Assembly (NCBI GenBank): GCA_015488335.1
Contig: WFNZ01000053.1
Span: forward strand, 1 to 42,709
Length of the DNA: 42,709 bases
From: Thermovibrio sp.
GTDB lineage: Bacteria; Aquificota; Aquificia; Desulfurobacteriales; Desulfurobacteriaceae
Reading direction: 5' to 3'
The notes beneath the pieces are model-generated. The model saw only the letters and a program-made list of their open reading frames with translations, did no database searches and was not told where the DNA came from. Shown here in pieces: positions 1-42,709 of this stretch. Numbering within the stretch: position 1 is the stretch's first letter; every line of letters starts with the position of its first letter. The position numbers were made by a program, and so were the translations under genes.

Positions 1-1
1 T

Positions 2-79
2 GTTTTTCTATTTTTAATTGCTTTTTTTCCTCTACTCTCTTATGAAGAGAGGTTCTCTCTACTGGTTTTAGTGATTTAA
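2..79 (+). CDS. C-terminal end of a membrane protein (partial)
   Basis: An open frame enters from the left edge and stops at TAA 77-79. The visible 25 residues are almost all hydrophobic, with a short charged turn (YEER) between two hydrophobic stretches, as in the last membrane helix of an integral membrane protein. The stop overlaps the start codon of the next ORF (TAATG), which supports both as genes in one transcription unit. The family cannot be told from this fragment. Confidence 0.5.
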   Translation, partial: VFLFLIAFFPLLSYEERFSLLVLVI

Positions 80-252
80 TGGGTTTATGTGATGAACTTG
101 ATTCAAAAGAGATGTTTATAGTTGAGGTTTCCTTGGGTTTTGAGAGGTTGAAGTGGATGAAAAAACCAAAAACGGCTCCGTTTACTAAAAGTGAGATTAA
201 AAGGGAAATAAAGAAAATGCTCCGGGAGTTCATAGTAAAGGCCGGAGCTTAG
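79..252 (+). CDS. Small basic protein, 57 aa, unknown
   Basis: A 57-codon ORF starts at ATG 79-81, which shares its A with the TAA stop of the upstream membrane-protein gene, so translational coupling is likely. No strong Shine-Dalgarno sequence precedes it. The protein has a hydrophobic beta-like segment ([10 protein letters not shown]) followed by a lysine-rich helix ([15 protein letters not shown]). It ends inside the convergent stop of gatA, and the stop codon forms the loop of a 9-bp hairpin. I do not recognise a family. Confidence 0.5.
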
Positions 253-261
253 AGCTCCGGC
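241..261. terminator. Hairpin at convergent stop codons, possible bidirectional terminator
   Basis: GCCGGAGCT (241-249), a 3-nt loop TAG, and AGCTCCGGC (253-261) form a perfect 9-bp inverted repeat. It spans the stop codons of the 57-aa ORF and of gatA, which face each other. There is no clear U-tract on either side, so it may be a weak terminator or a 3'-end stabiliser. It carries one GAGCTC core. Confidence 0.45.
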
Positions 262-1712
262 ACAGTATTGAGTTTCAGCTCTTTTTCAACAAAGTCTGCA
301 ACTTTCAGGATTGTCTCCTCATCAAAGGCTCTTCCAATAAACTGAACGCCAACGGGAAGGCCTTTGCTGTCAAAGCCGCAAGGGACAGAGATTCCCGGAA
401 GACCTGCAAGGTTAACGGCAATTGTGAAGATGTCTGAGAGATACATCTTTATCGGGTCGTCTGTCTTCTCTCCAATCTTAAAGGCCGTTTCAGGTGTAAC
501 GGGAGTGATGAGGAAGTCAACTTTCTCAAAGGCGTTCTGGAATCCTTGATAGATAAGAGTCCTGACTTTCTGGGCTTTCAGGTAGTAGGCGTCGTAGTAG
601 CCGGCGCTTAACGTGTAGGTTCCAATCATGATACGCCTTTTAACCTCGTCTCCAAAGCCCTCAGCCCTTGTTTTGCAGTACATGTCAATCAGGTCTCTAT
701 AGTTTTCAGCCCTGTAGGTGTAGCGGACTCCGTCGTAACGGCCAAGGTTTGATGAGGCCTCTGCTGGAGCTATGATGTAGTAGGTCTCAACGGCGTATTT
801 CGTGTTTGGAAGTGAAACCTCCTCAACGGAGACGCCGTTTTTCTCAAGGAGCTCCGCAACCTTTAAAACGTTTTCCTTAACTTCCGGGTCAACTCCCTCA
901 ACGAAATACTCCTTTGGAAGGCCGGCCTTTAACCCTTTAACCTCTCCGTTGAGAGCTTCTAAGAAGTTCGGAACCGGAATCTTTGCGCTGGTTGCGTCTT
1001 TTGAGTCCTGGCCTGAGATAACATTTAAAAGGTAGGCAGCATCTTCTACAGTTTTCGTTATGGGGCCAATCTGGTCTAAAGAGGAGGCAAAGGCCGTTAA
1101 GCCGTACCTTGAGACTCTGCCGTATGTAGGTTTAAGCCCAACAACACCGCAGAACGCCGCAGGCTGGCGGATTGAACCGCCGGTATCTGAGCCTAAAGAT
1201 GCAAGGGCTGAACGGGCAGAAACAGCTGCTGCCGAACCTCCAGAGGAGCCTCCGGGAACCCTCTCTAAGTCCCACGGGTTCTTGGTTGGGCCGAAGTAGG
1301 AAGTTTCCGTTGATGAGCCCATTGCGAACTCGTCTAAGTTGTTCTTCCCGACAAAGATGGCTCCTTTCTCCCTGAGCCTCTTTATAACTGTTGCGTCGTA
1401 GGGGGAGACAAAGTTTTCAAGGATTTTAGATGCACAGGTCATCCTTACATTTTCAACGTTTATGTTGTCCTTAATTGAGAGAGGGATTCCAAAGAGCTCC
1501 GGAATTTCATCCTCAGAGAGTTTTGTGAGCTCCTCATCTGCAATCTTTGCCTTTCTCCTTGCCTTTTCATCCGTAACCGTTATGTAGGCGTTGAGCTTAC
1601 TTTCAGTCTCCTCTATCCTCTTTAAAACGGCCTCTACAAGTTCAGAGGGTTTCAGCTCTTTTCTCTTTATGAGGGTGTGGAGCTCCCTCAAGCTCTTATT
1701 AACCAGTTCCAT
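249..1712 (-). CDS. gatA: Aspartyl/glutamyl-tRNA(Asn/Gln) amidotransferase subunit A
   Basis: GatA is the amidase subunit of GatCAB. It releases ammonia from glutamine to convert mischarged Glu-tRNA(Gln) or Asp-tRNA(Asn) into the correct Gln- or Asn-tRNA in the cytosol. The 487-residue length is normal. The amidase-signature triad is intact: Lys81 (SIKDN), cis-Ser156 in GGSSGGS and the nucleophile Ser180 in GSDTGGS. The ATG has an upstream GGAGGAGGA-like Shine-Dalgarno. It lies 9 nt after gatC on the same strand, so the two are co-transcribed. gatB is not in this window, so the complex is encoded in split fashion. Confidence 0.97.
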
Positions 1713-1721
1713 CTCCTCCTC

Positions 1722-2012
1722 CTACTTCTTAACCACTTTTGGAACGATGAAGAACTCTCCGTCGGTTTCAGGGGCGTTCATAAAGGTCTTCTCCCTGGGA
1801 AGGCTGAGCCCGGGGATGTCTTCCCTCAAAACGTTCTCAGGTGGAACAACGGAGAACTTGGGATCAATTCCCTCAGTATCAAGCTCGTTTAACTTCTCAA
1901 CGAAGTTCAGAATTTCTGAGAGCTGCTCTCTGAACTTCTCAATCTCCTCTTCTCGGAGCTCTATCCTTGCAAGCTTTGCTATGTGGAGAACTTCCTCTCT
2001 GCTCAGCTTCAT
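1722..2012 (-). CDS. gatC: Aspartyl/glutamyl-tRNA amidotransferase subunit C
   Basis: GatC is the small scaffold subunit that holds GatA and GatB together. The 96 residues match the usual 95-100. The N-terminal pattern, LSREEVLHIAKLARIEL followed by a leucine-rich helix, and the C-terminal LREDIPGLSL segment with the EFFIVPKVV end are typical. Its start overlaps the stop of the upstream receiver-like gene by 4 nt (ATGA), and gatA follows after 9 nt, so all three form one operon. Confidence 0.95.
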   Translation of the reverse strand: MKLSREEVLHIAKLARIELREEEIEKFREQLSEILNFVEKLNELDTEGIDPKFSVVPPENVLREDIPGLSLPREKTFMNAPETDGEFFIVPKVVKK

Positions 2013-2332
2013 CTCTTACTCCTCAAATAGGCTTTTATTCCTCTTCCAATCTCCTCAATGAGCCGCTTCATGTAGGGGTCTGACGAGTGGGAAACTATTT
2101 TAACATCAGGGTTGAGCTCTACCTCTCCTGTAAAAACGGCCTCTTCCAACCACTTTATAAAGTCTATCCCGTTTCCACCAAAGGGAGCAAACTCCTCCAT
2201 GTAGTTGTCAAGGTCTAAAACCTCTATCTCTTTCCCGTGCTTTCTAACAAGATCTTTCAGGTCGTTAACGGTTCTTACAACGATATAATCTTCAGACGGC
2301 GGATCTCTCCAGTCGTCAAGGTAGACTTTCAA
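2009..2332 (-). CDS. Cyclic-phosphate-processing receiver-domain (cREC) protein
   Basis: This 107-residue protein begins KVYLDDWRDPP and has DLDNYM in its middle. That is the acidic-pocket pattern of the stand-alone receiver-like domain family called cREC, proposed from comparative genomics to handle cyclic phosphates in RNA or nucleotide conflict and repair systems. The start is TTG at 2332, with GGAGG five bases upstream. It is the first gene of the gatCA operon and is divergent from the ThiS-like gene with only 20 bp between start codons. The family call rests on motif similarity only. Confidence 0.65.
   Translation of the reverse strand: MKVYLDDWRDPPSEDYIVVRTVNDLKDLVRKHGKEIEVLDLDNYMEEFAPFGGNGIDFIKWLEEAVFTGEVELNPDVKIVSHSSDPYMKRLIEEIGRGIKAYLRSKR
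2284..2289 (+). promoter_or_regulatory. Candidate -10 box for the ThiS-ruvX-rimM-trmD operon
   Basis: A perfect TATAAT lies inside the oppositely oriented cREC gene, about 64 nt before the TTG start at 2353. No convincing -35 hexamer is seen 16-18 nt upstream. Because only 20 bp separate the divergent starts, the plus-strand promoter must lie in this antisense position, which supports the call modestly. Confidence 0.4.
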
Positions 2333-2337
2333 AACGG

Positions 2338-2347
2338 CCTCCGGAGG
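2338..2347. promoter_or_regulatory. Palindromic double Shine-Dalgarno shared by two divergent genes
   Basis: CCTCCGGAGG is a perfect 10-bp palindrome. Its right half (GGAGG, 2343-2347) is the ribosome-binding site of the plus-strand gene at TTG 2353. Its left half, read on the minus strand, is the ribosome-binding site of the minus-strand gene at TTG 2332. Both spacings are exactly 5 nt. It decides both unusual TTG starts. Confidence 0.8.
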
Positions 2348-2352
2348 AAACT

Positions 2353-2559
2353 TTGGGAAAAATTGTAGTCCTTATTGACGGGAAGGAAAGGGAAGTTGAG
2401 TTTAAAGGGAAAAGAATCAGAGTAGATAGACTCTTGGAGTCTATGGGGATATTTCCCGAAACGGCCGTTGTTGTGAAAGAGGGGGAACTCCTCTGCGACG
2501 ATGAGCTCCTTGAAGACGGAGAAAAGGTTAAAGTTGTCGTTGCAACCTCTAAGGGGTAA
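2353..2559 (+). CDS. MoaD/ThiS-like ubiquitin-fold protein
   Basis: The 68-residue protein has the size and beta-grasp pattern of small sulfur carriers: IVVLIDGKEREVEFKG, then RVDRLLESMGI, then a hydrophobic VVKEGELLCDDELL strand and DGEKVKVVVATSKG at the end. Known carriers (ThiS, MoaD) end in Gly-Gly and are thiocarboxylated there; this one ends Ser-Lys-Gly, so it may be a divergent or non-classical carrier. The TTG start is supported by GGAGG 5 nt upstream. It is the first gene before ruvX, 2 nt apart. Its partner enzyme is not visible here. Confidence 0.7.
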   Translation: MGKIVVLIDGKEREVEFKGKRIRVDRLLESMGIFPETAVVVKEGELLCDDELLEDGEKVKVVVATSKG

Positions 2560-2561
2560 AG

Positions 2562-3110
2562 ATGGAACAGAGTATTTCAAAACTTGCAGGAGTTTTCCAC
2601 AAATACGCCATAAAGGACAAACCTTACAGTGAAATATCAAAACTTGAAGAAAAGGCGATAGAGGAAGGCCTGACGGAAAGAGAGAGGAAATTCATGAGAA
2701 GGGTAATGGCTTTAGATGTTGGATTTAAGAGGATTGGAGTTGCCCTCTCAGACCCTTTAAGGCTCACGGCCTCTCCATACAGAGTAATTGAGAGGAAAAG
2801 CAACAGGGAGACCTTTGGAGAGCTCCTCTCAATAATCAGGGAGAAATCTGTTTCAGACGTAGTTGTCGGCATTCCAGTAAACAGTGAAGGGAAAAGGACA
2901 AAGATTGGAGAAAAGATAGAGAAGTTTGCAGAGAAGTTTAAGAAGTTCCTTGAAGATGAAGGGGTAGAAGTTAAATTTCACTTTGTAGATGAGTCCTACT
3001 CAACCCTTGAGGCTAAGGAGCTCATTAGGTCTTTAGGGAAAGAAAGAGAAATCGTAGATGACGTTGCAGCTGCCCTGATTTTGAAAGAGTGGCTTGAGAG
3101 GGAGAGATGA
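2562..3110 (+). CDS. ruvX: RuvX/YqgF family RNase H-fold nuclease with N-terminal extension
   Basis: YqgF/RuvX proteins have an RNase H-like fold and act in pre-16S rRNA 5'-end maturation or as Holliday-junction resolvases. The core begins near residue 47 with VMALDVGFKRIGVALSDP, has DVVVGIPV in the middle and closes with DDVAAALIL, which supplies the late acidic residue. The first 44 residues are an unusual charged extension; the family is usually about 135-150 residues. An internal ATG at 2694, preceded by AGAGG, would give a standard 138-residue protein. I report the longer frame, which also has a good ribosome site. It overlaps rimM by 4 nt. Confidence 0.9.
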   Translation: MEQSISKLAGVFHKYAIKDKPYSEISKLEEKAIEEGLTERERKFMRRVMALDVGFKRIGVALSDPLRLTASPYRVIERKSNRETFGELLSIIREKSVSDVVVGIPVNSEGKRTKIGEKIEKFAEKFKKFLEDEGVEVKFHFVDESYSTLEAKELIRSLGKEREIVDDVAAALILKEWLERER

Positions 3111-3679
3111 GGAAGAAAAGGAGCGTTAAGGAGATTCTGGAAAGGAGAAAGAGGAGAGCCTTTGACCACAGCAACGAGGTTTTAATAGGAAAAGTTGTTG
3201 GAGTTCACGGAATAAAGGGAGAGGTGAAGGTAAAGTCTGAATCGGACATCTTTGAGAGGCAGATTGAGGCGACGCCTGAAATCTCCCTCTACAGGGGAAC
3301 AAAACACGAAAGGCTTGAGATTGAAGATATCAGACCCTACAAAGACATATACCTTATAAAGTTCAAGGGAATTGAGGACAGGAGCTCCGCCGAAGAGCGG
3401 ATGGGCGGGGAAATCTACATAAAGAAAGAGGAGCAGGTTCCCTTAGAGGAGGGGGAGTTCTACTACCACCAGCTCATCGGACTTAAAGTTCTTGACGAGA
3501 GCGGAAGGGAGGTTGGAACCGTAAAGTCTATCTTTGAACAGCCTGCGAGCCACATTTTAGAAGTTAAAACTCCCAAAGGGAAAACAATCCTCATTCCTTT
3601 TATTGACCAGTTTGTAAAGGAAGTTGACCTTAAAGAAGGTAAGATAGTCGTCTCCCTCATTGAGGGGATGGAGGAGTAA
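3107..3679 (+). CDS. rimM: 16S rRNA processing / ribosome maturation factor RimM
   Basis: RimM binds ribosomal protein uS19 and helps mature the 30S head. The N-terminal beta-barrel domain starts at about residue 25 (VLIGKVVGVHGIKGEVKV) and the C-terminal PRC-barrel carries GEFYYHQLIGLKV and ILIPFIDQFVKEVD. The first 24 residues form a basic extension (RKKRSVKEILERRKRR) not usual in RimM. The ATG overlaps the ruvX stop, and the stop abuts the trmD start. The rimM-trmD pairing is the classical ribosome/tRNA operon order. Confidence 0.96.
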   Translation: MRKKRSVKEILERRKRRAFDHSNEVLIGKVVGVHGIKGEVKVKSESDIFERQIEATPEISLYRGTKHERLEIEDIRPYKDIYLIKFKGIEDRSSAEERMGGEIYIKKEEQVPLEEGEFYYHQLIGLKVLDESGREVGTVKSIFEQPASHILEVKTPKGKTILIPFIDQFVKEVDLKEGKIVVSLIEGMEE

Positions 3680-4435
3680 TTGAGGATAGACGTTCTCACC
3701 GTTCTTCCCGGCCTCTTTGAATGTTTCTTAAGGGAAGGAATAATCGGAAAGGCCGTTTCTTCGGGGAAGGTAGAGGTAAACGTTGTTAACATAAGGGACT
3801 TTGCTACAGATAAGCACAGGGTTGTTGACGACGTCCCTTACGGCGGCGGGCCGGGAATGGTTCTAAAGCCAGAACCAATTTTTAGAGCTTACGACCACCT
3901 AACATCAGAAGGGGAGAAGCCCTTTGTAATTCTGACAGAGCCCTGGGGTGAGCGGTTTAATCAGGAGATGGCTGTGGAGCTCTCTAAGAAAAACCGCCTT
4001 ATGATAATCTGCGGCCGATATGAAGGAGTTGACGAGAGGGTAAAGGCACTAGTTGACAGGGAGGTCTCTATAGGAGATTACGTTCTTACTGGAGGGGAGC
4101 TCCCTGCAATGGTCATAATGGATGCAGTGATAAGGCTCATTCCAGGAGTCCTTGGGAACGAGGAGAGTTTGCGGGTAGACTCATTTATGGACAGGGGGCT
4201 TCTTGGCTACCCAAACTACACAAGGCCTGCAGAGTTCAGAGGGATGAAAGTTCCTGAAGTCCTACTCTCTGGCCACCATAAGAGGATAGAGCTCTGGAGG
4301 AAGGAACAGAGCCTAAGGAAAACGTTAGAGAGAAAACCGGAGCTCCTTGAGAAACTTAAAAGAGAAGGGAAACTAACAGAAGAGGAACTTGAAATCCTTG
4401 AGAGAATAGAGAAGGAGAGAAAAGGTGAGAGTTGA
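3680..4435 (+). CDS. trmD: tRNA (guanine-37-N1)-methyltransferase TrmD
   Basis: TrmD makes m1G37 next to the anticodon, preventing +1 frameshifts, using S-adenosylmethionine. The SPOUT knot motifs are all present: [33 protein letters not shown] and [15 protein letters not shown]. Length is 251 aa, as usual. The start is TTG at 3680, directly after the rimM stop, with GAGGAG just upstream inside rimM. The 3' end overlaps the next ORF by 11 nt. Confidence 0.97.
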
Positions 4436-4661
4436 AATCTACGACAAGGGAAACAACCTGATTGCAGGGTGGGAAGTTGATGAGGAAAGCTGTGAAAAGT
4501 TCAGCCAGCTTGACAACAACACCCTCCTGTTTGAAATAGCAACAGGGATAGCCGTTGCCCTAAAAGAAGAAACGGGGGTTGAGCTGACCCCCAACATGGT
4601 TATAAACGAAATTGGAAAGGTTGTTGTCTGCGGAAGGGAGATTAACCTTTTGTCTCCTTAA
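4425..4661 (+). CDS. Conserved-looking small protein, 78 aa, unknown
   Basis: A 78-residue frame starts at GTG 4425 inside the end of trmD, so it is probably translationally coupled and the last gene of the ThiS-ruvX-rimM-trmD operon. It reads as an alpha/beta mini-protein, with an N-terminal strand ([17 protein letters not shown]), a central helix and a C-terminal strand ([12 protein letters not shown]). Two cysteines are not in a motif. I do not recognise the family. Confidence 0.7.
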
Positions 4662-4698
4662 TTACCTGCTCCAGAGCACGCTGGAGGTCTCCCAAACA

Positions 4699-4863
4699 TC
4701 ACCTCTTCTCAGGGTGGTAGATCTCACACTTACAGGTTCCCTCTTTTTTTGCCTTTAAAATGGAGCTCAGAATTGTTGAGCGGCCATGTTTTAAGAAGTC
4801 TTCTTTAATATCCTGATAGGTATGGTTGAAGCAGTAGCAGATTTTGTCTTCCGGCTTGAACAA
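4699..4863 (-). CDS. BFD-like / CopZ-domain-like [2Fe-2S] protein, 54 aa
   Basis: A 54-codon ORF starts at TTG 4863, preceded by AAGGAGG 6 nt upstream, and ends at TGA 4699. The sequence has C9-Y-C11 (KICYCFNHT), then DIKEDFLKHGRSTILSSI, then C44-K-C46. This CxC-x32-CxC layout with a KHGRSTI helix matches the small [2Fe-2S] domains related to bacterioferritin-associated ferredoxin and the iron-sulfur domain of CopZ-type copper chaperones. It follows an FmdB gene on the same strand, separated by a hairpin. A role in iron or copper handling or electron transfer is inferred. No copper ATPase or bacterioferritin is seen nearby. Confidence 0.8.
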   Translation of the reverse strand: MFKPEDKICYCFNHTYQDIKEDFLKHGRSTILSSILKAKKEGTCKCEIYHPEKR

Positions 4864-4890
4864 GGTCTGCCTCCTTAAGTTTTGTGAATT

Positions 4891-4907
4891 GGCGGGAAAC
4901 TCCCGCC
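4891..4907 (-). terminator. Intercistronic hairpin between fmdB-like and BFD-like genes
   Basis: GGCGGGA (4891-4897), a 3-nt loop AAC and TCCCGCC (4901-4907) form a perfect 7-bp, GC-rich hairpin just after the FmdB stop. On the minus strand it is followed by AATTCAC rather than a U-tract, so it may be an attenuator or an RNA-stabilising stem between the two genes rather than a full terminator. Confidence 0.5.
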
Positions 4908-4917
4908 GTTAGATACC

Positions 4918-5112
4918 TCAGCCAAAGGCCGTGCAGGAACCACCTGAAGAACCTGACGAGTCGCTTCCACCGATTGCACAGGCTGAAATCTTCTTAACAA
5001 CCTTATCGCTTCCACACTTAGGACACTTTACCTGATTTACCTGAGAGGCAGATATGACAAACTTCTCAAACTCCTCTCCACACTCAGAGCACTTAAACTC
5101 GTAGATGGGCAT
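4918..5112 (-). CDS. FmdB/CxxC-family zinc-ribbon protein
   Basis: The 64-residue protein starts MPIYEFKCSECG, the hallmark of the small FmdB-type putative regulatory zinc ribbons. Four cysteines (C8, C11, C30, C33) form the metal site, followed by a flexible Gly/Ser tail with two more cysteines (C45, C60). The function of the family is poorly known; a role as regulator or redox-linked adaptor has been suggested. AGGGAGG lies 5 nt before the ATG. A TATATT -10-like element lies at 5145-5150 on the minus strand. It precedes the BFD-like iron-sulfur gene, suggesting a joint metal or redox role. Confidence 0.88.
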   Translation of the reverse strand: MPIYEFKCSECGEEFEKFVISASQVNQVKCPKCGSDKVVKKISACAIGGSDSSGSSGGSCTAFG

Positions 5113-5159
5113 TACAACCTCCCTGAAGGATTTTGCAGGGTTCTAATATAAGAACACTC

Positions 5160-5474
5160 CTACGGTTTGAGGGAGCTCTCTCCCTTTCTCAGCTTCCTGT
5201 AGGCACGCCAGAGGTCGTAATCCCTCTGAAGGTTCAGCCAGAACTGGGGAGTTGTTCCAAAGAACTCAGAGAGCTTTATAGCCATTTCAGGAGATATGCC
5301 TCTCTTACAGTTAACTATGTCGTGGACTGTTCTGAAGTTGACTCCCAATCTCCTTGCAAGCTCAGACTGGGTAAGGTTCATCGGTTTTAAAAACTCCTCA
5401 AGAAGTATCTCCCCCGGATGGACGGGAGGAACTTCCCTTTCAAACAGAGGAACGTAAGGATAAGTCTTAGCCAT
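5160..5474 (-). CDS. higA: HigA-family antitoxin (XRE helix-turn-helix)
   Basis: HigA neutralises HigB and represses the operon. The 104 residues contain the family's HPGEILLEEFLKP motif followed by a helix-turn-helix (TQSELARRLGVNFRTVHDIVNCKRGISPEMAIKLS) and the FGTTPQFWLNLQ segment, a very clear HigA/VapI signature. It follows the toxin gene by 17 nt, the normal higB-higA order with toxin first. The palindrome upstream of higB (5787-5813) is its likely operator. Confidence 0.93.
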   Translation of the reverse strand: MAKTYPYVPLFEREVPPVHPGEILLEEFLKPMNLTQSELARRLGVNFRTVHDIVNCKRGISPEMAIKLSEFFGTTPQFWLNLQRDYDLWRAYRKLRKGESSLKP

Positions 5475-5491
5475 AATACTCTCCTAAACGG

Positions 5492-5776
5492 TTAGCCGTG
5501 GTAGTCTTCCACTTTTACTTCAAAGGCATCGCCATCTTCAAACTTAAAGGTAATCCTCCACTGGTCGTTAATCCTTATGCTGTAGTAACCTGCCCTGTCT
5601 CCTTTAAGGGGCTCAAGACGGTTTCCCGGAGGAACCTTTAAGTCGCTTAAGGACTCAGCTTTATCAACCATTTCAAGTTTCCTGAGAGCTCTCCTCCAGA
5701 TATCCGGCGGTAGTTTCCTGCACCGGCCTGTTTTAAAAAGCTCTCTGGTCTCTCTATCTCCAAAGGAGCGTATCAA
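5492..5776 (-). CDS. higB: HigB-family toxin (RelE/ParE superfamily mRNA interferase)
   Basis: HigB toxins cleave mRNA at the ribosome. The 94-residue protein starts MIRSFGDRETRELF and has the family's LPPDIWRRALRKLEMVDKA, DLKVPPGNRLEPLKGDRAGYYSIRINDQWRI and VKVEDYHG blocks, complete to the C-terminal His. The start is TTG at 5776 with an AGGTGG ribosome site. It is the first gene of the higBA operon, and its promoter region contains a perfect inverted repeat, consistent with autoregulation. Confidence 0.93.
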   Translation of the reverse strand: MIRSFGDRETRELFKTGRCRKLPPDIWRRALRKLEMVDKAESLSDLKVPPGNRLEPLKGDRAGYYSIRINDQWRITFKFEDGDAFEVKVEDYHG

Positions 5777-5786
5777 AATTGGCCAC

Positions 5787-5813
5787 CTGTTATGAATTTA
5801 TGCATCATAACAG
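5787..5813. promoter_or_regulatory. higBA operator palindrome
   Basis: CTGTTATGA (5787-5795) and TCATAACAG (5805-5813) are perfect 9-bp inverted arms with a 9-nt AT-rich spacer, just upstream of higB. The arm centres are 18 bp apart, suiting a HigA dimer. On the minus strand a TATGAT -10-like hexamer (5804-5809) overlaps one arm and a TTTACA -35-like hexamer lies at 5825-5830, although their 15-nt spacing is short. HigA binding here would block RNA polymerase. Confidence 0.75.
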
Positions 5814-5831
5814 CAGAAAGAGGCTGTAAAG

Positions 5832-5837
5832 TATAAT
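5832..5837 (+). promoter_or_regulatory. Candidate -10 box (TATAAT) for the pheA-hisB unit
   Basis: A perfect TATAAT on the plus strand sits 26 nt before the ATG at 5858, back to back with the higBA promoter. The -35 region is poor. The higBA operator lies just upstream, so HigA could also affect this promoter. Confidence 0.45.
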
Positions 5838-5857
5838 TTGAAAATTCAGGAGTTGTT

Positions 5858-6007
5858 ATGGCCGTTTACGTTTTGATTCTTTTAGCCGTTTCAGTCTACA
5901 TTCTAATCAGAATCTTAAAGAGAAACGAGTGCGAAGACTCGTGCACGTTAGAGGTTGGAAATGAAGAGCCTTTCGGAACTGAGAGAGGAGATAGACAGGA
6001 TAGATAG
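5858..6007 (+). CDS. Small single-span membrane protein, 49 aa (tentative)
   Basis: An ATG at 5858, with CAGGAG 5-10 nt upstream and a TATAAT box before that, opens a 49-codon frame. Residues 2-20 form a hydrophobic helix (AVYVLILLAVSVYILIRIL), followed by KR and a Cys-rich stretch (NECEDSC). This resembles very small Cys-tailed membrane proteins, but the last 16 or so codons overlap the pheA start in another frame, so it may be partly non-coding or a leader ORF. No family is assigned. Confidence 0.42.
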   Translation: MAVYVLILLAVSVYILIRILKRNECEDSCTLEVGNEEPFGTERGDRQDR

Positions 6008-7037
6008 GGAACTCCTCACACTTTTAAACCGCCGGGCGAAATTGGCCCAGAAAGTTGGGGAGATAAAGAGGAAGAAGGGGCTTCCCTTTTACGTTCCCGG
6101 AAGGGAAGCAAAGATCCTTGCAAAACTTGAGGAGCTCAACCAGGGACCGCTTCCTCCTGAGAGTATAAGGGCAATTTTCAGGGAGATAATTTCAGCATGC
6201 AGAGCTTTAGAAGAACCCACAAAAGTAGCTTTCCTTGGGCCGCAGGCAACCTTTACACACTTGGCCGCACTTAAACACTTTGGAACCTCATCGGATTTAA
6301 GGGCTAAAGACTCAATAGACGAGGTCTTTGACGAAGTTGAGAAGGGGCGGGTTGACTACGGAGTCGTCCCGATAGAGAACTCAATTGAGGGAATCGTCAA
6401 CTACACGATAGACATGTTCTTAGACACAGACCTTAAAATCAGCGGGGAGGTCTTCGTTCCCGTTAACCTACACCTTATGAGCAAAGAAGGGGAGCTCTCT
6501 GCTATTAAAAAGGTCTACTCCCACAGGCATGCAATAGCCCAGGCAAGGAAGTGGCTCTCGGAGAACCTGCCAAACGTTGAGGTAGAGGAGGTTTCAAGCA
6601 CTGCAAAAGCTGCAGAGATAGCAAGCAGGGAGCTGGGAGCCGCCGCAATTGCAAGCGAGGCTGCCGCACTCCTCTACGACCTGAACATACTTGCGAAGAA
6701 CATTCAGGAGCTCTCCAAAAATTTCACCCGTTTCCTGATAATCGGAAAATCGGACTCAGAGTTCCCATCTGGAAGGGACAAGACATCAATCATGTTCAGC
6801 ACACGGCACGAGGCGGGAGCTCTCTTTAAAGCCCTCCAACCTTTTGCAGTTTACGACGTGAACCTCTCTAAAATAGAATCCCGCCCAACGAAGAAAAAGC
6901 CCTGGGAATACGTCTTTTTCGTTGATATTGAAGGACATAGGAAGGAAGAGCGGGTTGCAAAAGCCCTATCGGAACTTGAGAAGGGCTGCAGCTTCTTCAA
7001 AATCTTAGGTTCCTACCCGGCTGGGTTTAAGGAGTGA
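5961..7037 (+). CDS. pheA: Bifunctional chorismate mutase / prephenate dehydratase (P-protein)
   Basis: The enzyme converts chorismate to prephenate and then to phenylpyruvate for phenylalanine synthesis. Residues 1-85 are an AroQ chorismate mutase (LREEIDRIDRELLTLLNRRAKLA). Residues 90-270 are prephenate dehydratase (VAFLGPQATFTHLAA, VPIENSIEGIVNYT). The last 85 are an ACT regulatory domain with the ESRP motif that binds phenylalanine for feedback inhibition. The start is the ATG at 5961, with GAGG 6 nt upstream, rather than the in-frame TTG at 5955. hisB follows after 3 nt, so they are co-transcribed. Confidence 0.96.
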   Translation: MKSLSELREEIDRIDRELLTLLNRRAKLAQKVGEIKRKKGLPFYVPGREAKILAKLEELNQGPLPPESIRAIFREIISACRALEEPTKVAFLGPQATFTHLAALKHFGTSSDLRAKDSIDEVFDEVEKGRVDYGVVPIENSIEGIVNYTIDMFLDTDLKISGEVFVPVNLHLMSKEGELSAIKKVYSHRHAIAQARKWLSENLPNVEVEEVSSTAKAAEIASRELGAAAIASEAAALLYDLNILAKNIQELSKNFTRFLIIGKSDSEFPSGRDKTSIMFSTRHEAGALFKALQPFAVYDVNLSKIESRPTKKKPWEYVFFVDIEGHRKEERVAKALSELEKGCSFFKILGSYPAGFKE

Positions 7038-7040
7038 GTT

Positions 7041-7625
7041 ATGAGAGAGGCAGAGGTAAGCAGGGAAACTAAGGAAACAAACGTTTACATCAGCCTGAAC
7101 CTTGACGGAACAGGCTCTTACTCAGTTAAAACAGACATCCCATTTCTCTCCCACATGTTGGAGCTCTTTTCAAAACACTCATTCATAGACCTGAAAGTTG
7201 TTGCAACGGGAGACACCGAAGTTGACCACCACCACCTGATTGAGGACGTAGGAATCGTTTTAGGAGAGGCAATAAGGAGAGCTCTAAGGGATAAGAAAGG
7301 AATAAACCGATACGGCTTCTTTACTCTACCGATGGACGAGACACTTATCTCTGCCGCCATAGACCTCTCCGATAGGCCTTACTTTGTCTATAACGGTTTT
7401 CCGGAATTTACGAGCTTAATGGGAATTGAGTTTGACCTCTTCAGGGAGTTCTGGAAGTCCTTTGCAAACTCCTTAAGGTGCAACCTCCACATAAACTGTC
7501 ACTACGGTAAGAACCTCCACCACATGGCAGAGGGAACGTTTAAGTGCGTTGCCAGAGCCCTCAGAATGGCGGTAGAAGTTGACCCGAGGGTAAAGGGAGT
7601 TCCGTCAACCAAGGGGGAGCTCTAA
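7041..7625 (+). CDS. hisB: Imidazoleglycerol-phosphate dehydratase
   Basis: HisB catalyses the sixth step of histidine synthesis, dehydrating imidazole-glycerol phosphate at a di-manganese site. The two metal-binding histidine clusters are present: DHHHLIEDVGI near residue 58 and LHHMAEGTFKC near 157, and the C-terminal GVPSTKGEL is standard. It is the monofunctional 194-residue form without the phosphatase domain. It sits directly after pheA, with no other his gene nearby. Confidence 0.97.
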   Translation: MREAEVSRETKETNVYISLNLDGTGSYSVKTDIPFLSHMLELFSKHSFIDLKVVATGDTEVDHHHLIEDVGIVLGEAIRRALRDKKGINRYGFFTLPMDETLISAAIDLSDRPYFVYNGFPEFTSLMGIEFDLFREFWKSFANSLRCNLHINCHYGKNLHHMAEGTFKCVARALRMAVEVDPRVKGVPSTKGEL

Positions 7626-7627
7626 CG

Positions 7628-7657
7628 TTTACACCGTTTTAAGATTCATCATATAAA
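7628..7657 (+). promoter_or_regulatory. Candidate sigma70-type promoter for iorAB
   Basis: TTTACA (7628-7633) and TATAAA (7652-7657) lie 18 nt apart in the hisB-iorA gap, 31 nt before the iorA ATG, which has GGAGA as its ribosome site. A short imperfect inverted repeat (AAGATT / AATCTT) lies in the spacer and over the -10 region. Confidence 0.5.
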
Positions 7658-7688
7658 ATCTTCTTAATTTCCACCTCTGGAGATAGAA

Positions 7689-9479
7689 ATGAAGAGGACA
7701 CTCCTTGGAAATGAAGCGATAGCCTGGGGGCTTTTATACGCCGGCGTTGATATGATGGCAGCATACCCGGGAACTCCCAGCTCCGAGATACTTGAGACCT
7801 ATCAAAAAATCGTTAAGGAGAAAAACCTGCCGGCGTACGCGGAGTGGTCAACAAACGAGAAGGTTGCCTTTGAAACGGCCTACGCAGGGGCAATTACCGG
7901 AAAGAGAACCGCCTGCGCAATGAAGATGGTTGGCCTTAACGTGGCCTCAGACGCCATGATGAGCGCTGCATACATAGGGAACAAAGGGGGATTCCTGATA
8001 ATCTCTGCAGACGACCCGGGCTTTTACAGCTCACAGACGGAGCAGGACTCCCGCTATTTTGCAAAGTTTGCACGGATTCCTGCCTTAGATCCGTCCGACC
8101 CGAAAGACGCATTCAGGCTTGCCGTTTTAGGAGTAAACATCTCTGAGAAGTTTGAGATTCCCGTTCTGTTAAGACCTGTTTTAAGAGTCTGCCACGGGAG
8201 GCAGATAGTTGACATACCTGTGTTTGAGTTTAAGGGAAGGAAAGGGAGTTTTGAGAGGAACATTGAGAGGTGGGCTGCAGTTCCCAGGAATCCGAGGCTG
8301 AAGCAGGGATACGAGCTCTTAGAAAAACTTGAGAGAATTGCACAGTTCAACTGGGATGAGTTCTTAAAAGAGCAGTTTGAGAGCTTGGAAGGTGGGGAAC
8401 TCCTCCTCATCACCTCAGGAACCCTCTACGGCTACGCACAGGAAGTTCTGGAAGATACAGGACTGAAGGCAGACGTTGTTAAGGTTGACATGCCAACTCC
8501 ACTGCCAGCGGAAAAGATGGTTCCACACCTCAGGAAATACAGAACCGTTTTAGTCCTTGAGGAGACCTACCCGCTGATTGAGGAGCAGATAAGACACGCC
8601 GGAAACGTCAGAGGAAAGCTAACGGGAGACGTTTACAGAATAGACGAGGCTACCCACTCAAGGGTTGCAGAGGCACTAAAGAAGGTGGGAGCTCTCAAGG
8701 AGAACATATACGTTGGAAAGAGCTACGAGGGAGAAGTTCCTCCGAGGGTTCCAGCCCTCTGTCCGGGATGTCCTCACAGAACGGTTTTCTACGGAATAAA
8801 AAGGGTTTTCAAGAACAGGGCAATTTATCCGTCAGATATCGGCTGTTACACTTTAGGACTTAACCAGAAGGCCGTTGATACAGTCCTATGTATGGGAGCG
8901 TCTGCAGGTCTCTCCTGCGGTTTCTCAAAAGCAGATACGGAAAAGCCGATAGTTGCAACGATTGGAGACTCAACCTTCCTCCATGCAGGAATTCCTCCTC
9001 TCATAGATGCAGTGGCAAACAGACACAAGTTCATCTTGGTAATAATGGACAACAGCACAGTTGCTATGACAGGACTCCAGCCAACCCCTGAAAGGATTGG
9101 AAATGTTAGCATTCCAAAAATAGTTGAAGGGTGCGGAGTTAAACCGTTAATCCTTAACTACGACGGGACAATTAAGACAACCGTTGAGTTCTTTAAAAAA
9201 GTAAAGGAGACCTACGAGAGGGCAAACGGTCCCGTTGTTGCAGTAGTCAACGAGTTCTGCACATTTGACAAAGAAAAGGCAGAACTTCCCGGGAAGTTTG
9301 CAAAGGTTGATCAGGAGAAGTGCACAGGCTGCGGCCACTGTATAAACGACTTCGGCTGCCCCGCCTTTGAGTGGAACGATGAAGGAAAAGTTGAGGTAAA
9401 CCCATACTTCTGCGTTGGCTGCGGCGTCTGTTTAGAAGACCTGTGCCCATTTGACGCCTTTGTGGAGGATAAGAGATGA
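7689..9479 (+). CDS. iorA: Indolepyruvate:ferredoxin oxidoreductase, alpha subunit
   Basis: IorA with IorB oxidatively decarboxylates aryl 2-oxoacids to acyl-CoA, reducing ferredoxin; in autotrophs it can also run in the reductive direction to make aromatic amino acids from aryl acetates. The N-terminal half is the pyrimidine domain (LLYAGVDMMAAYPGTPSSEI). The thiamine-diphosphate domain has CPGCPHRT and GDSTFLHAGIPPLIDA with MDNSTVAMTGLQP. The last 58 residues are an 8Fe-8S ferredoxin domain (CTGCGHC and CVGCGVC). The 596-aa length is normal. The stop overlaps the iorB start. Confidence 0.96.
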   Translation: MKRTLLGNEAIAWGLLYAGVDMMAAYPGTPSSEILETYQKIVKEKNLPAYAEWSTNEKVAFETAYAGAITGKRTACAMKMVGLNVASDAMMSAAYIGNKGGFLIISADDPGFYSSQTEQDSRYFAKFARIPALDPSDPKDAFRLAVLGVNISEKFEIPVLLRPVLRVCHGRQIVDIPVFEFKGRKGSFERNIERWAAVPRNPRLKQGYELLEKLERIAQFNWDEFLKEQFESLEGGELLLITSGTLYGYAQEVLEDTGLKADVVKVDMPTPLPAEKMVPHLRKYRTVLVLEETYPLIEEQIRHAGNVRGKLTGDVYRIDEATHSRVAEALKKVGALKENIYVGKSYEGEVPPRVPALCPGCPHRTVFYGIKRVFKNRAIYPSDIGCYTLGLNQKAVDTVLCMGASAGLSCGFSKADTEKPIVATIGDSTFLHAGIPPLIDAVANRHKFILVIMDNSTVAMTGLQPTPERIGNVSIPKIVEGCGVKPLILNYDGTIKTTVEFFKKVKETYERANGPVVAVVNEFCTFDKEKAELPGKFAKVDQEKCTGCGHCINDFGCPAFEWNDEGKVEVNPYFCVGCGVCLEDLCPFDAFVEDKR

Positions 9480-10006
9480 GATACCAGATAGTCCTTACGG
9501 GAGTCGGCGGTCAGGGAACGATATTCCTGGTAAAGGTTTTATCCCGGTGTGCAATGAACAGAGGAGTTGACTTTATAGGAACAGAAACCCACGGAATGGC
9601 GCAGAAAGGGGGAACTGTTATCTCCTACATAAAGATTGGAAACTTCAAGGCTCCCCTTGTTGGAGAAGGTCAGGCTGACCTCTTGTTAGGCCTCTACCCA
9701 ACAGAAACTTTAAGGTTCCTCTACTACCTGAAACCGAACGGCTACGTTGTTACGAATATTGAAGGGGATTTCCCGGAGCTCCCCGGCTTTAACATTGTAA
9801 AAGCTCCAGCCTCTCAGTTAGCCGTTGATGGAAAGATAAACCCCAAATCCCTGAACGTCTTTATGTTAGGAGTTACTCTAAAAACCGTTCCAGACTTCCC
9901 GTTCACAAAAGAGGAAATAGAAAAAGCGATAACAGAAGTTAACCCGAGGTTTTCAGAGGCAAACATTAAAGCCCTTGAAAAGGGATACGACTACAGCAGT
10001 GAGTAG
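9476..10006 (+). CDS. iorB: Indolepyruvate:ferredoxin oxidoreductase, beta subunit
   Basis: IorB is the gamma-type domain subunit that binds coenzyme A and partners IorA. The 176 residues begin QIVLTGVGGQGTIFLVKVLS, the characteristic GxGGQG motif, followed by ETHGMAQKGGTVISYIKIG. The ATG overlaps the iorA stop (ATGA). It converges with the metal-transporter gene and overlaps it tail to tail by 16 nt, with no terminator seen between. Confidence 0.95.
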   Translation: MRYQIVLTGVGGQGTIFLVKVLSRCAMNRGVDFIGTETHGMAQKGGTVISYIKIGNFKAPLVGEGQADLLLGLYPTETLRFLYYLKPNGYVVTNIEGDFPELPGFNIVKAPASQLAVDGKINPKSLNVFMLGVTLKTVPDFPFTKEEIEKAITEVNPRFSEANIKALEKGYDYSSE

Positions 10007-11211
10007 AAAAGGTAAACAGTTGAAATGAGAGAAATCAGAAACGTAAGGGCAAGGAGAATGTTTGTTCCCAGGCTGTTTCTGTAATCTCCAAGAATAGAGC
10101 TGTTCCCAAGAACAAAAAGAAGAGCACTGATAACTGGAAGGAGGACTCCGTCAAAGACCTGACTGTAGAAGAGGGCTTCAACAGCCGTAACGGGAGAGAG
10201 ATCTATAAGGTCTCCAAGGAGCAGAGAGCCAAGAAAAACCAAGTAGAATCCCTTTGCGTCGCTTACTCTGTTCTCAAGCCCCTCTCTCCAGCCAAAGGTA
10301 TCTGCAACGGCGTAGGCAGAGGAACCTGCAAGAACCGGAACTGCAAGAAGGCCAGAAACGATAACTCCAAGGCTGAAGAGCAGAAAGGCATACTCTCCTG
10401 CAACTGGCTTCAGTGCAAGGGCTGCGTCTCTTACTGTTTCAACTCTGTGACCGTAAAGGGTAAGGGCAGAAGAGACGATGATTGAGTAGGCTATAACGTT
10501 TGAGTAGACCATACCTAAAATGGTATCCAGCTCAACCTCCTTTGCCTGAACGACCGTTGCGTGCTCCTCTTTCTCCTCAGATGCCTGCCAGAAAACCATG
10601 TAGGGAGAGATAGTTGTCCCTAAAAGTCCTAAAGCTGAAAGGACAAATGCGAGATTGAAGTCAATTCTTGGAATTAGAGTGCTGTAGAGGAGCTCCCCCA
10701 CAGAGGGCTTCAGGTAAACAGCAGAGACAACGTAAACAAATAGGAGAGATGAGAAACCGATTAAAACCCTCTTTATCACCCTGTAACTCTTAAAGAGAAC
10801 CAAATAGGAGATAAGGGCAACAATTGGAACCAGAAAATAGGCCGAGTTAATTCCTGTAAGAACTTCAAGAATTGAGGCGATTGCATCTATATCGGCACCA
10901 ATTGTTAGAAGATTTGCGATAAAGAGAAGTAAAACAATAAAGTAGGTAGCTTTCCTGGAGAAATGCTCGTTGAGAACTTCTGGAAGGCTCTTTCCGGTAA
11001 CAGTTGCCACCTTTGCAGCAGTGTTCTGAACAGCAGCCATCATGGGTGTTGAGAGGAGAAGAAGCCAGAGCTGTGAAAAACCGGTTGTTGCCCCAACAAC
11101 AGTATAGGTGAGAATACCGGCAGGGTCGTCTCCAGCCCCACCGGTAATTATTCCAGGTCCAAACTTCTTAAGGTTCTCCTTAAACGTTGAACGAGATTTG
11201 CCAACCTCCAT
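9991..11211 (-). CDS. Nramp-family divalent metal transporter (non-canonical subgroup)
   Basis: This 406-residue protein has about 11 hydrophobic helices and the Nramp opening KFGPGIITGGAGDDPAGI. In canonical MntH the first-helix motif is DPGN and helix 6 has MPH. Here they are DDPAG and TTISPYMVFWQASEE, as in a large bacterial subgroup of uncertain metal preference. It may carry manganese or iron, but the missing helix-6 methionine makes this unsafe to assume. It lies 15 nt after katG on the same strand, so it is probably co-transcribed with the catalase-peroxidase, which suggests a role in peroxide or metal stress. Confidence 0.85.
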   Translation of the reverse strand: MEVGKSRSTFKENLKKFGPGIITGGAGDDPAGILTYTVVGATTGFSQLWLLLLSTPMMAAVQNTAAKVATVTGKSLPEVLNEHFSRKATYFIVLLLFIANLLTIGADIDAIASILEVLTGINSAYFLVPIVALISYLVLFKSYRVIKRVLIGFSSLLFVYVVSAVYLKPSVGELLYSTLIPRIDFNLAFVLSALGLLGTTISPYMVFWQASEEKEEHATVVQAKEVELDTILGMVYSNVIAYSIIVSSALTLYGHRVETVRDAALALKPVAGEYAFLLFSLGVIVSGLLAVPVLAGSSAYAVADTFGWREGLENRVSDAKGFYLVFLGSLLLGDLIDLSPVTAVEALFYSQVFDGVLLPVISALLFVLGNSSILGDYRNSLGTNILLALTFLISLISTVYLFYSLL

Positions 11212-11226
11212 AGAGAGAGTTTAAAC

Positions 11227-13347
<2,121 letters not shown>

Positions 13348-13353
13348 GGTACC

Positions 13354-13393
13354 CTCCGGTGGCTGGTTTAACTCTAAATTAGTGCCACCGGAG
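13354..13393. promoter_or_regulatory. 10-bp inverted repeat enclosing the katG promoter and ribosome site
   Basis: CTCCGGTGGC (13354-13363) and GCCACCGGAG (13384-13393) are perfect 10-bp arms around a 20-nt AT-rich loop. Read on the minus strand, the second arm ends in the GGAGG ribosome-binding site of katG. A possible promoter places TTGCAA outside the repeat and TAATTT within the loop, 17 nt apart. The repeat is either an operator or, if transcription starts further upstream, a hairpin that hides the ribosome site. Confidence 0.6.
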
Positions 13394-13404
13394 AGCAATT
13401 GCAA

Positions 13405-13419
13405 GTTATTTTCAATAAC
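13405..13419. promoter_or_regulatory. PerR/Fur-like box upstream of katG
   Basis: GTTATT-TTC-AATAAC is a 15-bp palindrome with perfect 6-bp arms, AT-rich and of the size and base pattern of Fur-superfamily (PerR/Fur) boxes. It lies 58 nt before the katG start and next to the -35 region. No fur or perR gene is in the window, so the regulator is inferred. Confidence 0.5.
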
Positions 13420-13428
13420 AATAAGTTA

Positions 13429-16400
13429 TCAAACAGCTACAGCTTCAAACGAAACGCCGATAACTTTTGAAACTCCAGGGGTTTCCATAGTTACTCCGAA
13501 GATGGCGTCGGCAACTTCCATAGTCAGTTTGTTGTGTGTGATGATTATCACCTGAGTGTTTAGAGCCATCTGCTTAAGGAGCTCCGTAAACCTCACGGTG
13601 TTCGCATCGTCTAAGGCGGCGTCAACCTCATCCAAAACGATGAAAGGAGCTGGCCTTACGGAGTAGAGGGCGTAGAGGAACGTAAGTGCTACAAGTGTTC
13701 TCTCTCCTCCAGAGAGGAGATTTAGGTTTGAGTGTCGTTTTCCCGGTGGTTTAACCTCTATCTCTAAACCGGCTTCAGAGAGGTTTTCAGACGTAAGAAT
13801 GAGTCTCCCTGTTCCTCCTCCGAAAACCGCCTTAACGGAGCGCTTGAACTCCCTGTTTACGGCTTTAAAGGTCTCGTAAAACCTCTTCTCAATCTCTTCA
13901 TCTAAACGCTTTATGGCCTCTTTTAAATTCTTGATTGACTCAATTAAGTCCCTCTCTTGCTCTAAGATGAAGCTGTAACGTTCCTTAATCTTCTCATACT
14001 CCTCTATTGCCAGCATGTTAACGGCACCCAACCTGCTGATTCTCTCCTTAAGGTTTATCAGCTCCCTCTTTAGCTCCTCCTCATCTTCAACAGACTCGGC
14101 AAGCTGGAGAGCTTCTGAAACGGAGCCCTCTGCGTCAACGATTTTCTTGAGGAGCTCCTCCTCCTGAACAGTCAGTTTGGCAAGCTCAATCTCTGAAGAC
14201 TTCAGCTTCTTTGAGACCTCTGAGAGGTGAACGTTCCTCTGCTTCAAGGCCTCCTCTTTGTTCTTGATGAGAGAGGAGAGTTCCTTTCTCTTTTCCTCTA
14301 AGTTCTTCAGCTCTTCCGTTATATCCTCAATTGTCTCGTCAACTCCTGAGAGTATCTCCTCAGCCCTCTCAAGCTCAGACTTTGCCCTTTCAAGCTCTTT
14401 CTTTGCCTTCTCAACCCTTTTTTCAGACTCCTCAACCTCACGCCTTAAAGACCTGAGAGCTCCCTCCTTTGCCCTTATCTTCTCCCTCAAAGATGAGAGC
14501 TTCTCAATGAGAACCGAACGCTCAGAGGAAACCTTAGAGAGCTCCTCCTTCACCTCTTCGTAGAGTATCTCAAGTTCTTCCTTTTCCCTTTTTAAACCGG
14601 TAAGTTTTGAAAGGAGCTCCTCTTTCTCCTTTTTAAGCTCCTCTATCTTGTTTTTCAGTATCCCTGAACGCCTCTCAAAGGACTCAACGTTCTCCTTAGC
14701 CCTCTTTTCCCTCTCAAGGAGCTCCTCCTTTCTCACCTCAACCTCAGAGAGCTTCCTCTTCAGCTCTTTCAGTTTTGATTCAGCCTCAAAGAGGGCCATC
14801 TTTTTCTTCTGAATCTCCTCCTTTATCTCCTCAACCCTCTCCTCTAAGGCCTCAACCTCTTCTCTGTAAGGAGTTAATTTCTCTTTCAGTTCTTCAATTT
14901 CAGACTCAATCTCAGAGAGTTTTTCCCTCTTCCGGCGAACTTCCCTCTCAAGCTCTAAGAGTGAAGACTCTTTGAACTTACCAACAACGCAGCCCTTTGC
15001 CGAGAAGAGGTTGAAATCCTCATCAATGAAAACGGCATCGGGATGTTTTGCTGATAGAGAGGGAGCTCCCTCTGGAGCGTAGTAAACCCTGTGGAAAACG
15101 GCCTTTATCAGATTCTTAACCCGTGAATCTCTGGGTTTAACATATTTTTCTACAGGGAGAGCTCCGTCAATTTCAGGGCTATCAGGGAGCTCTGGAACAT
15201 CTGTAAAGAGAAGATTTACCCTTCCCTTTCCTTTCAGCTTCTCCTTAACCCATACAACGTCTTCAGGAGTTTTCAGAACAATTCCGGCTCCAAAAGTTGA
15301 GAGGTAATTCTCAACAACCTTCTCCCACCCCGGCTCAACCTCAATCAGGTTCAGAAGAAGACCTACATAGCCCTTAACTTTCCCTTTCTGTCCGCTCTCA
15401 ACGATCTTCTGCTCAACTTTCTTAAGGTTTATTGAAGAGAGAATCCTCTCTGTGTTCTCAATTTCGGTCTTTACCTTTAAGGCCTCTCTCCTCTTCTCCT
15501 CAAGGTCAGCTTCGGCCTCCTCCAACCTCTCCCTCGCCTCAGAAAGCTCCTCCCTTTTTAAAGAGAGCTCCCCTTCCAACTTCCCGATTTCGCCCTTTAT
15601 CTTTTCAACTTCTCTTTCAACCCTCTCAACCTGAGAGGTGTAGTAGCCTTTCTCCTTTTCAAACTGGGAAATTTCGGCAGGAATTCTCTCTAAGAGGTTC
15701 CTCTGGGACTTAAACCTCTCCTCCTCCCTTGCCAGGTCCATCTGGAGCTTGTTTATCTGGGCATCAACTCCGGAGATTTTCCTTGATAGGGAAAGCTCCC
15801 TCTCCTCAAGCTTCTCTCTCTTTTTCTTCAACTCCTCAATCTTTTCTTTTACAGCCTTCTCTTCTCTCTCAAGCTCAGAGAGGGACTTGAGGAGCTCCCT
15901 CTCTTTCCCTTTCAGCTCCTCTATCTCGGAAGCAAGGGCTGAAAGCCTTTTCAGTTTTAACTCTTTCTCCTTTTCCCGCTCTTCTATCTCTCCCTTCAGC
16001 CTCTCTATCTCTTTCGTCAGGAACTCCCTCTTTACAGAGGCCTCTTTTTTGCTCTTTTCAACTTCGGCAAGCTCTTTTGCAGTATCCTCTACCTCTCTGT
16101 TTAAACGGTCAAGTTCCGAGCGGAGCTCCTCAATCTCAACCGTAAGGCGGGAGACCTCCCTCTCTAAAGAGGCCCTATCTTCCTGTAAAACCCTAATGCT
16201 TCCCTCTAACTTTGCCCTCTCCTCCTGAACCTTTTTCAGCTGGTAGCCGAGGAGTTTCAGCTCAAGCTCCCTCTCCTTTGAGCGGAGCTCCTTAAACCGT
16301 TTGGCCTTTTCAGCCTGGTTTTTGAGAGCCCTTAAGTTCTTTGCAACCTCGTCAATAACGTTTCTTGTGTTCTCAAGGTTCTGCTGGGCTTCCTCTAACT

Positions 16401-16923
16401 GCCTTAAGGTCTCCTCCCTTTTTACCTTAAAAGGAGTAATACCGGCGGCCTCGTCTATGAGAGCTCTCCTCTCAGCAGGTTTCATCCTGAGAACTTTCTC
16501 AATCTGCCCCTGCTCAAAGAAGGCGTAGTCCCTGTTTGAAAGGCCTAACTTTAAGAAAACCTCCTGAATGTCCTTGAGCCTCACCTTCCTTCCGTTTATT
16601 AAGAACTCGCTCTCACCGTCTGCCTTAACCCGCCTTGTTATCTCAGTTTCAGGAAAGGTCAAATCCTCTGAGGCTACAACAACGGAAACCTCTGCGCTCC
16701 TTGCAGGCCTTCTCCCCTCTGCCCCCTTAAAAACAACGTCCTTTATTGAATCTGCCCTCATTCCCCTGGCAGATGTAACCCCAACAACCCACTTAAGGGC
16801 ATCAACGATGTTGCTCTTTCCACAGCCGTTTGGCCCAACAATACAGTTAATACCGTCTGTAAACCTTATCTCCGTTTCATCTGCAAAAGACTTAAAACCT
16901 TTAAGCTTCAGGCTCTTTATCAT
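13429..16923 (-). CDS. smc: Chromosome segregation ATPase SMC
   Basis: SMC forms the ring-shaped condensin that loads near the origin and aligns chromosome arms. The 1164 residues show Walker A at 30-37 (GPNGCGKS), a very long lysine/glutamate-rich coiled coil, a hinge around residue 500-660 containing the GYVGLL and LGAGIVL-type segments, the second coil, and the C-terminal head with LSGGER (about 1070) and the Walker B DEVDAALDD. The ATG has GGAG upstream. It is a single gene, divergent from the epimerase. Its position about 15 kb from oriC is notable but not unusual. Confidence 0.97.
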   Translation of the reverse strand: MIKSLKLKGFKSFADETEIRFTDGINCIVGPNGCGKSNIVDALKWVVGVTSARGMRADSIKDVVFKGAEGRRPARSAEVSVVVASEDLTFPETEITRRVKADGESEFLINGRKVRLKDIQEVFLKLGLSNRDYAFFEQGQIEKVLRMKPAERRALIDEAAGITPFKVKREETLRQLEEAQQNLENTRNVIDEVAKNLRALKNQAEKAKRFKELRSKERELELKLLGYQLKKVQEERAKLEGSIRVLQEDRASLEREVSRLTVEIEELRSELDRLNREVEDTAKELAEVEKSKKEASVKREFLTKEIERLKGEIEEREKEKELKLKRLSALASEIEELKGKERELLKSLSELEREEKAVKEKIEELKKKREKLEERELSLSRKISGVDAQINKLQMDLAREEERFKSQRNLLERIPAEISQFEKEKGYYTSQVERVEREVEKIKGEIGKLEGELSLKREELSEARERLEEAEADLEEKRREALKVKTEIENTERILSSINLKKVEQKIVESGQKGKVKGYVGLLLNLIEVEPGWEKVVENYLSTFGAGIVLKTPEDVVWVKEKLKGKGRVNLLFTDVPELPDSPEIDGALPVEKYVKPRDSRVKNLIKAVFHRVYYAPEGAPSLSAKHPDAVFIDEDFNLFSAKGCVVGKFKESSLLELEREVRRKREKLSEIESEIEELKEKLTPYREEVEALEERVEEIKEEIQKKKMALFEAESKLKELKRKLSEVEVRKEELLEREKRAKENVESFERRSGILKNKIEELKKEKEELLSKLTGLKREKEELEILYEEVKEELSKVSSERSVLIEKLSSLREKIRAKEGALRSLRREVEESEKRVEKAKKELERAKSELERAEEILSGVDETIEDITEELKNLEEKRKELSSLIKNKEEALKQRNVHLSEVSKKLKSSEIELAKLTVQEEELLKKIVDAEGSVSEALQLAESVEDEEELKRELINLKERISRLGAVNMLAIEEYEKIKERYSFILEQERDLIESIKNLKEAIKRLDEEIEKRFYETFKAVNREFKRSVKAVFGGGTGRLILTSENLSEAGLEIEVKPPGKRHSNLNLLSGGERTLVALTFLYALYSVRPAPFIVLDEVDAALDDANTVRFTELLKQMALNTQVIIITHNKLTMEVADAIFGVTMETPGVSKVIGVSFEAVAV

Positions 16924-16999
16924 CTGCCGTCTACTCCGTAGGAAGTTTCACTCTGTAATGTTAAACTACCTGTCAAAATTTAAAAACGGAGAGGGTTCA

Positions 17000-17974
17000 A
17001 TGAAAACGGTTCTCCTTACAGGTGCGGCAGGTTTTATAGGGAGCTACGTTGCAAAGAGGCTCCTTGAAAAGGGATACAGAGTTATTGGAGTTGATAACTT
17101 AAACGACTACTACGATCCGAGGCTAAAGAAGTTCAGGCTCAAAAAACTCTCAGAAAACCCAAACTTCACCTTCTACAGAGTTGACATAGAGAACAGAGAA
17201 GCCCTGAGGGTGATCTTTCAGGACACAAAGCCAGACGGCGTTATAAACCTTGCAGCAAGGGCTGGAGTTAGATACAGCCTTGTTAATCCGTTTGTTTATG
17301 AAACGACAAACTCTCTCGGAACGCTGAACCTTTTAGAACTTATGAGGGAGTTTGGACTCAAAAAATTTGTTCTGGCGTCAACATCTTCACTCTACGCCGG
17401 CCAGCCGATGCCATTCAAGGAAGATCTGCCCGTTAACACCCCCATCTCCCCTTACGCAGCCAGCAAAAAGGCTGCAGAGGTTATGTCTTACACCTACCAC
17501 TACCTATACGGTTTTGACGTAACGGTTGTCAGGTATTTCACAGTCTATGGGCCAGCTGGAAGACCCGACATGTGCATCTTCCGATTTATTAAGTGGATAG
17601 ACGAGGGTACACCAATTACAGTTTACGGAGACGGAACCCAGAGCAGGGACTTTACCTTTGTTGAAGACATAGCAGAGGGAACTGTAAGGGCTTACGAGAC
17701 AGAAACGGGCTACGAAATCATAAACCTTGGCGGAAACCACCCCCACCAGCTTAAAGAGGTAATTGAGCTGATAGAGAAATACTTAGGCAAAAAGGCGGAA
17801 ATTATCTACAAACCGTTCCACAAGGCAGACCTTAAGGCCACCTGGGCAGACATAACAAAGGCAAAAAAACTCCTTGGCTGGGAGCCGAAAGCTTCCCTAA
17901 AAGAGGGCTTAAAGAGAACAGTTGACTGGCACATTAAAAACAGGGATTTTGTGAAAACAATCCCTCTGCCATAA
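17000..17974 (+). CDS. NAD-dependent sugar-nucleotide epimerase (UDP-glucuronate 4-epimerase-like)
   Basis: This is an extended short-chain dehydrogenase that probably interconverts UDP-sugars for surface polysaccharides. It has the NAD-binding TGAAGFIGSYVAKRLL near the N-terminus, DNLNDYYDPRLKKFR (typical of UDP-glucuronate 4-epimerases), the active-site YAASKKAAE (YxxxK), and YFTVYGPAGRPDM. I start at ATG 17000, with GAGAGGG upstream, because the in-frame codons before it are antisense to smc. The protein is 324 aa. It stands alone, with mazEF converging downstream. Substrate specificity cannot be fixed from sequence. Confidence 0.9.
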   Translation: MKTVLLTGAAGFIGSYVAKRLLEKGYRVIGVDNLNDYYDPRLKKFRLKKLSENPNFTFYRVDIENREALRVIFQDTKPDGVINLAARAGVRYSLVNPFVYETTNSLGTLNLLELMREFGLKKFVLASTSSLYAGQPMPFKEDLPVNTPISPYAASKKAAEVMSYTYHYLYGFDVTVVRYFTVYGPAGRPDMCIFRFIKWIDEGTPITVYGDGTQSRDFTFVEDIAEGTVRAYETETGYEIINLGGNHPHQLKEVIELIEKYLGKKAEIIYKPFHKADLKATWADITKAKKLLGWEPKASLKEGLKRTVDWHIKNRDFVKTIPLP

Positions 17975-18014
17975 ATCCAAAATTCAGCAGAGTGGAAATC
18001 TCTTTATTTGCTAT

Positions 18015-18365
18015 TTAGTAGAACAGAAGTAAGTGAATTTTTTCCAGAACTTCTTTTAAAGTATCTTCAGAAACTTTTGCTATAAACGATGCTTTCCTGA
18101 CATTCCAATCTAAGTTACGAATCTGGTCTGCAAGAATAACACCTTTTACAGGAAAGTTATCAGGAAGAGAAACCTCAAAAGGATAACCTTTCTGTTTAGA
18201 CGTTATCGGGCAGAATAAACCTAAGTTTGTCTTCTCATTATAAAGTTTTGGAGACAAACATAAAGCAGGTCTTTTCCCGGCTTGCTCATGACCCGCCTGT
18301 GGTGAGAACTGTAGCCACAGGATATCTCCTCTTTCAGGAACATACTTACCACTCTTCTTTTCCAC
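18015..18365 (-). CDS. mazF: MazF-family mRNA interferase toxin
   Basis: MazF cleaves mRNA at short sequence motifs. The protein shows the classical pattern: YVPERGDILWLQFSPQAGHEQAG, RPALCLSP, ITSKQKGYPFEV and ILADQIRNLDW, strikingly close to Escherichia coli MazF as I recall it. The start is uncertain: GTG codons lie in frame at 18389, 18374 and 18365. I chose 18365 (116 aa) because GGGG lies upstream and it keeps the overlap with mazE small; the longest form has 124 residues. It follows mazE in the usual antitoxin-first order. Confidence 0.93.
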   Translation of the reverse strand: MEKKSGKYVPERGDILWLQFSPQAGHEQAGKRPALCLSPKLYNEKTNLGLFCPITSKQKGYPFEVSLPDNFPVKGVILADQIRNLDWNVRKASFIAKVSEDTLKEVLEKIHLLLFY

Positions 18366-18582
18366 TCTTTTCACCCCAGTCAATTTCACTATGGAGATTC
18401 TCAGGAGTTATTTGCTCTAATAACTTTTCTAACTGCTTTTTCTTGTTAGGAATAATTACCAGCCTGTTATCTTCAAGTCTCAACTCCACTTCCGCATCAG
18501 GATAAAGTCCTACTTCTTTGGCAAAAGCTGACGGAATTCTTACAGCCAGACTGTTTCCCCATTTTTGAACTTTAGTAAGCAT
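18346..18582 (-). CDS. mazE: MazE-family antitoxin (AbrB/SpoVT fold)
   Basis: MazE binds the operator through its N-terminal swapped-hairpin domain and neutralises MazF with its acidic C-terminus. Visible are VQKWGNSLAVRIPSAFAKEVGL, ELRLEDNRLVIIP, and the MazF-binding tail ITPENLHSEIDWGEKSGKEEW. The ATG at 18582 has GGAGAGG directly upstream and is preferred over the ATG at 18597. The overlap with mazF implies coupling. Similarity to proteobacterial MazE suggests a mobile module. Confidence 0.93.
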   Translation of the reverse strand: MLTKVQKWGNSLAVRIPSAFAKEVGLYPDAEVELRLEDNRLVIIPNKKKQLEKLLEQITPENLHSEIDWGEKSGKEEW

Positions 18583-18604
18583 CTTGCCTCTCCACATTGA
18601 TTTA

Positions 18605-18623
18605 TGTCTAAACTATGTAGACA
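18605..18623. promoter_or_regulatory. Possible mazEF operator
   Basis: TGTCTA (18605-18610) and TAGACA (18618-18623) are perfect 6-bp arms with a 7-nt spacer, 23 nt upstream of the mazE start. A weak minus-strand promoter (TTGCTT, 17 nt, TAGTTT) covers the site. Autoregulatory palindromes are usual at this position in mazEF operons. Confidence 0.42.
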
Positions 18624-18825
18624 CGTTACGGCAAGCAAGGACCCAAGGAAATTGAACTCACAATTTCCGAAAAAAGAGGGCTTGAGGCGATAAGTTCCGC
18701 AGTGAGGCCGTTGAGAAAGAAGAGCTCTCCCCTCTGAAAAGCCGGCATCCTGAAGACTGAAAAAAGAGAGGAGAGGCCCCAGAGCTCCCAGAGTAAACCA
18801 GAGGAGAAGAAAGAGAAAACAGCCG
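18624..18825. other. Short stretch between mazE and the carbonic anhydrase gene, possible gene remnant
   Basis: No clear gene was found. On the minus strand one frame (stop at 18626-18628) is open for about 70 codons but has no start codon before an internal ATG near its middle. It reads like protein (QRGELFFLNGLTAELIASS) and contains two GAG-CTC codon pairs. Another frame (18540-18845) starts with a hydrophobic stretch and runs into mazE. This may be the decayed end of a membrane-protein gene; function is not assignable. Confidence 0.25.
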
Positions 18826-19494
18826 TTAGATAACCACCTTATCAAGGAGCTCCCCCGGAACTAAAGACATAGCCCTGTGGGAGAGTATCTTCTCTCTATC
18901 CTTTATTCCATTCAGGTTTATTAAAACAATCCTTCCGTAGCCTCTGCCGTAGTAGTTACCGAAGTCGTAAACGGCTCCCAAAATGGCAAGGAGTCCCCTC
19001 GTTACAAGGAGACCGTACCTCTCAAGGGCAACCCTCACCTGCCAGTGGACGTTCTCCTCAACAGCGGTGAGCCAGTCCTTCTCAAAATTTCCCGTTTTCT
19101 CAATCTTAGAAACGGGAATACAGAGGTGGTCAAGCTCCTTTCTGATGTCTGCAGTTTCATCCGAGTAGCCTTTCAGAAATGCCTTGACAGCACCGCAGTT
19201 AACGTGGCCGAGAATAAGAAGAACAGGGGTTTGAAGGTGGTAAATACCGTAGTCAACAGAGCCAACGCAGTTCTCTATCTGGTTTCCGATATTCCTGATA
19301 ACGAAAACCCTGTCTATCAATTCCTCGGAGAAAACCGTTGGGTGAACCCTTGAGTCTGAACAGGTTATGAGGGTAATAACAGGGTTCTGGGCCTCAAGGT
19401 GGGATTTAAAGAACTCCTCTCCTTTACCTGAAACAAAAGAGTCATTGTCTCTGAAGATTTCAGCAACAACTTTTTCCGGCTTTTCCCTTTTCAT
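18826..19494 (-). CDS. Beta-class carbonic anhydrase
   Basis: The enzyme interconverts carbon dioxide and bicarbonate, feeding carboxylases such as those of the reductive TCA cycle. The zinc site is clear: C45-S-D47-S-R49 (TLITCSDSR) and H97-V-N-C100 (LILGHVNCGAV). The protein has 222 residues from ATG 19494, which has AGGGGGCAGG upstream; an in-frame GTG at 19530 overlapping the arsR stop would add 12 residues. It is the last gene of the TSUP-rhodanese-ArsR unit, only 32 nt after arsR, so it may share its control. Confidence 0.93.
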   Translation of the reverse strand: MKREKPEKVVAEIFRDNDSFVSGKGEEFFKSHLEAQNPVITLITCSDSRVHPTVFSEELIDRVFVIRNIGNQIENCVGSVDYGIYHLQTPVLLILGHVNCGAVKAFLKGYSDETADIRKELDHLCIPVSKIEKTGNFEKDWLTAVEENVHWQVRVALERYGLLVTRGLLAILGAVYDFGNYYGRGYGRIVLINLNGIKDREKILSHRAMSLVPGELLDKVVI

Positions 19495-19526
19495 TGCCTG
19501 CCCCCTTTTTCTTTTTACCCATTCTA

Positions 19527-19877
19527 TCACTCGTAGGGGCAGACCTCCTTCAAAGAGGATTTTTTCAGCTTTTCCAGATCTTTTTTAACAACCTGCCAGC
19601 CGTCTGCAACTTTCAGGATTTCAGAGAGGATGCGGCGGAGCTCCCCGCTTTCCGGCTCAGAGAGAGAAAAGAGAACTTTAGCTCCCTCTCTTTTATCTTT
19701 TACAAACCCAAACTGCTTCAGCTTTGAAAGGTGGGTTGAAACGGTGGAGGGGGAGAAGCCCAGAATGGCCGTAATTTGGCACAGGTAAGATGGCTTCTCC
19801 TCCAAAATTTTCAGAATTCTTATTCTGGTCTCATCTGAGAGAACCTTTAATGCCTCTACAAACTCCTGGCTCTCCAT
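19527..19877 (-). CDS. ArsR-family regulator with two cysteines (possible persulfide sensor)
   Basis: A 116-residue winged helix-turn-helix repressor (LSDETRIRILKIL, then FSPSTVSTHLSKLKQFGFV). It lacks the CxC metal motif of ArsR/SmtB but has one cysteine in the early helix (C33) and one near the end (C113). Members such as BigR and SqrR use two cysteines at comparable places to sense hydrogen sulfide or persulfide and control TSUP and rhodanese genes. Here it lies in exactly such a neighbourhood: rhodanese immediately upstream (TAATG overlap) and TSUP before it. Sensing function is inferred. Confidence 0.85.
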   Translation of the reverse strand: MESQEFVEALKVLSDETRIRILKILEEKPSYLCQITAILGFSPSTVSTHLSKLKQFGFVKDKREGAKVLFSLSEPESGELRRILSEILKVADGWQVVKKDLEKLKKSSLKEVCPYE

Positions 19878-20257
19878 TACTCCCCTAACTTGGCAACAAA
19901 AGGCGGTTTAACCCTGTCAACAATCTCAGACGGAGAGGATGCAAGAACCCTAACGTTGTCAAAGCCCTCTGTTAACAGGTAGCACATCGCAATAGTTCCT
20001 CTGATTTTCCCGGGGCAGAGAGTGCAGACGAGCTTATCCTTTGGAATCTCGTTGAGCCTCTCCGGAAGCTCGTTGAGTGGAATGTGGATTCCAAAGGCAG
20101 TTAACGGAGTTAAAGCCTGCTCCTCTTTTGTTCTAACGTCAAGGAGAATGGCCTCTCCAGCTTTCCACTTCTCCAAAAAGGCATCAAGGGTAATTTTTGG
20201 TTCGTTAGAAAGAAGACCTTTCAGGTCTAACTGAGAAACCAACTCTTTCAGCGTCAT
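19877..20257 (-). CDS. Rhodanese-domain sulfurtransferase
   Basis: A single-domain rhodanese of 126 residues with ILLDVRTKEE in the first half and a six-residue active loop beginning at C81 (CPGKIR). A second cysteine, C78, lies three residues earlier. Rhodaneses carry persulfide sulfur on the loop cysteine and pass it to acceptors. It is 12 nt after the TSUP exporter and overlaps the ArsR gene start by one base. The context suggests sulfide or sulfane-sulfur detoxification or trafficking. Confidence 0.88.
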   Translation of the reverse strand: MTLKELVSQLDLKGLLSNEPKITLDAFLEKWKAGEAILLDVRTKEEQALTPLTAFGIHIPLNELPERLNEIPKDKLVCTLCPGKIRGTIAMCYLLTEGFDNVRVLASSPSEIVDRVKPPFVAKLGE

Positions 20258-20269
20258 TCAGAACCTCCT

Positions 20270-21004
20270 CTAAATGAATTTTAGCAGGAATTTTATTCCA
20301 AGAATGAAAAAGATAACTCCCAAAAGCCTCTTTACCTGTTTTGGGCTGAAGTATTTGTGGGTTATGTGGGCACCGAGGTATCCGGCAAATATGGCAGGAA
20401 TGGCCGCCCAGAGGGTTACATACCAGTCAACACTTCCCATTTTCCAGTAGGCAAGGAACCCTGTAAACGAGGAGAAGAGAACCGCAAAAGGTGTTACAGC
20501 AACAACTTTTTTCGGGTTATATCCGGCAACTATGAGAAGGGGAGACATCAAACCTCCACCACCAACTCCTAAAAAGCCTGAAAGGAAGCCTGCGAGAGCT
20601 CCCACAAAGGCCGGGTAAACAACGGAGCTCCTCTCCTCAAAAACCTCCTTTTTCGGAATGTAGACCATTATTCCGGCAAAAAAGAGGAAAAGGGTAAAGA
20701 CAATACCCACAATCTTCTCAGGAACAAGGTGAGAAGCATATGCCCCAAAGGGAGACAAGATAACTGAAGCAGCTATTAAAGGAACTGCAATTCTGAAATC
20801 AACAAGTCCTTTCTTCAGGTTGTGATAAGAGGCTGCAGAAGTTGAAAGGAAATTGGTAAATAGGCCTGCAGGTCTTGCAACGGAAAAGGGAACTCCCAAG
20901 AAAACCAGAATAGGAATGAGAATGACTGCAGCCCCTATTCCACCAAGGGCAAAAATAAACGATACGATAAAGGAGATTAACCCAATTTCAACGCCGCTGA
21001 CCAT
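20270..21004 (-). CDS. TSUP (TauE/SafE) family membrane transporter
   Basis: A 244-residue integral membrane protein with about eight hydrophobic helices and the family's repeated motifs, GGIGAAVILIPILVFLGV near the start and FLSGFLGVGGGGLMSPLL in the middle. TSUP proteins export sulfite, sulfoacetate, thiosulfate or related anions. I start at ATG 21004, with GAGGTG upstream; a longer in-frame start at 21046 has no ribosome site. It is the first gene of an operon with rhodanese, ArsR and carbonic anhydrase. Sulfur-anion export is inferred from these neighbours. Confidence 0.9.
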   Translation of the reverse strand: MVSGVEIGLISFIVSFIFALGGIGAAVILIPILVFLGVPFSVARPAGLFTNFLSTSAASYHNLKKGLVDFRIAVPLIAASVILSPFGAYASHLVPEKIVGIVFTLFLFFAGIMVYIPKKEVFEERSSVVYPAFVGALAGFLSGFLGVGGGGLMSPLLIVAGYNPKKVVAVTPFAVLFSSFTGFLAYWKMGSVDWYVTLWAAIPAIFAGYLGAHITHKYFSPKQVKRLLGVIFFILGIKFLLKFI

Positions 21005-21082
21005 TTTCACCTCAATTTCTGTTATTAACGAAATTTTCAAGAACATTAGTATACTTTAAAAAGAATCGGCAAACAAGGAGAC

Positions 21083-21110
21083 TTGAAAAAATTTGAGATA
21101 GTAGTAATAT
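21083..21110 (+). promoter_or_regulatory. Candidate promoter of the RND efflux operon
   Basis: TTGAAA (21083-21088) and TAATAT (21105-21110) are 16 nt apart, 42 nt before the TTG start of the TolC-family gene. The region lies in the divergent gap with the TSUP operon. No obvious operator palindrome was seen. Confidence 0.5.
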
Positions 21111-21151
21111 AGGAAATAAGGAATTTAGCCAATAGCCTAAAGGAGGCTGAC

Positions 21152-22444
21152 TTGAAGAAAATAATAGGCCTCTTAGCAGGAGTTCTCCTCTCCGGAACTG
21201 CCGCCTACGGTATAACCCTCAAACAGGCAGAGGAGCTTGCCGTTAAAAACTACCCGAAACTGAGGGAGCTCCAGGCACTCTCAGAGAGCTCCAAAGAGCA
21301 GGCCAAGGCAATAAAAAGAGAGCGGTTCGGAACCCTAAACATCTTCTCCTCATACACTTCTTTCAATAAAAACTTGGTTCTAACTCCCCTCTACTACATG
21401 CCCAGCCCTAAGAATCCTCCTCCCTTTGACAGCCGAAAGGCCGTTTACGGGATAGACTTTACAGTTCCCCTATACCTTGGCGGAACGATAGGAAAGAGGG
21501 TTGAAATAGAGAAGCTAAAATCGGAGCTCTTTAAGAACCTTAAGGAAAAGGCAAAGTGGCAGATAAAGTTTAACGTTGATTCAGCATACCTAAGCTACTT
21601 AAGGTTAGAGGAGATAAAAAAAGCACTAAAAGATTACGAAAAGAGCCTGTTGAAGCTGAAATCGGATGTTGAGTTCGGAGTTAAGGCCGGAAAGTTTGCA
21701 AAGGTTGACCTTTTAAAGGTTGACTACTCCCTCCAGGATGTAAGGGCAAAGATAAAAGAGGTTGAGAAAAACCAGGAAACCCTTAAAACAGTTCTTGAAA
21801 CCCTTACGGGAAAGAAAATAGACAGTATTGAACCCTACAGAGTAAGCTACTTCCCCAAAAACTACAGCCTTGAGGAGCTCTACTCAGAAGCCCTCTCGTC
21901 AAACAGCCTGATTAAGTCAAAGAGAAAACAGGTTTCAATTGCCCAGAAAGGCGTTGAACTTGTAAAGGGGAAATACGGCTTAAAACTCCTCTTAGATGGA
22001 AACTACGCAAGGAACTACGGGTTTGATTCCGGAGAGAATACAGGGATAGGCTCAGTTTCAGTAAAGGTTGCCTACCCAATATTTGAGTGGGGAAGGAAGG
22101 GAAAAGAGGTTCTGTCAAAGGAGCTCCTCAAGATATCAAAGGAGAAGGAGTTAAAAGAGACAGAATTAGAGCTGAAGAGGGAGCTCTCTAAAGCCATCAA
22201 CTCCCTTGAGTCAATCCAGTCTGACATTGAGGCCTACAAAACAAAGCTTGCCTACGCAAAAGAGGTTGAAAGGATAGAGAGGCTCAAGTACGAGAGCGGC
22301 AAGGGAGACATGGATCACCTTTTACTTGCTGAAGCTCACAGGTTTTTAACGGAAGCCCAGCTTAAGGGAGCCTACTACAGCTGGGAGATAGAGAAGAGGA
22401 GAATTGAAGCTCTACTGGAGGCAGAAGATGAGCAGAACAATTAA
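21152..22444 (+). CDS. TolC-family outer-membrane efflux protein
   Basis: The outer-membrane exit duct of a tripartite pump. It begins with a signal peptide (KKIIGLLAGVLLSGTAAYG), followed by two long helical hairpin repeats (LKQAEELAVKNYPKLRELQAL and LEELYSEALSSNSLIKSKRKQV) and beta-strand segments, 430 residues in all. The TTG start has AAAGGAGG upstream. The adaptor gene starts 17 nt before its stop, so the three pump genes are coupled. Confidence 0.92.
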   Translation: MKKIIGLLAGVLLSGTAAYGITLKQAEELAVKNYPKLRELQALSESSKEQAKAIKRERFGTLNIFSSYTSFNKNLVLTPLYYMPSPKNPPPFDSRKAVYGIDFTVPLYLGGTIGKRVEIEKLKSELFKNLKEKAKWQIKFNVDSAYLSYLRLEEIKKALKDYEKSLLKLKSDVEFGVKAGKFAKVDLLKVDYSLQDVRAKIKEVEKNQETLKTVLETLTGKKIDSIEPYRVSYFPKNYSLEELYSEALSSNSLIKSKRKQVSIAQKGVELVKGKYGLKLLLDGNYARNYGFDSGENTGIGSVSVKVAYPIFEWGRKGKEVLSKELLKISKEKELKETELELKRELSKAINSLESIQSDIEAYKTKLAYAKEVERIERLKYESGKGDMDHLLLAEAHRFLTEAQLKGAYYSWEIEKRRIEALLEAEDEQNN

Positions 22445-23615
22445 GGCAATCATTGTAATCCTGATAATCACAATTATTGGAGTGGTAATCGGGAAAATTC
22501 TGATAAAGAAGAGAAGGGCGGAGCTCCTCTCCTACCCAACCCCAAAGGTCTACCCTATCCCGGTTGAGTATGCAGTTGCAAAAGAGGGAAGTGTAAGGGA
22601 TACGTTCCACTACGTTGGAGAGATTCTTCCATACACCTATGCAAACGTCTCAACGAAGGTTGCCGGAACGGTTCTAAAGGTCTACAAGAGGGAAGGGGAG
22701 CACTTTAAGAAGGGGGAGCTCCTTGCAAAGATAGACTCCTCCCAGATTGAAAATACAGTTCTCGCTCTGGAAAGTGAGAAGAGGGCAAAAGAGGAGCTCC
22801 TATCGGGCCTTAAAGCCCAGCTAAAAGCTGCAGAAGTTGTTGCAGAGAACGCCAAGAAGGAGTACGAGAGGGAGAAGTTCCTCTACGAGAGGGGAGCAGT
22901 TCCAAAGGAAGCCGTTGAAAAGTATGAAAACGCATACCACAGAGCTCTTTCCCAGGTAAAATCCCTAAAGTCAAAGATTGGAGAGCTGAAGCTTGCCGTT
23001 AAGTCAATTGAGGAGAAGAAAAGGGCTGTAGCTTCACAGCTCCAGTATACAGAGGTAAGAGCAGTTAAAGACGGAACCGTTGCAAAAGTCCTCCTCTACC
23101 CGGGGGACGTTGCAGTTCCCGGAAAACCCATAATGAGGGTCTTCTACGACTCAGACGGCTTCAGAGTTCTCCTGAACGTTCCTCCCAAAGAGGCAAGAGA
23201 GATAGAGGTGGGAGTTCCCGTTAATATTGAAGGAAAGCCGATAGGAGTTGTCTCAAAAATCTACCCTGCAGCAGACCCAAAGAGCGGCCTCTACACGGTA
23301 GAGGTAAAACTAAAAAACCTTGACGGCCTAAAACCTGCCCAAACAGTAAGGGCAGATCTTAAAGGAAAAGCCTACTCAGGAATCGTTCTTCCTTACCTGT
23401 CAGTTCTTCATATGAAGAATACCAATATGGTTCTTAAACTCAAAGGAAGAGAGGTTATCCCAACTCCCGTAAAAATTCTAAAACGGGTTAACCAGTGGGT
23501 TGTTATCTCTGGAAACGTAAAACCTGGCGATAAAGTTGTTGTAGGAAGGGAGAGCAAGCTCCTTGAAGTTTTAAGGAGAAAGAGCGCCGTTCCTGCGGAG
23601 GCATTCAATGGGTAG
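22428..23615 (+). CDS. RND efflux periplasmic adaptor (HlyD/AcrA family)
   Basis: This membrane-fusion protein links the inner-membrane pump to TolC. It has an N-terminal membrane anchor (AIIVILIITIIGVVIGKILI), a lipoyl/barrel-sandwich half (GTVLKVYKREGEHFKKGELLAKID), a long alpha-hairpin of about 90 residues and the second half motif (VRAVKDGTVAKVLLYPGDVA). It lacks a lipobox, so it is anchored by its helix. I start at ATG 22428, where GGAGG lies 6 nt upstream; the protein is 395 aa. It overlaps the permease gene by 8 nt. Confidence 0.93.
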   Translation: MSRTIKAIIVILIITIIGVVIGKILIKKRRAELLSYPTPKVYPIPVEYAVAKEGSVRDTFHYVGEILPYTYANVSTKVAGTVLKVYKREGEHFKKGELLAKIDSSQIENTVLALESEKRAKEELLSGLKAQLKAAEVVAENAKKEYEREKFLYERGAVPKEAVEKYENAYHRALSQVKSLKSKIGELKLAVKSIEEKKRAVASQLQYTEVRAVKDGTVAKVLLYPGDVAVPGKPIMRVFYDSDGFRVLLNVPPKEAREIEVGVPVNIEGKPIGVVSKIYPAADPKSGLYTVEVKLKNLDGLKPAQTVRADLKGKAYSGIVLPYLSVLHMKNTNMVLKLKGREVIPTPVKILKRVNQWVVISGNVKPGDKVVVGRESKLLEVLRRKSAVPAEAFNG

Positions 23616-26600
23616 GATCGTTGACTGGTACGTCAGAAAACCCCACGGAGTTCTGGCAGTTCTCCTGTTCTTCTGCGTAATTGGAATAATCGGCTACTTC
23701 AAAATACCGAGAAAGTTCTTCCCAGACGCAAACAGGCCCCAGATTGCCGTTGTTACGATAGAGCCGGGAGCTTCAGCTGCAGACATCGCCTCCCACGTAA
23801 CAAGGCCGATAGAACAGAGGCTTAAAACGTTAGACCTTGTAAGAACGATCCGTTCAGTCTCAAAGGACGAAGTTTCGGTAGTTACAGTTGAATTTGAGTA
23901 TAAAAAGGGAATAGACGCAGCGGCAACAGACGTTTCAAATGAACTCTCAAAGGTTCTTCCTTTCCTGCCCAAAGACATTCTCCCTCCTCAGGTTTACAAA
24001 GTTACAGATGCAACAAGGCCTGTAATGGTCTTAGCCGTCTATCCCAAAAAGGGATCCCACCTATCCCTTGCACAGGTAAGAGAACTTGCAGAGAACGAAA
24101 TAAAGGATGAGCTTTTAAACCTCCCCCACGTTTCAGATGTAGAAGTTTTCGGAGGATACCAGAGGGAAATCAGAGTCTATCCAGACTATCAGGCACTTGC
24201 AAAATACCACATATCCCTCTTTCAGCTGGTTAACGCAATAAGAACAAACAACAAAAACGCCCCTGTCGGCCTCATAATAAGCAAGAATGGACTGGTAGTT
24301 CTGAAAATAAGGGATGAAGCTGAAAGAATTGAGGAGATAAAAGATATCTACATAAAACCGAACGTTCAGGTTAAAGACGTTGCAAAGGTTGAGTGGGGAT
24401 ACAAAGACAGGCTCTCTGCCTACCACGGAAACGGCCATAAGGCTATAGGAATTTCAATCTTAAGGTCAATAAAGGGATACGAGCTTCCTGCAATAAACTC
24501 TGTAATGGCCTACCTGCCAAAACTGAAAAAGGAATACCCTCAGCTCAACTTTGTAATTGCCGATACTCAGAAGTGGCTGATAGAGCTCTCCAACAAAAAC
24601 ATGCTTGAATCTCTAAGAGACGCTGTAATCTTCACCCTCCTTGTAATCTTCCTCTTCCTTGCAAACGTTCGAATGCTCATTGTTTCGTTCTTTTCCGTTC
24701 CAATCACATACACAATAACAATCGGCCTTATGTGGCTCTTTGGTTTTAACTTCAACATCGTTACACTAACGGCAGTAATTTTAGCCCTGGGTATGCTTAC
24801 AGACGACGCAGTTGTCGTCCTTGAGAACATAGAGAGGCACTACTTTGAGCTGAAAAAGGACATCTGGCGGGCAACGATAGACGGAACAAAAGAGGTAATG
24901 CTCGCCGTTCTGAGTGGAACTTATACAACAGTTGCAATGCTCATTCCTATCGTTTTTATCGGCGGATACGTCCAGCACATCCTCCGCCCGCTCTCACTAA
25001 CCCTCATAATCGCCCTTGTTGTCTCATACTTCGTTGCAGTAACGGCAATTCCAATAACGGCTCCCTACATCCTGAAGAAAACGCCGGATAAGAACTGGCT
25101 GGAAAGGAAAATCTATGACTACTTTGTGGTAGCAATAGTCTACAGGCTGAGGGACTTCTACGTCTGGCTAACAGATGGAATGTTAAAGAGCTTCTGGCTG
25201 AAGTTAGGAGTAATTATCTTCGGCTTCTTCCTCTTTGTAATAACGATGAAAAACGTCATTCCAGTATTGGGCAGAGACCTTATGCCCCCAATGGATACGG
25301 GAATAGTGATTGTTAGGGCAGAAACAGACTCAAATACATCTCTTCAGAAAACGGAAAATGTCCTTTCAAAGATGGAAAAGATTGTCTATTCAATGCCGGG
25401 AGTGATAAGGGTCTCATCAACAATAGGCTCTGAGCCGGGAGTCCTCTCATTCGGAAGCGGTAAACCGCCGCAACAGATAGAGATGAAAATCCAGTTCATA
25501 GACCGTTTCCACAGAAAGAAGACAATCTGGCAGATTGAGGAGGAGCTGAGAGAAAAGTTCCACAAAATACCAGACCTCCGCTACGTAACGATAATGGACT
25601 TTGGAGCAACCCCCCTCTCCTCAATCAAGGCAACAGTTGATGAAATGATATACGGAAGAGACCCGAAAATCCTCAACCAGATTGGTGAAAAGTTAGTTCA
25701 GCTCATGCATAAAGTCAGAGGAATTACGGATATCTCAAGGAACTGGTATTTAGACAAAAAAGAGATTGTTCTAAAAGTAGATGCTAACAAAGCCTCTCTC
25801 TACGGTTTAACTCCCCTCCAGATAGCCCAGTATATAGGTGGTTACGTAAGGGGAATTCCAGCCTCTTCCTTTGTTGTTCCAATGGAGAACGGACTTCTAA
25901 TCAGGGTAATTCTTCCAAACAACAAAAGGGACTACGTTGATAAGTTGAAGGACATTCCAATTCCGACAAAGAAAGGGTTTATTCCACTCTCCTACTTCGT
26001 CTCAATTAAAGAGCACCTGACCCAAACTGTAATAACCCACCAGGACTTACTCAACACACTTGACGTTTACGGCTACAGGGCAACTGCTCCAACAACGTTC
26101 GTTCAGATGCAGACGAACATGTTAGAGAAGAAGTTCCTCAAACTCCCTGCCGGTTACGGCATCTCACATGAAGGTGAGATAAAGCAGATGATGGAGAGCT
26201 TTAAGCGTCTCTTTCATTCCCTCATGATTGGAATAATCATCCTCTACTTCTCGTTGGTTCCGGCCTTTGAATCGTTTATCTACCCAATTTCCATAATTTC
26301 AGCCATACCTTTAGCCCTCATTGGAGCAGCATTCTCAATGCTCTTAGCTCACAAGCCCCAGTGTATGCCCTCATTTATGGGAATGATTCTACTTGCAGGA
26401 ATCATCGTTAAGAACTCAATCCTCCTCATAGACTTCTTCAAGTGGGCAAAAGAGGAAGGTCAGGAGACAAAAGAGGCAATCCTCAATGCAATCAGAATCA
26501 GGACAAGGCCTGTTCTCATGACAGCCTTTGGAACTGCCGTAGGAATGATTCCAATTGCCCTCCAGTGGGCATTAGGACTTGAAAGGTTAGCACCACTGGC

Positions 26601-26721
26601 CGTTGTAGCAATAGGTGGTCTAATCTTTGGAACCTTTATGACCCTATTCTTCGTTCCCGTTCTGGTCTCATTAATTGAAGACATAAAAGACTGGTTCAGA
26701 GGAGACACTACACAAGAATAA
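23608..26721 (+). CDS. RND-family efflux permease (HAE type)
   Basis: The proton-driven inner-membrane pump, 1037 residues, 12 helices with two large periplasmic loops. It has the usual N-terminus (RKPHGVLAVLLFFCVIGIIGYFKIPRKFFPD) and the helix-4 proton relay LGMLTDDAVVVLENIERH with Asp-Asp, as in hydrophobe/amphiphile exporters; heavy-metal CusA-type pumps lack this pair. Helix 10-12 motifs (GIIVKNSILLIDF, RTRPVLMTAFGTAVGMIP) are intact. Substrates are unknown. It is the last gene of the operon and is followed by a hairpin terminator. Confidence 0.95.
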   Translation: MGRIVDWYVRKPHGVLAVLLFFCVIGIIGYFKIPRKFFPDANRPQIAVVTIEPGASAADIASHVTRPIEQRLKTLDLVRTIRSVSKDEVSVVTVEFEYKKGIDAAATDVSNELSKVLPFLPKDILPPQVYKVTDATRPVMVLAVYPKKGSHLSLAQVRELAENEIKDELLNLPHVSDVEVFGGYQREIRVYPDYQALAKYHISLFQLVNAIRTNNKNAPVGLIISKNGLVVLKIRDEAERIEEIKDIYIKPNVQVKDVAKVEWGYKDRLSAYHGNGHKAIGISILRSIKGYELPAINSVMAYLPKLKKEYPQLNFVIADTQKWLIELSNKNMLESLRDAVIFTLLVIFLFLANVRMLIVSFFSVPITYTITIGLMWLFGFNFNIVTLTAVILALGMLTDDAVVVLENIERHYFELKKDIWRATIDGTKEVMLAVLSGTYTTVAMLIPIVFIGGYVQHILRPLSLTLIIALVVSYFVAVTAIPITAPYILKKTPDKNWLERKIYDYFVVAIVYRLRDFYVWLTDGMLKSFWLKLGVIIFGFFLFVITMKNVIPVLGRDLMPPMDTGIVIVRAETDSNTSLQKTENVLSKMEKIVYSMPGVIRVSSTIGSEPGVLSFGSGKPPQQIEMKIQFIDRFHRKKTIWQIEEELREKFHKIPDLRYVTIMDFGATPLSSIKATVDEMIYGRDPKILNQIGEKLVQLMHKVRGITDISRNWYLDKKEIVLKVDANKASLYGLTPLQIAQYIGGYVRGIPASSFVVPMENGLLIRVILPNNKRDYVDKLKDIPIPTKKGFIPLSYFVSIKEHLTQTVITHQDLLNTLDVYGYRATAPTTFVQMQTNMLEKKFLKLPAGYGISHEGEIKQMMESFKRLFHSLMIGIIILYFSLVPAFESFIYPISIISAIPLALIGAAFSMLLAHKPQCMPSFMGMILLAGIIVKNSILLIDFFKWAKEEGQETKEAILNAIRIRTRPVLMTAFGTAVGMIPIALQWALGLERLAPLAVVAIGGLIFGTFMTLFFVPVLVSLIEDIKDWFRGDTTQE

Positions 26722-26731
26722 AAGAAAGTTC

Positions 26732-26775
26732 ACCCACCGGAACCGGCTTTCCCGGTGGGTAATCAATTTTTATTG
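26732..26775 (+). terminator. Rho-independent terminator after the RND operon
   Basis: ACCCACCGG (26732-26740) and CCGGTGGGT (26752-26760) form a perfect 9-bp stem with an 11-nt loop, followed by AATCAATTTTTATTG. It lies 10 nt after the permease stop. On the other strand the stem is followed by a mixed T-rich run, so it may also serve dxs. Confidence 0.8.
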
Positions 26776-26801
26776 AAGAGAACTCTAAAAAAAGTTAACG
26801 C

Positions 26802-28667
26802 TTAAACTGGATTCTTCTCTCTCTTAATCAGGAAATCTTTTACCTTTCTGTATAAACTTTCGGCATCCAGGCCAACAAGTTTTCTAAGCTCTTCCTGTTT
26901 TCCGTGCTCTATAAATCTGTCTGGAATTCCGATGTTTATAACTTTCCCCCCATACCAGGGAGCTAATAACTCATCTACTGCTGAACCGAAACCGCCTTTA
27001 ACTGTGTTCTCTTCAACGGTAAAAATTATTTTGAATTTCTGGGCAAGTTTTTTGAGGAGCTCCCCATCTATCGGCTTAATAAACCGGGCGTTAACTACTG
27101 AAACGCTTATTCCCTCCTTTTCAAGCTCTTCAGCAGCTTTTAATGCCTGATAGACAGGCCAGCCGACTGCAAGGATTACAGCGTCTTTTCCCTCTTTTAA
27201 GACCTCCCAGCTTCCCACGGGTATCTCTTTTAAGGGCTCCCTTATCGGAACACCGTAGCCCTTTCCACGTGGGTAGCGAACTGCAAAAGGTTTATTGGAT
27301 CTTATAGCTGTATAAAGAAGGTGGCGGAGCTCCTCTTCATCTTTTGGAGCTGCAACTACCATATTTGGAACAGCCCTCAGGTATGAAAGGTCAAAGAGGC
27401 CGTGGTGGGTGGCTCCGTCCTCTCCAACAAGGCCTGCCCTGTCTATGGCGAATACTACGGGGAGCTCCTGTAGAGCAACATCGTGGATTATCTGGTCGTA
27501 AGCCCTCTGGAGGAAGGTTGAGTAGATTGCAACAACGGGCTTTAAACCCTTTCTGGCAAGGCCAGCTGCAAATGTAACTGCGTGCTGCTCAGCAATTCCA
27601 ACGTCAAAGTATCTCTCCGGAAACCTCTCCTTGAACCTATCAAGGCCGGTTCCAGAGGGCATTGCAGCCGTTATTCCGATAACCCTTTCATCTTTTTCAG
27701 CTATCTCTATTAACGTTTTTGAGAAGATTTCAGTATAGGTTGGAACTTTTTTCTCTTCAGCTTTTGCCTTTTTAGGTGAAACTCCGTGGAACTTATCTGG
27801 CCTCTCCTCTGCCGGTTTGTAGCCTTTCCCCTTTTTGGTTAAAACGTGAACCAGCGTTGGCCCTTTCATTTTTGAGACGTTCTGCAAGGTTGTTATGAGG
27901 GTTGGAATGTCGTGGCCGTCTATCGGGCCAATGTATCTAAAACCCAGTTCCTCAAAGAGCATTCCAGGGGGAAAGAGGCCTTTAACTATCAGGTCTTCAA
28001 CCCTCTTTAAACCTTTATAAACTTTCTCTCCAAATATCCTCTTTGTTACTTCTTCTAACCTTTCCTTTGCCTTCCTCAGGTTCTCTCCCGTTGTCAGCTT
28101 TGTCAGGTAGTTTGAGATGGCTCCAATGTTTTTTGAGATAGACATCTCGTTGTCATTGAGGATTACTATAAGGTCTTCTTTCAGCTGGCCGGCGTTGTTG
28201 AGCCCCTCGTAAGCCTCTCCTGCAGTGAGAGCTCCGTCTCCGATAACCGCTATTACGTGGCCTTCTTCTCCCTTTAGCCTTTTTCCAACCTTTATGCCGA
28301 GGGCTGCAGAGATGGAAGTTGAGCTGTGGCCCGTTCCAAAGGCGTCGTATGGGCTCTCCTTTATTGACGGAAAGCCGGCAATCCCTCCAAGCTGTCTTAA
28401 CGTGTGGAACTTCTCCTTTCTCCCCGTTAAGATTTTGTAAGGGTAGGACTGGTGGCCAACGTCCCAGACTATCTCGTCTTTCGGTGGGCTGAAAACCTTT
28501 AGAAGGGCTAAGGTAAGCTCAACAACACCTAAAGATGAGGCGAGGTGGCCTCCGGTCTTCTCAACCACAGATATGATGAACCGGCGGAGCTCCTCGGCCA
28601 GCTGTTTAAGTTCCTCCTCAGAGAGCTTCTTAACGTCTTCCGGCGTGTTTACTCTATCTAAAATCAA
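26802..28667 (-). CDS. dxs: 1-deoxy-D-xylulose-5-phosphate synthase
   Basis: Dxs makes DXP from pyruvate and glyceraldehyde 3-phosphate, the entry step of the MEP isoprenoid pathway. The thiamine-diphosphate motif GDGALTAGEAYEGLNNAG...NDNEMSIS, WDVGHQSYPYKILTGR, and the transketolase C-half (YFDVGIAEQHAVTFAAGLA, DRAGLVGEDGATHHG) are all present. The 621-aa length is normal. The TTG start has CGGAGGG upstream. It lies just after the prenyl diphosphate synthase on the same strand, giving a functional isoprenoid pair. Confidence 0.97.
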   Translation of the reverse strand: MILDRVNTPEDVKKLSEEELKQLAEELRRFIISVVEKTGGHLASSLGVVELTLALLKVFSPPKDEIVWDVGHQSYPYKILTGRKEKFHTLRQLGGIAGFPSIKESPYDAFGTGHSSTSISAALGIKVGKRLKGEEGHVIAVIGDGALTAGEAYEGLNNAGQLKEDLIVILNDNEMSISKNIGAISNYLTKLTTGENLRKAKERLEEVTKRIFGEKVYKGLKRVEDLIVKGLFPPGMLFEELGFRYIGPIDGHDIPTLITTLQNVSKMKGPTLVHVLTKKGKGYKPAEERPDKFHGVSPKKAKAEEKKVPTYTEIFSKTLIEIAEKDERVIGITAAMPSGTGLDRFKERFPERYFDVGIAEQHAVTFAAGLARKGLKPVVAIYSTFLQRAYDQIIHDVALQELPVVFAIDRAGLVGEDGATHHGLFDLSYLRAVPNMVVAAPKDEEELRHLLYTAIRSNKPFAVRYPRGKGYGVPIREPLKEIPVGSWEVLKEGKDAVILAVGWPVYQALKAAEELEKEGISVSVVNARFIKPIDGELLKKLAQKFKIIFTVEENTVKGGFGSAVDELLAPWYGGKVINIGIPDRFIEHGKQEELRKLVGLDAESLYRKVKDFLIKREKNPV

Positions 28668-28711
28668 AAAGTTTCCCTCCGGCTTTTCTTAAGCTCCTTA
28701 ATAAACTTAAT

Positions 28712-29596
28712 TTAATACTTCCTCTCAACGATAAAACGGGCTATGGCCTCTAAAGGCTCCCTCTTATCTTCGGGAAAGATTTTAAGGGAGCCGACGGCTC
28801 TCTCTATCTCTTCTTCAGCCCTCTTCCTTGCTCCCTCTACACCGAAGAATGTAACAAAGGTAACTTTTCCCTTTTCAACGTCTGAGCCAACGTTCTTTCC
28901 GAGCTTTTCCTGATCTCCCACAACGTCTAAAACGTCGTCTACTATCTGGAAGGCAAGGCCTATGTGGTTTCCATACCTCCTTAAGGCCTCAATCTCTTCT
29001 CCACTTCCTCCACCTGTAATTCCACCAGAAACGACGGAAGCCGTTATGAGCCTCCCCGTTTTGTGTCTGTGGATGAAGAGGAGCTCCTCTAAAGTAACGT
29101 CGCTCCTTCCCTCTGCGTCTAAATCACACTGCTGGCCTAAGACCATTCCCAGCATTCCGGAAGCCTTAGCTATTTCAGAGATAACCTGAACTTTTCTCTC
29201 ACAGTTAAAGTCCCATTCGGATAGAACTTCAAAAGCCCTGTTTAAAAGTGCATCTCCGGCAAGAATTGCAACTGCCTCTCCAAACTTGACCCAGGTTGTA
29301 GGGTGGCCACGCCTTAATGTGTCGTTGTCCATTGCAGGAAGGTCGTCGTGGATGAGTGAGTAGGTGTGTATCATCTCTATGGCGCAGGCAGGAGTAACGG
29401 CATCTTCTACTTTTCCTCCAACTATTTCACACCCTGCCATACAGAGGATTGGCCTTAACCTTTTACCTCCAACGGTTAAGGAGTATCTAACCGCCTCGTA
29501 GAGCTTCTTTCCAAACTCTGGCTCCGGCGGAAGGAACTTGAGAATCTCCCTGTCTATCAGTTCTTTCCTCTCTTTCAGGTAGCTCTTAAGCTCCAT
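28712..29596 (-). CDS. ispA: Polyprenyl (farnesyl/geranylgeranyl) diphosphate synthase
   Basis: It elongates dimethylallyl diphosphate with isopentenyl diphosphate to C15 or C20 chains. The first aspartate-rich motif is HDDLPAMDNDTLRRG and the second FQIVDDVLDVVGD. The bacterial two-residue insertion in the first motif (PA) fits IspA-type FPP/GGPP synthases. The protein has 294 residues; GKRLRPILC is also seen. The product length cannot be told with certainty. It lies 9 nt after plsY and 44 nt before dxs, within the lipid block downstream of dnaN. Confidence 0.93.
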   Translation of the reverse strand: MELKSYLKERKELIDREILKFLPPEPEFGKKLYEAVRYSLTVGGKRLRPILCMAGCEIVGGKVEDAVTPACAIEMIHTYSLIHDDLPAMDNDTLRRGHPTTWVKFGEAVAILAGDALLNRAFEVLSEWDFNCERKVQVISEIAKASGMLGMVLGQQCDLDAEGRSDVTLEELLFIHRHKTGRLITASVVSGGITGGGSGEEIEALRRYGNHIGLAFQIVDDVLDVVGDQEKLGKNVGSDVEKGKVTFVTFFGVEGARKRAEEEIERAVGSLKIFPEDKREPLEAIARFIVERKY

Positions 29597-29605
29597 TTTT
29601 AACCT

Positions 29606-30196
29606 CTACCTGTATTTCTTCTCCTCTCCCTTTAAAAGCCTTTTTATGTTTGAGTGGTGTTTCACAACTATAACAAGAGCTGTTAGGGAAACCAGTATGA
29701 AGGAGAGCTCCGAAGGTTTCTCAAGGAACCTGTAGAGGAGAGGGTATGTTAGGGCTGCAGTTATTGATGAGAGTGAAACGTAGCGGGTAAGAAAGAAAAC
29801 CACAAGGAATATAAAAAAGGCAAGAAGTGTAATTTTTGGAGAGATTACGATAAAAGCGCCAAGGCCTGTTGCAACTCCTTTTCCACCTCTAAACTTAAGA
29901 AAGGGTGAAAAACAGTGACCTAAAACGGCAAAAAGCCCTGAAAGAACCTGATACTCTTCAGGCAGACCGGCAAGTTTAACCGTTAGAACGGGGAAAGCTC
30001 CCTTCAGCGCATCTAAAAGAAGAACCAGAGCCCCATACTTTTTTCCCAGAACCCTTGAAACGTTTGTAGCCCCTATATTTCCACTTCCGTGCTGCCGAAC
30101 GTCAACCCCTTTCAGCTTTCCAATAACGTAACCGAAGGGAATTGAACCGAAGAGGAATGGAAGAACTGTTGTTAGAAGAATAAAGCTCACATCCAT
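29606..30196 (-). CDS. plsY: Acyl-phosphate:glycerol-3-phosphate acyltransferase PlsY
   Basis: PlsY puts the first acyl chain on glycerol 3-phosphate using acyl phosphate. It is a 196-residue membrane protein with the three family motifs: GSIPFGYVIGKLKGVDVR, HGSGNIGATNVSRVLG, and FRGGKGVATGLG. It starts one base after the pgsA stop, so the two are co-translated. With pgsA it forms a phospholipid-synthesis pair. Confidence 0.96.
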   Translation of the reverse strand: MDVSFILLTTVLPFLFGSIPFGYVIGKLKGVDVRQHGSGNIGATNVSRVLGKKYGALVLLLDALKGAFPVLTVKLAGLPEEYQVLSGLFAVLGHCFSPFLKFRGGKGVATGLGAFIVISPKITLLAFFIFLVVFFLTRYVSLSSITAALTYPLLYRFLEKPSELSFILVSLTALVIVVKHHSNIKRLLKGEEKKYR

Positions 30197-30197
30197 A

Positions 30198-30719
30198 CTA
30201 CTGCTCCTTAAGCTCTTTCAGGAACTTAACGAAGTAGTCAAAGCCCGTATATAGGGCAACAAAGGCAGAAAGTATCAGAAGGAGCTCCCCAATACTCTTA
30301 AACCCGGAAAGGAGCAGAATAACAGAAGCCATTATGAGAACGGTTTTCAGCTTCCCTCCTTTAGAGGCCGGAATAACAAGCCCCCGGGAAGCTGCAATAG
30401 CCCTCATTCCCGTAACGGCCTCCTCCCGCCCAACTATGGTTATAACGGAGTAGGGATCGCAGAGCTTCACGTAGGCAAGTGAGATGAGAGTTGAAGAGGT
30501 AAGGAGCTTGTCTGCAACCGGATCTAAGAGAATTCCAAGGCTTGTCACAGACCTCTGTTTTCTGGCTATGTAGCCGTCTAAAAAGTCTGTAACGGCCGAA
30601 ACTATGAAAAGCAACAGGGCCAGAAGGAAATGGCCCTTAACTATGAAAACAACGATAAACGGCAACAGAAGAATTCTTAAAAGGGTGAGGAAGTTTGGAA
30701 CCGTCTTTACCCTTCCCAT
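30198..30719 (-). CDS. pgsA: CDP-diacylglycerol-glycerol-3-phosphate 3-phosphatidyltransferase
   Basis: PgsA makes phosphatidylglycerol phosphate. The CDP-alcohol phosphotransferase signature DGYIARKQRSVTSLGILLDPVADKL is complete (DG..AR........G...D...D), starting near residue 47. The protein has 173 aa and several membrane helices. The ATG overlaps the dnaN stop (TGATG), linking phospholipid synthesis to replication genes; acidic phospholipids such as its products reactivate DnaA in Escherichia coli. Confidence 0.95.
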   Translation of the reverse strand: MGRVKTVPNFLTLLRILLLPFIVVFIVKGHFLLALLLFIVSAVTDFLDGYIARKQRSVTSLGILLDPVADKLLTSSTLISLAYVKLCDPYSVITIVGREEAVTGMRAIAASRGLVIPASKGGKLKTVLIMASVILLLSGFKSIGELLLILSAFVALYTGFDYFVKFLKELKEQ

Positions 30720-31813
30720 CAGACCTTCATCGGCATCACAACGTTTTTGAGCTGAGGCTCATCTTCACTGGCTATAAGAACGGGCGTTAGCTCTTCGCCG
30801 AACTTCATTGTAATGGTTTCTCCGTCAAAGGAGCTGATGGACTCAATCATGTGGATAATGTTGAAGTTGATGGAGAAGGACTCCCCTGAATAGTCAACGG
30901 GAATTGTTACTTCTGCCTCTTCAGGGGATTCTCCCTCAACGTTCCTCGCCTGAAGGGTGAGCCTTCCATCTTCAAGATTAAAACGAACAGCCATAATCTC
31001 ATCTTTGTCAAAGATGATTGAAACCTCTTTCAGGGCTGAGAGGAGCTCCTCCCTATCGGCAGACATTGTAATGGGATTATCCTCTGGAATAACCACAGTG
31101 TAGTCGGGATACTCCCCCTCTATGAGGGATGTCCACATAACCGTATCTCCACTGTTGAAGTAGAGCTTGTTTCCCTGCTCCGCAACAGAGACCTCCTCAC
31201 CCTCTCTGAGGACCTTCTTAAGCTCGCTGAGAGATTTTTTCGGAATAATGGCACTGAACCCTTCAGAAGGAACTAAAACCTCGTAGAGGGCCAATCTGTG
31301 GCCGTCGGTGGCAACTGCGTGGAGACGGTCTCCGAGGGAGCGGAGAAGAACTCCTGTTAAAACGTATCTGGTTTCATCCCTGCTGGCTGCGTAGGAGACT
31401 TTCTTAATCGCCCTGTCTATCTCCTCTGAGGGAAGGGTTATTGGGTAGGAAGAGGGGAGCTCTATCTCGGGAAACTCATCTGGTGGAAGGGTGGCAAGTG
31501 AAAACCTTGAGTTGGCAGATTTCACAGTAAGTTTAGAGTCGGAAGTCTCAATGTCTATCTCATCTCCTGTAAGTGAAGAAAAGAGCTTTGCTGCCTTGTT
31601 AGCGTTGACTGTTACTTTCCCTCCCTCTTCAACTTCACAGTCTATAACTGTGGAAACTCCTATCTCAAGGTTCGTGGCAGTCAGCCTTAAAGTATTATCC
31701 TCAGCCTCAAAAAGGATGTTAGAGAGAATGGGGATGGTTCCCCTCCTGTCGGCGGCAGATGAAGCCAGTTTGACCGCATCCCGAGCTTTCAATTTGCTGA
31801 CCCTAATTTTCAT
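30719..31813 (-). CDS. dnaN: DNA polymerase III beta subunit (sliding clamp)
   Basis: The clamp encircles DNA and tethers the replicative polymerase. The 364-residue protein has the three-domain pattern: KIRVSKLKARDAVKLASSAADRR at the start, TGVLLRSLGDRLHAVATDGHRLALYE in the middle, and the C-terminal NVVMPMKV in place of the usual VMPMRL end. The ATG has AGGAG 8 nt upstream in the AT-rich part of oriC. The order dnaA-oriC-dnaN is the common bacterial one. It overlaps pgsA by one base. Confidence 0.97.
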   Translation of the reverse strand: MKIRVSKLKARDAVKLASSAADRRGTIPILSNILFEAEDNTLRLTATNLEIGVSTVIDCEVEEGGKVTVNANKAAKLFSSLTGDEIDIETSDSKLTVKSANSRFSLATLPPDEFPEIELPSSYPITLPSEEIDRAIKKVSYAASRDETRYVLTGVLLRSLGDRLHAVATDGHRLALYEVLVPSEGFSAIIPKKSLSELKKVLREGEEVSVAEQGNKLYFNSGDTVMWTSLIEGEYPDYTVVIPEDNPITMSADREELLSALKEVSIIFDKDEIMAVRFNLEDGRLTLQARNVEGESPEEAEVTIPVDYSGESFSINFNIIHMIESISSFDGETITMKFGEELTPVLIASEDEPQLKNVVMPMKV

Positions 31814-31814
31814 T

Positions 31815-31878
31815 ATTTACTCCTCCCTATATAGAGTATATATACAGTAATTACTATATATACCGTAGTAATAATAAG
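31815..31878. other. Likely DNA-unwinding element with DnaA-trio-like repeats
   Basis: This stretch is rich in TATATA-type steps. It ends in TAG-TAA-TAA-TAA (31866-31877), which resembles the DnaA-trio array known to load DnaA on single strands in Bacillus subtilis. The orientation is right, with the boxes to the 3' side, but the nearest box is 65 bp away instead of adjacent. It also holds the dnaN ribosome site near its left end. Confidence 0.55.
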
Positions 31879-31899
31879 AGTGCACTTTTTTTGTGCACT
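31879..31899. repeat. Hairpin with T7 spacer between unwinding element and DnaA boxes
   Basis: AGTGCAC (31879-31885), seven T, then GTGCACT (31893-31899): a perfect 7-bp inverted repeat with a homopolymer loop. It divides the AT-rich element from the DnaA-box cluster. It could be a protein site or the 3' hairpin of dnaA mRNA, but it lacks the T-run expected after a terminator stem. Confidence 0.6.
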
Positions 31900-32050
31900 T
31901 AAGATAAAAGTTCTTGCCTCTCTTTGGCTTAAGCCCAAAAAGTTATCCACATAGTGTGGATAACTTGCCGATTTTCCTGTGGATAACTGGTGTGGATAAC
32001 TTTTTCCTGTGGATAACTTTTCAACGTTCCCGTGAGTTATCCACACCTTT

Positions 32051-33475
32051 TCAGTTATCCACATAATTATCCACATAGTTATCCACACCGGTGTGGATAA
32101 CTCGGGTTGACCTATCTACCGCTTCTTTTATCTCAAGTTCTAACCTGTCTAACCTCTTCTTCAGCTCCTCGTCCTCTTTGAGGAGCTCCTCAACCTTCCT
32201 TACAGCGTGGATGACTGTTGTGTGGTCGTCCCTCTTAAAGGCGGCTGCTATCTGTGTGTAGGGGTAGTTTCCCACCTTCTTGGCCATAAACATTGCCACC
32301 TGCCTTGCAAGGGCTACCTGCTTTTTCCGGCTGGGGCTGTCTAAGAGCTCCACACTTACTTCAAACTCCTTTCCAACCATCTCTTTTATGATTTTCAGCG
32401 AAATCTCTTTAATTTTTCTCTCTTTTCTCTCCCTGTCGTCTTCAGGAAGGAAGAGCTCCTTTACAAGTTTCTCATTTATAGGTCTTCCCTCTAAAGTGGC
32501 TTTTGCCTTAAGCTTTACCAGAGCTCCCTCAAGCTGCCTTATGTTTGACTTTATCATCGTTGCAAGGAGCTTTATGACCTTGTCGCTTACCTCTATTCCC
32601 TCCTCTTCTGCCTTTCTCTTCAGAATTGCTACCCTCGTTTCAAAGTCCGGCGGCTGGATGTCTGCTATGAGCCCCCACTCAAAACGGCTTCTGAGCCTCT
32701 CTGTAAGGGTTGGTATGTCCTTTGGAGGTCTATCGCTGGTTAGAACAACCTGCTTTCCTGCATCGTAGAGGGCGTTGAATGTGTGGAAGAACTCAATCTG
32801 TGTTCTCTCCTTACCACCTATGAACTGGATGTCGTCTATGAGGAGAACGTCAACGCTTCTATACTGCTCTCTGAACTTGTGGATGTTGTCGGATTTTAAC
32901 GCCTCTATCAGCTGATTCATGAATGTTTCCGTTGTTGTGTAGACAACTTTTCTGTTTGGGTCTTTCTTCAGAATGTAGTTTCCTATTGCCTGCATCAGGT
33001 GGGTCTTTCCAAGTCCTACGCCACCGTAGATAAATAAAGGGTTGTAGGCCTTTCCGGGGTTCTCTGCCACTGCTAAAGCGGCAGCATGGGCAAACTGGTT
33101 GCTTGAGCCCACAACGAAGTTTTCAAAGGTGTATTTCGGGTTGAGGTTTGAGTTTATCTTTGGAGTTTCCTGAGGGAGTTCTCTCTTTTTCTTCTCTAAC
33201 AGCTGGAAGAGGTCTGGCTGTTTGGGAGTTTCTGCCTCTTCGGGGGAGAGGAGCTCCACCTTCAGCTTTTTCTTAAAGGTCTTCTCTGCCGCCTCTTCAA
33301 GGAGTTTCAGATACTGCTTCTCAAGAAGGCTCTTAACAACTTTATCTCTGGTTTTGAGCTTCAGGTTTTCGCCGGTGAGTTCTATCAGCTTCAGGTCTTT
33401 AAAGAGGTTTTTGTAGAGCCCCGGCTTTACCCTCTTCTTTATCTCCCCCAAAAAGGCCTTGAAAGCTTCAGCCAC
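32051..33475 (-). CDS. dnaA: Chromosomal replication initiator DnaA
   Basis: DnaA binds its boxes at oriC, forms an ATP-dependent helix and melts the origin. Domain I is at the N-terminus, the AAA+ domain has Walker A at 151-158 (GGVGLGKT) and Walker B VDVLLIDDIQFI, and domain IV carries the DNA-binding signature DDHTTVIHAVRKVEELL. The start is GTG 33475, overlapping the glycosyltransferase stop by 8 nt. Oddly, residues 459-474 (VIHTGVDNYVDNYVDN) follow domain IV and are encoded by four DnaA boxes, so the gene ends inside its own origin. Confidence 0.97.
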   Translation of the reverse strand: MAEAFKAFLGEIKKRVKPGLYKNLFKDLKLIELTGENLKLKTRDKVVKSLLEKQYLKLLEEAAEKTFKKKLKVELLSPEEAETPKQPDLFQLLEKKKRELPQETPKINSNLNPKYTFENFVVGSSNQFAHAAALAVAENPGKAYNPLFIYGGVGLGKTHLMQAIGNYILKKDPNRKVVYTTTETFMNQLIEALKSDNIHKFREQYRSVDVLLIDDIQFIGGKERTQIEFFHTFNALYDAGKQVVLTSDRPPKDIPTLTERLRSRFEWGLIADIQPPDFETRVAILKRKAEEEGIEVSDKVIKLLATMIKSNIRQLEGALVKLKAKATLEGRPINEKLVKELFLPEDDRERKERKIKEISLKIIKEMVGKEFEVSVELLDSPSRKKQVALARQVAMFMAKKVGNYPYTQIAAAFKRDDHTTVIHAVRKVEELLKEDEELKKRLDRLELEIKEAVDRSTRVIHTGVDNYVDNYVDN

Positions 33476-34541
33476 CCTTTACCTCCCGGTAGAGCTCTAC
33501 GTAAGAGTCTACCATTGCAGAAACTGAAAACTTCTTAAGGATAAGAGAGAATGCGTTTTCAGTTAACCTCTCTCTCAGCTCTCTGTCTTTTATGAGCTTT
33601 AAGATTCCCTCAGACAGGGCTTTTGGGTTTTCTGGGGGGACTAAAATTCCCGTTTCTCCGTCCTTTACAGCCTCTACCGTTCCACCAACGGCAGTTGCAA
33701 CTACCGGAATTTTTAAGGCCATTGCTATGAGAAGGGAGCTCCCCAATCCCTCGTTCCTTGAGGGTAGAACAAACAGGTCTAAAGCCTTTGTGTAGTTTGG
33801 AACGTCTTTAACGAATCCGTAGAGGATGAGCTTCCCTTTTAATCTCCTTTCTTCAATCAGCTTCTCTAACTGTTTCCTTAACTTTCCCTCTCCGAAAACT
33901 ACGAACTTTGCAGACGGGAGCTCCCTTAAAATTGTTTCTGCTGCGCCAATGAGATTCGGAATGTCCTTCTGTTCTGTTAAGGCTGCAAGTGTTCCAATTA
34001 GAGGCTTTCCACCAAGTTCTTCCTTGATTTCTCTAACTTTTTTCAGGTTAAGCCCTCTGTTTATCTCTTCAACATCTACAGCGGAATGGATTACCGAGAC
34101 TTTTCCATTCAAAAAGGGGAGCTCCCTCTCTAAAATTTCCCTGACGGCTTCAGAAATTGCAACAACCCTGTCTGTGAGCCTGTATTTGAGCTTTGTAATT
34201 GGGTTTTTCTTCGGCAGGTAGTCAACTCTCCTCGTGTAGACAACCGGTTTCCTGTTGAACTTTTTAGAGAGTGCCGAAATTGTGTGTGCCTTTGCAGAGT
34301 GGGCGTGGATAATGTCAAAATTCTTTCCAACAGCGGCAACTCTTAAACAGTCTGATGACTGGTTCCCTTTGAGAGGTATAACTTCTACTCCCGCTTCTCT
34401 ACACCTCTTTTCAAGCTCGTCTCCAGTTCTGCAGGCTACTGCCTGTTTAAATCCCTTCTTTTTCAGGCCCTTAACCAGGTAGAAGAGCTGTTGCTCTCCT
34501 CCCCGCCATCCTCTCTCTGTGTCAACGTGTAGAATTCTCAT
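33468..34541 (-). CDS. GT4-family glycosyltransferase
   Basis: A 357-residue GT-B glycosyltransferase. The N-terminal part has VDTERGWRGGEQQLFYLVKGL and FDIIHAHSAKAHT; the donor-binding half has GTLAALTEQKDIPNLI, FGEGKLRKQLE and NEGLGSSLLIAMALKIPVVAT. In the EX7E motif the second acidic residue is replaced by Ile (SLLIAMA instead of SLLEAMA or SLLDAMA). It probably adds sugars to lipids or surface glycans. It is placed directly upstream of dnaA with an 8-nt overlap, so dnaA is probably expressed from its promoter. Confidence 0.9.
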   Translation of the reverse strand: MRILHVDTERGWRGGEQQLFYLVKGLKKKGFKQAVACRTGDELEKRCREAGVEVIPLKGNQSSDCLRVAAVGKNFDIIHAHSAKAHTISALSKKFNRKPVVYTRRVDYLPKKNPITKLKYRLTDRVVAISEAVREILERELPFLNGKVSVIHSAVDVEEINRGLNLKKVREIKEELGGKPLIGTLAALTEQKDIPNLIGAAETILRELPSAKFVVFGEGKLRKQLEKLIEERRLKGKLILYGFVKDVPNYTKALDLFVLPSRNEGLGSSLLIAMALKIPVVATAVGGTVEAVKDGETGILVPPENPKALSEGILKLIKDRELRERLTENAFSLILKKFSVSAMVDSYVELYREVKGG

Positions 34542-34591
34542 GACTCACCGGTTAACTTAATTTTCCGCAGAGTCAAAATTTTGGAGGAGCC

Positions 34592-36295
34592 ATGAGGTTT
34601 TCAAGGGCATTTATACCTACGAAGAAAGAGAGCCCTGCAGATGCGGAAATTCCCAGCCACAAGCTCTTAATAAGGGCTGGGTTTATAAGGAAAGTTGCCT
34701 CTGGACTTTACGATATTCTTCCACTTGGAGCTCTTGTTATAAGAAAGATAGAGAGGATTATCAGGGAAGAGATGGACAGGGCCGGAGCTCAGGAAGTGAT
34801 CCTCCCCATTATGCACCCGGCGGAGCTGTGGCTTGAGAGCGGAAGGTGGGACGTTTACGGCAAAGAGATGATAAAGTTTAAAGACCGCCACGAGAGGGAC
34901 TACTCCTTAGCTCCAACGGCAGAAGAGGTAATAACAGACCTTGTTAGGAAAGAGGTTCGCTCCTACAAAGACCTTCCGCTGAACCTCTACCAGATTGGGA
35001 GGAAATTCAGGGACGAGATAAGACCCCGTTTCGGCCTTATGAGGGCCAGGGAGTTCATAATGAAAGACGCTTACTCATTCCACGCAACAGACGAGGACGC
35101 AGAGAGAGAATACTGGAACATGTATGAGACCTACTCCCGGATATTTAAGAGAATGGGGCTTGAGTTTAAGGCCGTTGAGGCAGACACTGGAGAAATTGGC
35201 GGAAAGTTCTCCCACGAGTTTATGGTTATAGCAGATACGGGAGAGGGAAAGCTGGTCTACTGCGAGAAGTGCGGATACGCTGCAAGTACAGAGAAGGCCG
35301 AGCAGTTAAAACCTGAAGTTCCTAAAAATAGAGAGGAGCTCTTTAAGCCTGTTGAGAAGGTTCACACCCCAAACGTTAAGAGGATTGAGGAGGTTTCAGG
35401 GTTCTTGGGAGCTCCCCCGGAAAACATTTTAAAACTCCTTGTTTACATAGTTGACGGCCAGCCCGTTGCAGTTGCAATAAGGGGAGATAGGGAAGTTGAG
35501 GAGACAAAGCTGAAGCAGTTTTTCAGAGGTAAAGAGGTTCGCCTTGCAACAGACGAGGAGATAGAGAGGTTCACCGGCCAGCCTAAAGGTTTCCTCTCTC
35601 CAATCGGCTTGAAGATTCCTGTTTACGCAGATTACTCCGTTATCCCAATGGTTAATTTCGTAGCTGGAGCGGGAGAAAAGGACTACCACCTGAAGAACGT
35701 TAATTGGGGAAGAGACTTTGAAGTTAAGGAGTTTATAGACGTTGCAGAGGTGAGGGGTGGAGACCCATGCCCGAAGTGTGGAGCTCCCCTCATTGAAAAA
35801 AGAGGCATTGAGGTTGGTCACATCTTCAAGCTCGGAACGAAATACAGCGAGGCGATGGGGGCTCTCTTTGTTGATGAGAACGGCCAGGAAAAACCTATGA
35901 TTATGGGTTGCTACGGGATAGGCGTAACCAGAGTTATGGCCGCAGCAGTTGAGCAGAACCACGACGAAAACGGAATAATCTGGCCTGTTGAGATAGCTCC
36001 CTTTGAGGTTATCGTTATCCCTGTAAACGTTAAAAACGACGAGATTAGAGAAGTTGCCGAGAGGATTTATGAAGAACTGAAAGAGGCTGGCTTTGACGTT
36101 CTTATAGACGACAGAAACGCCCGCCCCGGCTTTAAGTTCAAAGATGCAGACCTGATAGGTATTCCATACCAGATAATCGTCGGCAAAGGCGTTAAAGACG
36201 GCCTTGTTGAGCTGAAAGAGAGAAAGACCGGCAAGAGGAAAGAAGTCAAGATTGAAGATACCGTTTCAGAGCTTAAAGGGTTGTTAAATAGATAA
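34592..36295 (+). CDS. proS: Prolyl-tRNA synthetase (bacterial type)
   Basis: Charges tRNA(Pro). The 567 residues follow the bacterial class II layout: motif 1 region near GLYDILPLGALVIRKIERIIREEMDRAGAQEV, motif 2 (RDEIRPRFGLMRAREFIMKDAYSFH), the editing INS domain of about 170 residues between motifs 2 and 3 (GFLGAPPENILKLLVY to about 390), motif 3 (MGCYGIGVTRVMAAAVEQNHDENGIIWP) and the anticodon-binding C-terminus. The ATG has GGAGGAG upstream. It is divergent from the glycosyltransferase gene. Confidence 0.98.
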   Translation: MRFSRAFIPTKKESPADAEIPSHKLLIRAGFIRKVASGLYDILPLGALVIRKIERIIREEMDRAGAQEVILPIMHPAELWLESGRWDVYGKEMIKFKDRHERDYSLAPTAEEVITDLVRKEVRSYKDLPLNLYQIGRKFRDEIRPRFGLMRAREFIMKDAYSFHATDEDAEREYWNMYETYSRIFKRMGLEFKAVEADTGEIGGKFSHEFMVIADTGEGKLVYCEKCGYAASTEKAEQLKPEVPKNREELFKPVEKVHTPNVKRIEEVSGFLGAPPENILKLLVYIVDGQPVAVAIRGDREVEETKLKQFFRGKEVRLATDEEIERFTGQPKGFLSPIGLKIPVYADYSVIPMVNFVAGAGEKDYHLKNVNWGRDFEVKEFIDVAEVRGGDPCPKCGAPLIEKRGIEVGHIFKLGTKYSEAMGALFVDENGQEKPMIMGCYGIGVTRVMAAAVEQNHDENGIIWPVEIAPFEVIVIPVNVKNDEIREVAERIYEELKEAGFDVLIDDRNARPGFKFKDADLIGIPYQIIVGKGVKDGLVELKERKTGKRKEVKIEDTVSELKGLLNR

Positions 36296-36307
36296 AAAGC
36301 GGCCCAC

Positions 36308-36853
36308 CTACCGGACCGTCTCTACAATCAGTTTTGAGTTGAAAAATCTGACTTCAGGTTGTCTCCTTGAGAAAATTTTTATTAGAGTTTCTGCGCTTTC
36401 AATCTGGTCTTTTACAGCTGAAATCAGTTTGTTAAGTTCTTTTTCAGACAACTCGCTTATTGCTATGGCGAAATCAAAACCTATGTTGTGTGTAAAGAAC
36501 CTTTTGTCTATGAACTCCTTTCCTCCGAGGACCAGGCCGTATCTGATATACGGGTATATCTCTTTATGTTTAATCGCCTTTGTAGAATAGGTTATGACCT
36601 CGTGAGAACTCAAGCTTTTATATTTTGTTTCAAGAACAACTAAAGGAAGATTGTTGTTTTCTCTAACAATTACTATATCTGCCTGGAATGCGTGATTTCC
36701 TCTTCTCGGGTTTAACGGTGTGTTTGGTTCAAACTCAAATCTCTCATTTACCACTACCTGATAGAGTAAATTCTGATGTTCTCTAACTCTGTAGTTTGGG
36801 AGTTCCTTCTCTAAAAACTCAGCAATTTCTCTCCTGAATTCTGACTCTCTCAT
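36308..36853 (-). CDS. PD-(D/E)XK-type nuclease-like protein
   Basis: A 181-residue protein with a plausible nuclease core: D59 in AFQADIVIV and E75-T-K77 in LPLVVLETKYKS, i.e. D-x15-E-x-K, as in restriction-endonuclease-like folds, including the N-terminal domain of type I HsdR. The N-terminus is a helix (FRREIAEFLEKEL) with YRVREHQNLLYQVVVNERF. It is the last gene of a minus-strand cluster, 11 nt after the PLD-HerA gene, so the two are likely expressed and may work together. HerA ATPases are often paired with nucleases. The target is unknown. Confidence 0.7.
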   Translation of the reverse strand: MRESEFRREIAEFLEKELPNYRVREHQNLLYQVVVNERFEFEPNTPLNPRRGNHAFQADIVIVRENNNLPLVVLETKYKSLSSHEVITYSTKAIKHKEIYPYIRYGLVLGGKEFIDKRFFTHNIGFDFAIAISELSEKELNKLISAVKDQIESAETLIKIFSRRQPEVRFFNSKLIVETVR

Positions 36854-36864
36854 GCTTTTCCTCC

Positions 36865-38838
36865 TTAGTTTATTTCTGTTAAAACGGGAAATGGAACTGC
36901 TAAGCCGCTGATTACTCCGCTGCCGGTCTGGAGCGTTGGCAGTAGAGAGGTTATGTCTCTGCCGGCAAACTCTACAAAGGTTTCTACTGCCTGCAGATCG
37001 TTGACGTTGATTATTCTGAACATTGCCTGTGTGTTTGTTTGGGCCAGAACGTATTTGCTGACCTGGGCCGGTCTCTGTGTTATTACTACGAGGCCTAAGT
37101 TGAACTTCCTTCCCTCTGCTGCGATTTTCCTTGCGGTGTTAAGGGCTAAGTTCTTTTTGTCTGCTGAAACATCTCCGTAGCTCTTTTCAGGGGCGAAGTT
37201 GTGGGCTTCCTCAAGGATTAAGAGCCTTCTCTTTCTGTCTTTTCTGTTTTTGAAGAAGAGCTCCTGCATGAAAAGGCCTGCAAGGTTTACCCTTGTCTGC
37301 GGGTCTGTTATTTTATTCAGGTTCAGTATGAAAATTAAGGGCTTCGGTTCTTCGTTGGGGTTAAGAAGCTCCTCTAAATCTTTGGCAACGTCTTCCTGAT
37401 TTTCCCACTTTCCTGATAGGGTTTTGGTAACGTAGGTGTCTGAGGTTAGCGGGTTGTTCCCATCTTCGTCTTCTATCTGAGAGAGAAGTCCTTTAAGGTC
37501 TCCTGTTTTAAAGCCGGAGCTCCCTATATCGGGCTTTACCCACTTGGTTATTATGTTTCTGTTTTTCTTGGCTGTTCTGCTGTTGCCGGAGATTAAATGG
37601 CTGTATCCCAGCTCTTTTATCAGCTCCTCAACTTCTTCAGGGTAAATGGGGAAGAGGATGTCTGAAATTTCTACTTCTTTAATGAGTTTCGGGTTTACTC
37701 CTAAGTCTATTAATCCCTGTTTATACTCGCCGTGGGGGTCTAAGATGAAAACTTCCGGCGGATTTTCTGTTTCAACGGCTCTCTTTATGAAGAGTTTTGT
37801 GAAGTGGCTCTTTCCAGAGCCTGTTGTTCCGAGAACTGCCATGTGTTTTGTGATTACTTCTTCAAGGTCTATAAAAACCGTTATGTTGCTGTTTCCCTCT
37901 AAATTTCCAATTTCTATTGGTGTTTTCATCTCTTTTCCTGAGAAGTCCTTTTTCATTACGTTACTTAGAGTCTCTTTTGAAGCTCTGTATATTCCGTTTC
38001 CAACGTCAAAGGGTTTTAGAGGTGTCTGGAGCTTCTGGCCGTTTATCTCTCCAACAACCTGAGCAACTGCTATCCTTACCCTATCTCCGTTCTCGTTGAG
38101 GTATGAGTAGGTAGCGGCCTTTTTCCAGCTGTTATCCTTCCTTCCTGAGAATAGGAGTTTAAACTGGTCTAAAGATCCAAATACCTGAGACTCACTTCCA
38201 GAAAAGGGGTTTGCAAAGAATCCCATGTCGTATGAGTAGATGCTCTCTATCTTTCCTAAGATTTTCCTTTCTCCGTCCCTTACCTCAACGTAACTCTGTT
38301 CTGTGATTTCAGGGTCTAAAAGGATAAACTCAAAGGAGTTTGACTTTACAGGGTTCAGCGCAAAGCCGATGAGGTCGTCTGAGAAGATAACAGTTCCAGG
38401 GTCTTCTTTTATCTTCTCAAAGTAGTCTGTAAGCTCTTTTACCTCCTCTCCGTCTGATGTGTCGTAGTAGACGGCTACTTCTATGTTTCCCTTTGAGTAT
38501 TCAGACATTCCGGCCTCTGTGAAGTTGGCAGAGCCTACAACGGCCTTTTGATCGTCTACAACTATGAACTTTGCGTGGAGACGGTTGTTGAGATAAATTC
38601 TTCCTCCCTTTTCCCTTATCGTTTTGAAGACAATTTCGTCTGTTATGAGGAGATCGCGGAGCTCCGACCCTCTTAAGATAACCTCAATCTCTATTCCTTT
38701 TTCTGTGTCAACGTTCTCAAGGAGCCTTCTTACAAGTGAGCCTTTAAGCCACGCAGAGGCTATCTTTATGCTCTTTTCCGCCTCTCCTACAATTCTCTCT
38801 ACTTCTGTGTAGATGTTGTCTCCGTTGAGGGTTCTCAT
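36865..38838 (-). CDS. PLD-domain / HerA-type ATPase fusion protein
   Basis: A 657-residue two-module protein. The N-terminal 130 residues are a phospholipase-D-type nuclease domain with one HKD motif (LHAKFIVVDDQKAVVGSANF, H and K at about 88 and 90). The C-terminal half is a HerA/FtsK-type ATPase: GTTGSGKS, ILDPHGEY, Walker B LLILEEAHNFAP, and AEGRKFNLGLVVITQRPAQ. HerA proteins form hexamers that pump DNA. I start at the second ATG (38838), which overlaps the upstream stop as ATGA and suits GGAGG better than the ATG at 38847. A DNA-pumping nuclease, possibly antiviral, is inferred. Confidence 0.88.
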   Translation of the reverse strand: MRTLNGDNIYTEVERIVGEAEKSIKIASAWLKGSLVRRLLENVDTEKGIEIEVILRGSELRDLLITDEIVFKTIREKGGRIYLNNRLHAKFIVVDDQKAVVGSANFTEAGMSEYSKGNIEVAVYYDTSDGEEVKELTDYFEKIKEDPGTVIFSDDLIGFALNPVKSNSFEFILLDPEITEQSYVEVRDGERKILGKIESIYSYDMGFFANPFSGSESQVFGSLDQFKLLFSGRKDNSWKKAATYSYLNENGDRVRIAVAQVVGEINGQKLQTPLKPFDVGNGIYRASKETLSNVMKKDFSGKEMKTPIEIGNLEGNSNITVFIDLEEVITKHMAVLGTTGSGKSHFTKLFIKRAVETENPPEVFILDPHGEYKQGLIDLGVNPKLIKEVEISDILFPIYPEEVEELIKELGYSHLISGNSRTAKKNRNIITKWVKPDIGSSGFKTGDLKGLLSQIEDEDGNNPLTSDTYVTKTLSGKWENQEDVAKDLEELLNPNEEPKPLIFILNLNKITDPQTRVNLAGLFMQELFFKNRKDRKRRLLILEEAHNFAPEKSYGDVSADKKNLALNTARKIAAEGRKFNLGLVVITQRPAQVSKYVLAQTNTQAMFRIINVNDLQAVETFVEFAGRDITSLLPTLQTGSGVISGLAVPFPVLTEIN

Positions 38839-39125
38839 TCTTCCCATTCCTCCCTTAGGTCTTTAATCTGTTCTCTCAATTTGGCCAGTTTCTTTTCAAG
38901 TTCTTCCATACTCTTTGCTCCAAACATTTTCATCATCATCTTTCTGTCTGATTCTGCAAATTTTTCCTGGACAGGTTTTATATACTTCTCATACGCCTCT
39001 ATGACCTTTTTCGGCGGGGGGCTATTAACTATCTTTTCAAGCTCTTCGTAAGTGAAGCCTCCTTCTATCCTTACTGCGGCGGGAGCTCCCTCCTCAAGTC
39101 TCTCCTTTTTCTTCCTCTTTGCCAT
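38835..39125 (-). CDS. Small charged helical protein, 96 aa, unknown
   Basis: The protein is rich in Lys, Glu and Arg, beginning with a basic stretch (AKRKKKERLEEG) and ending in a heptad-like coiled coil (SMEELEKKLAKLREQIKDLREEWEE). No family is recognised. Its stop overlaps the PLD-HerA start, so it is probably an operon partner, possibly an adaptor of that ATPase. The ATG has GGGAAGAGG upstream. Confidence 0.75.
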   Translation of the reverse strand: MAKRKKKERLEEGAPAAVRIEGGFTYEELEKIVNSPPPKKVIEAYEKYIKPVQEKFAESDRKMMMKMFGAKSMEELEKKLAKLREQIKDLREEWEE

Positions 39126-39143
39126 TTCCTCTTCCCTTAAATT

Positions 39144-39539
39144 TTATTCAACTGGAACCCAGCCCTTCTCGGTCCAGCGGTAGGGCGTGTCGCTCTCTGG
39201 CCTTTTCCAGATGAAAAACTCCCTCTCACGGGGCAGGTGATAGATAAAGGCCTCAATCTCCTCTCCATTCAGTCTGAACTTCTCTAAAGACCTTGTGTAA
39301 AAGCTCGGATACCCTTCTAAGTAGTCTAAGTTTTTCAGCGTCTTCTCATCTACCCGGTAGATTTCAACTTCTACGGGAGCTCCCTCCTCTCCCGGAACAA
39401 CTGCCGGGTAGCTGTAGTGTCCTAAGATAAATTTTTTGTGGGAAATTCCCGTTCCCAAAAACTGAGAGTTTTTTAAAAAGCTGTGGTTGTAAAAACCTCT
39501 CTTTAGAGTTCCGTAAACGGCTACTGTAAAGGTTTTCAT
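39144..39539 (-). CDS. Gamma-glutamylcyclotransferase (GGCT/AIG2-like) family protein
   Basis: The 131-residue protein starts FTVAVYGTLKRGFYNHSFL, the hallmark YGTLxxG of the GGCT-like fold, and has the conserved LDYLEGYPSFYTR block whose Glu is the usual catalytic acid. The family cleaves gamma-glutamyl amides to 5-oxoproline or acts on similar amine adducts. It sits between the FGase-like gene and the small charged protein and has its own ribosome site (GGGAGAGG), right after a terminator-like hairpin. Confidence 0.85.
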   Translation of the reverse strand: MKTFTVAVYGTLKRGFYNHSFLKNSQFLGTGISHKKFILGHYSYPAVVPGEEGAPVEVEIYRVDEKTLKNLDYLEGYPSFYTRSLEKFRLNGEEIEAFIYHLPREREFFIWKRPESDTPYRWTEKGWVPVE

Positions 39540-39550
39540 CCTCTCCCTCC

Positions 39551-39583
39551 TTTTAAAAAGTCCCGGCCCTAAAGGGCCAGGGA
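39551..39583 (-). terminator. Terminator-like hairpin overlapping the stop of the FGase-like gene
   Basis: GGCCCT (39565-39570) and AGGGCC (39573-39578), extended by CCC and GGG across a one-base bulge, form a strong stem on the minus strand followed by ACTTTTT. The stem includes the stop codon of the FGase-like gene. The GGCT gene's ribosome site starts just after the T-run, so this may act as an attenuator within the cluster. Confidence 0.6.
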
Positions 39584-40243
39584 AACCATTGAGAGGGCTG
39601 TTATTACCTGGTCTGTGTATTTCGTTCTGAGGGTTTTAGATATTTCCAGTTGGATAACGTTTAACTTCTCTCCGAACCGCTCTTTCACTTCCTCTAAGAA
39701 CGGATGTCCCTGATATCCGGGAACTTCGCAGCCGATAGGGTTCTGATTAAGGTCTATACCTCCGGCTTCAAGGAGAACTTCCAACTTTCTCTTAATTCTG
39801 TCTCTCAGCTCTACGGGGCAGAGGGTTCCGTGCCTCGTCCCAAGTATCATCCCATAGCCTTTTTCGTCTTTAACGCCGTGAATCCCAAAGAGGAGCGTCT
39901 TTTCCATGACTTTTCCGTCCTCTCCCAAAACTCCGAGCTCTTTTAGAACTCCTTTCAGCTGGTTGAAGAACTCTTCTACGGCCTCTCTCTGGTAGTTTTC
40001 AGGGCAGCTGCAGTCAACTCCCGTGTGGTCTGCCGGTCTGTTAAGGTCTGCAACAGCCCTTGAAACCTGTGCAACTATACCGGCAGTTCCTACTCTCCTG
40101 TGGAGCTCCCTCACTATCGTTCCCGTGTAGAACTCCCTCTTTGGTGCTGCGGCGTGGGGAGCCCAGAAGACCACCTTTAAGTCTTTCCTCAGTGGCAGGT
40201 AAACGTCGTGGAAACGGGTTTCTTTTAATCTTCCGCCAACCAT
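39569..40243 (-). CDS. N-formylglutamate amidohydrolase-like zinc hydrolase
   Basis: The 224-residue sequence has features of the FGase/M14-like fold: APHAAAPKREFYTG (His and Glu as likely zinc ligands), VSRAVADLNRPADHTG, FGIHGVKDEKGYGMILGTRHGTLCP and the C-terminal LNVIQLEISKTLR with the probable catalytic Glu. Family members hydrolyse N-formylglutamate or related amides. Here there is no histidine-degradation context; the neighbour is a gamma-glutamyl cyclotransferase-like gene, suggesting a shared amide-bond chemistry. The ATG overlaps the upstream gene's end by 19 nt with GGAGGAAG upstream. Substrate unknown. Confidence 0.65.
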   Translation of the reverse strand: MVGGRLKETRFHDVYLPLRKDLKVVFWAPHAAAPKREFYTGTIVRELHRRVGTAGIVAQVSRAVADLNRPADHTGVDCSCPENYQREAVEEFFNQLKGVLKELGVLGEDGKVMEKTLLFGIHGVKDEKGYGMILGTRHGTLCPVELRDRIKRKLEVLLEAGGIDLNQNPIGCEVPGYQGHPFLEEVKERFGEKLNVIQLEISKTLRTKYTDQVITALSMVSLAL

Positions 40244-41094
40244 TTCTCTTCCTCCTTTAAAAAGTCTGGTTCTTTAAACTCTTCCGGGTCAAAACCGGCT
40301 TTTTTGAACTGTTCCGTTAGTTCCCTGTAAAGCCTTTTAAGGTCAAACCACTTATCTTCATCTATGGAAACTGACTGATTTCTCAACTCGTAGATAAACT
40401 CTTTGAGCTTTCTGTTCTTTACAAGTTGGGAGATTTCCGGCGGGAGCTCCCCTTCCCTAATAAACCTGTTTACCAGGTATCTGTTCTTGTAGATGAGGTA
40501 GGTTTTTACGATGAAAGAGAAGAGAGGGAGTAACCTCTCGTCTTCCCTGTAAAACGTTGATAGGTATTGCGGAGCAAGTGTTTCTTCTGTTAAGACTCTA
40601 AAGAGGTCTCTCAGCCTCTCATCTCCAGAGGAATACCACCCTTCTGCTATTCCCGGCCTGCAGCCGTAACTTATGTAGATTATCCCGTTGAACCTGAAAC
40701 CTCTGTTGATTGCCTCTTTTATCTTCTCGTTTGGCTTCGGTGATAGAAGGTAAACAGTTGAGAGGAAAGAGGTTATCTGGGCAGTTGGGATTCTCACTGC
40801 GTAGAAGAACTCCTCGCCACCACCTACACCTTCTTCAGTGTTGTAGCCCTCCTGCCAGAAACCGCCGTGTTTCACAAACCTATTTCTGTTCTGCTGTTTC
40901 TTGATCAGCTCAAGGGCAACCTCTTCAAACCTTCTGATTGAGTCTTCGTCGTCAATAGTTATATCGCCTGTTATCAACCTCCATGTTATTTGTTTTAGAA
41001 GATCTAAAGCTTTAAATGAAACCCAGTTTGGCGTTTTCTTAAGCTCTTTTTTTACCTGATTGAGCAAAAACTTCTCATATTCGTCAAGTGGCAT
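40225..41094 (-). CDS. Unknown protein, 289 aa
   Basis: I chose the start at ATG 41094 because AAGGAGG lies 6 nt upstream; the longer in-frame start at 41160 has no such site and overlaps the preceding gene. The protein is helical and charged, with a more conserved-looking middle (KHGGFWQEGYNTEEGVGGGEEFFYAVRIP, then GIIYISYGCRPGIAEGWYS). The Gly-rich GYNTEEGVGGGEEF loop could be a substrate or ligand site. I do not recognise a family. It is part of the ankyrin-to-nuclease cluster. Confidence 0.75.
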   Translation of the reverse strand: MPLDEYEKFLLNQVKKELKKTPNWVSFKALDLLKQITWRLITGDITIDDEDSIRRFEEVALELIKKQQNRNRFVKHGGFWQEGYNTEEGVGGGEEFFYAVRIPTAQITSFLSTVYLLSPKPNEKIKEAINRGFRFNGIIYISYGCRPGIAEGWYSSGDERLRDLFRVLTEETLAPQYLSTFYREDERLLPLFSFIVKTYLIYKNRYLVNRFIREGELPPEISQLVKNRKLKEFIYELRNQSVSIDEDKWFDLKRLYRELTEQFKKAGFDPEEFKEPDFLKEEEKWLAED

Positions 41095-41104
41095 CTTTAC
41101 CTCC

Positions 41105-41527
41105 TTACTCAAACGGGATGTATCTTTCGGCAGTTTCGGTAAAAAGTTCTTTGAACTCATCCTTACTCAATCCGTACTTTTCAGGAACAAACGAGATTTC
41201 ACTGTAGATTCCTTCAAACCCTTTTCCGCACCCTTCTAAGAATCTGACGAGGGCCCTTACAACATAGAGGAGCTGCGGTCTTGCGTTTTCGGGGAGCTCC
41301 GGGTCAACCACCCTTTCAAAGTAAGCGGTTATCTGGTCTCTGTATTTGAGGAAGAGCTCTTTCAGGAGAAGTCCTACTTCAAAGTTTTCTTTAGAGGGTT
41401 CTAAAAGTAGAGGTAGTTCAACAAGCCCGTGAATCAGCCTTTTAAGGTTCTCCTCAAGAAGAACTCCCTTTTCAGATAGCAGGAACTCCCTCAGGGCTTC
41501 TGTTATTAGCTCTCTTAAGGGCTCAAT
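41105..41527 (-). CDS. Helical unknown protein without canonical start codon
   Basis: On the minus strand a frame is open from just after a TAA near 41552 to TAA 41105, yet contains no ATG, GTG or TTG before a GTG at 41311. The codons from about 41527 read like real protein (EPLRELITEALREFLLSEKG, then VGLLLKELFLKYRDQITAYFERVVDPELP), so starting at 41311 would cut a normal-looking helical protein to 68 aa. An ATT at 41525-41527 overlaps the ankyrin stop (ATTGA), with GGAAGAG before it, and may be the start, giving 140 aa. A ribosomal frameshift or a sequence error joining it to the ankyrin gene is the alternative. Family unknown. Confidence 0.6.
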   Translation of the reverse strand: MEPLRELITEALREFLLSEKGVLLEENLKRLIHGLVELPLLLEPSKENFEVGLLLKELFLKYRDQITAYFERVVDPELPENARPQLLYVVRALVRFLEGCGKGFEGIYSEISFVPEKYGLSKDEFKELFTETAERYIPFE

Positions 41528-42709
41528 CTCTTCCGGAAATCTGGATTCTTTTTAGCCTTTCTACTCCTCCTAAAATGATTTCGGCGGGAAGTCTCTCTAT
41601 TCTTTCTTCAGGGAGTCTGTAGAGCTCCGCTGATAGCTCCAGCTTCCCGTGGATGAGGAGCTCCCTCAGTATCCTCAGGGCTTCTTTTCTAAAGTCCTCG
41701 TCTTCCGATTCACTGTAGAGGTAGTTAAAGTCTTCTCTCATAAGCTCTTCAAACTTTCCAGGGAATAGCAGGGTTAAGACAAGGGGAAGTTCTGAGGGTA
41801 CTGCATCGGCTTCATCAAGTTTTGGAGCTATAAGTTCTAAAATTCCTTCAATTTCCGGATCTTCTTCCTTTAAAGCGTCTCCGCCGGAGCATTTAAGGAG
41901 AAGGTGATAGAGAGTTCCTGTAATATCTTCCCAATCTTCAGGTGTTAATTCCTCTTTTTCAAGGATTTTCTTAACTATCAGCTCTGTTCTTCTTATCTCT
42001 CCCTCTTTCGGAATACAGGTTCCACAGGGAACCCAGAGTTCGTCCCTTGCTGTAGCCATCTCAACGAGCCCTTTTAAGACCTCTTCCAACCAATTGTTTT
42101 CGTGGTTTAGAAAAAAATCGGTGATTTCCTCAAACCCTAAAAAACGGGCGAGGTCTATCGGTTTGAGGCCATGCTCGTTTTCAACATCAGGGTTGGCTCC
42201 AGAGAGGAGCAGGAACTCAACAGCTTCTTTTCTGTTTCTCTCTACAGCTTTGTGGAGCGGAGTATTTCCCTCTCCGTTTTTCTCGTTTATCTGGTCTTTG
42301 AAAAGCTCAAGGACTTGAACCTGCCCTTCTGCAGCAGCGGTGTGAACCGGGAGATTTCCGAAATTATCGCCGATTTTTTTGAGGAGCTCCCACAGCTTCT
42401 CATCGGTTTCTTTCAGAGCTTTTATGAAAGCTACGTTTCCTCTTTCAGCGGCAAGGTGAAGGGGAGTTTTTCCGTTCCTGTTTTTAAGAATGCTCATAAG
42501 CCTTTTCCGGTCAATTTTTCCATTTGAAACTTTTTCCTGAAAGTTTTTGATGATTTCAACAGATACTTCGTAATTTCCACAGAGGGCAGCAATGTGTAGG
42601 AGAGAGTTTCCGTTTGAATTTTTGACCGTTGTATACCTTCCATTTTCAGTTAACTTTTTGACTGTTGAAATATCTCCTGAAACAACAGCCCTTTTTAATA
42701 CTTCAGAAA
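41523..42709 (-). CDS. Ankyrin-repeat protein (partial, runs off the right edge)
   Basis: The frame is open to the window end, so the true start lies outside; an ATG at 42497 is internal to a repeat array. At least four to five ankyrin repeats are visible (NGNSLLHIAALCGNYE, NGKTPLHLAAERGN, GNLPVHTAAAEGQ, GNTPLHKAVERNRKEAVEFLLLSGANPD), followed by a capping repeat and about 190 residues of charged helical sequence with a CGTC motif (WVPCGTCIP). Such repeats bind partner proteins. It stands at the head of the accessory cluster. 394 residues are visible. Confidence 0.88.
   Translation of the reverse strand, partial: SEVLKRAVVSGDISTVKKLTENGRYTTVKNSNGNSLLHIAALCGNYEVSVEIIKNFQEKVSNGKIDRKRLMSILKNRNGKTPLHLAAERGNVAFIKALKETDEKLWELLKKIGDNFGNLPVHTAAAEGQVQVLELFKDQINEKNGEGNTPLHKAVERNRKEAVEFLLLSGANPDVENEHGLKPIDLARFLGFEEITDFFLNHENNWLEEVLKGLVEMATARDELWVPCGTCIPKEGEIRRTELIVKKILEKEELTPEDWEDITGTLYHLLLKCSGGDALKEEDPEIEGILELIAPKLDEADAVPSELPLVLTLLFPGKFEELMREDFNYLYSESEDEDFRKEALRILRELLIHGKLELSAELYRLPEERIERLPAEIILGGVERLKRIQISGRD

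What the first reader, a model, noticed from the sequence alone, without database searches (positions are those of the whole stretch)
36308..39125. PLD-HerA fusion with a PD-(D/E)XK nuclease and a small coiled-coil protein: candidate defence system
A DNA-pumping HerA ATPase carrying its own single-HKD nuclease domain overlaps the gene of a small charged partner and is followed 11 nt later by a second, unrelated nuclease-like gene. Other HerA-nuclease pairs (for example SIR2-HerA and DUF4297-HerA) protect against phage. The three-gene set with two nuclease types on one hexameric motor is a combination I do not know as a named system.
Basis: partly seen in the sequence, partly recalled or inferred. 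Interest (0 to 1): 0.75.

Follow-up and report, generated by a model that had tools for sequence, protein, structure and literature searches.

The report
DNA motor with built-in nuclease
The conserved part of this three-gene group is one gene for a DNA-pumping ring motor that carries its own DNA-cutting domain, found across heat-loving Aquificota; it probably destroys or trims DNA, and the two genes beside it here are local neighbours, not parts of a fixed three-gene defence system.

Summary
All three ORFs are real and the domain calls are right. The middle gene is a PLD(HKD)–HAS-barrel–HerA ATPase with intact nuclease and ATPase motifs; its start is better placed at 38838 (ATGA overlap). The three-gene set is not conserved. 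In 136 Aquificota genomes the PD-(D/E)XK gene sits beside PLD-HerA in only two, both of the window's genus; in a third member of the genus an unrelated protease–HerA–AAA cassette fills that slot. The 96-aa protein is found only in the genus.

PLD-HerA itself is one clade spread through Aquificota, with a few copies outside. Subfamily 1 (window) is patchy, sometimes broken, once on a plasmid (Aquifex ece1), and twice the last gene of a type III-A CRISPR operon beside CalpL/T/S. Subfamily 2 sits among core genes. In Hydrogenothermaceae its order is PLD-herA–obg–nurA; in Aquificaceae it is the only HerA, and NurA is nearly always present.

Most likely this is a self-sufficient motor–nuclease that translocates dsDNA and cuts it with its own HKD domains. 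Subfamily 1 probably acts against invading DNA; subfamily 2 probably does NurA-linked DNA processing. No activity has been tested. I found no description of the fusion in the papers held here.

The parts
36865..38838 (-). PLD-HerA: N-terminal HKD (PLD) nuclease domain, HAS-barrel, HerA/DUF87 ATPase; 657 aa from the preferred start (660 aa from 38847)
   Evidence: Pfam PLDc_2, HAS-barrel, DUF87; AF2 pLDDT 82; Foldseek best match Thermococcus HerA of HerA-NurA, E 8e-35; start choice
38554..38577 (-). HKD motif HAKFIVVD (residues 91-98); the following GSAN is at 38535-38524
   Evidence: H91, K93, D98, G105, S106, N108, E123 invariant in 13 divergent family members; coordinates
37807..37830 (-). 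Walker A GTTGSGKS (residues 340-347)
   Evidence: intact in all aligned full-length copies; coordinates
37201..37224 (-). Walker B LLILEEAH (residues 542-549)
   Evidence: E546 and E547 invariant; coordinates
36308..36853 (-). 181-aa PD-(D/E)XK-like nuclease with its own ribosome-binding site 11 nt after PLD-HerA; lineage-specific neighbour
   Evidence: D59...E75-x-K77; beside PLD-HerA only in G000 and G002 of 136 genomes; stand-alone relatives
38835..39125 (-). 96-aa charged protein (23 K/R, 21 D/E) with helical-looking C-terminus; genus-specific neighbour, translationally coupled to PLD-HerA
   Evidence: 70-80% identical in four genomes of the genus, no clear relative elsewhere in the phylum; always GGACT-96aa-PLD-HerA
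39144..39539 (-). gamma-glutamylcyclotransferase-like (GGACT) gene; flank shared by the genus, probably unrelated
   Evidence: Pfam GGACT E 1e-22
34592..36295 (+). proS, one edge of the variable interval (the other edge, dnaB, lies beyond this contig)
   Evidence: proS and dnaB are adjacent in G006; the interval holds different genes in G001-G004

Best explanation
The functional unit is PLD-HerA alone: a HerA-family hexameric dsDNA translocase whose six N-terminal HKD domains sit on the HAS-barrel face, where partner nucleases dock in other HerA complexes. Pairs of HKD domains form active sites, and DNA pumped through the ring is cut by the motor's own nuclease. The window copy belongs to a mobile, dispensable subfamily that most likely destroys invading DNA. 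The 96-aa and PD-(D/E)XK genes are genus-level neighbours in a variable proS-dnaB interval, at most local accessories. Shown: domain architecture, conserved active-site residues, monophyly, distribution, neighbourhoods. Inferred: hexamer, domain placement, HKD pairing, translocation-coupled cleavage, anti-invader role.
For: Architecture and motifs kept across the family. PLD-HerA is one clade against HerA without PLD (SH-aLRT 99). Fold matches HerA of HerA-NurA, SIR2-HerA and DUF4297-HerA; in HerA-NurA the nuclease docks on the HAS domains (PMC12977600) and in DUF4297-HerA it stacks on the hexamer (PMC11291478). No partner gene is constant. The three deepest outside copies are in genomes (incomplete MAGs) without detected NurA or canonical HerA, so no partner is obligatory there. 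For a defence role of subfamily 1: patchy in Desulfurobacteriaceae (11 intact of 22 genomes); broken copies in G008 and on Aquifex plasmid ece1; last gene, start overlapping the gene before it, of type III-A operons with CalpL/T/S in two genera; beside type III methylases; interval variable and holding cas1/cas2 in G004.
Against: Many subfamily-1 copies lie beside ordinary metabolic genes. Defence-type neighbours number 5 of 14 sites against 0 of 16 for subfamily 2 (p 0.014), but the sites were classified by me, and the difference fades if two PADLOC hits in subfamily 2 are counted (p 0.14). Subfamily 2 is core-like, which suggests that repair could be the family's basic role. No activity is tested, and the PLD-domain model is less certain than the motor.
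Confidence: 0.55

Rival explanations
1. PLD-HerA, the window copy included, is a DNA-repair or end-processing motor: a HerA-NurA-type machine in which HerA has gained a PLD nuclease and still works with NurA; the defence neighbours are incidental.
For: PLD-herA-obg-nurA order in Hydrogenothermaceae (G024, G039, G041, G052, G058 and further Persephonella-type loci L097, L098, L099, L124). In Aquificaceae PLD-HerA is the only HerA (0 of 25 have the canonical one); 21 genomes have NurA plus PLD-HerA (one a contig-edge fragment), 3 have neither, 1 has NurA only (p 0.0017 uncorrected for kinship). Motor fold closest to HerA-NurA HerA.
Against: The window genome also has canonical HerA and NurA elsewhere, and so do all 22 Desulfurobacteriaceae examined, half of which lack PLD-HerA, so the window copy looks dispensable. 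The PLD domain may occupy the NurA docking face. NurA of Aquificaceae is divergent. Three outside genomes have PLD-HerA without NurA. The three genomes lacking both are one genus.
Confidence: 0.28
2. The trio is a dedicated three-component defence system: two nucleases and a small regulator on one motor.
For: Tight coupling: ATGA overlap and 11-nt gap. The same order in G002 with about 92% identical PLD-HerA and nuclease, so the linkage outlived a speciation.
Against: The nuclease is beside PLD-HerA in 2 of 136 genomes; the slot holds another cassette in G003 and another gene in G001; relatives of the nuclease occur without HerA. The 96-aa gene is genus-specific.
Confidence: 0.1
3. Subfamily-1 PLD-HerA is a DNA-degrading ancillary arm of type III-A CRISPR immunity under CalpL/T/S control, and lone copies such as the window's are remnants.
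For: cas10-csm2-csm3-csm4-csm5(-cas6)-PLD-HerA with divergent CalpL/T/S in G010 and G020, different genera, neighbours 38-60% identical. CRISPR genes in the orthologous interval of G004.
Against: Only two operons; the other subfamily-1 copies examined have no type III genes nearby; PLD-HerA has no cyclic-nucleotide sensor domain.
Confidence: 0.07

Closest known systems
HerA-NurA (archaea, Deinococcus-Thermus)
   Same: Closest motor fold (Thermococcus HerA, Foldseek E 8e-35); HAS-barrel plus DUF87; linked to nurA by gene order in Hydrogenothermaceae and by co-occurrence in Aquificaceae.
   Different: Carries its own N-terminal PLD nuclease; not in an operon with mre11/rad50 in the loci read here; the window copy is not near nurA.
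DUF4297-HerA anti-phage complex
   Same: HerA motor coupled to a dsDNA nuclease; fold match E about 1e-24 to 1e-28 (PMC11291478).
   Different: Nuclease is PLD/HKD and in the same chain; no DUF4297 gene nearby.
SIR2-HerA (Nezha, GAO_19)
   Same: HerA motor of the same fold.
   Different: No SIR2 gene; NCBIfam HerA_antiphage scores far below its cut-off (128 against 800 bits).
PLD nucleases driven by ATP-dependent motors (CglI/NgoFVII type restriction enzymes; HKD-SF2 PbeA)
   Same: HKD nuclease coupled to a nucleic-acid ATPase (PMC5737866 and PMC10853773; weak RE_NgoFVII match).
   Different: The motor there is an SF2 helicase-type enzyme, not a HerA ring; no specificity or modification subunit here.
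HerA/FtsK capture systems and DndH
   Same: HerA/FtsK motor fused or linked to nucleases as proposed anti-invader systems (PMC10853773, PMC12839542).
   Different: Their companion proteins were not seen beside PLD-HerA; no PLD-HerA fusion turned up in the passages read.

Membership tests
HerA ATPase family | HAS-barrel followed by DUF87 RecA-like core with Walker A and B | tested here: met
   Pfam DUF87 E 4e-24, HAS-barrel E 2e-4 (slightly under cut-off), invariant Walker residues, HerA fold
HerA ATPase family | hexameric ring, DNA-stimulated ATPase | not testable with these tools
   monomer prediction only
PLD/HKD nuclease | HxK(x)4D(x)6GSxN motif | tested here: met
   H91, K93, D98, G105, S106, N108 invariant in 13 divergent members; PLDc_2 E 1e-13
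PLD/HKD nuclease | two HKD motifs brought together in one active site (in single-motif enzymes by dimerisation) | not testable with these tools
   one motif per chain; dimerisation not modelled
HerA-NurA system | NurA encoded next to HerA | tested here: not met
   window copy is not near nurA, which lies on another contig; met for Hydrogenothermaceae copies of subfamily 2
HerA-NurA system | NurA in the same genome | tested here: met
   but the window genome also has canonical HerA
SIR2-HerA / DUF4297-HerA defence | SIR2 or DUF4297 partner gene | tested here: not met
   no such domain in the adjacent genes
   2 of 136 genomes, one genus
Type III CRISPR ancillary effector | encoded in a type III locus | tested here: not met
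   no cas genes beside the window copy; met for G010 and G020
PD-(D/E)XK nuclease (181-aa gene) | D...(D/E)xK active site in a restriction-endonuclease-like fold | tested here: inconclusive
   motif conserved in three homologues; Pfam below cut-off; model of low confidence

The most novel reading that the evidence does not exclude
PLD-HerA is one family with two lives. In Aquificaceae, where canonical HerA is lost, it is the motor for NurA, so that two unrelated nucleases (built-in PLD and docked NurA) work on one translocating ring; a mobile branch, including the window copy, has been turned into a one-gene weapon against invading DNA and in places joined to type III-A CRISPR-CalpL/T/S operons.
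Probability: 0.22. Interest if true: 0.72.

Novelty: new variant of a known kind. Interest (0 to 1): 0.5.

Why it matters
Known HerA defence and repair machines use a separate nuclease protein. Here motor and nuclease are one chain, which makes translocation-coupled cutting testable with a single thermostable protein and point mutants. If subfamily 2 is the working HerA of Aquificaceae, it explains why their NurA has no canonical HerA. If subfamily 1 is anti-viral, it adds a candidate DNA-targeting gene to type III-A loci with CalpL/T/S, for which the sources read here do not say which genes the released sigma factor switches on.

Tried and rejected
Three-gene system: rejected on distribution. 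Match to a named system: PADLOC and NCBIfam give only generic HerA, DrmC and mad8 similarity far from any equivalog. Virus origin: no PLD-carrying relative among viral contigs, only HerA-core matches; none for the nuclease. Defence-island enrichment: suggestive for subfamily 1 only and sensitive to how sites are counted. Comparing NurA catalytic residues across families: the alignment was too poor to conclude. Fold of the 181-aa protein: model too weak. Literature search for a PLD-HerA fusion: nothing in the held open-access papers; subscription papers, such as the 2004 survey of the FtsK-HerA superfamily (recalled from memory), could not be checked.

Full report
What is there. Three ORFs on the minus strand: a 96-aa charged protein (39125-38835), a 660-aa PLD-HAS-barrel-HerA protein (38847-36865) and a 181-aa PD-(D/E)XK-like protein (36853-36308). 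The HerA start at 38838 fits better: relatives start there and it forms an ATGA overlap preceded by GGGAGG. Pfam places PLDc_2 at residues 21-146, HAS-barrel at 169-266 and DUF87 at 311-527. HKD residues and both Walker motifs are invariant in 26 Aquificota copies and in 13 divergent copies that include other phyla. The AF2 model (mean pLDDT 82; motor mostly above 90, PLD domain mostly 55-90, weak at 209-255) matches HerA of the Thermococcus HerA-NurA complex best, then SIR2-HerA and DUF4297-HerA.

The trio is not a unit. In 136 Aquificota genomes the PD-(D/E)XK protein has a strong match only in G000 and G002 (same genus) and in G071, where no PLD-HerA lies on the 5.7-kb contig; G051 has a weak match. 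A plasmid relative (pHRM2a, 32% identity) also stands without HerA. The 96-aa protein occurs only in G000-G003. In this genus the genes lie in an interval bounded by proS and dnaB. The two are adjacent in G006; the interval holds cas1/cas2 and other genes beyond proS in G004, and PLD-HerA in G000-G003. The slot between PLD-HerA and proS holds PD-(D/E)XK in G000 and G002, but a trypsin-like/HerA-like/AAA_5 cassette in G003; in G001 the contig breaks after a different gene. In the window itself the contig ends before dnaB, so the far edge is inferred from relatives.

PLD-HerA is the conserved part. It is a single clade against archaeal, canonical and NurA-linked defence HerA in a 63-row tree (SH-aLRT 99; quick tree, some long branches). 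Six outside copies come from MAGs labelled WOR-3, Thermotogota, Archaeoglobaceae, RA.bin96, Desulfobacterales and Synergistetes; those nearest the Aquificota copies could be mis-binned contigs. There are two Aquificota subfamilies. Subfamily 1 holds the window, the other Desulfurobacteriaceae copies and a minority of Aquificaceae copies. Subfamily 2 holds Hydrogenothermaceae and most Aquificaceae copies. G046 and Aquifex aeolicus VF5 (G060) carry both; in the latter the subfamily-1 copy is broken and lies on plasmid ece1.

Subfamily 1 context. In the 22 Desulfurobacteriaceae genomes 11 have an intact copy, G008 a broken one and the rest none. Sites differ between genera. In G010 and G020, different genera, PLD-HerA is the last gene of a type III-A operon: cas10, csm2-5, then in G010 a cas6-like ORF, then PLD-HerA, whose start overlaps the preceding gene. 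CalpL (SAVED-Lon, E about 1e-73), a CalpT-position and a CalpS-position protein lie divergently upstream; CalpT and CalpS are named from position and weak PADLOC matches, and the cas6 call is mine from sequence. CalpL/T/S is known from Sulfurihydrogenibium (PMC11417357). G009 and G046 have a type III or N6/N4 methylase next door. Other copies sit beside metabolic genes. My count is 5 of 14 sites with defence-type neighbours against 0 of 16 in subfamily 2 (p 0.014), weakening to p 0.14 if two PADLOC hits in subfamily 2 are counted.

Subfamily 2 context. Copies lie among core genes such as coaE, dtd, lolA and obg. In Hydrogenothermaceae PLD-herA-obg-nurA is a recurrent order, in G058 with gaps of 46 and 20 nt. 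In the 25 Aquificaceae genomes of the panel there is no canonical HerA; 20 have an intact PLD-HerA and one a contig-edge fragment, all 21 with NurA; three genomes of one genus have neither; one has NurA only. The association is strong but kinship reduces its weight. Three outside genomes have PLD-HerA without NurA or canonical HerA, though these are incomplete MAGs.

Mechanism. Inference from fold and known complexes: a hexamer pumps dsDNA through its pore; six HKD domains on the HAS face pair to make active sites and cut the DNA as it emerges. In HerA-NurA the NurA dimer docks on the HAS domains (PMC12977600), and in DUF4297-HerA the nuclease layers stack on the hexamer and activate it (PMC11291478); here the nuclease is covalently in that place. 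None of hexamer, cleavage or translocation was tested. For the window copy, mobility, dispensability and some defence neighbours favour destruction of foreign DNA; for subfamily 2, core context and nurA favour a chromosomal DNA-processing role.

Known or new. HerA-nuclease partnerships are known; a PLD-HerA single-chain family was not found named in the held literature, PADLOC or NCBIfam. Absence there is not proof of novelty. I class it as a new variant of a known kind.

Noticed in passing
window 31943-32100: Ten perfect TGTGGATAA (DnaA-box) matches in 158 bp between the presumed dnaN gene (364 aa, 30719-31813, named from position) and the DnaA gene; 0.2 expected in the whole window. A likely chromosomal replication origin, about 5 kb from PLD-HerA.
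   Followed up: partly
L202 7705-10542 with L045 1003-10079; L203 10543-13393 with L048 1988-9962: Type III-A CRISPR operons with divergent CalpL/T/S-like genes ending in PLD-HerA in two Desulfurobacteriaceae genera.
   Followed up: partly
L190 3287-10108 (G000:C47, same coordinates): In the window's own genome, a 575-aa NurA-domain protein, a 641-aa HerA and a 919-aa protein with a helicase-like N-terminus in a row: a candidate HerA-NurA-helicase defence module.
   Followed up: no
L038 1677-7969 (G003): Trypsin-like protease, HerA-like ATPase matching PADLOC 'type III coevolved' HerA (E 5e-41) and AAA_5 protein as a tight cassette directly after PLD-HerA.
   Followed up: partly
L076 264-1196 (G071): The homologue of the 181-aa nuclease carries an extra N-terminal region of about 120 residues (310 aa in all), which suggests a stand-alone restriction-type enzyme.
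   Followed up: no
window 41523-42707: Ankyrin-repeat protein cut by the contig end; length varies between members of the genus (394+, 538, 207 aa).
   Followed up: no
L193 6155-8153 and L194 4506-6447: obg-nurA adjacency in Aquificaceae with a divergent NurA and no canonical HerA in the genome.
   Followed up: partly
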